Assembly (NCBI GenBank): GCA_017444015.1
Contig: JAFSXN010000124.1
Coordinates: 1-41,443, forward strand
DNA length: 41,443 nucleotides
Origin: Lachnospiraceae bacterium
Lineage (GTDB): Bacteria; Bacillota; Clostridia; Lachnospirales; Lachnospiraceae
Direction: 5' to 3'
Under the pieces are notes generated by a model. That model did no database searches. It was not told the origin of the DNA and was given only the letters and a program-made list of their open reading frames with translations. The translations under genes were made by a program, and so were the position numbers. Positions 1-41,443 of this stretch are shown here, piece by piece (position 1 is the first letter of the stretch; each line of letters begins with the position of its first letter).

Positions 1-101
1 ATAAGCTCAATATCATATCCCATTTCCAAGAAGAGTTTTACGGTAGCAAATTCGTGATCTTGTAAGTGAACGCCGTTCTGCGTTAAGGTTCCTTTATTCA
101 T
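1..101 (-). CDS. 5' end of an unrecognised protein (runs off the window)
   Basis: ATG at 101 on the minus strand opens 33 codons that run off the left edge (MNKGTLTQNG...MGYDIEL). The stretch is hydrophilic and has no signal peptide. It weakly recalls the N-terminus of small Clostridia proteins with a restriction-nuclease or CdiA-C-like fold, but that is memory only and cannot be tested on 33 residues. No good Shine-Dalgarno precedes the ATG. A TATACT hexamer lies only about ten bases upstream, so leaderless transcription is possible. The reading frame is clear; the function is unknown. Confidence 0.45.
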   Translation of the reverse strand, partial: MNKGTLTQNGVHLQDHEFATVKLFLEMGYDIEL

Positions 102-295
102 AGTTTCAGTATAGCATAGATGACAGCAGGCGGGAACATATAGGGTGACAATCACCGTTAACATAACTTCCTTCGCCGTTTTTACGCCTTTCCATTACCA
201 ATACCCTCAAATTTTCTTATGTTATAAAGTTTGTCCACCCTTTTAAATCAATTTAGACGAATTTAGGTAATGTCAGATGCCAAAATAGGCAAAAT

Positions 296-342
296 AAAGA
301 ATAGCGAAAACCGCTTAAAACCTTCGATTTTCGCTATTCTTT
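296..342 (-). terminator. Rho-independent terminator after tRNA-Ala
   Basis: A 15-bp perfect inverted repeat (AAAGAATAGCGAAAA and its complement) lies just 3' of the tRNA on the minus strand and is followed by TTTATTTTG. The position and U-rich tail fit a terminator for the tRNA transcript. The stem is long and A/T-rich at its base, so it could also stop transcription from the left. Confidence 0.65.
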
Positions 343-346
343 AAAG

Positions 347-419
<73 letters not shown>

Positions 420-491
420 GAAAACTCAGGGAAAACAATCTTGCGGACTATGCCGCTTGATTTTTATCGTTCCCCCAACTGATTCTTTATT

Positions 492-519
492 ATTATAACA
501 AAAGCGTTCCAAAATACAA
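492..519 (-). promoter_or_regulatory. Predicted sigma-A promoter for tRNA-Ala
   Basis: On the minus strand TTGTAT (519-514) and a perfect TATAAT (497-492) are separated by 16 bases. Initiation would fall near 485, giving a leader of about 65 nt before the mature tRNA. Confidence 0.6.
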
Positions 520-586
520 GAAAAAACTACAGAGCTTTCCGCCGCTTTTTATATAGCTTTTATATACGGACGGAAATCCAATGCTT

Positions 587-1843
587 TTACCTCGCCGCTT
601 TCAGCTCCTTTGTCAGGTATTTCACTGCCTCCTCCAGCTGGTTATCGGTGCCGTCCTCCTTATATTTATCGGCATCCCATTCCACCTCGATATCCGGCTG
701 TATCCCTACGCCGTGAATATTATAGCCGTTCGGCGTATAATACTTCGCGATCGTGACCTTCATCCCGCTGCCGTCGCCCAGGGGAAGCACCCTCTGTACA
801 ACTCCCTTTCCGTAGGTCGTCGTCCCCATGATCGTTCCGACACCGTAATCCTTGATCGCTCCGGTCACGATCTCGGAGGAAGACGCGGAATATCCGTTTG
901 TCAGAACGACGAGAGGCAGCCCGAGCTTATCCGCGTCCGACGTATATTCCTCCCGATTCCCGTCTTTATCCTCGATATAGACGACAAGCCCCTCCGGGCA
1001 GAATTTGTCAGCGATCTTGACCGCGATATCAAAATCTCCTCCGGTATTGCTTCTTAAGTCAAAGATCAGAGCCTTCATCCCCTGCTCCTTTAAGGAATTC
1101 AGCTGCAGCCGGAACTGATCGTAAGAGACCTCCGCAAACTCCGAAAGCGACAGATAGCCGATATCGTTTTCCAGCATCTTAGACGTTACCGTCACGCTTT
1201 CCACGGTATCCCTGACAATATCAAAATACAGGATCTCATCCTCTCCCTCACGGACCACGCCGATATTGACTGAAGTCCCCTTTTCGCCGCGGATCTTGCT
1301 GATAACGACATCACTGTCCTGTCCGATGATATCCTCCCCGTCGACCTCTACGATGATATCGCCTGCTTCGATCCCGACCTTTTCCGCGGGAGAGCCCTCG
1401 ATGGGATTTATGACCTCCAGAGTCTGCGTATCCTGATTGACATTCAGATAAACACCGATCCCGGTAAAGGTTCCGTTGTTATCCTCCATCAGATCGGAGA
1501 ATTCCTTTTTCGTATAATACTGTGAATACGGATCAGAAAGCCCTGCGACGTACCCCTTGTACATACTCTCCTTCAGATCGTTCTCATCATATTCATCCAG
1601 ATAATATTCCTCGATCACATCGTTGATGACCGACAGCTTATCCGCCTCAGAGGAAGTCAGTACCTTGCTGTTGGTAAAGACAGCGCCGGTAGTCAGATAC
1701 CGAAAGACCCCCAGGCCGATCCCGACCCAGATCACTCCCAGTATGACGATCCCGAACGCGATCCCGATCCCGATAAAGATCCCCTGCGTCCTTCCTCTGC
1801 CCTTCTCTTTTCTTAAGATCTCAAGTATGTTTTGCTGATCCAT
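587..1843 (-). CDS. S41 family C-terminal processing protease with PDZ domain
   Basis: A 418-residue membrane-anchored serine protease of the CtpA/CtpB family. These proteases clip C-termini of exported proteins outside the membrane. One transmembrane helix spans about residues 21-47, a PDZ domain about 120-205, and the S41 catalytic domain follows. The serine motif NGYSASSSE (316-324) and the lysine of YGKG (K346) form the expected Ser/Lys dyad, so the enzyme looks active. ATG at 1843 has a GGAAGGA ribosome site. It is the last gene after ftsE, ftsX and the M23 peptidase, an order common in Clostridia. This suggests a role in cell-wall remodelling, perhaps trimming the hydrolase or FtsX, but that is inference. 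No clear terminator follows it. Confidence 0.93.
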   Translation of the reverse strand: MDQQNILEILRKEKGRGRTQGIFIGIGIAFGIVILGVIWVGIGLGVFRYLTTGAVFTNSKVLTSSEADKLSVINDVIEEYYLDEYDENDLKESMYKGYVAGLSDPYSQYYTKKEFSDLMEDNNGTFTGIGVYLNVNQDTQTLEVINPIEGSPAEKVGIEAGDIIVEVDGEDIIGQDSDVVISKIRGEKGTSVNIGVVREGEDEILYFDIVRDTVESVTVTSKMLENDIGYLSLSEFAEVSYDQFRLQLNSLKEQGMKALIFDLRSNTGGDFDIAVKIADKFCPEGLVVYIEDKDGNREEYTSDADKLGLPLVVLTNGYSASSSEIVTGAIKDYGVGTIMGTTTYGKGVVQRVLPLGDGSGMKVTIAKYYTPNGYNIHGVGIQPDIEVEWDADKYKEDGTDNQLEEAVKYLTKELKAAR

Positions 1844-1947
1844 AGTATCCTTCCATGATGTATATCCATAACAGCCCTTGCTGCTTCATAAGTCAAATCC
1901 CGCTTCGCTTTCTGCTCAGGGGCTTTGCTTCTCTAAGGCTCGGCTTA

Positions 1948-3198
1948 TTATCCCAGGTAATTCCACGGGCTTACGTATTCTCCGTCGAGACGCACGCCAA
2001 AATGCAGATGAGGGCCTGTACTTCGTCCCGTAGAGCCTACCTTCGCGATCTGCTCTCCCCGCACGACTAACTGCCCCTCGGATACCAGGAGCTTCGAGGC
2101 GTGCATATATATTGTATACAATCCATCCCCATGGTCGATCATCACATAATTTCCCATGGACGCGGAGTAATTCGCCGCTACGACCTCTCCGTCATAGGCT
2201 GCTAAGATCCTCGACCCGCTGGGAGAAGCCAGATCGATGCCGCTGTGAAACTTCTCGATCCCCAGGGTTGGATGCATCCGCATTCCATATTCATCGGAGA
2301 TCCTGGTATAATCCGGCGCAGGCCAGGCAAACTTCCCGCCGTCATAAACGATCGCCTTCTTGTTCTGCTCCAACAGACGCTTCTTTTCCGCAAGGATCGT
2401 CGCCTCCAGATCCTTGATGATCTGATCCTGGGCTGCGATCTCCGCCTCGTACTCCCTGACGGCAGCTTCTTTGTTGCTGATATCATTTTCGTAGGCGGCG
2501 ATCTCCTCCTCCTTATTCGTAATCAGGATCTGCATCGCCTCCTGCTCATTCTGCAGGTTTTCCTTCGTTGTCAGAAGCTGGGCACTCTGCTCTTCAAGCT
2601 CCCCCTTTTTCTCTGCGACAGCCTCCTTCGATTCGATGAACCGGTCTAACAGCCGCCTGTCATATTCCGAGATCTTGCTGATAAATTCCGCCTTATTCAG
2701 AAAATCAGAAAAGGACTCCGCTGTAAGGAGCATCTCCAGATTCGACTTTTCTCCGCGCTCATACATAAACTTGATGCGCTTCTTCATCAGCTCATACTGC
2801 TCGTCGGCCGTCTTCTCCGCCTCCGCGAGCTCCAAAGTCGTCTGCTTGATCTGCTCTTCCTTGATCCCGATCTGATCATTCAGATCATCCACCTTGGTAT
2901 TGATGACCGCAAGATCCTCATCCAGCTCCGTAATATATCCCTGAAGATCATTTTTTTCGCTCTCCAGGCTGTTGATCAGCGCCTGAACATTCGTCAGTCC
3001 GTTTTTCAGCGCATTCTTGCTTTCCTCGGCAGCGTTCTTCTCCTTCTCACTGCTCTCGATCAGCTCGTTTGTCAGCGTCTCCGCTAACACCGTCGCCATC
3101 GGATGTATCGCGCAAGCCAACAGAGAAACAGCAAGCAAAAGCGCTGTTCCACCGGCAAATCTCCTTTTCCCCCGGCGTGTCTTATTCCTGCCACGCAT
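1948..3198 (-). CDS. Coiled-coil M23 (LytM) peptidoglycan endopeptidase, EnvC-like layout
   Basis: A 416-residue exported protein. An N-terminal signal segment lies at about residues 13-40. Long coiled coils fill about 43-275. A LytM/M23 domain spans about 290-416. The zinc ligands H318, D322 and H399 and the catalytic H366/H397 are all present. It therefore looks catalytically competent, unlike the LytM domains of activator proteins such as EnvC itself. Coiled-coil M23 proteins are known partners of FtsEX, which opens them to the cell wall; the gene lies just after ftsX and before the S41 protease. The AAGGGG ribosome site sits upstream of ATG at 3198. The role as FtsEX-controlled hydrolase is inferred from layout and neighbours. 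Confidence 0.92.
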   Translation of the reverse strand: MRGRNKTRRGKRRFAGGTALLLAVSLLACAIHPMATVLAETLTNELIESSEKEKNAAEESKNALKNGLTNVQALINSLESEKNDLQGYITELDEDLAVINTKVDDLNDQIGIKEEQIKQTTLELAEAEKTADEQYELMKKRIKFMYERGEKSNLEMLLTAESFSDFLNKAEFISKISEYDRRLLDRFIESKEAVAEKKGELEEQSAQLLTTKENLQNEQEAMQILITNKEEEIAAYENDISNKEAAVREYEAEIAAQDQIIKDLEATILAEKKRLLEQNKKAIVYDGGKFAWPAPDYTRISDEYGMRMHPTLGIEKFHSGIDLASPSGSRILAAYDGEVVAANYSASMGNYVMIDHGDGLYTIYMHASKLLVSEGQLVVRGEQIAKVGSTGRSTGPHLHFGVRLDGEYVSPWNYLG

Positions 3199-3259
3199 TG
3201 AATTACCCCTTATCCGTTTCAGCCCTTATACCCTGATGCTTCAACCCTTCAAGTCCGCA

Positions 3260-4159
3260 TCAGACCTTCAAATGCCTGTGTACAGTGAATATACTTCCCA
3301 AAAAGCCCAGCCCGACACCCAGGATCATAGCGATCGGAAACAGTCTCTTAAAGATCTCTTCCACCGATACAAACTTGATCAGGTCGCTCAGCACCGTAAA
3401 TTCATCCTGTACATAGACCACAACGTTCGCGTAAATAAAATAGATCGCGATCAGCGGGATCACCGCGCCGATCAGACCGATGATGATCCCCTCGATCACA
3501 AAGGGACTCCGTACAACGAAATCCTTCGCGCCGATCAGCTTCATAATCGCTATCTCCTCTCTCCGGACCGCGATACCCATGGCTATGGTATTGCTGATCA
3601 GGAAAAGCGATACGAGAAGGAGGATACCGATGATCGCAAGAGAGACATAGCTGATGACCGTATTGATATTGGAAAGGATATTCGCCGTCGCGTCCGAACG
3701 GTTGATATCCCGGATTCCGTCTACGGTTTCAAGATAGGAAACCAACTGCCCCTGCTTGGATACATCATTCATATAGATCTCATAGCTTTCGCTTCCCTCT
3801 AAGGGATTGTCGCCCTCGTAGCCCTCCGCGTACTCGCCGAGATAATCCACCTTGAAGGTATCCCAGGCTTCTTCCGCGGAGATGAAGACCACGCTGGCTA
3901 CCTCCGGCCGGCTTCCGATCTCCTCTCCGATCTGCATCATCCTTTCCTGCGTCGTTCCCTCGTCGAAGAAAACCGTCACCGCGACATTGCTCTCCGCCGC
4001 TCTGACGCTGGTCTGTACATTGACTACGATCGAATAGAATATCCCGAACAGGAAAACGCAGGCGCCGATGGTCGCGATGGTCGCAAGCGAGAACATCTTG
4101 TTCCGGAAAATATTCTTAAAGCCCTGTTTGCAGGTATATATTAACGTACTAATCCTCAT
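3260..4159 (-). CDS. ftsX: Cell division ABC transporter-like membrane protein FtsX
   Basis: FtsX family permease of about 299 residues with a cytoplasmic N-terminus, a first membrane helix, an extracellular loop of about 130 residues and three C-terminal helices. FtsEX does not import a solute; it transmits ATP hydrolysis to peptidoglycan hydrolases outside. I place the start at ATG 4159 ([11 protein letters not shown]), not at the upstream ATG 4183, because the ribosome site AAAGGTGAG lies between the two. This start overlaps the end of ftsE by 11 bp, so the two genes are translationally coupled. The adjacent M23 protein is the likely target. Confidence 0.94.
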
Positions 4160-4835
4160 CGATATACTCACCTTTCTCTTCATCGCTGACGATAACGCCT
4201 TTTCTGATCGTCACGACCCGCTTGCGCATGGCGTTGACGATCTCGCGGTTATGCGTAACTACGAGAACAGTAGTACCTCTCTTATTGATCTCCTCGAGCA
4301 GCTTCATGATCTCCCAGGAATTTCTGGGGTCAAGGTTTCCGGTCGGCTCATCCGCAAGAAGGATCGGCGGATTGTTCACAAGAGCTCTCGCCAAAGCCAC
4401 TCTCTGCTGCTCGCCTCCCGAAAGCTGCCTTGTTTTTGCCTTATATTTGCCCGCAAGCCCGACAAGCGACAGCATCGCGGGTACATTCTGCTTGATCTGT
4501 CTTGTCGGCACTTCAATAACACGCTGCGCAAACGCAACGTTTTCATAGACGTTTCTGTCCTTTAAAAGACGGAAATCCTGGAATACGACACCGATACTTC
4601 TCCGGAATTTCGCTACCTTACGCCTGGACAGCTTCGAAAGATCATAGTCGTTCACTACGATCCGCCCCGACGTAGGCGTCAGCTCCCTGAGAAGCAGCTT
4701 GATAAGAGTGGATTTCCCCGATCCACTGTCTCCAACGATAAAGACAAACTCGCCCTCATTGATGTTCAGACTGACATCGTTCAGCGCGGGTACACCGTTG
4801 GAGTAAGACTTGCTGACTGACTCCAAACTGATCAT
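4149..4835 (-). CDS. ftsE: Cell division ATP-binding protein FtsE
   Basis: 228-residue ABC ATPase partner of FtsX. Walker A is GDSGSGKS (35-42), the signature LSGGEQQ (138-144), Walker B ILLADEPT (158-165), and the H-loop histidine lies in VVTHNRE. The start is ATG 4835 ([11 protein letters not shown]), preceded by AGGGGAG at six bases. The longer in-frame ATG at 4877 adds 14 unsupported residues. It begins a block running through ftsX, the M23 peptidase and the S41 protease. No strong promoter is visible in the hairpin-rich gap upstream, so transcription may also come from the regulator gene to the right. Confidence 0.96.
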
Positions 4836-4881
4836 TTTTTCTCCCCTTAATTTTCCCCTTATAAAAACTTCCGACAAGCTT

Positions 4882-4991
4882 CCACTTCAAAAATGCTTCG
4901 CATTTTTTCAGTGGTTGGCGTTCGCCAAATAAATATATGAATCACCGCACTTACGGAAGCGAGCTTCCGATGCGCGCCGCTTCATATATTT
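4882..4991. repeat. Multi-hairpin intergenic element between the PucR gene and ftsE
   Basis: Three palindromes fill this 110-bp gap. The first (4882-4914) closes with CCACT/AGTGG around AAAATGC-TTC-GCATTTT. The second (4915-4928) is TTGGCG-TTCGCCAA. The third (4931-4991) has a perfect 11-bp outer stem AAATATATGAA/TTCATATATTT that encloses CGGAAGC-GA-GCTTCCG. The architecture resembles the other palindromic elements in this window, though no second close copy is present here. The first hairpin could work as a weak terminator in either direction. Confidence 0.55.
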
Positions 4992-4998
4992 GCTTGTC

Positions 4999-6084
4999 TC
5001 ATTGCTCTTCCATGTATTTCATGTATTTAACCACCATGAGCGCGATCTTGAAGGTGATCGCGTCCTCAAATACGCGGATATCAAGGCCGGTCGCCTTCTC
5101 CAGCTTGTCAAGCCGGTATACCAGCGTATTTCGGTGGATAAAAAGCTGTCTGCTGGTCTCCGAAACATTCAGACTGTTTTCGAAGAATTTATTGATCGTA
5201 ATGATCGTCTCCTCATCGAAGTCATCCGGCGATCTTCCCTCAAAGATCTCCTTGATGAACATCCGGCAGAGAGGGATCGGCAGCTGATAGATCAGACGAC
5301 CGATGCCAAGCTCGCTGTAGGCGAAGATATTTCTTTCCCCAAAGAAGATCCGCCCGACATCGAGAGCCATCCTCGCCTCCTTATAGGAGCGGCTGACCTC
5401 CCTGATCTCATTTACGATCGTTCCGTACGCTACGTGGAGGGAATCATCCCCGTTCTCGCTGATCAGCTGATAGATCTTTTCCGCGGTCTCGCGTACGTCC
5501 TCGTAGCCCTCGTTCTTCTCAACCTCCCGGACTACGATGATATTGTTCTCATCCACGGCCGTAACAAAATCGCCCTTGCGGAACGAAAGAAGATCTCTTA
5601 TGCTCTCCAACAGATTGACCCTCTTGTTCCCCGCGTTTTCAACGACGATCACGATCCTGCTCACATCCATCGCGATATGGAGCTTCTGAGAACGGTTATA
5701 GATATCTACCAGAAGCAGATTGTCGAGAAGGAGGTTCTTGAAAAAATTATCCTTATCAAACCGCTCTTTATACGCGATCAGCAGATTCTGGATCTGGAAG
5801 GCCGCGATCTTTCCCACCGTAAAGGATTCCTCACTGCTGCCCCTGGCGATGGCGATATAGGTCAGAGCCTGCTCATCGTAGACCTTGAAAAACTGAAACC
5901 CTGAAATTTCCTGGCTCTCGGCCGCCGATTCCACAAAATCCGACAAGGACGAAAGGATCGTCTCCTGCTCTTCCTCAAATGTAGAACACAAAAAACTCCC
6001 GCCTGCGTCAACCACAGCCAGTTCGACCCTGGTGATCTCCTTAAGTCCCACAATCGTAGACTGTAAGATCTGGTTAGATATCAT
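4999..6084 (-). CDS. PucR/CdaR-type transcriptional regulator
   Basis: 361-residue regulator. The C-terminal 60 residues contain the PucR/CdaR helix-turn-helix, with the NVSETSRQLFIHRNTLVYRL stretch typical of that family. The middle section resembles the GGDEF-like domain of CdaR regulators. The first 100 residues are an uncharacterised sensor-like segment. I place the start at ATG 6084 (MISNQILQ), preceded by GGGAGAAGG; the ATG at 6153 adds a basic 23-residue stretch without support. It lies directly upstream of ftsEX on the same strand and diverges from the glycosyltransferase gene. Its target is unknown. Position makes ftsEX or its own gene plausible, but no operator was identified. Confidence 0.85.
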   Translation of the reverse strand: MISNQILQSTIVGLKEITRVELAVVDAGGSFLCSTFEEEQETILSSLSDFVESAAESQEISGFQFFKVYDEQALTYIAIARGSSEESFTVGKIAAFQIQNLLIAYKERFDKDNFFKNLLLDNLLLVDIYNRSQKLHIAMDVSRIVIVVENAGNKRVNLLESIRDLLSFRKGDFVTAVDENNIIVVREVEKNEGYEDVRETAEKIYQLISENGDDSLHVAYGTIVNEIREVSRSYKEARMALDVGRIFFGERNIFAYSELGIGRLIYQLPIPLCRMFIKEIFEGRSPDDFDEETIITINKFFENSLNVSETSRQLFIHRNTLVYRLDKLEKATGLDIRVFEDAITFKIALMVVKYMKYMEEQ

Positions 6085-6232
6085 TCGCCTTCTCCCGGTA
6101 AACCCCATTTTTGCCATCCGTACGATCGCAGACCGTACAAACGGCATTTTCACAGCCGGATTCGTGACGTCCGTCTATGCCCGTGAATATCATAATTGTA
6201 ATACAAATGTAACAAAAAATAAAGGGGATAAA

Positions 6233-6261
6233 TTGTTTATTTTAACGAAAGATGGTACACT
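6233..6261 (+). promoter_or_regulatory. Predicted promoter of the GT-C glycosyltransferase gene
   Basis: TTGTTT (6233-6238), a 17-base spacer and TACACT (6256-6261) fit sigma-A spacing. Initiation near 6268 leaves about 29 nt before the TTG start at 6297. Confidence 0.5.
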
Positions 6262-6296
6262 GAGTACATTCACGGACGGACAGACAGGAGCAGATC

Positions 6297-7727
6297 TTGG
6301 AAAGAGCGGAGAAAAACAACCAAATATCCGGGCAGACAGAACGGCTGGTAGTCTGGGGGGCGGTCGTTTTGTGCGCCGTCGTCTGCTTTTTTCTGACCCG
6401 GAATAACAATGTCTGGATGGACGAGGCTTTTACGGCGACCCTTGTAAAGACTGACCTTGCCGGGGTGCTTCAGCGATCCATGAACGATACCCTGCCCCCG
6501 CTTTACAATATACTGCTGAAGCTTTTTACGGACCTGTTTGGCTACAGGGTGTCTGTGATGAAGCTGTTTTCCTCTCTTTTCATAGTCCTTACCGCGGTTC
6601 TTGGCGCAACCGTGGTACGCAGGCGCTTTGGTTTTATAACGTCTCTTATTTTTATCCTTTCCCTGATTACCATGCCGAATATGCTTTTTTTCGCGGTCGA
6701 GATCCGGATGTACAGTCTGGGATTTTTCTGCGCTACCGCAAGCGGCATCTACGCCTATGAATGTATCGCGGAATCGAACAGAAAAAACTGGTGCCTGTTT
6801 ACGTTTTTTTCCGTCCTGGCTGGCTATTCCCATCATTTTGCCTTCGTAACGGCGGGCTTTGTCTATCTCTACCTGCTTCTTTACCTTATTAAATATGAAA
6901 GAGAACAGATAAAGCGCTTTTTCCTGTGTGTCCTTGCGACCTTCCTGCTCTATCTTCCGTGCATGATCGTGACCCTCCGGCAGCTTAAGCAGGTCAGCGG
7001 TTATTTTTCGATGCCGGAGATCACCCCCGCTGTCTTTGTAAAATATATGCGCTACCCCTTTACGGTCGGCTTTACTCCCTTAAGCATACTGCTTCTGCTC
7101 GTTTTCTGCGCGCTGGTTATAAGGTACTTTTTTACGGCTGCCCGTTCAGACGCCCGCAGATCCGCGAATGACGTACCGATCAACCATTTTATACCCGCGT
7201 ATTTTCTGATCTATTATTGCGTCCTCCTCTTCGGAACGGTGGTTTCCAAGGTGATGACAGCAAATATTTTCGTGGACCGGTATCTGTTCTTCGCGATCGG
7301 TCTGCTCTGGCTCTTCTTTGCCATAGAAGCTGGTACCCTGCAAAAGCCCCTGGTCTACGGCATCCTGATTCTTGAACTTCTGGCCGGGATCGCGGGCTTT
7401 TTACAGGCTTATCAATCGGAATACGCCGGAAACGCGGAGGAGCTGATCGCTTTTTTAGAGGAGAACGTAAAGCCCGGCGACCAGCTCTATACTCTCGAGG
7501 ATGCGGAGGGACTTTCTCTGAGTCTCCCCTTCTATGACGATGCCCTGACAAATGTAGAATCGCCGGATGACCTTGACCCGGACAAAACGATCTGGTGCGC
7601 GATCCTTACAGGCTATGATTATTCTCCGAAGGAGCTCGACGGTTTCAGCCTCGAGCCGGTCGGCGACTTTGCCTTTGACCGGTATCAGTTCTCTCTATAT
7701 AAGATGACAAAGGATCCGCAGAAATAA
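6297..7727 (+). CDS. Multi-pass GT-C (GT39/ArnT-like) glycosyltransferase
   Basis: 476-residue membrane protein of about ten helices with the layout of GT39/PMT_2 enzymes, which move sugars from polyprenyl-phosphate donors to acceptors outside the membrane. After the first helix comes NNNVWMDEAFTATL (about 33-46). This acidic pair in the first external loop is the expected catalytic D-E of the fold. The last 90 residues form a soluble tail. The start is TTG at 6297, chosen because AGGAG sits six bases upstream and no ATG fits. The acceptor cannot be predicted. The GT2 enzyme at 24111-25064 is a possible source of a lipid-linked sugar donor. Confidence 0.82.
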   Translation: MERAEKNNQISGQTERLVVWGAVVLCAVVCFFLTRNNNVWMDEAFTATLVKTDLAGVLQRSMNDTLPPLYNILLKLFTDLFGYRVSVMKLFSSLFIVLTAVLGATVVRRRFGFITSLIFILSLITMPNMLFFAVEIRMYSLGFFCATASGIYAYECIAESNRKNWCLFTFFSVLAGYSHHFAFVTAGFVYLYLLLYLIKYEREQIKRFFLCVLATFLLYLPCMIVTLRQLKQVSGYFSMPEITPAVFVKYMRYPFTVGFTPLSILLLLVFCALVIRYFFTAARSDARRSANDVPINHFIPAYFLIYYCVLLFGTVVSKVMTANIFVDRYLFFAIGLLWLFFAIEAGTLQKPLVYGILILELLAGIAGFLQAYQSEYAGNAEELIAFLEENVKPGDQLYTLEDAEGLSLSLPFYDDALTNVESPDDLDPDKTIWCAILTGYDYSPKELDGFSLEPVGDFAFDRYQFSLYKMTKDPQK

Positions 7728-7796
7728 CTTACCGGTTTGCCGCTTTCTGGGTCGCAGGCGGTCTGCGGATAAAATCAGTTAACGAAAGGAAGCCAA

Positions 7797-8645
7797 ATGT
7801 TAAAACTAGGTGAAACACAAACTCTGAAAATAGCGAAACGCTCAGATTACGGTCTTTATCTTATTCCGCCGGACCAGCCGGAGGAGATTTCTCCCGAGGA
7901 ACAGGTCCTTCTTCCGAATAAATATGTCCCTGAAAACGCAAAGCCCGGGGAGCTGCTTTCGGTTTTTCTCTACAAGGACTCCTCCGACCGCCTTGTCGCG
8001 ACCACATTGCAGCCTAAGATCACACTGCATCAGACCGCGGTTCTTACCGTAAAGAGCGTCGGAAAGATCGGAGCCTTTCTCGATTCCGGTCTGGAAAAGG
8101 ATTTTCTCCTGCCCTATGCCGAGCAGACGAACCGGGTAAAGGAGGGGGAGGACTGTCTTGTCGCTCTCTACATTGACAAGAGCAACCGCCTGTGCCTTAC
8201 GATGAAGGTTTATCCTTATCTCAGGACCGACTCCGGCTATAAAAAGGACGATGACGTGACCGGCAGGGTTTATGAAACCAGTGGTAATTTCGGCGCTTTT
8301 GTCGCTGTCGACGACTGCTACAGCGCTCTGATTTCGAAACAAGAGCTTTTTCAGGATATCACCGCAGGCTCTAAGGTCCACGCCAGAGTTACGGAGGTCA
8401 GGGAGGATGGAAAGCTCACCCTGAGTATCCGTCAGAAGGCTTATCTTCAGATGGATGAGGACGCGGAAAGGCTGATGGAGCTGATCGAAAGCTACGACGG
8501 CGTTCTTCCATTCTCCGACAAGGCTTCGCCCGAAATTATCAGGAGGGAAGCCGGAATGAGCAAGAATGAATTCAAGCGAGCCGTCGGAAGACTCTATAAG
8601 CAGCGCAGGATCGAGATCGGGGAGAAAAGCATACGGAAGGTTTGA
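7797..8645 (+). CDS. cvfB: CvfB/YitL-type S1 RNA-binding protein
   Basis: 282-residue cytoplasmic protein with tandem S1-like OB folds over about residues 1-215. A C-terminal winged-helix segment follows (about 220-282, with MSKNEFKRAVGRLYKQRRI). Length and order match CvfB, first described as a conserved virulence factor in Staphylococcus and thought to act on RNA. The ribosome site AAAGGAAG lies just before ATG 7797. It follows the glycosyltransferase by 69 bp on the same strand. No terminator is obvious after its TGA. Confidence 0.85.
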   Translation: MLKLGETQTLKIAKRSDYGLYLIPPDQPEEISPEEQVLLPNKYVPENAKPGELLSVFLYKDSSDRLVATTLQPKITLHQTAVLTVKSVGKIGAFLDSGLEKDFLLPYAEQTNRVKEGEDCLVALYIDKSNRLCLTMKVYPYLRTDSGYKKDDDVTGRVYETSGNFGAFVAVDDCYSALISKQELFQDITAGSKVHARVTEVREDGKLTLSIRQKAYLQMDEDAERLMELIESYDGVLPFSDKASPEIIRREAGMSKNEFKRAVGRLYKQRRIEIGEKSIRKV

Positions 8646-8841
8646 TCCGGTTCGATTTTTTAAACTTCGTCATTTTTTAAGGAAACTGAGAAACATTCTG
8701 ACAGTTTTTAAGCATAATATACAGAAGCCGCTTTTCATTTTTTCAACAGAATCGACAGTTTCAGGATCCCTCTTACGGTTTTTCGTGCAAAAGCGTTATT
8801 TTTAGGGACCAAAAAACCCCGAAAAAACCAAGCGGGCCGTG
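8646..8841. other. Non-coding gap after cvfB
   Basis: A T-rich stretch of about 200 bp. I see no credible reading frame, no ribosome site and no strong hairpin with a U-tract. The only recognisable signal is the promoter that starts at 8842. Confidence 0.4.
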
Positions 8842-8869
8842 TTGACAAAAAAAAGAAACCGGATATAAT
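8842..8869 (+). promoter_or_regulatory. Near-consensus sigma-A promoter for ridA
   Basis: TTGACA (8842-8847) and TATAAT (8864-8869) are perfect hexamers with a 16-base spacer. Initiation near 8876 implies a leader of about 98 nt. The leader contains short complementary segments (for example CGGA/TCCG near 8910) but no riboswitch I can recognise. It probably drives ridA, the 77-residue protein and the CPBP protease. Confidence 0.8.
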
Positions 8870-8973
8870 ACAGGCACGTCGACAAGAAACAGGATTGCAA
8901 TCAGGCGGATCGTCCGAGGGAGCTTTTGAAAACAAAAAACGCTTCGACGGACATCCGAAAAAAGGAGATTTCC

Positions 8974-9351
8974 ATGGAAAAGAAAATAATCAGTACTGAT
9001 AAAGCACCGGCAGCGATCGGTCCTTACTCACAGGCGATCGAAGTAAACGGTATGATCTTTACCTCGGGTATGATCCCGGTGATCCCCGCGACCGGAGAGG
9101 TCGTAGAGGGGCTTGAAAACCAGGCGAAGCAGGCGCTTTCGAATCTGAAGGCTCTTCTTAAGGCAAGCGGCTCGGGAATGGACAAGATCGTAAAGACGAC
9201 CGTTTTCATTAAGAATATGGACGATTTCGCAGCGATCAACGAGATCTATGCTTCCTTTTTTGAGGGCGCGTATCCGTCCAGAAGCTGCGTAGAGGTCGCG
9301 AGACTTCCCAAAGATGTCCTGCTTGAGATCGAGGCCATCGCGCTGAAGTAA
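8974..9351 (+). CDS. ridA: RidA family enamine/imine deaminase
   Basis: 125-residue RidA (YjgF/YER057c/UK114) protein. The family hydrolyses reactive 2-aminoacrylate and related imines made by PLP enzymes. Family sequences are clear: APAAIGPYSQAIEVNG near the N-terminus, FTSGMIPV, and PSRSCVEVARLPKDVLLEIEAIA at the end. The last includes the arginine (SRSCVEV) that binds the substrate carboxylate. I use ATG 8974, preceded by AAGGAG, not the upstream ATG at 8926. It is the first gene after a near-consensus promoter. Confidence 0.96.
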   Translation: MEKKIISTDKAPAAIGPYSQAIEVNGMIFTSGMIPVIPATGEVVEGLENQAKQALSNLKALLKASGSGMDKIVKTTVFIKNMDDFAAINEIYASFFEGAYPSRSCVEVARLPKDVLLEIEAIALK

Positions 9352-9377
9352 CATTTATATATAGGAGGATAAATATT

Positions 9378-9611
9378 ATGAAGGTTCAGAACATTACAGA
9401 TATTGACAAATTCTTTAAGGTAATCGATTCCTGCAGCGGCAAGGTAGAGCTGGTTACAGGCGAAGGCGACAGGCTTAACCTGAAGTCAAAGCTCTCCCAG
9501 TACGTATCTATGGCCAATCTTTTCTCGGACGGAACAATCGAGGAGCTTGAGCTGGTAGCGTACGAGCCGGACGATATCAACAAGCTGATCAACTTTATGG
9601 TCAACGGCTGA
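9378..9611 (+). CDS. Conserved-looking 77-residue orphan protein
   Basis: A small acidic cytoplasmic protein preceded by a strong AGGAGG-like site (TAGGAGGA) 26 bp after ridA. It has no membrane helix and no cysteine pair pattern. Its composition suggests a compact alpha/beta fold (KVELVTGEGDRLNLKSKLSQ, then EELELVAYEPDDINKLINFM). I recall similar small proteins in Lachnospiraceae without known function, sometimes under misleading names. It ends three bases before the CPBP protease start, so the two are probably co-translated. I assign no function. Confidence 0.8.
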   Translation: MKVQNITDIDKFFKVIDSCSGKVELVTGEGDRLNLKSKLSQYVSMANLFSDGTIEELELVAYEPDDINKLINFMVNG

Positions 9612-9614
9612 TAG

Positions 9615-10595
9615 ATGGAGCTGAAAAACGTCAGGCGTACAAACGCTTTCTTTCTGGGGCTTATTCTCGTATATCTGGCAACAGAGCTGTTCATAACAGT
9701 TCTCTCTGCCAGAGATATCGAGTTAAGCCTTATTTCTTCTCTGGTACTCAGTCAGGGCATCATGCTGGTTCCCGCCCTGCTCTTTATCGTTATCTTCAGA
9801 CTGGACGTAAGGACCTGGGTCCCGATGCGAAGGCTCAAGGCATCGACCCTCGGCTTTACACTTCTGTTTACGCTCTGTATTTCTCCCTTTGTGACCTGGA
9901 TCAATATTCTTTCCCAGCTTTTTACGACGAATATCGTTGCGGAGCTTGCAGAAGAGCTTCTCTCCTCGCCTCCTCTGCCTTTGCTTCTGATTATAGGGAT
10001 CATCGGTCCCTTCTGTGAGGAACTCACGTTCCGGGGTGTCATCTTTCACGGGCTGAAATTTTCGGGGCGGATCCTTGCCTCCATCCTGATATCAGGACTA
10101 TTCTTCGGGCTGATGCATATGAATCTGAACCAGCTCAGCTATGCGGTGATACTGGGCGTTGCCTTTGCTTTTCTGACCGAGGCGACAGGGAGCATCCTGC
10201 CGTCCTTTCTCGTTCACGTTCTCGTCAACAGCTCAAATATCGGTCTCGAGTTCCTGACCGATTTTATTTATTCCCGTTTCAATATAGAAGGGGTAGACAG
10301 CCTGACCGAAGCCATCGAAAATACGGAGATCTCAAGAAACGAAATCTTTCTTGCGGCAGGCGCCTATATGATCCCCGCTCTGGTCGGACTCGCGCTTTCG
10401 ATCGTTGTTTTTATCGCGATCTGTAGAAGGGAGGGCTCCCTGGAACACATCCAAGGTCTCTTTCAATCAAAAAAGGAGAGGAAAGACCTCCCCGTTCTTA
10501 CGGTTACCGGCTGGATCGCGATAGGGATCTGCGCCGTCATCATTACCGCAATGGATCTTTTGATGAAGCTGTTTTCACTATTTGTGGCAGGATAA
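9615..10595 (+). CDS. CPBP family intramembrane glutamic protease
   Basis: 326-residue protein with about eight helices. The three CPBP motifs are present: EELTFRG (EExxxR type, about residues 136-142), FGLMHM (FxxxH) and HVLVN (HxxxN). These form the active site of Rce1/Abi-type proteases, which cleave within the membrane or mature peptides and lipoproteins. The start at ATG 9615 follows the previous stop by three bases. It lacks a strong ribosome site, which points to translational coupling. The substrate is unknown; no bacteriocin gene is adjacent unless the 77-residue orphan is the partner, for which there is no evidence. Confidence 0.88.
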   Translation: MELKNVRRTNAFFLGLILVYLATELFITVLSARDIELSLISSLVLSQGIMLVPALLFIVIFRLDVRTWVPMRRLKASTLGFTLLFTLCISPFVTWINILSQLFTTNIVAELAEELLSSPPLPLLLIIGIIGPFCEELTFRGVIFHGLKFSGRILASILISGLFFGLMHMNLNQLSYAVILGVAFAFLTEATGSILPSFLVHVLVNSSNIGLEFLTDFIYSRFNIEGVDSLTEAIENTEISRNEIFLAAGAYMIPALVGLALSIVVFIAICRREGSLEHIQGLFQSKKERKDLPVLTVTGWIAIGICAVIITAMDLLMKLFSLFVAG

Positions 10596-10640
10596 GTATC
10601 AACCCAGGTAAGCCAAAGCCTTTCAGGGTGTCCTATCTGA

Positions 10641-11063
10641 TCAGAAGCAAACAATACACAGAAAGGATTTTATAGCTGCACTATTACGACTGCAGCTTTT
10701 GATCCAGGAGCATTTGAGAGTGCTTTGGTTACCTGCTCATACAATGGTTATTCAAAGGATGCCTTTTATTCGGATGGCTTTGAATATCAGACCCGGGTCT
10801 ATGTTGAAAATCCTGCAGCTGTGACAGATTCAAAGCTGACATCCACACAAAAAACCAGAACCTATAACCTGACAATCAAAACCGGTACCGCATATGTGAT
10901 ACAAATGAAAGGAATGATCCAACCAGCAATATGGAGAAGTAAGAATAATAACATAGCCTTTGTTGATGAGAACGGGATCGTATATGGACGTTCTTCCGGA
11001 AAAACCTCGCTTCAGATGAAAGTAAACGGAATAACACATACAATAAATGTAGTGGTGAATTAA
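10641..11063 (+). pseudogene. 3' remnant of a Big_2-type Ig-like domain protein
   Basis: The frame is open from 10641 to the stop at 11063. The only possible starts are a poor TTG at 10725 or internal codons, none with a ribosome site. The last 60 residues match the bacterial Ig-like Big_2 pattern: a hydrophobic strand, W-R-S-K-N-N-N-I-A-F-V-D-E-N-G, G-R-S-S-G-K-T, and a terminal I-N-V-V-V strand. Such domains sit in surface or secreted adhesins. No signal peptide or anchor remains. The stretch is A/T-richer than its neighbours. I read it as the tail of a lost surface protein gene. Confidence 0.55.
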
Positions 11064-11123
11064 TCGACAATGTACCTGAATCATTTGAAGGTATGCTGAT
11101 GTTGGATATATTTCTCAACATCA

Positions 11124-11170
11124 AAAAATGACCATGCAGGAGCTAATCAACTCTTACATGGTCATTCTTT
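11124..11170. terminator. Bidirectional terminator between convergent units
   Basis: ATGACCATG (11127-11135) pairs with CATGGTCAT (11156-11164). On the plus strand it is followed by TCTTTTCTT. On the minus strand it is followed by a run of six T. It would end both the plus-strand unit and the minus-strand YjfB/EAL unit. Confidence 0.7.
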
Positions 11171-11231
11171 TCTTCTGCTGGCCTTTCAGAAACCTCGTGT
11201 TTCCGTAGCAAAACAGCCCACAGACATAAAG

Positions 11232-11408
11232 CTAAACGCTTACGTCGATATTGCCGCCTAACTCCGGAGTCACGGACTGTTCCATCATTTTGACCATATC
11301 ATCGCCCGAATCCTCGAAAACGTCTAACTGCTGCGCCAGCAAACTCGTTCCGACCTGATTCAGTACATTGGCCTGTGACATAGCCATAGATAAAGCGGGA
11401 ATATCCAT
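11232..11408 (-). CDS. YjfB family putative motility protein
   Basis: 58-residue protein starting MDIPALSMAMSQANVLNQVG and ending in an acidic C-terminal segment with a terminal NIDVSV. This matches the small YjfB family (putative motility protein), often found near flagellar or c-di-GMP genes in Firmicutes. AAAGGAG lies eight bases before ATG 11408. The longer frame back to 11501 is not supported. It sits downstream of the EAL protein on the same strand, which fits a link to motility, but the biochemical role of the family is not known. Confidence 0.8.
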   Translation of the reverse strand: MDIPALSMAMSQANVLNQVGTSLLAQQLDVFEDSGDDMVKMMEQSVTPELGGNIDVSV

Positions 11409-11516
11409 ACGATCAACTCCTTTTCCGGATATTTTACGTCCGCAATCCATTGTGGACAACTGACAAATGCTGCCATCGCAAGGACCCTCCGGCCCCTGCA
11501 AGCCTATTATATACTA

Positions 11517-13436
11517 TTACGCCTCTTCTGTCACGTTCAAAAACTTCTCCCGGAAGTCATGGATCGGCATCGGCTTTCCGTAATAGAAGCCCTGTAATCT
11601 TCCGCAGCCGATGGAGGCAAGGAACTCAACCATATCCTCAGTCTCAACACCCTCGCACAGAGTATTGATGCTCAGGTCATTCGCGATATCTACGACTCTC
11701 TTGATGATCTTACGGGAATTCTCATTCTTCTCAAAGCTCTTCAGGAACACCATATCGATCTTCAGCACGTCGAAATAATAATCCTTAAGTACATTGAGCG
11801 AGGAATATCCGGACCCGAAATCATCTAACCACAGCTCATAGCCCTTCTCCCTGAATAGCGCGATCGACTGATTCAGAATCGTCAGGTCATCCGTCATGGC
11901 GCTTTCAGTTACCTCGATATGGAGGTAATGGCGGTCGATCTTATACTTCTCTACCAACTCCTCCATCACCGCCACGGTATCCATCAGCTCAAAATCAAGC
12001 CTTGAGAAGTTCAGCGATACCGGGACCGCGTTCTGTCCGCGGTCTAAGCACTCTCTGATATCCCTGCAGACATTCTCGTAAATACATTTATCCAGCTTAT
12101 GAATCTGGCGATGCTCCTCAAGGATCGGGATAAAGTCGCCTGGGGAAAGAAAACCGTACTTGGGATCGACCCATCTGGCCAGGGCCTCGCATCCCGCTAA
12201 CTTCCTTGAATCCGACCACATGACCGGCTGGTAGTAAACCTTGATATAGCCCTTCTCCACAGCCTTGTCGATATTGTTTACAATGTACTGCTGCTTGAAG
12301 AAGTTATCGGCCGTCGCCTTGTCGTATTCCTTGAAGTTATGATCATATTCCTTCTTGATCAGATAGCAGGCGTACCGCGCCCGGTCAACGCCCTGTCTCG
12401 GGTCACAGTATATATCGTCCGGACGGTAACCGCCGACCTTAAGGCCCATATAGATCTCATCCTTCTCAGAATAGAAGCCCTTGCGGATCTCGTCGGCCTT
12501 CTCCAGCGCCCCTTCCCAATCCGTCAGGACAGCGAAGTGATCGTCCGAAATTCTCGCGACTAACGAGCCTGTGTAGGAATCCTCGATCATATGCGCGATC
12601 TTCGTCAGCAGCTCATTTCCCTTGATAAAACCGAACTGGTCGTTGTAGTTCTTGAAATTTTCTACGTCCAGGAACAGGAATACCTTATCGTGGACCCGTT
12701 CTCCCGCCATGATCAGGATCTCCGGAACGTTTTCATAAAAGAAATCAATGTTATGTATCCCGGTAAGTTCATCGAAGGCAGCGGTCTTCTGGAGCTTCTC
12801 GTTCACTCCCTCCAGATTCTCCTCCTTCGTTCCCTCGTTCAGACGCTGATGATAAATACTGACGCTTGCCATCAGGATCGAGATCCAGAACATAAAGAGG
12901 TTGATCTTATCGCCGGTCTGAAACTCCGTATTGGCCAGGGTATAGTAATAGAAAATCAGAAACGTACCGCTCAGAAGCACAAAGGACATTAACGGCTTCC
13001 AGACCAGAAGACAGGTCACATACAGCTCCATGGTCAGAAAGGTCAGGATCTGCTTGCCGCCCGCATAGTCCATACTCGAGATATAAATACCAAAAATCAG
13101 GCAAATCGCGGAGAACAGCCACATAATGGTCCATCCTGCCTTCTGACTTACCTGACCTTTGCTCTTTTTAAATCGTACCGAGTAGACCAGCATCACGAGA
13201 CCCATCGTAAGTAAGATCACGTAGGAGTAGAAATGCGAAACGATCCACGCAAAGTCCCGGGACTTATCGCTTAGGATCACGTACTTGATCAGCGTCCGAA
13301 GGATCATCCAGACCTCAAGTACAATGACGACCACCGACATATAAATACTGGAATTGATATTTGCGTTAAATAAGTAGTTCTCTACATACGCGGTATTTTT
13401 CCCGATCCCCAGTGCCGATTTAATCTTTTTATCCAT
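11517..13436 (-). CDS. Membrane c-di-GMP phosphodiesterase with degenerate GGDEF and intact EAL
   Basis: 639 residues. Six or so helices fill about 30-195. A GGDEF-fold domain (about 218-370) and an EAL domain (about 385-630) follow. The GGDEF active-site loop reads ISDDHF (296-301), so cyclase activity is unlikely. The EAL domain keeps its key residues: EAL (417-419), LNFS, the glutamate of TESAM, DDFGSGYSS (538-546), K559 in LKID and EGVE (595-598). It should hydrolyse c-di-GMP to pGpG, with the GGDEF domain perhaps sensing GTP. It starts 51 bp after the transaldolase-like gene and is followed by the YjfB gene; whether it belongs to the TRAP operon or has its own promoter is not clear. Confidence 0.93.
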   Translation of the reverse strand: MDKKIKSALGIGKNTAYVENYLFNANINSSIYMSVVVIVLEVWMILRTLIKYVILSDKSRDFAWIVSHFYSYVILLTMGLVMLVYSVRFKKSKGQVSQKAGWTIMWLFSAICLIFGIYISSMDYAGGKQILTFLTMELYVTCLLVWKPLMSFVLLSGTFLIFYYYTLANTEFQTGDKINLFMFWISILMASVSIYHQRLNEGTKEENLEGVNEKLQKTAAFDELTGIHNIDFFYENVPEILIMAGERVHDKVFLFLDVENFKNYNDQFGFIKGNELLTKIAHMIEDSYTGSLVARISDDHFAVLTDWEGALEKADEIRKGFYSEKDEIYMGLKVGGYRPDDIYCDPRQGVDRARYACYLIKKEYDHNFKEYDKATADNFFKQQYIVNNIDKAVEKGYIKVYYQPVMWSDSRKLAGCEALARWVDPKYGFLSPGDFIPILEEHRQIHKLDKCIYENVCRDIRECLDRGQNAVPVSLNFSRLDFELMDTVAVMEELVEKYKIDRHYLHIEVTESAMTDDLTILNQSIALFREKGYELWLDDFGSGYSSLNVLKDYYFDVLKIDMVFLKSFEKNENSRKIIKRVVDIANDLSINTLCEGVETEDMVEFLASIGCGRLQGFYYGKPMPIHDFREKFLNVTEEA

Positions 13437-13487
13437 ATAACCACCTTATCCTGAGCGTAAACCGCCGCGGACAGGCAGCGGTATTCT

Positions 13488-14528
13488 TTATTTCTTTCGT
13501 TCTTCCGCAATAAGATCCAGCGCGCTCTGCCAGGCCTTTTCAAAGCTCTGTCTGAACAGCACCACCGGACCGAAGTCCTCATATTCCGACGGATCGATCG
13601 CGTTGATGAAGTATGCCCTTCTGTAGTCCTCCAGCTTTTCAACCAGCTCGTCCTCTACAGAGAACGGTGTCGGCGCATGGAACCGATCCAGAGCCAGACC
13701 ATCCAGCTCTAACAGCTTATCTGCGGTTCCGACCCAGTTGATCGTGATCGCGGCATCCGCTCCCACCATTTCGGTAAAGTGATGAAGACCTCTTGCGCCG
13801 CCTCCGATAAAGCCACAGGGATACTTTCGGTCATGAACGATCTGATGGACCTTCTTGGCTATGCTCAGACCTGCCTGCCAGAGAACATCCTCAGCTATAT
13901 CTATATTATTATTTTTTACCTGATTATGCAAGTATTCATCATAAATTCCGGTAATCAGGCTGAAATACATCGGTGCCGGATTTTCCATATCCTTCGTAGC
14001 CCCGATATAGGCTTCGCAGGCATCGATGACCTGTCTGACAGCCATACATTCGGTCGCGTTGATCGGAACGCCTTCCGCCGCAAGGATCGAGATCGCCTTC
14101 AGGCCTTCCGGCGTTACCGGGATCTTTGCCATGATATTCGGTCCGGCTTCACGGTTGCTTCTGGCGCACCGAACAATGGTATCCGCGTCCTCATGGAACG
14201 GATCGCCCTGGATGCTGACATAGCCCAGCTTTTTGTTGCTGCTCTCGTAGAGCGGGATGAATTTCTTCGCAACCTCTCCGACGAGAGTCTTCTGCAGCTT
14301 TACAAGCGCCTCGGTATCGTCCGGCTCCTCCTTGATGATCTCCCGTAAGAAGCCCTTCGCGTACTCACCCTCGGTCTCGTGCGAAAGCATCTTCCAGGTA
14401 TAGCTCGGATTCTGGGTACAACCTACCGCTCCCGCGCTAAGCGCAAGCTCCGCTTCCTCTCTCGTTACGTTGTTGATCCAGAATCTCGTCGCGGTATGCT
14501 TTGCCACTCTCTTAAAATAATCAGCCAT
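13488..14528 (-). CDS. Transaldolase-fold (class I aldolase) protein
   Basis: 346 residues with a transaldolase barrel. GCTQNPS (36-42) is the usual TNPS-like motif, and NIMAKIPVTPEG carries the Schiff-base lysine at K135. It is longer than classical short transaldolases of about 215 residues and differs from the long TalB-type. Many such relatives act on substrates other than sedoheptulose 7-phosphate, including sulfofructose in one known pathway. Operon context with a TRAP transporter and a BKACE enzyme argues for a catabolic aldol cleavage or transfer, not central metabolism. AAAGGAG lies about nine bases before ATG 14528. The substrate is unknown. Confidence 0.82.
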   Translation of the reverse strand: MADYFKRVAKHTATRFWINNVTREEAELALSAGAVGCTQNPSYTWKMLSHETEGEYAKGFLREIIKEEPDDTEALVKLQKTLVGEVAKKFIPLYESSNKKLGYVSIQGDPFHEDADTIVRCARSNREAGPNIMAKIPVTPEGLKAISILAAEGVPINATECMAVRQVIDACEAYIGATKDMENPAPMYFSLITGIYDEYLHNQVKNNNIDIAEDVLWQAGLSIAKKVHQIVHDRKYPCGFIGGGARGLHHFTEMVGADAAITINWVGTADKLLELDGLALDRFHAPTPFSVEDELVEKLEDYRRAYFINAIDPSEYEDFGPVVLFRQSFEKAWQSALDLIAEERKK

Positions 14529-14586
14529 TTTGGTTCATCTCCTTTAGTTAAATGTAATTTTAAATAACATATGCTATTCTTACCTG

Positions 14587-15888
14587 TTACTTTGTCCTGA
14601 TAAACAGATCACAGGCATACTCTCCCTTGTCTGTCTTTAGCTCTTCGATAAAGGTCCTGCCGGAAAACGAAAGAATCCTCTCCGAAGAAGGATCGATCTG
14701 CTTTACATTCCGCCCCAGGGCTTTGAGCTCCTCGATCAGCTTTTTCCCTTCTTTTGACGCTCCGCCGCAGACAATGATATCCTTCACATAAGGAGTTCTT
14801 GTGAATTCCTTCAGAAAGATCCTGTCCTCGATGCTGTTCATCGTATGGACCCCGAACCGTTCCTTCCCCGGAGCATTCGGAAGAATGACGTATTCCGCTC
14901 TTTCGAAGGCAGGTTCCTTTTCTCCCTGACAGCGCCTTACGACCTCATCAAGCACCCGCTGTTTGTTCGCGTTCCGGACATCCGGGATCTGATCCTGCAA
15001 AGATCCGCCTCTGCCGGAAGCTGAAACCTGGACAGCAGTATCAGAATCCTCAGTCTCTTTAAAGCGGTAGAGCTCTGAGGGGATCGACAGCATTTCCCTT
15101 GCTTCTTCGGGTGTCATTGGCTCCATCCCTGCCTCCCGGACGAGCCTTGCCGTCTCTCTTATCAGCTCCGCGTTTGTTTCGACTCTGGTATGCTCATCCA
15201 GATAATCCGAATCCTCAAAGCCGATCCTCAGCGCGTCCGCCCCAAGCTCCAGGGCCTTCTTTACCATCGTAAAGTCCTTCCTGTGCGCCTCGGTATAGCC
15301 CCATCGTACGTCCTCCTTCGCGAAATTATCATAGACTCCGCCGATCATATGCTTCAGGGCCGCTTCCGTCGGCGGCATCTCCCCGGGATGACCGAAAACA
15401 AGAGCAAGGAGCATAGGCTTTTTAAAGCAGAACTGCTCGTCAAGCTCTCTGAGCGTATTACTCATTCCCAGCTCAAACAGCTCTGTCTCCGGGATCTTTT
15501 CATTCTCAACGATCTGGCTGACGCAGTAGCGGACATCCTTGATCGGGTTGGCATAGACTGCCTCGCCGAGATTAACCGAGCCCACGTTTAAGCTCGTGGC
15601 CTCGACCCAGGGAGCGTAACATGGCTGGACCCTCTCCTCGATCGAAAGCGTGGAAACTCCTCCCGTTGATATCTCGATAATAATGTCGCAAAGCTCACGG
15701 ATATACCGCGCCGTTTCCTCTAAAAGCCCGAGACTCGGGGTCAGTCTCCCGTTCAGGTCCCGGACGTGCAGATGGACCATAGCGGCGCCGTTTTTATAGC
15801 ATTCAAATACGTCTCTCGCGATCGCTCTCGGGTTGATGAAGGGATCCCCCGCCGACACCGGAGCGACGCTGATCATAATTTTTTTCAT
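14587..15888 (-). CDS. BKACE family (3-keto-5-aminohexanoate cleavage enzyme-like) with C-terminal extension
   Basis: 433 residues. Residues 1-270 match the BKACE barrel. These zinc enzymes condense a beta-keto acid with acetyl-CoA to give acetoacetate and a new acyl-CoA. Visible family features are HLHVRD (metal ligands H39 and H41), the ISTGG loop, ELGMSN around E139, FGHPG and the acidic RIGFED (E225). Typical members are about 270-310 residues. Here residues 271-433 form an extra segment with a Gly/Ser linker (SGRGGS) and an alpha/beta-looking end (KDIIVCGGASKEGKKLIEEL). I do not recognise this domain. The start overlaps the gntR stop by four bases. Confidence 0.85.
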   Translation of the reverse strand: MKKIMISVAPVSAGDPFINPRAIARDVFECYKNGAAMVHLHVRDLNGRLTPSLGLLEETARYIRELCDIIIEISTGGVSTLSIEERVQPCYAPWVEATSLNVGSVNLGEAVYANPIKDVRYCVSQIVENEKIPETELFELGMSNTLRELDEQFCFKKPMLLALVFGHPGEMPPTEAALKHMIGGVYDNFAKEDVRWGYTEAHRKDFTMVKKALELGADALRIGFEDSDYLDEHTRVETNAELIRETARLVREAGMEPMTPEEAREMLSIPSELYRFKETEDSDTAVQVSASGRGGSLQDQIPDVRNANKQRVLDEVVRRCQGEKEPAFERAEYVILPNAPGKERFGVHTMNSIEDRIFLKEFTRTPYVKDIIVCGGASKEGKKLIEELKALGRNVKQIDPSSERILSFSGRTFIEELKTDKGEYACDLFIRTK

Positions 15889-16634
15889 TCCTTGTTCAAT
15901 ACCTTCCGTAAGAATACGTAGTGATTGTTCACGACTTCATTGATCTTCGGGAAGTCGCGGTTCTTTATAACATGGATGATATCTCTGTGCAGCTCGATAA
16001 ACTCATCCTGTTTTCCGAGACGGATCCATTCCTCGACCGCTTTTTTCCTGGAGGGTACCGTCATCCTCGCGATAAAGCTCGTCAGAACATTGACCTGAGG
16101 GTTTTCGATGGTTCCCGCGATGGCGCTGTGGAACTTAAGATCCAGCTCCAGAACCCGATCCGCGGAAGGCTCCTCCTTTTTCAACTCCCTTTCGGTTTCA
16201 TCCGTAAGCTCTAACAGCCTCGGAAGGACCTCTCCGATATTCTCGTTTTCCATTGCCAGCTGAATAATGCCGGTTTCGATGATCGAACGCAGCTGAACGA
16301 GATCGTTCTGATCCTTGCTCGTATAGATCAGATTATACAGCAGAGGATCCAGCATCTTTTCATTAAAGGAATCCTCGATATAGGTCCCGTCCGCTCTCTT
16401 GATATAGAGCACGCCGTAGGCCTGAAGCTGCTTGACCGCCTCCCGGACGGTATTCCGCCCGACATCATATTTCTTCGCGAGCTCCGACTCCGGTGCCAGA
16501 CGGTCTCCCGGATGAAGGGTACCGTTTATGATCTCGTCCGTGATCGCCTGAATGACCTGATTGACGTAGTTCCCCGGCCGTGACTTCGCCTGACCCCTGA
16601 CTTCTCTGGTAGCTGAGTTATCCGTATTATACAT
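15885..16634 (-). CDS. GntR/FadR-subfamily (FCD) transcriptional regulator
   Basis: 249 residues: an N-terminal winged helix (about 22-95, with PGDRLAPESELAKKYDVGRNTVREA split around the recognition helix) and a C-terminal all-helical FCD ligand domain. FCD regulators bind organic acids, often through a metal, and usually repress a catabolic operon until the ligand is present. It is encoded within the TRAP/BKACE operon. It is the natural candidate for the tandem palindromes at 20884-20910. A second palindrome, ATAACGCTGTTAT (16633-16645), overlaps its own start codon. Its ribosome site is weak, which would keep levels low. Confidence 0.92.
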   Translation of the reverse strand: MYNTDNSATREVRGQAKSRPGNYVNQVIQAITDEIINGTLHPGDRLAPESELAKKYDVGRNTVREAVKQLQAYGVLYIKRADGTYIEDSFNEKMLDPLLYNLIYTSKDQNDLVQLRSIIETGIIQLAMENENIGEVLPRLLELTDETERELKKEEPSADRVLELDLKFHSAIAGTIENPQVNVLTSFIARMTVPSRKKAVEEWIRLGKQDEFIELHRDIIHVIKNRDFPKINEVVNNHYVFLRKVLNKE

Positions 16635-16695
16635 AACGCTGTTATCTCTACTTTCTTTGTAACTGCCGGGCTCCCAGGCAGCTACGCCTTTTCTT

Positions 16696-17973
16696 TTAAT
16701 GCAGCAGCGATCCGGGTACCGTGATCAGGCCCTGGCATCCGATCAGAAGCGCTACTACCGCGATCGATCCCAGAATGAACGGGATCAGATATTTCATAGT
16801 AGATCCTACCGTAATATGCCTCAGATCGCAAGCCACATAGATACACATTCCGACCGGAGGAGTGACCAGCCCGATTCCAATAACAACTGTTACTAAAACA
16901 CCCAGTACGATGGGATCGATCCCAACGGCCATGGCGATCGGGAATATGATCGGCATAAACAGCGTCAGCGTAGCGATGGACTCCATAAACATCGTAACGA
17001 TGAAGAACAGAAGTAAAATCATGATTAAAATAACTGTCGGATTCGTCGAAAATCCAAGCATCCGGTCCGTCAGCCACTTATCAAAGCCCGCTGTCGTAAG
17101 CATGATCGTAAAGAGCTTCGCGGCTCCGATCACGGTAAAGATACGGGCGGAGACTCTTACGGTTTCCTTAAAGGCAAATTTCAGATCTTCCCAGGTAATG
17201 GCGTGATATACGAATTTTCCGACTAACAGCCCGTACAGAACGGCAAGAGCTCCTGCCTCGGTCGGGGATACAATACCGGATGTTATTGATCCGATGATCA
17301 GGACCGGCATGATCAGCGCCGGAAGCGATGCCTTAAAGGATTCCCAGACCGGCTTCCAGGTAAAGTGGCCCGGCTCCTTATCCACGTTCTCCTTCTTTGC
17401 GAAGATATAGCAGAGCAGCATCTGCATCAGTCCGCAGAGGATACCGGGAAGAATTCCCCCGAGGAAGAGCTTTCCGGTGGAAATATTACAGATCCCCGCG
17501 ATAACGACCATAGGGATCGAAGGCGGGATGATGATACCGATCGTCGAAGAAATCGCCGTTACCGAAACAGTCAGCTGCTCCGAGTAGCCCTTCTTGATCA
17601 TCGTAGGCATAAACATCCCCGAAACGCCCGCGGTATCCGCTACCGCCGAGCCCGAGATCCCCGCGAAGATCATAGAGGATAAGACATTGACGTGGGCCAG
17701 ACCGCCGTAGATATGGCCGACGATGCTGTAGCAGAATTCCATCAGCTTCTCCGAGATCCCGCCCTTGCTCATGGTATAGCCGGCAAAGGTATAGAGAGGG
17801 ATCGCAAGCAGCGCCCAGGAATTCATTCCCTCAAACATTCTCTGACAGACCGTTACAAGCGAGCCCTGGTCAAAGAAGAGGATCCCGCCCATGGCAGAAA
17901 GTCCGAGAGAAATGCCGATGGGTACGCCAAGGATCATCAATACGGCAAAGCAGCCGATCAACCATATGATCAT
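16696..17973 (-). CDS. dctM: TRAP transporter large permease DctM
   Basis: 425-residue DctM-type permease with about twelve helices, including the hallmark stretches PLYTFAGYTMSKGGI, GISGSAVADTAG and GLVTPPVGMCIYV. It forms the cation-coupled channel of a tripartite transporter for carboxylates. GGAGGTGAG precedes ATG 17973, and the start overlaps the dctQ stop by four bases. It is followed by gntR after about 60 bp. Confidence 0.97.
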   Translation of the reverse strand: MIIWLIGCFAVLMILGVPIGISLGLSAMGGILFFDQGSLVTVCQRMFEGMNSWALLAIPLYTFAGYTMSKGGISEKLMEFCYSIVGHIYGGLAHVNVLSSMIFAGISGSAVADTAGVSGMFMPTMIKKGYSEQLTVSVTAISSTIGIIIPPSIPMVVIAGICNISTGKLFLGGILPGILCGLMQMLLCYIFAKKENVDKEPGHFTWKPVWESFKASLPALIMPVLIIGSITSGIVSPTEAGALAVLYGLLVGKFVYHAITWEDLKFAFKETVRVSARIFTVIGAAKLFTIMLTTAGFDKWLTDRMLGFSTNPTVILIMILLLFFIVTMFMESIATLTLFMPIIFPIAMAVGIDPIVLGVLVTVVIGIGLVTPPVGMCIYVACDLRHITVGSTMKYLIPFILGSIAVVALLIGCQGLITVPGSLLH

Positions 17974-18512
17974 TTCCCGCTCACCTCCTCTTCAACTTCT
18001 TTCACCTCCGAGGCCGCTTCCAGAGCTTTGGCCTCTGCCGGTGTCGTAAGCGTTACCGCCAGGTGAATCAGTACCGCGATGATACAGAGGACTCCCGCGA
18101 CCGGAAAGATCGCGTAAACCTGTCCCATAGTAAACTTCGGCATCGTCGAGACCTTCTGCTTTGCCTTTGTGGAAAGCAGAAAGCCCGAATACGTTACGAG
18201 AACGTAGAAGATCAGCTCAAACACATCCACGATGATCCGGGTAAAACGGTAGCCGTACTTCCAATTTTCCAGAAGCGCGTCGATGACCTCGACCCGAAGA
18301 TTCGTCCCCGCGCAGGCAACGCCTGCTGCTCCGAGCATCATCGCCCAGACATTGGCGTACTGGCTGAATTCCATATACCAGCTGAAGCCTCCGACCGCAG
18401 GGATCAGTCTCAAGATAACATTGGCGATGATCACGACGAACATCACACAGATCAGTACCGACCCGATGATCGTCATAGCCTCGTCGATTCCTTTTTGCAG
18501 TTTATTTAACAT
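17970..18512 (-). CDS. dctQ: TRAP transporter small permease DctQ
   Basis: 180-residue four-helix DctQ subunit. It keeps the typical FSWYMEFSQYANVWAMMLGAA stretch, in which I see the conserved E-F-x-x-Y-x-x-V-W core, and the GTNLRVEV loop. The start is ATG 18512 (MLNKLQKGI), with GGGAGAAGAGG upstream; the ATG at 18575 lies in the hairpin-rich leader and is rejected. It is tightly coupled to dctM, but separated from dctP by 451 bp of structured DNA. Confidence 0.93.
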   Translation of the reverse strand: MLNKLQKGIDEAMTIIGSVLICVMFVVIIANVILRLIPAVGGFSWYMEFSQYANVWAMMLGAAGVACAGTNLRVEVIDALLENWKYGYRFTRIIVDVFELIFYVLVTYSGFLLSTKAKQKVSTMPKFTMGQVYAIFPVAGVLCIIAVLIHLAVTLTTPAEAKALEAASEVKEVEEEVSGK

Positions 18513-18537
18513 TCCTCTTCTCCCAACTGTTTTTGGA

Positions 18538-18590
18538 TGCGCACGGATTTGCAGCGGAAATATGATGCTTCGCATCGCAAATCCGGCGCA
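18538..18590. repeat. Family-3 palindromic element, copy in the TRAP operon
   Basis: Outer arms TGCGCA...GGCGCA enclose CGGATTTGC/GCAAATCCG and an inner GATGC-TTC-GCATC. The plan (TGCGCA, an ATTTGC-like arm, a GGAAA, the complementary arm, CGC) matches the second half of the element at 37153-37258. Confidence 0.5.
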
Positions 18591-18791
18591 GCAAACGACA
18601 AAATATAAATACTTTTGTCGTTTGCTATAGTCAAACTGCGTCCCCAGATTGTTTGACGGAAAAAGCGGTGATCTTTCATTGCTCCCTCCGCAAAAAGATA
18701 CGGGCTGCCCGGAAATTTCAAGCTCCCCGATAGCCCGGATCCTGAATGCTCATAGCAGTAGATTGACGCCTGCTACGTTTTCTGTTATCGT

Positions 18792-18923
18792 GTATCTGCC
18801 CAGTTACCCTGGGCAGATACGGCAGCCAGGGCAACTTGCGCATTGGAAATGCCCTGGCTGCTTGGCTCCGATACTGCATTGGTACGCCACTCGCAAGCCT
18901 GCGAGCGGCTGACTGAGCAGTTA
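18792..18923 (-). repeat. Family-1 three-hairpin repeat, copy 1
   Basis: Hairpins: GTATCTGCCCAG with CTGGGCAGATAC; GCAGCCAGGGCA with TGCCCTGGCTGC; CTCGCA with TGCGAG. It aligns without gaps over about 119 bases to the element at 30000-30131, with 11 differences by eye. One A-to-G change in the second stem is matched by T-to-C on the other side. It lies in the dctP-dctQ spacer, in the same orientation relative to the transcript as copy 2. Confidence 0.85.
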
Positions 18924-18963
18924 CGTTATCGTATCGTCCGGCTTCCCCCGGATGGTATCCTGT

Positions 18964-20052
18964 TTACTGCGCTGCCTTCCACTCGTTCAGCTTGTCTAAA
19001 AGCTCACCGTGGGTCGAAGCGTTGTCTGTCAGAACAGAAGCCGTTGCCTCCTGGAACGGAGCAAGATCCGGATAATTGATCTTCATGCCTTCCGCCTCCA
19101 GATTGGAAACGAGGTCATCGGTCTGCTGTCTGTTGCTCTGTCTGTCAGCATCCGCGGAAGCGGTAGCCGCTGCCTGAACGATCTCCTGCTGCTCAGCGGA
19201 GAGCTTCTGCCATACGGATTCCGCGATGGTAAAGCACATTCCGGAATAGATGTGGTTCGTTACGGAAAGATAATCCTGAACCTCATACAGCTTATTGTTA
19301 TAGATAACGGGGATCGGGTTCTCCTGCGCGTCATAGGTGCCCTGCTGAAGCGCCTGATAAAGCTCCGAGAAAGCAAGAGGCTGAGGGTTCGCGCCGAGAG
19401 CTGTCATAGTAGCCATGATAACAGGATTCTCCGGTGTACGGATCAGCATTCCCTTCATATCGTCCGGAGACTCTACGGGGCCCCTGGAATTGGTAACACA
19501 GCGGAAACCATTGTCATAGTGCGCTAAAACTCTCATATTCTGCTCGATAAGACCGGCCTCAGCTTCCGCTTCGATATCGGAATCCATAAATGCCCATGCC
19601 TGATCGAAATCCGCGAAGTTGAACGGAAGAGCCGAGATACCCATCAAAGGCTCATAGGTCGCGAAATTGGAAGCATCGGTGATGATGATATCAACTGTTC
19701 CGGAATCCAGCGCTAACGAGTTGATCAGGTCAGCGTCCGCTCCGAGCTGTCCCGAAGGATAAACCTTTGCGGTAAGCGCGCCGCCGGTCTTCTCCTCGAT
19801 CTCCGCCGCAAACTGCTCCGCCGCGATATTACGGGGATCCGTTTCCGCCGTCGAAACACCGATCTTTAATTCAAGGCTTGCGCCGTCCGAGGAAGCCTCT
19901 GTCGTCTCAGAAGCAGCCTCCGCTGCAGGTGCGCTCTCTGTCGCTGCCCCGCTGTCTCCCGCAGGAACCGCTGCCTGGCCTGAACCTCCGCAGCCCGCCA
20001 AGGTCAGTACAGCAAGAGAACCGATAATAAGTGCCGCTAATTTCTTTTTCAT
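18964..20052 (-). CDS. dctP: TRAP transporter substrate-binding lipoprotein DctP
   Basis: 362 residues. A lipoprotein signal ends in the lipobox LAGC with C21. A low-complexity Ala/Ser/Thr/Glu linker runs to about residue 55. The DctP fold follows. The family arginine that pairs with the substrate carboxylate is likely in the segment GFRCVTNSRGPVESPDDMKGM (about 207-227), next to RTPENP. It therefore binds a carboxylate, of unknown identity. Ribosome site GGAAGGA precedes ATG 20052. It follows the racemase-like gene and is the second gene of the operon. Confidence 0.95.
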   Translation of the reverse strand: MKKKLAALIIGSLAVLTLAGCGGSGQAAVPAGDSGAATESAPAAEAASETTEASSDGASLELKIGVSTAETDPRNIAAEQFAAEIEEKTGGALTAKVYPSGQLGADADLINSLALDSGTVDIIITDASNFATYEPLMGISALPFNFADFDQAWAFMDSDIEAEAEAGLIEQNMRVLAHYDNGFRCVTNSRGPVESPDDMKGMLIRTPENPVIMATMTALGANPQPLAFSELYQALQQGTYDAQENPIPVIYNNKLYEVQDYLSVTNHIYSGMCFTIAESVWQKLSAEQQEIVQAAATASADADRQSNRQQTDDLVSNLEAEGMKINYPDLAPFQEATASVLTDNASTHGELLDKLNEWKAAQ

Positions 20053-20175
20053 TTCCTTCCTTCTCCTTTCTTGCGCCGGTCTTCTCCGGCATGCTCACGT
20101 CTCCCTGATGAGATCGTAAGCCTACGTTTATGCTTTTCTGTTTTTTCAAAAACAGTAAAAACCCAGTTCAGCCGA

Positions 20176-20871
20176 TCATCCGGCAACAACTCCCTTTTTG
20201 ATCAGAGCGTTTTTCAGAGCCAGCGCTCCGAACCTCGGGCTTCCGAGGACGGGCTTGTGATACTTTTCGGACAGGGACGGCTCCGCGTAAGCCATGGACC
20301 CCTGCGCCAGAACAATAACGTCTACCTGATCGATGATCTTTGCCGCATGCTCGTCCATCATCTTTAAAAACTGCTCCTGATTGATATTGAACGCGCCCTC
20401 TACCAGACATTCCACTACTTCGACGTGCTGATTCATCTCCCGCGCGACTCTCTTTACGGTCCCAGCAGTCGGAGTAAGCGTCGAACCAAGGGTCCCCATC
20501 ACTCCGATTCTTGCGCTCTTACCTTCCTCTGTCGCAAGCCTTACGGCCTCTCTGCACATATCTTCATCTACCCGGACGATCGGAACGCCGATATATCGTG
20601 CCAGATCCTGCACCGCGTCCGCAACCTCGCCGACGCTCGAGCAGAGATTTAAAATCGCGTCTACCCCCTGTTCCGCCACGTCCATATAGAGCTTGACAAG
20701 CCTTGCAGCGGGCGCCGTCGTAACGTAGCCGGTTCCGGAGACCTCCTTGATGATCGTCGGATCCTTGACGCTGATCATCTCGACATCGTCTCCGAGCTGC
20801 TTTTTAACCTCGCGCTCCACATCCGCCTTCAGCTCGTCCGTAACTCCCGTATATACCAGACCTACCTTCAT
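20176..20871 (-). CDS. Asp/Glu racemase-superfamily protein with a single catalytic cysteine
   Basis: 231 residues, with the two-lobed fold of the aspartate/glutamate/hydantoin racemase group. The first-lobe cysteine is C77 (NLCSSVGEVAD). In the second lobe, where a racemase normally has a cysteine (GCT-like), the sequence reads VLAQGSMAY (188-194 region), so no second catalytic cysteine is seen there. Two-cysteine racemization is therefore unlikely. One-cysteine members include isomerases and decarboxylases such as arylmalonate decarboxylase. It is the first gene of the TRAP operon, with AAAGGAGG before ATG 20871. It probably acts on the imported acid or a product. Confidence 0.82.
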   Translation of the reverse strand: MKVGLVYTGVTDELKADVEREVKKQLGDDVEMISVKDPTIIKEVSGTGYVTTAPAARLVKLYMDVAEQGVDAILNLCSSVGEVADAVQDLARYIGVPIVRVDEDMCREAVRLATEEGKSARIGVMGTLGSTLTPTAGTVKRVAREMNQHVEVVECLVEGAFNINQEQFLKMMDEHAAKIIDQVDVIVLAQGSMAYAEPSLSEKYHKPVLGSPRFGALALKNALIKKGVVAG

Positions 20872-20883
20872 ATTTCCTCCTTT

Positions 20884-20910
20884 AACATCCTATGTTAAAC
20901 ATCCTATGTT
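20884..20910 (-). promoter_or_regulatory. Two tandem 13-bp palindromic operators
   Basis: AACATCCTATGTT (arms AACAT/ATGTT around CCT) occurs at 20884-20896 and again identically at 20898-20910, 14 bp apart. On the minus strand the pair begins right after the -10 hexamer and ends just before the ribosome site. A bound repressor would block initiation or clearance. The GntR/FCD regulator of the operon is the likely ligand. Confidence 0.75.
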
Positions 20911-20911
20911 T

Positions 20912-20940
20912 AGAATACTCCCCCAAGTCCCTTGTGTAAA
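20912..20940 (-). promoter_or_regulatory. Predicted promoter of the racemase-TRAP-BKACE operon
   Basis: On the minus strand TTTACA (20940-20935), a 17-base spacer and TATTCT (20917-20912). The tandem operators follow directly. A further palindrome, TTGTG...CACAA (20974-20990), lies about 35 bp upstream of the -35 and could be an activator or second regulator site. Confidence 0.65.
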
Positions 20941-21012
20941 GTTTAAATATTAGACGAAGTGAAGAGAGGATTTTTGTGTAAATTGCACAATTTTTTTTGT
21001 ATGAATCTTAAT

Positions 21013-21130
21013 CGAGTAGGAGGACGCTTTTCCCTCCTACTCGCCGCGCAGCCTGATAATTGCTTCGCAATTATAGGTTGCGCAGCCGCGTCCGGCTTGC
21101 CGGAAATATTCCTTACGCGGCCCTGCGCAT
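21013..21130. repeat. Family-2 multi-hairpin repeat, copy A
   Basis: It starts with GAGTAGGAGG paired to CCTCCTACTC. An arm with CCTGATAATTGC-TTC-GCAATTATAGG follows. The last arm closes CCGCGT/ACGCGG with an inner TCCGG/CCGGA, and the element ends in TGCGCAT. It aligns over its whole length to 25906-26025 with paired changes in the stems. It lies between the MGMT-like gene terminator and the TRAP operon promoter. Confidence 0.8.
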
Positions 21131-21158
21131 AAAAAGGGAGGCATCTTTCGACACCTCC
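21131..21158 (-). terminator. Terminator of the MGMT-like gene
   Basis: A nine-pair stem (two G-U) with a GAAA tetraloop, GGAGGTGTC-GAAA-GATGCCTCC on the minus strand, is followed by CTTTTT. It sits about 60 bp after the stop of the MGMT-like gene and abuts repeat copy A. Confidence 0.85.
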
Positions 21159-21220
21159 TGCATTTTTTCTGTATTAATACGCCTCTCACAAGTCCGCATA
21201 TCGTTAACTGGATGATTTCT

Positions 21221-21586
21221 TCAAACTTCTATTCCATATACTCCGAGGTCGACTCTCCCATTGATCACCTCAACGCCGTCCTCCTCCAACATCCTTCTCT
21301 GTACATCCGGTCCACCGAAAGCAAAGGCGCCGGAAAGCCTGCCCTGGGCATTGACAACGCGAAAGCAGGGCGTTTCCCTGGGGTCGGGGTTCTTATGCAG
21401 AGCGTTCCCGACAGCCCGGCACATCCGCTCGTTTCCCGCAAGCTTTGCGATCTGCCCGTAGGTTGCGACGTGTCCCGGTGGGATCCTTCGCACCGCGGCA
21501 TAGATCCGCTCCGTCGCGCTTCCACCCTCTTCGACCTCCGATACAGGTCTCCTGATATAATCTTCGATCCGGATGGCTTCCTGCAT
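21221..21586 (-). CDS. MGMT-like (O6-alkylguanine transferase domain) DNA-binding protein
   Basis: 121 residues, equal to the C-terminal DNA-binding domain of O6-methylguanine methyltransferases, without their N-terminal domain. The helix-turn-helix (GHVATYGQIAKLAG) and arginine finger region (CRAVGNALHKNP) are clear. The active-site loop reads PCFRVV, so the acceptor cysteine is kept, but the usual histidine after it is phenylalanine. This separates it from alkyltransferase-like Atl proteins, which have Trp in place of Cys. It could be a compact repair protein or a damage-recognition protein. TAGGAGGT lies eight bases before ATG 21586; the frame to 21697 is not supported. Confidence 0.88.
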   Translation of the reverse strand: MQEAIRIEDYIRRPVSEVEEGGSATERIYAAVRRIPPGHVATYGQIAKLAGNERMCRAVGNALHKNPDPRETPCFRVVNAQGRLSGAFAFGGPDVQRRMLEEDGVEVINGRVDLGVYGIEV

Positions 21587-21709
21587 GCTTTTTTGACCTC
21601 CTATCGGGAATCCGGGGATTCTACCGTACCTCCTGATATTACCATTTCCGCGTAAAATACACAAGCACAGACCGGATCGCCTGCAATCACCGGTCACATG
21701 GTTTTTCCG

Positions 21710-22180
21710 TCATTTATTCTTCTTGTCCAGGCTGAAGTAGAAATCCACCGCTCCCTGGATCTCGGAAATGGAGGGATGACCTTTCTGAACACCGCCGACG
21801 AGCTTAAAGGGTCCGAAGGTATCGTATCCGGGGCAGGAATACTCTCCAAGGTACTCGCAGTTCCTCTGCGCCGCCAGCTCCTTGACCTCCTTCGTATACT
21901 TATCGCTCATCGAGCCGCAGGTATACAGGGCAAAAACCTTCTTCCCCTCGGGCAGATGGAGCTTGAGATATTCCATTAAAGGCTTTGCGAACTTTGAAAA
22001 ATAGATCCCCGAAGCGATCCCGATCCGGTCGTAATTGCGCAGATAGATCATATTCATATCATTTATGTTCATCAGTTCGACCTCCGGGGCCCGCTTTTTG
22101 ATCGCGTCCACCAGAAGCTGCGTATTTCTGTGGTGCTTCGAGTAAAAGACGATCGCCGTCGTCTCCCGATTCTCTTCCAT
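21710..22180 (-). CDS. Flavodoxin-domain protein
   Basis: 156 residues with a flavodoxin-like fold. The N-terminal phosphate-binding loop is YSKHHRNTQ in place of the usual (S/T)xTGxT, and YTCGSMS and the cysteines near SCPGYDTFGPF follow. It resembles the flavodoxin group with protoporphyrinogen-oxidase-like or electron-carrier roles. No partner oxidoreductase is adjacent. It lies 21 bp after the epimerase gene on the same strand, probably co-transcribed. Confidence 0.85.
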   Translation of the reverse strand: MEENRETTAIVFYSKHHRNTQLLVDAIKKRAPEVELMNINDMNMIYLRNYDRIGIASGIYFSKFAKPLMEYLKLHLPEGKKVFALYTCGSMSDKYTKEVKELAAQRNCEYLGEYSCPGYDTFGPFKLVGGVQKGHPSISEIQGAVDFYFSLDKKNK

Positions 22181-22201
22181 GTATAGTTACCTTCCGCTTT
22201 A

Positions 22202-23161
22202 TTATTTTCTGGCCTCAAATACCCATTCGTTAGCCATCAGGTATTCCACGGTCTTGATCACGCCCTCTTCGATCGTCGCCTTCGGCTCCCAGCCAAAAGC
22301 CCTGACCTTCTTCGTATCGAGGTAGATAAACGGATTATCTCCGATCCAACCTCTTTCGCCGCCGGCATAGGACAGCTCCGGCGAAACGCCCAGCTTTCCG
22401 GAGATCCAGCGGATCGAATCATTGACCTCACAGTATTCATCCGTTCCGAGATTAAAGATATTGACCTTCTCCGACGCGTTTCGGATCACGGTAAGGATCG
22501 CTTCCATACAATCCTTGACATACAGATAGGACTTCCGCTGCTTTCCGTTCCCGAGAACATAGAGCTTCGTCGGATCCTCCTTCAGTTTCCTGCAAAAGTC
22601 GAAAACATGGCCGTGGGTATAGCGCTCTCCCAAAATTGAAACAAACCGGAAAATATATACCTGATAATCAAAGCCCTCCGCATACGAGGCCAAAAGGCCC
22701 TCACAGGCTAACTTTGAAGCTCCGTACAGCGACGTCTGGATCGGAAACGGCGCATCCTCGGGTGTCGGGATGACGGTCGCCTCTCCGTAAACAGAGCCCG
22801 TCGATGAAAAGCCGATCCTCCTGATATTGTTCGCGCGCATCGCCTCCAGTACATTAAAGGTTGCGATCGTATTCTGCTCCAGATCCTTTCTGGGATGCTC
22901 TAAACCCATCCGGACATCGGCGTTTGCGGCAAAGTGGAAAACAAAATCACAGCCGGCCATGGCCGCAGTCAGGCTTTTTTCATCCAGATTATCGCCCTCC
23001 ACGAGCCGGAATCTCGGATTTTTCAGCGCTTCTGCAAGAAATTCTCTTCTTCCGGTCGAGAAATTGTCATAGACAACGACCTCATTTTCAGGCTCGGAAA
23101 GCAGCCTGTCCGCCATATTGGAGCCGATAAAGCCGGCGCCGCCTGTAATAAAATATTTCAT
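22202..23161 (-). CDS. NAD-dependent sugar-nucleotide epimerase/dehydratase (GalE-like)
   Basis: 319-residue extended SDR. The dinucleotide loop GGAGFIGSN (7-15), the serine motif FSSTGSVYGE and the catalytic YGASK are in order. These features fit UDP-glucose 4-epimerase relatives and some UDP-glucuronate or NDP-sugar enzymes. A bifunctional or dehydratase role cannot be excluded from sequence alone. Neighbours are a GT2 glycosyltransferase and a GGDEF-fold protein, so it probably supplies a nucleotide sugar for envelope glycans. It lies about 60 bp after the GGDEF-fold gene. Confidence 0.9.
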   Translation of the reverse strand: MKYFITGGAGFIGSNMADRLLSEPENEVVVYDNFSTGRREFLAEALKNPRFRLVEGDNLDEKSLTAAMAGCDFVFHFAANADVRMGLEHPRKDLEQNTIATFNVLEAMRANNIRRIGFSSTGSVYGEATVIPTPEDAPFPIQTSLYGASKLACEGLLASYAEGFDYQVYIFRFVSILGERYTHGHVFDFCRKLKEDPTKLYVLGNGKQRKSYLYVKDCMEAILTVIRNASEKVNIFNLGTDEYCEVNDSIRWISGKLGVSPELSYAGGERGWIGDNPFIYLDTKKVRAFGWEPKATIEEGVIKTVEYLMANEWVFEARK

Positions 23162-23220
23162 GATTTCCTCCTTTATATATACGCAGGGGTCAGCGAGAAC
23201 CTGATCCGCCCCTGCTCTGC

Positions 23221-24084
23221 TTAATCGTCAAAGTCACACTCTTCCTCTACTCTCGCAAGGAATTCCTTCGCGTCTCTCTTAAACTGCTTTTTATCATATT
23301 CCAGATATCCGATCTTGACCTCAACCCGGATCGGATGGGACGAGATATCAGTAAAGGCATCCGGATCCTCCAGCTTGTGATTCAGACGCTCTACGACGGA
23401 TTTACAGCCGGCCTTGTCCGTCGTCAGGATAATCGCAAGGCTCCCCACATCATCAATGGCGTAGACCCTGTCCTCCAGACGGACCGTCGATACGACGTAT
23501 TTGGATACCTTGATCAGAACCTGCTCATACTGGCTTTTCTTCAGGACCCTCTTCAGCTCATCATGGTACTTCATTTTGATCACCATCAGAGAGATGTGCT
23601 GATTATTACGTTCGGCGAAGGAAACCTGCGTCTGCATATCCATAAACATACTCCGCAGATTGTACAGATTCGTCAGCGGGTCGATCATAACCAGTTCCTC
23701 GACCTGCCTGCGAAGCAGAGCATTCTCCGTCTGCAGCTTCTTCTGCCCGCCCGTATAGAGTGCCGCCCCAAGGACCGTAAGTCCCGGAATAATAAGCCAT
23801 AAGAACATGACGCCCGAAAGACCGGTCCCCTGGGAAACCGAAAGAAAGATCCGGATCCCGATATGAGTGACCGTCGCGACACCCGCCAGTACGATAGCTA
23901 ACGTCACAAACTGGAACGATCCAAGCAAAGCGATCGCGAATGTTACAAGCGTCATCAAAAGACTCCCGGTAAACAGCTCGTCCCCTCCGGCATAGAGCAC
24001 GATCGCTGCCAGCAGAAGTCCGCCCAGCATAATACTGAACCCTATATCATGTTGTACCTTACCTTCATATCTGTTCGAATTCAT
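23221..24084 (-). CDS. Membrane protein with degenerate GGDEF domain
   Basis: 287 residues. Four helices lie at about 16-112, followed by a short coiled linker and a GGDEF-fold domain (about 132-285, starting with DPLTNLYNLRSMF). At the active-site position it reads AIDDVGSLAIIL (209-220) instead of a GGDEF motif. Metal and GTP residues are not conserved either, so diguanylate cyclase activity is unlikely. It may bind a nucleotide or act as a dimerising regulator of the adjacent GT2 or epimerase. That role is guessed from position only. Confidence 0.82.
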   Translation of the reverse strand: MNSNRYEGKVQHDIGFSIMLGGLLLAAIVLYAGGDELFTGSLLMTLVTFAIALLGSFQFVTLAIVLAGVATVTHIGIRIFLSVSQGTGLSGVMFLWLIIPGLTVLGAALYTGGQKKLQTENALLRRQVEELVMIDPLTNLYNLRSMFMDMQTQVSFAERNNQHISLMVIKMKYHDELKRVLKKSQYEQVLIKVSKYVVSTVRLEDRVYAIDDVGSLAIILTTDKAGCKSVVERLNHKLEDPDAFTDISSHPIRVEVKIGYLEYDKKQFKRDAKEFLARVEEECDFDD

Positions 24085-24110
24085 ACAATGATCTGTCGTA
24101 AAGCTAAATA

Positions 24111-25064
24111 TTACCCGTCTCCTTCGGAAAGCCTTGTTTCTACAATATAGCGCGGTCTTTCCTTGACCTCCAGATAGATCTTTCCAATATAAACGCCGAC
24201 CAGTCCGACGGAAAACGTCAGAATCCCTCCGATGAACCAGATCGAGAGGATCATGGTCGTCCAGCCCCGTACCACGTCATTGGTCAGATAGCGGTACAGG
24301 CTGTAAGCCGCGGCGAGGACCGCGAAAAAGATCATCCCCAGCCCTGTACACATGATCATGGTCATGGGCTTGATCGAAAAGGACGTAATCCCGTCAATGG
24401 CAAACGAAAGCATCTTCCCTACGGGATACTTGGATTCCCCGGCCAGCCGCTCCTTCCGGTCATAATAAACGCACTCGCTCCGGTAACCGATGGTCGGAAC
24501 AATGCCCCGTAAAAACAGATTCCTTTCCTTGTATTCCGAAAGCGCCGCCAGAGCTCTTTTGCTCATCAGCCGAAAGTCCGCGTGATTGTAAACGCTTTTC
24601 ACGCCCATTCCCTTCATCAGCTTATAAAAGCTCTGAGCCGTGAAGCGTTTGAAAAAGCTGTCGGTCTGGCGGCCCTGTCTAACGCCGAATACGATATCCA
24701 CGCCCTCTTGGAAAAGATCGACCATCTCCTCAATCACCGAAATATCATCCTGCAGATCCGCATCGATGGAAATCGCCGCGTCAACCTCGTTTCTTACGCT
24801 CATCAGCCCGCCAAGCAGCGCGTTCTGATGCCCTACATTGCCCGCAAGCTTCAAGCCGTCGACCAGCCTGTTTTCTCTATGGTATTTTTCAATCAGTCCC
24901 CAGGTCCCGTCCTTGCTCCCGTCGTCAACAAACAGAAGAAAGCTCTCCTGAGACAGCTTCCCTTTTTCGATCAGGCCGCTCATCAGCTCCGTCAGCTTTC
25001 CGACCGTATCCGGAAGGACCTCCTCCTCATTATAGCAAGGGACCACTATCACCAACTTAACCAT
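24111..25064 (-). CDS. GT2 glycosyltransferase, DPM/GtrB-like, with two C-terminal helices
   Basis: 317 residues. A GT-A domain begins VVPCYNEEEVLPDT and contains the DADLQDD metal site (about 100-106), then two helices in the last 90 residues (MIFFAVLAAAYSLYRYL and MILSIWFIGGILTFSVGLVG). This is the layout of polyprenyl-phosphate glucosyltransferases such as GtrB, CsbB and YkoT. They load a sugar on undecaprenyl phosphate inside the cell for use by GT-C enzymes outside. The first eight bases overlap the end of the GNAT gene. The GT-C protein at 6297 could be a user, though the two are far apart. Confidence 0.92.
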   Translation of the reverse strand: MVKLVIVVPCYNEEEVLPDTVGKLTELMSGLIEKGKLSQESFLLFVDDGSKDGTWGLIEKYHRENRLVDGLKLAGNVGHQNALLGGLMSVRNEVDAAISIDADLQDDISVIEEMVDLFQEGVDIVFGVRQGRQTDSFFKRFTAQSFYKLMKGMGVKSVYNHADFRLMSKRALAALSEYKERNLFLRGIVPTIGYRSECVYYDRKERLAGESKYPVGKMLSFAIDGITSFSIKPMTMIMCTGLGMIFFAVLAAAYSLYRYLTNDVVRGWTTMILSIWFIGGILTFSVGLVGVYIGKIYLEVKERPRYIVETRLSEGDG

Positions 25065-25887
25065 AGAGTCTATTATACCTTTGATGAGCTTTTCCGTCTA
25101 TGAGAATTTCTTCCCTGTATACAAAACCCAGCCTCTTCAGCAGCCGGACGCTTGCCGTATTCTCCGCGACCGTAAAGGCGTTGACCCCGCTAAAGCGTAT
25201 ATAATCCCGCCCATAGGCTAACAGCTTTGTACAGACCTCCGTCGCAAAGCCCTGTCCCTGATAAGGCGCCGCGATGACGTACCCAAGCTCAGGCTCCTCA
25301 AAGCCCTCGCGGTTTGAAAACCCCGCTCTTCCGATCAGCCTTCTGCTCTTCTTTTCCAGTACACTCCAGATGCCGAATTCGAAAAACCGGTACTGATGGT
25401 CGATATAATCCCGGATATACGCCAGTTCTTCCTCTCTGTCCCGATAGAGCCCCTCTGTATATTTCGTGATCGAGGGCTCCGAATAGATCTCATAGAGCGC
25501 CTCCAGATCCTGCTCCGTCGTTTCCCGGATCACGCAGCGCTCAGTCTCCGCGATTACCCAGGGCAGCCGTAAATACCGGTACAGCATCCGATCGATCCGC
25601 TCTATAGTTAAATAACTTATGTTATCTACGGCGTACAGGGCATCCGGAAAGGACTCCCTCCTGCTTTTTTCATTGTCATACAGGGCAAAGCCGATCCCCG
25701 CCTGCTTTAAGCGATCCGCCGCCGCTCTGTCATCGGTAAAGGCAAAGGCAGTAAGCTCCTCATTTACAGGAAGCTCAGCAAGCGTAAAAACAGAGAGTCC
25801 CAGCGCCCTTATATGGGCCAGCGCCTCCTCCCTGCTCTCCGTTTCATTATATTCTTCTATGAGTAATCCTACCTGCCTGATCAGCAT
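25057..25887 (-). CDS. GNAT N-acetyltransferase with N-terminal extra domain
   Basis: 276 residues. The GNAT domain covers about 115-276, with RETTEQDLEALYEIY and the acetyl-CoA loop (YQGQGFATEV, Q/R-x-x-G-x-A type). The end ENTASVRLLKRLGFVY is typical of RimJ/RimL-like members. Residues 1-110 resemble part of a HAD-like fold seen in related Clostridia proteins. The substrate is unknown. GGGAG lies seven bases before ATG 25887. Just upstream is a family-2 repeat, so its promoter is not evident. Confidence 0.88.
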   Translation of the reverse strand: MLIRQVGLLIEEYNETESREEALAHIRALGLSVFTLAELPVNEELTAFAFTDDRAAADRLKQAGIGFALYDNEKSRRESFPDALYAVDNISYLTIERIDRMLYRYLRLPWVIAETERCVIRETTEQDLEALYEIYSEPSITKYTEGLYRDREEELAYIRDYIDHQYRFFEFGIWSVLEKKSRRLIGRAGFSNREGFEEPELGYVIAAPYQGQGFATEVCTKLLAYGRDYIRFSGVNAFTVAENTASVRLLKRLGFVYREEILIDGKAHQRYNRLYG

Positions 25888-25905
25888 TTTGATCTCCCGC
25901 TAAAT

Positions 25906-26025
25906 CGAGTAAGGGTGATGAAATCCCCCTTACTCGCCGCACGGCCCGATGATTGCTACGCAATCATGGGTTGCGCACCCGCGTCCGGCTTCAGACGGAA
26001 AACTTCCATACGCGGGCCTGCGCAT
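25906..26025. repeat. Family-2 multi-hairpin repeat, copy B
   Basis: It starts with GAGTAAGGG paired to CCCTTACTC. The middle arm is GCCCGATGATTGC-TAC-GCAATCATGGG. The closing arm is CCCGCGT/ACGCGGG with an inner TCCG/CGGA, and the element ends TGCGCAT. Compared with copy A, several base pairs change on both sides: GG/CC pairs in the first stem, ATAATTGC/GCAATTAT to ATGATTGC/GCAATCAT, and CCT/AGG to CCC/GGG. Confidence 0.8.
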
Positions 26026-26037
26026 GAAGCGCTAAAG

Positions 26038-26067
26038 AAAGGACCGATGCCGCCGCACCGATCCTTT
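26038..26067 (-). terminator. Terminator at the end of the ftsH-crh operon
   Basis: A 13-pair stem (with G-U pairs) and GGCG loop on the minus strand: AAAGGATCGGTGC and its partner ending in TCCTTT. It is followed by CTTTAG, a short U-tract. On the plus strand TTTTTACG follows the stem, so it may work both ways. Confidence 0.8.
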
Positions 26068-26089
26068 TTACGCTCCAAACTATCCTCTG

Positions 26090-26353
26090 TTATTTTACCT
26101 CGTTCCCGCTCAGATAATCCTCGATCGCGGCCACCGCGGCATCCTCATCCGTTCCCTCCGCGGAGACCGAAACGACATCTCCCTCAGAAAGAATCAGCGT
26201 CATCATTCCCATGATACTCTTCGCGTTGACACGCTTCTCGCCCATCTGAATATAGATCCTGCTGTCAAACTGGGTCGCAACCTGAACAAGCAGAGCGATC
26301 GGCCTGGCCTCTAACCCGTTCCTCAGCTTGATCTCGACATCCTGTTTTTTCAT
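26090..26353 (-). CDS. crh: Crh-like HPr paralogue with Glu15 and Ser46
   Basis: 87-residue HPr-fold protein. In true HPr the loop is GLHARP and His15 takes phosphate from PEP/enzyme I. Here it reads GLEARP, with glutamate at position 15. The regulatory site (AKSIMGM) keeps Ser46, the HPr kinase target. In Bacillus, Crh likewise lacks His15 (Gln) and acts only in CcpA-type control; its gene also follows whiA. Here the start overlaps the whiA stop by four bases, and HPr kinase is in the same operon. I infer a signalling HPr with no sugar-transport role. The name rests on analogy, since the substituting residue differs. Confidence 0.85.
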   Translation of the reverse strand: MKKQDVEIKLRNGLEARPIALLVQVATQFDSRIYIQMGEKRVNAKSIMGMMTLILSEGDVVSVSAEGTDEDAAVAAIEDYLSGNEVK

Positions 26354-27222
26354 AATTCATCCTCTACTAATTCTATGATTCTCCGCAATCTGTGATTGAA
26401 CCCTGATTTTCCGACCTTCGGCTCGCACATCTCGCCTAACTCCTTCAGGGAAAGATCCGGGAACTCCAGCCGCAACCTCGCAGCCTCCTTAACGCTCTCG
26501 GGAAGCTCTTCAAACTCCGGCAGCTTTTTCGCCAGCTCGATCGCTTTTCTCTGCCGGACCGCCGCTGATACCGTCTTTCCGATATTCGCAGCTTCAAAGT
26601 TGACCCGCCGGTTAACGTTGTTCTTCATATCCTTTAGGATCCGGACATTCTCAAACGCCATCAACGCCACGGGGGCCTGCATAACATTCAGCGAATCAAC
26701 GATGCTCTCTCCATCCTTGATATATACGACCTCGCTGTTTTTCCGCTTCGTGATCCTTGCCTCGATCGAAAAGCTCTGAAACAGCTTACAGAGAAGTTCC
26801 GCTTCCTCCGCCTCCTGGGCAACGATCTCAAAATGATAGGATTTCTGCGGATCGTTTACGCTTCCGGCCGCTAAAAAGGCTCCTCTGAGATACGCTCTCC
26901 GACAGCACCCTCTCTGAAGCAGCAGCTCGTTACTTAGCGCCGAAAAAATCCTCTCATTTTCAGCAGGGTCTGAGACCTCAAGCCGAAACGGCGTTTCGCA
27001 GGGAAACCCCTCTCTTTCAGCCGCATACCTTTGTATATTAAAGGTTTTTTGCAATAAAGTAAAGCACTTTATCGCAAACATTCTATTATCCGATTCAATG
27101 CGCAAGGGGAGCTTCAACTGTCCGGAAAACCGAAGCAGCGCCGACAGTTCCGAGAGCCTGCAATGTCTGGCCTCGTCGATATGCCGGTACAACTCCTCCT
27201 TGACCTTATGCGAATATGACAT
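26350..27222 (-). CDS. whiA: WhiA sporulation/cell-division regulator
   Basis: 290 residues. The N-terminal two-thirds are the LAGLIDADG-like fold, with RGCCRRAYLRGAFLAAGSVN-type sequence (residues about 103-123). The C-terminus is a helix-turn-helix (SLKELGEMCEPKVGKSGFNHRLRRI). WhiA is a conserved Gram-positive DNA-binding protein linked to chromosome segregation and division. It lies eight bases after rapZ; the YvcK/MgfK gene that often sits between them is absent. Confidence 0.97.
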   Translation of the reverse strand: MSYSHKVKEELYRHIDEARHCRLSELSALLRFSGQLKLPLRIESDNRMFAIKCFTLLQKTFNIQRYAAEREGFPCETPFRLEVSDPAENERIFSALSNELLLQRGCCRRAYLRGAFLAAGSVNDPQKSYHFEIVAQEAEEAELLCKLFQSFSIEARITKRKNSEVVYIKDGESIVDSLNVMQAPVALMAFENVRILKDMKNNVNRRVNFEAANIGKTVSAAVRQRKAIELAKKLPEFEELPESVKEAARLRLEFPDLSLKELGEMCEPKVGKSGFNHRLRRIIELVEDEL

Positions 27223-27230
27223 GGAATCTC

Positions 27231-28109
27231 CTACCTGTGCTTTGTACGGCTGTCCTTCTCGATATCCCTGTGCTCGATCTTAAACCCGTACTCCTTCTGC
27301 TCGGAAAGCCTTTCAAAAAGGGCGTTCGCAAGCGTCACGCTGCGGTGCTTCCCTCCGGTACAGCCAATGGCGATGACGAGCTGGTTCTTGCCCTCCGAAA
27401 TATAATTCGGCAGAAGAAAGCCGACCATATCCGTCAGCTTATCCAGAAAAACGTGGGCCTCCTCGAAGGACATCACATAGTCCACGACCTCTTTGTCATT
27501 GCCGCTCTTGCTTCGAAGCTCCTCCAGATAATAGGGATTCGGCAGGAACCGTACGTCAAAGACCAGATCCGCGTCCTGGGGGATCCCGTACTTGAAGCCG
27601 AAGGATACCACCGTTACAAAGAGATTCTTATAATTCTCATCATTGACAAAGATCTTCTCCAATTCTGCCCGAAGCTCTCTGGTCAGAAGCCCGCTGGTAT
27701 CAATGATGAAATCCGCCGTCTTTTTGATCGAAGAGAGCTTCTTTCGCTCCCGCTCGATCCCGACATCGACCCGGTCCGACCCGGCCAGGGGGTGGACCCT
27801 TCTGGTCTCCTTATAGCGCTTGATCAGGATATCGTCCTTGGCTTCAAGAAAAATAACGGTGTAATCTATCCCGGTTTCCTTCATTTTTTTCAGGACGCCG
27901 CCCAGCTCCGTAAAGGTCCTGGAGGTCCTGACATCGACTCCAATCGCCGCCTTTTCGATCTCTCCCGAGGGCGCGTTGATCAGCTCGGCAAAGGTCGGGA
28001 TCAGCGGTACCGGAAGGTTATCAACGCAGTAATAGCCGAAATCCTCAAGCATCTTTAACGCTGTGCTTTTTCCCGCCCCTGACATCCCCGTCACGATCAC
28101 GATCTTCAT
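27231..28109 (-). CDS. rapZ: RapZ family nucleotide-binding protein
   Basis: 292 residues. The Walker A motif GMSGAGKS spans 8-15, and the conserved VDNLP follows at about 34-38. The C-terminal half carries the family motifs FGFKYG, DVRFLPNPYY, and IGCTGGKHRSV. In E. coli RapZ controls glucosamine-6-phosphate synthase through small RNAs. In Firmicutes (YvcJ) it hydrolyses GTP/ATP, and its role is less clear. The start overlaps the murB stop by four bases. Confidence 0.97.
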   Translation of the reverse strand: MKIVIVTGMSGAGKSTALKMLEDFGYYCVDNLPVPLIPTFAELINAPSGEIEKAAIGVDVRTSRTFTELGGVLKKMKETGIDYTVIFLEAKDDILIKRYKETRRVHPLAGSDRVDVGIERERKKLSSIKKTADFIIDTSGLLTRELRAELEKIFVNDENYKNLFVTVVSFGFKYGIPQDADLVFDVRFLPNPYYLEELRSKSGNDKEVVDYVMSFEEAHVFLDKLTDMVGFLLPNYISEGKNQLVIAIGCTGGKHRSVTLANALFERLSEQKEYGFKIEHRDIEKDSRTKHR

Positions 28110-29047
28110 TCGTTAAAATCCCCTAACATCACAATTTCCGGCGTAAGCTGTACGCCCTGCTTTTCAAGAACGATCCGCGAAACGTCCCGAATCACGGTCA
28201 TGATCTCAGCAGCGGTGGCATGTCCTCTGTTGATCACAAAGCCGCAGTGTTTTTCGGAAACCTGCGCGTCTCCGACCCGGTAGCCCCGAAGTCCCGAATC
28301 CTCGATCAGCTTTCCCGCAAAATACCCCTCCGGCCGCTTAAAGGTACTGCCTGCGCTGGGATATTCCAGAGGCTGCTTTTCGACCCGCTTCTGCCTCAGC
28401 TCTTCGATCAGAGCCCGGATCTCCTCCCGGTTTCCCGGAAAAAGTCTGAGCCTTGTTTCAAGGACAATATAGGGACCATGCTTTACGAGACTGTCCCGGT
28501 AGGAGAACTCCATCTCCTTACAGGATCTCTTCTCGATTGCAAGGCGCTCTGTATCAAGCAGGGTCACCGACTCCACAACCTGCTTCATCTCTCCTCCGTA
28601 GGCGCCTGCGTTCATCACGATCGCTCCGCCCACGCTCCCGGGGATCCCCGAAGCAAACTCAAGGCCCTTAAGACCTGCTTCCATCGCGGTCTTTGAAACA
28701 GAGCCGAGTAACGCTCCGCTCTCCGCTAAGATCACAGAGCCCTCTGCCGAATCCGAAAGCACCTCGATCCTCTGAAAATACTTTGAAAGAGAGAGGATCA
28801 CACCCCGGTATCCCGCGTCGCTGACTAACAGATTGCTCCCGTTTCCGAGAACAAAAAAAGGCGTGCGCTGCTTAGAAAGAAAAGATACCAGATCTTTCAG
28901 CTGCTCCGCCGAGCTCACCTCGATATAAAAGTCCGCGTTTCCGCCGACCCGAAACGTTGTATGAAGCCGCATGGGCTCATTCAAAAGAAGCGCCCCCGGA
29001 TCCGCGATCCGGGAAAGCGATTCTTCGATAAATCCTTTGTTCTCCAT
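28106..29047 (-). CDS. murB: UDP-N-acetylenolpyruvoylglucosamine reductase MurB
   Basis: 313 residues. The FAD-binding segment reads LGNGSNLLVSDAGYRGVI, and GSVGGAIVMNAGAYGGEM follows. The catalytic serine lies in the YPSAGSTFKRP loop. The final catalytic glutamate is in the C-terminal region (VQLTPEIVMLG). It reduces enolpyruvyl-UDP-GlcNAc to UDP-MurNAc with NADPH. It starts ten bases after the glucokinase-like gene and overlaps rapZ. Confidence 0.97.
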   Translation of the reverse strand: MENKGFIEESLSRIADPGALLLNEPMRLHTTFRVGGNADFYIEVSSAEQLKDLVSFLSKQRTPFFVLGNGSNLLVSDAGYRGVILSLSKYFQRIEVLSDSAEGSVILAESGALLGSVSKTAMEAGLKGLEFASGIPGSVGGAIVMNAGAYGGEMKQVVESVTLLDTERLAIEKRSCKEMEFSYRDSLVKHGPYIVLETRLRLFPGNREEIRALIEELRQKRVEKQPLEYPSAGSTFKRPEGYFAGKLIEDSGLRGYRVGDAQVSEKHCGFVINRGHATAAEIMTVIRDVSRIVLEKQGVQLTPEIVMLGDFNE

Positions 29048-29056
29048 AAAACTCCG

Positions 29057-30142
29057 TTATTCAGCGTTATCCAACACCAGCCGCACCGCACCGTAGATCC
29101 CCGCGTCATTTCCCAGGGTCGCCAGCTTAAACTCCGCGTTCTGATTGGCATGAAAGGCATATTTTCTGTACTGCTTCTCAATACCGGGAAGCAGGATCTC
29201 TCCCGCCTTGGAAACACCGCCCCCGATCAGAAAGACCTCCGGGTCGACGACCGCCGCGATCATAGCAAAGCCCTTGCCAAGATACCCCTCATATTCCTCC
29301 GCGATCTTAAGCGCCAGCTTATCTCCGTTCTTGACCTCGTCATAGATCGCCTTCGCCGTCAGCTCTTTCCCGCGCAGAGCACTCTCCTCATCGGTTTCCT
29401 GAAGCACCCTTCTTCCGATCCGGACCAGTCCCGTCGCCGAAGCGTACTGTTCAAAGCAGCCCTTATTTCCGCAGCCGCAGACCTCGGTTTCATCATCGTT
29501 AAAATGCATATGCCCGATCTCGGCGCCTGCGCCCCTTGAACCGTAGAGCGCCTGGCCGTCGATGATGATCCCGCCGCCAAGGCCCGTCCCGAGAGTCGCA
29601 AGGACCAGATTCCGATACCCCTTTCCGCCGCCGCAGGCCATTTCCCCGAGTACAGCCACCGTCGCGTCATTTCCGGCTACGGTCCGAAAGCCCGTCAGCC
29701 TGGAAAACTCTTCCGACAGATTGAATTCGCCCCATCCAAGGTTTGCCGCCCGGTGGACCTTTCCGTCCTTCTCCACCGGTCCCGGAACGGCGATACCCAC
29801 TGCCAGGACCTCTTCTCTGGAGAGCTTTTTCTCTGTCAGCTTATCTCTGAGAGCCTGCGCGATATCCGGAAGGATATTCTTTCCGTTTTCCGCTGTTCTT
29901 GTAGGGATCTCCCATTTTTCCAGAAGCGCCCCTTCCTCATCGAACAACCCGATCTTTACGGTCGTTCCTCCTACATCGATTCCGAAACAGTATTTATTCG
30001 TATCTGCCCAGTTACCCTGGGCAGATACGGCAGCCGGGGCAGCTTGCACATTGGAAGTGCCCCGGCTGCTTCGCCCCGATACTTCATCGGTACGCCGCTC
30101 GCAAGTCTGCGAGCGGCTAACTGTACTGTAATATTCACTCAT
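29057..30142 (-). CDS. glk: ROK family glucokinase with repeat-derived N-terminal extension
   Basis: 361 residues. The ATP/phosphate motif DVGGTTVKIGLF starts at residue 56. The catalytic aspartate is in AGNDA (D159). The zinc site is H211 with C222-x-C224-x4-C229 (CGCGNKGC). This is a standard ROK glucokinase apart from the first 48 residues. MSEY is followed by a 43-45-residue segment (positions 30000-30131) translated from a family-1 repeat, then NKYCFGID. AGGAGG in the end of hprK and the ATGAGTGA overlap fix the start at 30142. Usual family members start six or seven residues before the GID motif. The insertion keeps the frame, so the enzyme is probably made. Confidence 0.95.
   Translation of the reverse strand: MSEYYSTVSRSQTCERRTDEVSGRSSRGTSNVQAAPAAVSAQGNWADTNKYCFGIDVGGTTVKIGLFDEEGALLEKWEIPTRTAENGKNILPDIAQALRDKLTEKKLSREEVLAVGIAVPGPVEKDGKVHRAANLGWGEFNLSEEFSRLTGFRTVAGNDATVAVLGEMACGGGKGYRNLVLATLGTGLGGGIIIDGQALYGSRGAGAEIGHMHFNDDETEVCGCGNKGCFEQYASATGLVRIGRRVLQETDEESALRGKELTAKAIYDEVKNGDKLALKIAEEYEGYLGKGFAMIAAVVDPEVFLIGGGVSKAGEILLPGIEKQYRKYAFHANQNAEFKLATLGNDAGIYGAVRLVLDNAE
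30000..30131 (-). repeat. Family-1 three-hairpin repeat, copy 2, inside the glucokinase gene
   Basis: This aligns gap-free over about 119 bases with 18792-18923 (11 differences). Its stems are GTATCTGCCCAG with CTGGGCAGATAC, GCAGCCGGGGCA with TGCCCCGGCTGC, and CTCGCA with TGCGAG. It lies entirely within the first 48 codons of the ROK gene, in frame and without a stop codon. Confidence 0.88.
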
Positions 30143-31094
30143 TTTCCGCTGCCTCCTCGATATGCTTCTTCATAGACTCCTGTACACGCTTGTACAGCTC
30201 CTGCGCCGCGTTGTAGCCCATCTTCTTCTGACGGTAGTTGACCGCCGCCGACTCGCAGATGATCGCAAGGTTTCTGCCGGGACGGATCGGAATATTGTGG
30301 CAGACCACCTTGTTTCCGAGATACTCGGTATATTCCTCCTCGAGCCCGATCCGGTCGTAATCCTTGTCCTTGTCCCACTCCTCTAAACGGATCACCAGGT
30401 CGATATTTTGCGTATCCTTGACACAGGACACACCAAACAGCGTCTTAACATCGACGATCCCGATCCCTCGAAGCTCGATCATATGCTTCGTGATATCGGG
30501 GGCGGATCCGATCAGCGTATCGTTGCTGACCTTTCGGATCTCAACCACATCGTCCGTCACCAGACGGTGCCCTCTCTTGATCAGCTCCAGCGCCGCCTCC
30601 GATTTTCCGATCCCGCTCTCGCCCGTGATCAGAACGCCCTCGCCGTAGACATCCACCGGGACCCCATGGACCGAGATACAGGGGGCCAGCTTGACGTTCA
30701 GCCACTTGATGACCTCAGCCATTAACGCCGAGGTTTCCATATCCGACATCAGCACCGGCACGCCCTTGTGATTCGCGACTTCCAGAAACAGGTCGCTTGG
30801 CATCAGGCTCCTTGCGAAAAGAAAGCAGGGCGTCCGCTCCGTGATCACCTTGTCGAATCTTCCCTTTCTTTCCTCCTCGTCCTCGATGGAATGGATATAG
30901 GAATACTCGACATAACCGATGATCTGGACACGCGTATCATCGTAATTCTCCAGATATCCGGCTAACTGGATCGCCGGCCGGTTGATATCCGGCAGCGTGA
31001 TCTTGACCTTATTGACGTCGATCTCCGGCGTGATATTCCTGAGCTTGAACTTCTCGATCAGAGCACTGACCGGTACTGTGGTTTCCATACTCAT
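30135..31094 (-). CDS. hprK: HPr kinase/phosphorylase
   Basis: 319 residues, a typical length. The Walker A loop is GESGIGKS (158-165), preceded by H143 in SVHGVPVDVYG. The signature ELRGIGIVDVKTLFG is present. It phosphorylates and dephosphorylates Ser46 of HPr and Crh in response to ATP, fructose-1,6-bisphosphate and phosphate. GAGGAG lies about ten bases before ATG 31094. It overlaps the glucokinase start by eight bases and shares an operon with the Crh-like protein. Confidence 0.97.
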   Translation of the reverse strand: MSMETTVPVSALIEKFKLRNITPEIDVNKVKITLPDINRPAIQLAGYLENYDDTRVQIIGYVEYSYIHSIEDEEERKGRFDKVITERTPCFLFARSLMPSDLFLEVANHKGVPVLMSDMETSALMAEVIKWLNVKLAPCISVHGVPVDVYGEGVLITGESGIGKSEAALELIKRGHRLVTDDVVEIRKVSNDTLIGSAPDITKHMIELRGIGIVDVKTLFGVSCVKDTQNIDLVIRLEEWDKDKDYDRIGLEEEYTEYLGNKVVCHNIPIRPGRNLAIICESAAVNYRQKKMGYNAAQELYKRVQESMKKHIEEAAENE

Positions 31095-31202
31095 ATGCTT
31101 TCTTCTCCTCGTATATATGATTTACCGATAACATGCTTCCACGGTTTATTCTACCCCTTACGTCCCCGCAACTCGCCCATATGATCGGACTCTGCGAAGC
31201 CC

Positions 31203-33146
31203 TTACCCTGCATCATCCTTATGCTCAGGAGCTCTCTCATGAAAGAAACGGTAAACCGCCTCCGCCGATGCCTGATTCATGGAAGGGACCTCGAGCAAGG
31301 CATTGATCTCCGCGGTCTTGATATCCTCGATCGAATCGAAGTGATGCATCAGTGCCTTCCGCCTGGTCTTTCCGATCCCGGGGATGTCATCCAAGATAGA
31401 ATGTACCTGACCCTTGCTACGAAGGCTTCTGTGAAACTCGATGGCGAAGCGGTGGGCCTCGTCCTGAATCCTCGTGATCAGTTTAAAGCTCTCGGAATTC
31501 CGATCGATCGGGATTTCTACATTATTATAATACAGACCTCTGGTCCGGTGATTGTCGTCCTTCACCATACCGCAGATCGGGATGTCGAGCTTTAGTTCAC
31601 TAAGCACCTCCCCCGCGATATTGACCTGCCCTCTTCCGCCGTCCATCAAAATCAGATCCGGAAATCTGGTAAAGCTGCTGTAGCTTTTCTTTTCCTCGCT
31701 TCCCCCGTCCTGATCCTCTGCCGGTCCCATAGCAAGCTCGGATAGTCCATGCTGAAAACGCCTCGTTAAAACCTCCCGCATCGACGCGTAGTCGTTAGGT
31801 CCTTCCACCGTCTTTATCTTAAATTTCCGGTAATCATTCCGCTTGGGCTTTCCGTTTTCGTAAACTACCATGGAGCCCACCGAGTCGTAGCCGCTGATAT
31901 TCGAGATATCGTAGGCCTCCATCCGCTCGATCCCCTCTAAGGACAAAAGCTCCGAAAGCTCGCTTACCGCCCCCGAGGTCCGCTCCTCTTCCCGCTTGAC
32001 CTTCTCGATATCCTGTCTGAGAACGATCGCGGCGTTTTTTTCCGCCAGCTCGATCAGCTTCTCCTTCTTCCCCTTTTTCGGAACGATGAGGCTCATTCGG
32101 TTGCCCCGTTTCTCCGACAGCCACTCTTCTAAAAGCTCCCGGTCCTCGATCTCTGCCGGGATTAGAAGCTCCTTCGGGATATAGGGAGTCCCCGCATAGA
32201 ATTGCAGGACAAAATCCCGTATGATCTCCGCGTCCGCCGCATCGACGGTATTCTTCATATAGTGATGCTCTCTGCCGATGATCTTGCCAGCCCGGATATA
32301 AAAGACCTGGATGATGACCGATTCGTTATCCCTGGCCATAGCGATAACATCCTGATCGTTGGCGCTGCTGTCCGTGATTCTCTGCTTCTGAGCTACCTGC
32401 TTTACGTTCTCCAAAAGGTCCCGGTACTCCTTCGCCTTCTCATAGTCCAACTCCTCAGAGGCGGCAAGCATCTTTTCATTTAATTCCTTCAGAAGAGGCT
32501 TATAATTTCCGTTCAGGAAATCAATGGCTCCCTGCATTTCCGCCCGGTATTCCTCTTTGGATACAAGCCCGACACAGGGTCCTTTGCAGCGGTGCATATG
32601 ATAATACAGACAGGTCCCGTTCGGCTGCCCGGGGGCTTCCTTTTTTTCTTCGTCCCTTCCCTCTAAGCTGATTCTTTTATTGCAGTTTCGGATCAGATAG
32701 AGCTTTCGTAGCAGCTCGATCGTCTCATTTACCGCGTAGGCCGACGTAAAGGGCCCGTAGTACTTCGCGTTGTCCTTTTTGACCTGCCTCGTAGAAAAGA
32801 TCCGGGGGAAATCCTCGCCCGTCGTCACCTTGATATAAGGGTAGGTCTTGTCGTCCTTGAGCATCGTATTGTATCTCGGCTGATGCTCCTTGATCAGATT
32901 GTTTTCAAGAACTAACGCCTCTAATTCCGAACCCGTAACTACATACTCAAACCATGCGATATGGCTGACCATATGCAGGATCTTTACGGACTTATTCGTA
33001 CTCTCCCGAAAATACGAGCGTACCCGGTTTCGAAGGATGATCGCCTTTCCGACGTAGATGATCTCATCCCGGTCGTTATGCATGATATAGACACCGGGCT
33101 TATTGGGGAGCTTCTTCAGCTCCTCCTCTATATCAAACCCCTGCAT
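31203..33146 (-). CDS. uvrC: Excinuclease ABC subunit C
   Basis: 647 residues with all UvrC parts in order. A GIY-YIG nuclease comes first ([19 protein letters not shown]). A Cys-rich motif (Y-M-H-R-C-K-G-P-C) and a UVR helix pair follow near residue 200. The RNase H-like second nuclease ([13 protein letters not shown]) comes next, then a C-terminal helix-hairpin-helix ([14 protein letters not shown]). It makes both incisions in nucleotide excision repair. Its start overlaps the end of ftsH by 14 bp; the next gene, hprK, lies after a gap of 108 bp. Confidence 0.97.
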
Positions 33147-35217
33147 CTTCGTCCGCAGGCTTTTCCGTTGTGTCGGTCATGGTAAAATTCAGTCCCGATA
33201 TGATCTGCGGCCCGTCCTGCTTTGAAGCCTGCTCTGTTTCCTGCTCCGGGCTTTCCTGTGTGGCCGGCTCTGCTGCTTCTGTATTTGATATCTCTTCCTG
33301 CTTCGGTTCTGTCATCTTCTCTGTTTCATGGGCTTCTTCCTGCTTTGATTCCCCGTCCTCGCCCTTAAATTTATGGAAGATTTTCATAAATTCCTTTCCG
33401 GTAATGCTTTCCTTTTCAAGAAGATACTGCGCCAGCTCCTCCATCAGCTCCCGGTTTTCAGACAGCATCTGCTTTGCCCTTTCATAGGACTCCGCGATGA
33501 TCTTCATAACCTCTTCATCAACTCTGGCCGCCGTTTCGTCCGAGCAGTTTAAGATCTTCCTGCCGCTCAGATACTGATCCTCTACAGTCTCAAGCTGGAT
33601 CAGCCCGAATTTATCCGACATACCGTACTGCGTCACCATTGCCCGGGCAAGATTCGTCGCCTGCTCGATATCGTTTGAAGCGCCCGTCGTGATGGAATCA
33701 AAGAAGAGCTCCTCCGCGGCTCTGCCCGCAAGAGCGGTTATGATCCTCTCCTCCAACTCTACCTTCGAGCGCAGATGCTTCTCCTCATCCGGTACATACC
33801 AGGCATAGCCCAACGCTCCCATAGTCCTCGGAACGATTGTGATCTTCTGGATCGGGTCCGTATTTTTCTGAAGGGCGCTGGCCAGAGCGTGTCCCGTCTC
33901 ATGATAGGAAACGATCTTTCGCTCCTCCTTGCTCATAACGTGGTCCTTCTTCTCCTTGCCCATCATAACGACCTCGATGGCCTCAAGAAGATCCTTCTGA
34001 TTGACCGCGGACCGTCTCTGCTTGACCGCGTTGATCGCCGCCTCGTTTACCATATTCGCGAGATCCGAGCCGACCGCGCCCGCCGTCGCAAGCCCGATCT
34101 CCTCCAGATCTACCGTATCATCCAGATGAACGTCCTTGGAATGTACCTTCAGGGTATCGATCCTGCCCTTCAGATCCGGCTTGTCAACGATGATCCGCCG
34201 GTCAAACCGTCCGGGCCTGAGAAGCGCCTTATCTAAGATCTCCGGGCGGTTAGTCGCAGCGAGTATAAAGATACCCTTTGAGGTATCAAAGCCGTCCATC
34301 TCCGAAAGCAGCTGATTCAGGGTCTGCTCTCTCTCGTCGTTCCCACCGTAGCGCGAATCCCTGCTCTTACCAATAGCATCGACCTCGTCAATGAAAATAA
34401 TGCAGGGAGCGTTCTTGCTCGCGTCCTTAAAAAGATCCCTGACCCGGGAAGCGCCGACACCGACATACATTTCCACAAAGTCAGAGCCTGCAAGGGAAAA
34501 GAACGGAACGTGCGCTTCGCCCGCTACCGCCCTGGCAAGCAGGGTCTTACCTGTCCCCGGAGGGCCTACCAAAAGCGCGCCCTTGGGGAGCTTTGCCCCG
34601 ATCTGTATATATTTCCCGGGATTATGCAGGAAATCCACGACCTCCTGCAGAGACTCCTTCGCCTCCTCCTGTCCGGCGACGTCCTTAAAGGTCACGCCCG
34701 TCTCCTTCTGGACATAAACCTTGGCATTCGACCTTCCGACGCCCATGATGCCGCCGCCCTTGCTCATCCGGTTCATAAAGAAGCTCAGTATGATCCAGAC
34801 CAGAGCGATGGGCAGGACATAGGAAACGATCATATAGATGATCGTATCCGAGGATTTGGTCTCCTCCTGCTCAAATTTCACTCCCGCCTCCAGGAGCCTG
34901 TTCGCCAGCGTCAGATCCTCGACCCGAACCGTATAGTAGGTCTGCTGGACATAGGGATTGTTCTGATTCTTCGGCGTGATCGTAATAATATCGCTTGAGA
35001 TCTTTACGCTCTCTACTTCGCCCGCCATAACCATCTCGATAAACTCGTTATAGCTGATCTTCTGGTTGGAAGCGCTGTTTACGATACCCCTCAGGTATGA
35101 TAAAAGCAACAGGGTGATAAGGGCAGCGATCAGAAGGATCATAATCGTCTGACCGTTTCTGCCTCCCTTAGGCCCGCCGCCGTCCTTATTGTTATTTGAA
35201 TTATTATCTCCCATCAT
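33133..35217 (-). CDS. ftsH: ATP-dependent zinc metalloprotease FtsH
   Basis: 694 residues. Helices at about 24-44 and 125-148 enclose an extracellular domain. The AAA module has Walker A GPPGTGKT (218-225), Walker B IIFIDEVD (273-280) and arginine fingers in RPGRFDRR. The zinc site is HETGH (439-443), with the third ligand in SNDIEQAT. The Glu/Gln/Thr-rich tail of about 80 residues after the protease domain is not part of the usual core. Two adjacent ATGs (35217 and 35214) are possible; GGAG spacing favours the second. First gene of the operon running to the Crh-like protein. Confidence 0.97.
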
Positions 35218-35334
35218 TTTTCTCCATCAGGAACTTTTCGTTCCCTTCTTTTCCACCGGAGCTTTAATATTATAGAAAACGCGTTTATTCGCTTCCTGAT
35301 GCGCCGGTTTACGTCGTTTGCACTCGTATCACTT

Positions 35335-35363
35335 ATTATAAGGATTGCTTTCTTCAAAATCAA
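35335..35363 (-). promoter_or_regulatory. Predicted promoter of the ftsH operon
   Basis: TTGATT (35363-35358), a 17-base spacer and TATAAT (35340-35335) on the minus strand. Initiation near 35328 leaves about 110 nt of leader. A second TATAAT lies at 35274-35269 without a good -35. Confidence 0.65.
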
Positions 35364-35398
35364 TAATCTCTTTGTTAAGGAAAAGTGAAGTATTCTCT

Positions 35399-35427
35399 TT
35401 GACAGCGATTTTAGGGTCATGTATACT
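35399..35427 (+). promoter_or_regulatory. Predicted promoter of the MBOAT gene
   Basis: TTGACA (35399-35404), a 17-base spacer and TATACT (35422-35427). It is divergent from the ftsH promoter. It lies over the upstream in-frame ATG at 35419, which is one reason to prefer the start at 35512. Confidence 0.75.
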
Positions 35428-35510
35428 AAGGAAAGACTGATTCAGTCGGTTTTTTCCAAACAGCCACCGGCAGACAGGATATGCAGAAACCGACAGTGGA
35501 AAGGCAATAC
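35428..35510 (+). repeat. Family-3 element upstream of the MBOAT gene
   Basis: It opens with AAGGAAAGACTGATT and the hairpin GACTGA/TCAGTC inside GGAAA/TTTCC. Then CCACCGG, ATGCAGAAACCGACA and GGAAAGGCAA follow. This matches 37150-37232 block by block. It would form the 5' leader of the MBOAT mRNA and provides its ribosome site (GGAAAGG). The hairpin is followed by six T, so it could also act as a leaky attenuator. Confidence 0.65.
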
Positions 35511-35511
35511 C

Positions 35512-37152
35512 ATGCTCTTTAATTCGTTTATCTTTGTTCTTCTGTTTCTTCCTATAACAGTTGTTATTTATCATCTGATAAACCACAGGGGTTATTATAC
35601 GGCAGCGAAGCTCTTTCTGTTGGGGATGTCGCTCTGGTTCTACTGCTACAGCGACCCGGAAAACGTGATCGTTCTGCTCCTAAGCATCGTGATCAATTAC
35701 CTGATCGCGACGAAGCTGCTCACGCCGCAGTGTCCCGGAAAGAATCCTGTTTCGGATACTTCATCCGATAACGACGTCCCGAACGCGCCGCTTGAAAGCT
35801 CTTCACCTGTAATATCCGGCGAAACCGCAGCTTCTCTCCCGGAACATAGTTCCTCGCGAAAAATCGTCCTGGCTCTCGGGATCCTTATGAATGTCGCCTC
35901 CCTCCTGTATTTTAAGTATACGGGATTCTTTTCTATTGTAATGACCGACCTTATAAAAACGCCTGTATTTTTCCAGGCAATCCTCTCTCCGCTTGGAATC
36001 AGCTTTTTTACCTTCGGTCAGATCGCTTATCTCGTAGACAGCTATCGGGACGGGATCAGCAAAGCTCCTTCTCTGCATCCCTCCTCTAAGATCTTAAAAT
36101 CCGAAGGCTCCTCTTATTCCTTCCTCGACTATGCTCTTTTTGTATCCTTTTTTCCGAAGATTTCCGTCGGGCCCATTGCCTACGCGAAGGAGCTGATCCC
36201 GCAATTCAACGACTCCCTGCGCAAAGAGGCGGACTTTGACAATATCGCAAAGGGTCTTACGATGTTCTCCTTCGGACTTGCGAAAAAGGTCCTGATCGCC
36301 GATACCGTTGCCGCTATGGTCGACTGGGGCTATACAAATCCCCTCGCCATCGATTCGCTGATCGCTCTGATCATGGTCCTCGGCTATACGGTACAGATCT
36401 ACTTTGATTTTTCGGGATATTGTGACATGGCATCCGGGATCTGTCTGATGCTGAATCTGGAGCTGCCGGTCAACTTCGATTCGCCCTACCGGGCCCTCTC
36501 CGTCAATGACTTCTGGAAGCGCTGGCATATCACGCTGACCAGATTTTTCCGGCAGTATGTATACTTTTCGCTGGGAGGAAACAGAAAGGGAAAGGTCAGA
36601 ACCTATATCAATATCTTCCTGATCTTTTTACTCAGCGGCTTCTGGCACGGCGCCAACTATACCTTCATCGTCTGGGGTATCACTCACGGAGTCTTTATGT
36701 GCCTCAGCAAAGCGTTTCTTCCTTATACTGAAAGGCTTCCAAAGGCCATCCGTTTTATCTTTACCTTTTTCTATATCAATCTGACATGGGTATTCTTCCG
36801 GGCTTATACCGTAAAGGACGCTGTCGGCGTTATCCTGACGCTCTTTTCCTTCCGCTTCAATACCCTCGACCAGAACGCCACCTTTGTCGCGAAGGTATGT
36901 CCGACAGAATTCCAGCTCGTTCAGTGGCTCCTATCCTTAAACGATCCTGAGCTTCCGAAGCTGACGGGAATGATCTTCATTCTTCTCGTCATTGCCTTTG
37001 CGGTCTTTGCCTCTGTAAAAATGAAAAATCCTGCGGAGCGGGTCAAAAACTTCAAACCGACAAAACGGCTGCTTGCGGCAACCGTTGTCCTTCTGATCTG
37101 GTCGATCATCTCTCTTTCCGATATCTCGACCTTTATCTATACGAACTTTTAA
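35512..37152 (+). CDS. MBOAT family O-acyltransferase (AlgI/DltB-like)
   Basis: 546 residues from MLFNSFIFV with about ten helices. The MBOAT core contains the YFDFSGYCDMA segment, FWKRWHITLTRFFR, and the catalytic histidine region SGFWHGANYTFIVWG. These enzymes move acyl groups across or at the membrane to an exported polysaccharide. The loop at residues 70-120 is low-complexity. A longer frame from 35419 is rejected because that ATG lies in the promoter. It faces the SGNH gene at 37273 convergently, which is the AlgI-AlgJ/X or DltB-DltD type of pair. Confidence 0.92.
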   Translation: MLFNSFIFVLLFLPITVVIYHLINHRGYYTAAKLFLLGMSLWFYCYSDPENVIVLLLSIVINYLIATKLLTPQCPGKNPVSDTSSDNDVPNAPLESSSPVISGETAASLPEHSSSRKIVLALGILMNVASLLYFKYTGFFSIVMTDLIKTPVFFQAILSPLGISFFTFGQIAYLVDSYRDGISKAPSLHPSSKILKSEGSSYSFLDYALFVSFFPKISVGPIAYAKELIPQFNDSLRKEADFDNIAKGLTMFSFGLAKKVLIADTVAAMVDWGYTNPLAIDSLIALIMVLGYTVQIYFDFSGYCDMASGICLMLNLELPVNFDSPYRALSVNDFWKRWHITLTRFFRQYVYFSLGGNRKGKVRTYINIFLIFLLSGFWHGANYTFIVWGITHGVFMCLSKAFLPYTERLPKAIRFIFTFFYINLTWVFFRAYTVKDAVGVILTLFSFRFNTLDQNATFVAKVCPTEFQLVQWLLSLNDPELPKLTGMIFILLVIAFAVFASVKMKNPAERVKNFKPTKRLLAATVVLLIWSIISLSDISTFIYTNF

Positions 37153-37258
37153 GGAAAGACTGATTTAATCGATCTTTCCTTGGAAGCCTCCGATAGAATG
37201 CGCAGAAATTCGCATAGGAAAGGCGCAAACACCAGCGAATTTCGCGCGGAAAACTCTA
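37153..37258 (+). repeat. Family-3 element downstream of the MBOAT gene
   Basis: It begins at the MBOAT stop with AAGGAAAGACTGATTTAATC and the hairpin AAGGAAAGA/TCTTTCCTT. CTCCGATAGA, TGCGCAGAAATTCGCA and GGAAAGGCGCAAAC follow. Last is GCGAATTTC, the complement of GAAATTCGC at 37206-37214. The first hairpin can also end MBOAT transcription. It is a close relative of 35428-35510 in direct orientation. Confidence 0.7.
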
Positions 37259-37272
37259 AAATCAGCGTTTTT

Positions 37273-38319
37273 CTAATGAAAACACTGCTCATAATCGTAG
37301 TTCAGCGCAAAGTAGTACATATCAAGCAGCGTATCGTAATAGGTATCCGCCGTGACCTCGTAGGCTCCGTCCCGCATGGACTCATACATCATATAATTCA
37401 CCGCCTGATCATAATGGGAATAATCCCGGTAGCGGTCCAAATTCGTGATCAGCTCGTAATCATTCTGAAAGTAGAATACCCGGACGTTGTCGTATGCCGT
37501 AAGCGCCTCGTAAAGTCTTGACAGAGCGCAGATCTCCGCCGTTAGGTTCCCGTCCAGAACACAGACATCCCAGAACAGGATGCTGTAGGGCGGCGCGTAA
37601 AAATAAAAGGTCACGTCCGGCCGCTCCTCAATATACTTCGACAGCGTTTCGATCAGAAGATCCGTCTTTTCAAACAGCCGGTCGTAGGGCTTTTCCTCCT
37701 CCTGATAGAGCTTCCTGGTCGACATATAGTCCGCTCTCGCCACATATTTATCGTAGACATATCGATCCGCCCAGACATAGGCGTTATCGTCCGTAAAGCC
37801 GTCCCTGAAATTCCGGATAAAAAATTCCGGCAGATATAATAGCAGTGTTGATTTATTCAAAAGATAGTAAATATCCGTGATCCCCGGCTTGCTGACAAAG
37901 TAGTCCGGAATACTGATGGAATTATTGTCGTCGATCTTATCAATCAGATAGTTGTCGAGGCTGAAAACCAGATTTTTCAGCTCCTTATGCTGCATCAGCT
38001 CATCCAAAAGCGGCAGATAGTCGTTCATATACGCGCCCTGTAAAGGCATCTTGACGCACTGTTTGCCGAATACACCGTCCTCAAACCAGGAATCTACAAA
38101 GTTTTCAGACATAGAGGAACCAACCAGAGCCGTATCGTAATCCATATTCCTCGCCAGACCGATCACAGAGGAACGTTCCTCCGTTTCCACCGCAGCCAGC
38201 CCGAAGAACGGCTTGTGATACCGGACAAACGGATCAACGATCATCACGATAGCTATGAAGAGTAATAAAATAGCGACCGTTATATAAATAGTTCTTTTAA
38301 CAAAATCTCTGCTTGTCAC
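37273..38319 (-). CDS. SGNH-hydrolase-like protein, probable MBOAT partner (DltD/AlgJ-like)
   Basis: 348 residues with one N-terminal anchor helix (about 9-30). It reads GSSMSENF at 67-74, the GDS-like serine block, and SHYDQAVN near residue 300, the D/H-containing end block. The fold resembles AlgX/DltD proteins that work with an MBOAT enzyme at the outer membrane face. The start is GTG at 38319, with AAAGGCG upstream. It lies between the sugar nucleotidyltransferase and the MBOAT gene, in the opposite direction to the latter. Confidence 0.78.
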   Translation of the reverse strand: MTSRDFVKRTIYITVAILLLFIAIVMIVDPFVRYHKPFFGLAAVETEERSSVIGLARNMDYDTALVGSSMSENFVDSWFEDGVFGKQCVKMPLQGAYMNDYLPLLDELMQHKELKNLVFSLDNYLIDKIDDNNSISIPDYFVSKPGITDIYYLLNKSTLLLYLPEFFIRNFRDGFTDDNAYVWADRYVYDKYVARADYMSTRKLYQEEEKPYDRLFEKTDLLIETLSKYIEERPDVTFYFYAPPYSILFWDVCVLDGNLTAEICALSRLYEALTAYDNVRVFYFQNDYELITNLDRYRDYSHYDQAVNYMMYESMRDGAYEVTADTYYDTLLDMYYFALNYDYEQCFH

Positions 38320-38393
38320 TGTATTTCGCCTTTAAACCAGTGTTATTCTATCTGTTTTAATCTGCCCGGTTGTCCCGGACAGTTACAGATGTT

Positions 38394-39365
38394 TTACCTA
38401 TTCCAGAGCTCCTTCGGATAAACCCCGGCCTCCCTGAGCTTCTTTATGGATTCCACTACAAAAGGCTTATCCTTCTTATAGGTTACGCCAAACCACCGCT
38501 CGTCCGTTTTCAGGACCTGAACGCCCGCCTTGTTTTCTGTTAACAGGCGGTCTATCACCGTCGGAAGATAGAACTCCGCCTTTAACGGGTCCTTCGGCAT
38601 ATCCGTAGTCAGGAATTCCGTAAAACACCGCTCAGCCTCCGTCAGATAGCTCTCCGTAAAGCCCCAGAGATTCATAGAAACGATAGTATCGCCGGAAATA
38701 TCGACATATCCGCCGTCCTCCCTTGAATCCTCCTTATACGCTGCCCCGGTTTCCGTTTTTACAATATGCGTTCTCTCAACGATATCCGTAAGCTCCCCGC
38801 TTCCGTTTACGGTACAGATCCCCCGGGAGACATATCCGTTTTCCGTCAATGTATTCTTAAGCGCGTAGCCCACCATGGCATAATGGTATCTCCTGTCGTC
38901 CCCGCCTGCTGTCTGGGTAGTGTTTTCCGCAGGGCTCTCGTCTCCGGTCTCTGCCAGAAAATCATAGATCTTCTGATACGCGTCTCTTCCGTAAAAATCA
39001 TCCGAATTGATTACGGCAAAGTGTGCGTCAATCACATCCTTGCAGCAAAGCACCGCATGCGCCGTCCCCCAGGGCTTTACCCTTCCCTCGGGAACAAAAA
39101 ACCCCTCCGGCAGCATCGAAAGCTCCTGAAATACATAGTCCACCGGAACGAACCGGCTTACCGCATCCCCGATGCAGTCCTGAAAATCGGAAAGATTCTC
39201 CCGTTTTATAATGAAGATGACCCGTCCGAACCCGGCATGGATCGCGTCATAGATCGAAAAATCAATGATCTTGTTCCCGTACTCGTCCACCGGATCGATC
39301 TGCTTAAGCCCCCCGTAGCGGGAGCCCATTCCCGCCGCAAGGATCACTAAAATAGGCTTTTTCAT
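38394..39365 (-). CDS. Sugar-phosphate nucleotidyltransferase family protein
   Basis: 323 residues. The N-terminal LAAGMGSRYGGLKQ (9-22) is the nucleotide-binding loop, and VINSDDFYG carries the metal aspartates. The remainder is a Rossmann-like NTP-transferase core with an unusual C-terminal stretch. It belongs to the NTP_transferase superfamily but not clearly to GalU or RmlA. It may activate a sugar phosphate or a related phosphorylated metabolite. Downstream at 38346-38385 is a small CCGG hairpin (TCTGCCCGGTTGTCCCGGACA). Confidence 0.85.
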   Translation of the reverse strand: MKKPILVILAAGMGSRYGGLKQIDPVDEYGNKIIDFSIYDAIHAGFGRVIFIIKRENLSDFQDCIGDAVSRFVPVDYVFQELSMLPEGFFVPEGRVKPWGTAHAVLCCKDVIDAHFAVINSDDFYGRDAYQKIYDFLAETGDESPAENTTQTAGGDDRRYHYAMVGYALKNTLTENGYVSRGICTVNGSGELTDIVERTHIVKTETGAAYKEDSREDGGYVDISGDTIVSMNLWGFTESYLTEAERCFTEFLTTDMPKDPLKAEFYLPTVIDRLLTENKAGVQVLKTDERWFGVTYKKDKPFVVESIKKLREAGVYPKELWNR

Positions 39366-39383
39366 AAGTTCTTAAACCTCGAA

Positions 39384-40892
39384 TTAATTTTCTGTTTGCT
39401 TTACCGGCTCGCTGGTCAGATCTACGCCGAGCCGCTTAAAGGTCCGGATATCCACCTCCGAAAGCATCACGGAGGTATGGACCTGACAGCCCCGAAGCGA
39501 CGGGAGCATCGCAAGCGCCTTCTCGGCATTCTCATCGGTCTTTGCGGAGATCGCAAGCGCGATCAGGACCTCGTCCGTATGGAGCCTTGGGTTCCTGCTC
39601 CCGAGATAATCGACCTTCAGCCGCTGGATCGGCTCGATGGCCTCCGGAGAGATCACGTGCCGGTTATGGGTAACTCCCGCAAGCACCTTTAAGGCATTTA
39701 AAAGAAGCGCTGCCGACGCGCCGAGGAGCTTTGTCGTCTTTGAGGTAATGATCCTTCCGTCGGAAAGCTCGATCGCGGCCGTCGGAACCCCTAACTTCTC
39801 CGCCCTTTCGTTCGCGGCTACCGTAACGTGCCTGTCGTCGGTGGTGATCTTTGCCTGCTTCATCAGAAGCTCCAGCTTATAGACCTCATTTTCCTCCGCC
39901 TGTTCATTCAGCAGAGCGTTCCTCGTCGTATAATACCGTCGGATGATCTCCTGCTTTGAAGCCTCGCAGCAGACCTCGTCGTCGATGATACAGTTTCCGA
40001 CCATATTGACGCCCATATCCGTCGGCGATTTATAGGGGCAGTCTCCGTAGATCCCCTCAAAGATCGAATGCAGCACAGGGAAGATCTCGATATCCCGGTT
40101 ATAATTGACCGTTGTCTCCCCGTAAGCCTCCAGATGAAAGGGATCGATCATATTGACATCATTAAGATCCGCTGTCGCTGCCTCATAGGCAAGATTGATC
40201 GGATGCTTTAACGGAATATTCCAGATCGGAAAGGTCTCAAACTTCGCGTAGCCGGCCTTGATCCCCCGCTTATTCTCGTGATACAGCTGGGACAGGCAGG
40301 TCGCCATCTTCCCGCTCCCGGGCCCCGGCGCCGTAACGACGACAAGAGGCCGTTTCGTCTTGACGTAATCATTGCGTCCAAAGCCCTCGTCGCTGACGAT
40401 CAGCGGAATATTTGACGGATACCCCTCGATCAGATAGTGCCGGTAGACCTTCACGCCCCGTTTCTTCATCCTCTGCATAAAAACGTCCGCCGCGCCCTGC
40501 CCGCTGTAATGCGTTAAAACGACGCTTCCGACATAAAAGCCTCTGCTCTCGAACTCATGCATCAGACGCTTGACATCCTCATCGTAGGTGATCCCCAGGT
40601 CACCGCGGATCTTGTTCTTTTCGATATCCGCCGCGTTGATCACGATCAGGATCTCAACCTGATCCGACAGCTGCATCAGCATCCGCAGCTTCGAATCCGG
40701 CTCAAAGCCGGGCAGGACCCTCGATGCGTGATAATCGTCAAACAGCTTTCCTCCGAACTCCAGATACAGCTTGTTTCCAAATTTGGCGATCCGCTCCCTG
40801 ATATGCTCCGACTGCATCTTCAGATATTTTTCATTGTCAAAGCCGGGCTTTGCCGGCCCGTTTTTGCCGCTGTCCTTCCAAACCGCACACAT
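39384..40892 (-). CDS. DUF1846 family protein
   Basis: 502 residues that match DUF1846 along the full length, with GFDNEKYLKMQSEHIRERI at the N-terminus and the GPGSGKMATCLSQLYHE stretch in the middle. A structure from the family exists, but its function is not established. The GPGSGKMA loop resembles a nucleotide-binding turn. It starts at ATG 40892, preceded by a GAGAGGG site, and ends 18 bp before the nucleotidyltransferase, so the two are probably co-transcribed. Confidence 0.93.
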   Translation of the reverse strand: MCAVWKDSGKNGPAKPGFDNEKYLKMQSEHIRERIAKFGNKLYLEFGGKLFDDYHASRVLPGFEPDSKLRMLMQLSDQVEILIVINAADIEKNKIRGDLGITYDEDVKRLMHEFESRGFYVGSVVLTHYSGQGAADVFMQRMKKRGVKVYRHYLIEGYPSNIPLIVSDEGFGRNDYVKTKRPLVVVTAPGPGSGKMATCLSQLYHENKRGIKAGYAKFETFPIWNIPLKHPINLAYEAATADLNDVNMIDPFHLEAYGETTVNYNRDIEIFPVLHSIFEGIYGDCPYKSPTDMGVNMVGNCIIDDEVCCEASKQEIIRRYYTTRNALLNEQAEENEVYKLELLMKQAKITTDDRHVTVAANERAEKLGVPTAAIELSDGRIITSKTTKLLGASAALLLNALKVLAGVTHNRHVISPEAIEPIQRLKVDYLGSRNPRLHTDEVLIALAISAKTDENAEKALAMLPSLRGCQVHTSVMLSEVDIRTFKRLGVDLTSEPVKQTEN

Positions 40893-40916
40893 CCTGTCTT
40901 CCCTCTCTGTTGATAC

Positions 40917-41005
40917 TATATATTAGGAAACGAATTTATTTGTTTCCTCTTGCGCCGGTTGCGGAGCGCTGAAAGCGCCTTCCTTATCGCAATCGTTTGC
41001 TACAA
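40917..41005. other. Hairpin-rich gap right of DUF1846
   Basis: GGAAAC...GTTTCC (40927-40948) and AGCGC-TGAAA-GCGCC-type arms near 40966 are present. The first resembles the opening hairpin of family 3 but the match beyond it is weak. No promoter could be fixed. Confidence 0.35.
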
Positions 41006-41443
41006 TTAATTCGTCGACGCTTTCAGTCGTACAATTTCTGCCAATGCCTCCTTCAATCTGCTCTCCATATCGATCAGCTTGCTCTCGGTATCGGTCAGCT
41101 TGCTCTCGGTATCGGTCAGTTTACTCTCGGTATCGGTCAGCTTGCCCTCGGTATCGGTCAGTTTGCCTTCGGTATCGGTCAGCTTGCCCCTTGTATAGTT
41201 GAGTTCACTCATTGTATAGACCAGTTCCTCTTCTGCCTCATCAGCTCTCTTTCTTTCTGCCGCTGTCTCTTCAGCAAATAATTCGTTGATCGCTTCGCAC
41301 ATACCGTTTCCCTCCTTGCTTTTGCGCATTAATGCTTCGTTTGCCCTGGTAAATACATTCATTACGTTATCGGCATATTTCCTGTTCTTAACGTCAAGAC
41401 CCGGCGTAACCTTTAGAATTCCCTGTAATTCTGCCTCGGTTCC
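41006..41443 (-). CDS. C-terminal part of a probable Rpn/PD-(D/E)XK family protein with heptad repeats
   Basis: The frame runs off the right edge (145 codons plus stop visible). The first residues, GTEAELQGILKVTPGLDVKN and the KYADNVMNVF stretch that follows, resemble the end of the PD-(D/E)XK nuclease-family transposase (Rpn) proteins of Lachnospiraceae. That assignment comes from memory of the family tail, not from active-site residues, which lie outside the window. The tail then contains six heptads KLTDTE(G/S) or close variants, predicting a long coiled coil. The shorter ATG at 41362 is internal to this frame. Confidence 0.6.
   Translation of the reverse strand, partial: GTEAELQGILKVTPGLDVKNRKYADNVMNVFTRANEALMRKSKEGNGMCEAINELFAEETAAERKRADEAEEELVYTMSELNYTRGKLTDTEGKLTDTEGKLTDTESKLTDTESKLTDTESKLIDMESRLKEALAEIVRLKASTN
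41060..41185 (-). repeat. Six 21-bp tandem repeats coding for KLTDTEx heptads
   Basis: Units of 21 bp, differing by a few bases (for example G/T and G/A changes in the third codon positions), encode residues KLTDTEG, KLTDTEG, KLTDTES x3 and KLIDMES. The last unit is the most divergent. The low divergence suggests recent expansion by slippage or recombination; unit number may vary between strains. Confidence 0.9.

What the first reader, a model, noticed from the sequence alone, without database searches (positions are those of the whole stretch)
13488..20940. Seven-gene TRAP-BKACE-transaldolase-racemase operon with its own regulator and operator
A single promoter with tandem palindromes leads to a racemase-fold protein, dctPQM, a GntR/FCD regulator, a BKACE and a transaldolase-fold enzyme. 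All are on one strand, and several overlap by four bases. The mix of a carboxylate importer with an acetyl-CoA dependent beta-keto acid enzyme and an aldolase-type enzyme suggests a catabolic route for an organic acid. One guess is that the acid is isomerised or decarboxylated, cleaved by the BKACE to acetoacetate and an acyl-CoA, with the transaldolase-fold enzyme acting on an aldol intermediate. I know of no described pathway with this exact set.
Basis: partly seen in the sequence, partly recalled or inferred. Interest (0 to 1): 0.78.

Follow-up and report, generated by a model that had tools for sequence, protein, structure and literature searches.

The report
Gut-bacterial operon for rare pectin acid
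This seven-gene operon looks like one form of a widespread, apparently undescribed pathway by which gut and plant-associated bacteria import and break down an unusual branched sugar acid, most likely aceric acid from the pectin RG-II.

Summary
The seven genes are real and correctly placed. Race and BKACE form a conserved core: of the best 80 loci found with BKACE, 69 hold a Race homologue. The downstream step is interchangeable: a new DUF1537 kinase clade (47), OtnK/C/I of the 3-oxo-tetronate pathway (13) or the transaldolase-like TAL (5); none of the 80 has two, 15 have none. In 299 family genomes, 16 of 17 with a GH127 close to PDB 5mqo (recalled as BT1003, aceric-acid hydrolase of RG-II) carry this BKACE clade. 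The window's genome has such a GH127, about 9 kb behind a copy of the window's operator. Close relatives add a microcompartment; the window operon probably descends from that form and keeps part of its flavoenzyme fused to BKACE. Best reading: a branched sugar acid, most likely aceric acid, is imported and split without CoA into acetaldehyde and 3-oxo-tetronate, which enters glycolysis. Shown: linkage, interchangeable tails, operator conservation. Inferred: substrate and every reaction. The acetyl-CoA cleavage first proposed is not supported here, though a distant TAL relative does sit with thiolase genes.

The parts
20176..20871 (-). Race: Asp/Glu-racemase-fold enzyme, first gene; one conserved Cys (C77), second Cys position (recalled) replaced
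   Evidence: PF01177 44.5 bits; alignment of 18 homologues, C77, Q190, S192, M193, A194 invariant
18964..20052 (-). DctP: TRAP solute-binding protein
   Evidence: PF03480 284 bits; 64-85% identical in the microcompartment and window-like operons
17970..18512 (-). DctQ: TRAP small permease (listed ORF starts at 18575; likely start at codon 22)
   Evidence: PF04290 56 bits; relatives align from residue 22-25
16696..17973 (-). DctM: TRAP large permease
   Evidence: PF06808 364 bits
15885..16634 (-). GntR/FCD regulator, presumed to bind the operator
   Evidence: PF00392 and PF07729; operator core only in loci with this GntR, 14 of 14
15073..15888 (-). BKACE catalytic domain (residues 1-272): HLH, STGG, E136, R221, E225-D226 kept, N-terminal loop short
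   Evidence: PF05853 residues 18-268; alignments
14587..15072 (-). C-terminal extension of BKACE; its last ~108 residues align with the middle of the CoA-disulfide-reductase-like flavoenzyme of related microcompartment operons
   Evidence: alignment with four flavoenzymes; present in UBA3814 (L075), 50%, pN 0.36 / pS 0.71
13488..14528 (-). TAL: transaldolase/fructose-6-phosphate-aldolase-fold enzyme with lysine K135, Asn19 for the usual Asp, Gln107 for the usual Glu
   Evidence: PF00923 85.5 bits; alignments
20898..20910 (.). operator copy 1, AACATAGGATGTT on the - strand
20884..20896 (.). operator copy 2
20912..20940 (-). weak promoter-like site (TTTACA-17-TATTCT)
   Evidence: number of matches in the region close to that expected by chance
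18515..18962 (.). hairpin-rich stretch between dctP and dctQ, with a ~134-bp interspersed repeat at about 18791-18924
   Evidence: fold z-score -10.5; 39 other places in the genome; copies aligned

Best explanation
The operon is a GntR-controlled importer plus core enzymes for a C-branched sugar acid, most likely L-aceric acid (3-C-carboxy-5-deoxy-L-xylose) released from rhamnogalacturonan-II by a GH127 enzyme encoded elsewhere in the genome. Proposed route: (1) the TRAP DctPQM takes up the free acid; (2) it is isomerised to its 2-ketose form, 2-(1-hydroxyethyl)-3-oxo-tetronate (Race is my candidate, the least certain step); (3) BKACE, using its metal site to hold a beta-keto acid enolate, performs a CoA-free retro-aldol to acetaldehyde and 3-oxo-tetronate, a mass-balanced split needing no cofactor; (4) 3-oxo-tetronate reaches glycolysis by one of three interchangeable tails: DUF1537 kinase and decarboxylation to DHAP, OtnK/OtnC, or, as here, decarboxylation to dihydroxyacetone that the transaldolase/FSA-fold TAL joins to glyceraldehyde-3-phosphate as fructose-6-phosphate; (5) acetaldehyde goes to ethanol and acetyl-CoA, inside a microcompartment in close relatives, by enzymes outside this operon here. 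Shown: gene content, linkage, tails that exclude each other, operator conservation, GH127 co-occurrence. Supported by tree and alignment: descent from the microcompartment form. Inferred: the substrate and every reaction.
For: Linkage across genera: Race, TRAP, GntR and BKACE together with class II aldolase, ALDH, 2-4 shell proteins, PTAC, EutN, flavoenzyme and Fe-ADH in L032, L033, L034, L051 and in named genomes such as Hungatella hathewayi WAL-18680 (L094) and Faecalibacterium sp. (L079). Race with GH127, DUF1537 kinase and BKACE in one stretch in L035, L038, L043-L046, L048, L049. Tails: DUF1537 clade 47, OtnK/C/I 13, TAL 5, two of them 0, none 15, of 80; OtnK passes its curated cut-off in L112, L128, L129 and OtnC in L112, L129. 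Of 20 BKACE-clade genomes 17 have the kinase clade and no TAL, 3 have TAL and no kinase clade (p 9e-4). GH127: two groups of scores (18 hits in 17 genomes at 604-1558 bits, next 278); 16 of the 17 genomes carry the BKACE clade (p 6e-22). This GH127 is nearest PDB 5mqo (543 against 301 bits; own-genome copy 372 against 231) and shares its GCGALY.G.SP.G insertion, absent from the next-best chain. BT1003, a GH127, is an aceric-acid hydrolase (passages of PMC10850190 and PMC5698469). Some loci have GH140-type apiosidase, GH42, GH2, GH106 or GH78 genes nearby. In the own genome operator copies stand before the ABC-transporter run about 9 kb upstream of GH127 on C100 and directly before the DUF1537 gene on C66; those contigs share the window's tetranucleotide profile (r 0.95-0.97). 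Kinase and BKACE are read in one frame in L042. 3-oxo-tetronate to DHAP is described (passages of PMC12540250).
Against: 5mqo = BT1003 is recalled (a search for '5MQO' found nothing); GH127 also holds arabinofuranosidases and anhydrogalactosidases. The enterobacterial loci have no GH127 in the stretches held and carry OtnI, which this route does not need, so other acids may feed the module. The DUF1537 clade scores only 38-58 bits against curated kinase models with cut-offs of 350-450. The own genome has another DUF1537 gene (C66) behind a tandem operator, so the kinase step may not be missing here. The operator also precedes a DapA-like/TRAP operon on C132. In eight related genomes the operator 14-mer at one mismatch is hardly commoner than its reversed control (13 sites against 10); L075 shows no site in its upstream stretch. 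A distant TAL (48%) in L065 sits with another-clade BKACE, thiolase, phosphate acyltransferase and acetokinase-family genes, a CoA-type setting. In TAL the usual catalytic Asp is Asn. No isomerase is assigned with confidence. 15 of 80 loci show no tail, some with 20 kb held (L082, L123, L152). TAL co-occurs with class II aldolase in L078, L087 and L100, so that aldolase's step is unexplained.
Confidence: 0.48

Rival explanations
1. The same module serves a different branched or four-carbon sugar acid (a C-branched tetronate or an apiose-derived acid, for example) and GH127 is linked only because both belong to RG-II degradation. BKACE and Race still deliver an oxo-tetronate to the tails.
For: Enterobacterial and Succinatimonas loci have the OtnK/C/I tail and no GH127 in the stretches held; an apiosidase-type gene lies near the locus in L049 and L094; C100 has a split transketolase, an FGGY kinase and a sugar-isomerase-like gene.
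Against: GH127, the only glycosidase I tested genome-wide, is tied to the BKACE clade in 16 of 17 genomes. Apiosidase-type genes were seen in L049 (most other regions were not searched for it) and in 1 of 80 loci (L094). TRAP systems mostly carry acids (general knowledge); aceric acid is one, apiose is not.
Confidence: 0.27
2. One reading: a true acetyl-CoA-dependent beta-keto acid cleavage giving acetoacetate and an acyl-CoA, with the transaldolase-fold enzyme acting on an aldol intermediate.
For: PF05853 match, 199 bits, with HLH, STGG, E136, R221, E225-D226 kept. A distant TAL homologue (48%) in L065 lies with another-clade BKACE, thiolase, phosphate acyltransferase and acetokinase-family genes.
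Against: N-terminal loop some eight residues shorter in all eight clade members aligned than in ten other BKACEs; KCE equivalog cut-off not met; no CoA transferase or thiolase among the clade-locus neighbours scanned by profile; acid-sugar kinase tails in 60 of 80 loci. The BKACE of L065 is only 30% identical and belongs to another clade.
Confidence: 0.13
3. The window operon is a decaying remnant of a microcompartment operon, no longer working as a pathway.
For: Class II aldolase, ALDH, shell, PTAC and Fe-ADH genes are missing and part of the flavoenzyme is fused to BKACE.
Against: All seven frames are open; the fused form recurs in UBA3814 with pN/pS about 0.5 in the extension and 0.2 in the catalytic part; operator present; TAL with Race and TRAP genes recurs in L064 and L078.
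Confidence: 0.06

Closest known systems
Four-carbon acid-sugar pathway LtnD-OtnI-OtnK-OtnC (Zhang et al. 2016, as described in PMC12540250, passages seen)
   Same: Shares 3-oxo-tetronate as proposed intermediate; 13 of 80 related loci carry OtnK/C/I-like genes
   Different: BKACE and Race are added; the window uses TAL; no tetronate dehydrogenase among the neighbours of L112, L128, L129 that I scanned (a part of them)
Sulfo-TAL against sulfo-EMP sulfoglycolysis (PMC11659671, passages seen)
   Same: A transaldolase passes a C3 unit to glyceraldehyde-3-phosphate where other bacteria use a glycolysis-like branch
   Different: Unrelated substrate; this TAL has Asn and Gln where BmSF-TAL has Asp and Glu; the paper's second Faecalicatena candidate F2 also has Gln
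BKACE family (Kce, 3-keto-5-aminohexanoate cleavage; PDB 2y7d)
   Same: Profile match, HLH and R..GFED motifs
   Different: Distinct clade with a short N-terminal loop; sugar-acid gene context
PVM, PVM-like and GRM5 microcompartments (PMC4207490, PMC8217296, passages seen)
   Same: Relatives' operons pair a class II aldolase with ALDH and shell proteins
   Different: TRAP, Race, BKACE, GntR/FCD and CoA-disulfide-reductase-like genes; the words 'TRAP', 'racemase' and 'disulfide' are in neither main text; supplements not seen, so the loci may be catalogued there
RG-II degradation by Bacteroides thetaiotaomicron (BT1003 GH127; passages of PMC10850190, PMC5698469)
   Same: A GH127 of the 5mqo type in the window's genome and in 16 of 20 BKACE-clade genomes
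   Different: BT1003 is described as a hydrolase; the fate of free aceric acid was not found in the listings and passages seen

Membership tests
BKACE (PF05853) | profile match above the curated cut-off | tested here: met
   198.7 against 24.8 bits
BKACE (PF05853) | metal and substrate motifs HLH, STGG, R..GFED (roles recalled) | tested here: met
   invariant in alignments of 19 and 18 clade members
BKACE (PF05853) | longer N-terminal loop, with Glu in Kce (role recalled) | tested here: inconclusive
   loop about eight residues shorter and without Glu in all eight clade members aligned; but Glu is present in only 6 of the 10 other BKACEs aligned (L022-L025, L028, L029), so Glu is not universal
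BKACE (PF05853) | acetyl-CoA-dependent cleavage of a beta-keto acid | not testable with these tools
   needs enzyme assay; KCE equivalog cut-off not met
Transaldolase/FSA (PF00923) | profile match and Schiff-base lysine | tested here: met
   85.5 against 27 bits; K135 in KIPVT
Transaldolase (EC 2.2.1.2) | catalytic Asp and Glu (D/K/E triad named for BmSF-TAL in PMC11659671; mapping by alignment) | tested here: not met
   N19 and Q107, invariant in four homologues
Asp/Glu racemase (PF01177) | profile match above the cut-off | tested here: met
   44.5 against 31 bits
Asp/Glu racemase (PF01177) | two catalytic cysteines (positions recalled) | tested here: not met
   C77 invariant; no Cys near Q190-A194 in 18 homologues
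TRAP transporter DctPQM | all three components in one operon | tested here: met
   PF03480, PF04290, PF06808
GntR/FadR (FCD) regulator | GntR DNA-binding plus FCD domain | tested here: met
   binding to the operator not tested
Microcompartment (metabolosome) locus | shell genes and aldehyde dehydrogenase in the operon | tested here: not met
   absent from the window operon; the own genome's BMC hits lie on C108 and C154
3-oxo-tetronate kinase (OtnK equivalog) | curated cut-off | tested here: not met
   DUF1537 clade of L044, L032: 38 against 350 bits; OtnK of L112, L128, L129 does meet it
Aceric-acid hydrolase GH127 (own genome, C100) | closest to BT1003 rather than to arabinofuranosidases | tested here: inconclusive
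   closest to 5mqo with a shared insertion; that 5mqo is BT1003 is recalled; gene cut by the contig end

The most novel reading that the evidence does not exclude
A previously undescribed pathway for aceric acid, present in gut Firmicutes and, in related forms, in spirochaetes and Gammaproteobacteria: a BKACE-family enzyme works as a CoA-free aldolase giving acetaldehyde and 3-oxo-tetronate; in one lineage the acetaldehyde step is enclosed in a new kind of microcompartment; and the transaldolase-fold enzyme uses its Schiff-base lysine to decarboxylate the beta-keto acid and add the resulting dihydroxyacetone enamine to glyceraldehyde-3-phosphate, yielding fructose-6-phosphate and CO2 in place of the kinase.
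Probability: 0.24. Interest if true: 0.87.

Novelty: new variant of a known kind. Interest (0 to 1): 0.76.

Why it matters
RG-II is the most complex pectin eaten by gut bacteria. Hydrolases that release its rare sugars are known, but in the listings and passages I saw nothing says what happens to aceric acid afterwards. If right, this names its importer, regulator, operator and core enzymes, gives a BKACE a CoA-free role, proposes a cargo for a microcompartment type, and makes the question testable with a few purified proteins.

Tried and rejected
Rejected: (1) acetyl-CoA-dependent cleavage to acetoacetate as the main reading (reasons above; L065 counts for it). (2) TAL replacing the class II aldolase: L078, L087 and L100 carry both, so TAL goes with absence of the kinase. 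(3) The BKACE extension as plain decay: it recurs in L075 with pN below pS (dS is saturated, so the ratio is rough). (4) An ordinary transaldolase (N19, Q107). (5) C100 as a proven apiose operon: NCBIfam gives a glycerol-kinase-like FGGY protein (over a subfamily cut-off), split transketolase and a sulfoquinovose-isomerase-like protein, the last two below cut-offs, so this stays a lead. (6) A known RNA in the operon: no Rfam family at gathering score. (7) An earlier thought that Glu loss by itself marks the clade: 4 of 10 other BKACEs lack it too.

Led nowhere: PDB sequence searches for Race (none) and the DUF1537 clade (none); structure prediction (off); papers by Zhang 2016, Bastard 2014, Carter 2018 and Ndeh 2017 are not held. 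Rows left out of counts: of 37 genomes with BKACE hits, 17 hit other BKACE clades or only partly (G077 among them) and were not put in the clade; the 20 were chosen by hand as best hit of 170 bits or more, or, for G205, split hits at 58 and 52% identity. Presence in the 80 loci means a tblastn match (E 1e-6 or 1e-8) to single reference proteins within the stretch held. The p values treat genomes or loci as independent, which they are not.

Full report
What is there. Two junctions overlap by four bases (dctQ/dctM, gntR/BKACE). Three details were missed. The BKACE (433 residues) has about 160 more residues than its relatives, most of whose matches stop near residue 271. The ~450-nt dctP-dctQ gap is rich in hairpins (folding energy -199.8 against -143.3 +- 5.4 kcal/mol in shuffles, z -10.5) and holds a ~134-bp repeat found at 39 other places in the genome, with 40 of 142 candidates scored; in L075 the gap is about 85 bp. 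TAL is not an ordinary transaldolase: the Schiff-base lysine is there (K135), but the usual Asp is Asn19 and the usual Glu is Gln107, invariant in the four homologues aligned (the D/K/E triad is named for BmSF-TAL in passages of PMC11659671).

Conservation in the family. A search of 299 genomes of the family gave BKACE matches in 37; I put 20 of these in the window's clade. Twenty regions around them were fetched and searched with reference proteins. Set A (L032, L033, L034, L051): DUF1537 kinase-Race-DctPQM-GntR-BKACE-class II aldolase-ALDH-2 to 4 shell proteins-PTAC-EutN-flavoenzyme-Fe-ADH, a microcompartment operon (Pfam on L032). Set B (L035, L038, L043-L046, L048, L049): Race, GH127, DUF1537 and BKACE in one stretch, some with GntR, and in those scanned some with GH42, GH2, GH106, GH78 or apiosidase-type genes. 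Set C (L036, L041): TAL-Race2-BKACE, Race2 being a homologue about 30% identical to Race. The other six: L037 and L039 have Race2, DUF1537 and BKACE; L042 has DUF1537 and BKACE in one frame with Race about 7 kb off; L047 has Race, GH127 and BKACE near a contig end; L040 and L050 show only Race2 and BKACE. L064, from a further genome, has DctMQP-Race divergent from TAL on a 5.9-kb contig.

Conservation beyond. A scan of GTDB genomes with an alignment of 19 BKACEs kept the best 80 loci, with organism names. Within the stretches held, a Race homologue is found in 69 of 80, GntR in 38, TRAP in 32, GH127 in 19, shell genes in 11; no locus has both GH127 and shell genes. Tails: DUF1537 clade 47, OtnK/C/I 13, TAL 5, none 15, two 0. 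Tested by curated models, OtnK passes its cut-off in L112 (Succinatimonas), L128 (Serratia) and L129 (Citrobacter) and OtnC in L112 and L129; OtnI falls just short in L112 and L129. Several of the 15 are short contigs, but L082, L123 and L152 have 20 kb and still no recognised tail.

Exclusive tails. TAL is rare: 6 of 397 family genomes. Searching 23 genomes for TAL (5 have it: G000, G220, G158, G331, G013) and 299 for the kinase clade (39 have it): of the 20 BKACE-clade genomes, 17 have the kinase clade and no TAL, 3 (G000, G220, G158) have TAL and no kinase clade (Fisher p 9e-4). In the BKACE tree TAL appears in at least two separated lineages. L078, L087 and L100 show TAL with class II aldolase, L087 and L100 also with shell genes, all three without the kinase, so TAL stands in for the kinase step. 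Kinase and BKACE read in one frame in L042, a contig of the same length as Murimonas intestini L142, fit adjacent steps.

Link to RG-II. The GH127 of L044 is closest to PDB 5mqo (543 bits against 301 for the next). In the same 299 genomes 100 have some match; scores fall in two groups, 18 hits in 17 genomes at 604-1558 bits and the rest from 278 down. Sixteen of the 17 are BKACE-clade genomes (p 6e-22); the 17th, G077, has a partial BKACE match beside its GH127 and kinase genes. Four BKACE-clade genomes lack it: G037, G054, G205, G220. The window's genome is one of the 16: its GH127 lies at the end of contig C100 (L067), nearest 5mqo, with the GCGALYNGASPYG insertion that 5mqo has in similar form and the next chain lacks. 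BT1003, a GH127, is described as the hydrolase of aceric acid, 3-C-carboxy-5-deoxy-L-xylose (passages of PMC10850190 and PMC5698469). That 5mqo is BT1003 is my recollection.

Regulon. The window's tandem sites read AAACATAGGATGTTTAACATAGGATGTTA. Sites of this kind stand upstream of Race in several relatives; L075, the closest, shows none in its upstream stretch. Over 80 loci the exact 11-base core occurs in 14, all 14 with the GntR gene; of the 66 without it 24 have GntR (p 6e-6); in 13 of the 14 a site lies within about 320 bp upstream of Race or DUF1537, L096 being the exception. In the window's genome the 14-mer at up to one mismatch gives 8 sites against 1 for the reversed control; in eight other genomes 13 against 10, so genome-wide excess is clear only here. 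The own-genome sites: two in the window; one on C100 about 300 bp before an ABC-transporter run on the same strand, which ends in GH127 about 9 kb on (one transcript not shown); a tandem pair directly before the genome's one DUF1537 gene (C66, with Fe-ADH, DapA-like, PdxA-like and TRAP genes); one before a DapA-like/TRAP operon (C132); one at a contig end (C41); one before an ORF without a Pfam match (C170). Tetranucleotide profiles put these contigs in the same genome (r 0.95-0.97 with the window; other organisms' loci 0.42-0.84). So the DUF1537 of C66 may serve this pathway too, which weakens the claim that the kinase step is absent here.

Descent. In the BKACE tree the window pairs with L075 (UBA3814), inside a six-row set with L078 (TAL, class II aldolase), L081 (shell genes), L085 and L089. 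The last ~108 residues of the window BKACE align with the middle of the set A flavoenzyme (FGVHTMNSIEDRIFLKEFTRTPYVKDI against MGVHVLKSVGDLIFLKEFTKTPFVHNI in L051) but lack its N-terminal part with the CGNCGLP-type motif and a further stretch. L075 has the same fusion; between the two pN is 0.36 and pS 0.71 over the extension (0.153 and 0.775 over the catalytic part; dS saturated). So the aldolase-to-shell segment was probably lost and a piece of the flavoenzyme kept as part of BKACE, under some constraint.

Mechanism (inference). The 2-ketose of aceric acid is 2-(1-hydroxyethyl)-3-oxo-tetronate. A retro-aldol gives acetaldehyde and 3-oxo-tetronate, C6H10O6 = C2H4O + C4H6O5, with no cofactor. 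3-oxo-tetronate is the OtnK substrate (passages of PMC12540250), and acetaldehyde suits the ALDH (PRK15398 subfamily, 641 bits; EutE/PduP likeness recalled), PTAC and Fe-ADH of set A. BKACE is the candidate for the split, because in Kce (mechanism recalled) a metal-held beta-keto acid is deprotonated and its alpha carbon forms a C-C bond; the reverse with acetaldehyde is this reaction. The short N-terminal loop of the clade would fit a new substrate. Race keeps one cysteine of the usual two (positions recalled) and might isomerise or decarboxylate; its place is the least certain. TAL, with Gln as in FSA (recalled), would join dihydroxyacetone to glyceraldehyde-3-phosphate.

Against it. A more distant TAL (48%) in L065 lies between genes for a thiolase, a phosphate acyltransferase and an acetokinase-family protein, next to a BKACE of another clade (30%). 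That is a CoA-type setting; it shows that TAL relatives can accompany ordinary BKACE chemistry and raises the rival a little. The enterobacterial form has OtnI, not needed in my route. The role of the class II aldolase beside TAL is open.

Known or new. No paper in the held library combined 'beta-keto acid cleavage' or 'DUF849' with 'microcompartment', 'BKACE' with 'TRAP transporter', or DUF1537, kinase and apiose; 'aceric acid' is in 58 papers, of which 40 were listed with titles and abstract starts and none announces a catabolic pathway; wider searches listed 20 of 117, 25 of 512 and 25 of 88 papers, none on this by title or abstract start. The microcompartment taxonomies (passages of PMC4207490 and PMC8217296) describe class II aldolase loci (PVM, PVM-like, GRM5) and do not use the words TRAP, racemase or disulfide; their supplements were not seen, so set A loci may be listed there without a function. 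I therefore call this a new variant of a known kind (acid-sugar catabolic operon).

Noticed in passing
window 18781-18932 and 30000-30123: A ~134-bp interspersed repeat of three hairpins with near-identical ends (GTAACTGCCCAG...CTGGGCAGATAC, MITE-like); 39 other places in the genome at E <= 1e-5, 71-96% identical, 40 of 142 candidates scored; 6 of 436 pair cells broken among 11 copies, 3 of 40 pairs with two-sided changes; no Rfam match in 13400-21300.
   Followed up: partly
L062 8403-16743 (own genome C66): Tandem copies of the window's operator directly before DUF1537-FeADH-DapA-like-PdxA-like-TRAP genes, a second acid-sugar operon perhaps in the same regulon.
   Followed up: partly
L179 2208-11752 (own genome C100): ABC transporter, sugar-isomerase-like protein, split transketolase and glycerol-kinase-like FGGY protein next to the operator-GH127 stretch; resembles the non-oxidative apiose route as I recall it.
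   Followed up: partly
L177 7770-11964 (own genome C132): Operator site before a DapA-like protein and a second DctPQM, so the regulon may include another keto-acid.
   Followed up: no
L080, L084 (Intestinimonas): TRAP/GntR/BKACE operons (Race seen in L084) with four shell genes and a flavoenzyme but no ALDH, class II aldolase or PTAC recognised by tblastn.
   Followed up: no
L042 7760-10003: DUF1537 kinase and BKACE read in one 747-residue frame.
   Followed up: no
L061 (own genome C108): A separate microcompartment locus of the own genome with a glycyl-radical enzyme (PF02901, PF01228), an ALDH (42% to the L032 ALDH), PTAC and EutN.
   Followed up: partly
L065 3800-12897 and L066 5440-9419: More distant TAL homologues (48 and 30-31%): in L065 with thiolase, acetokinase-family, PTA_PTB, URO-D and RACo-type proteins and another-clade BKACE; in L066 with another TRAP.
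   Followed up: partly
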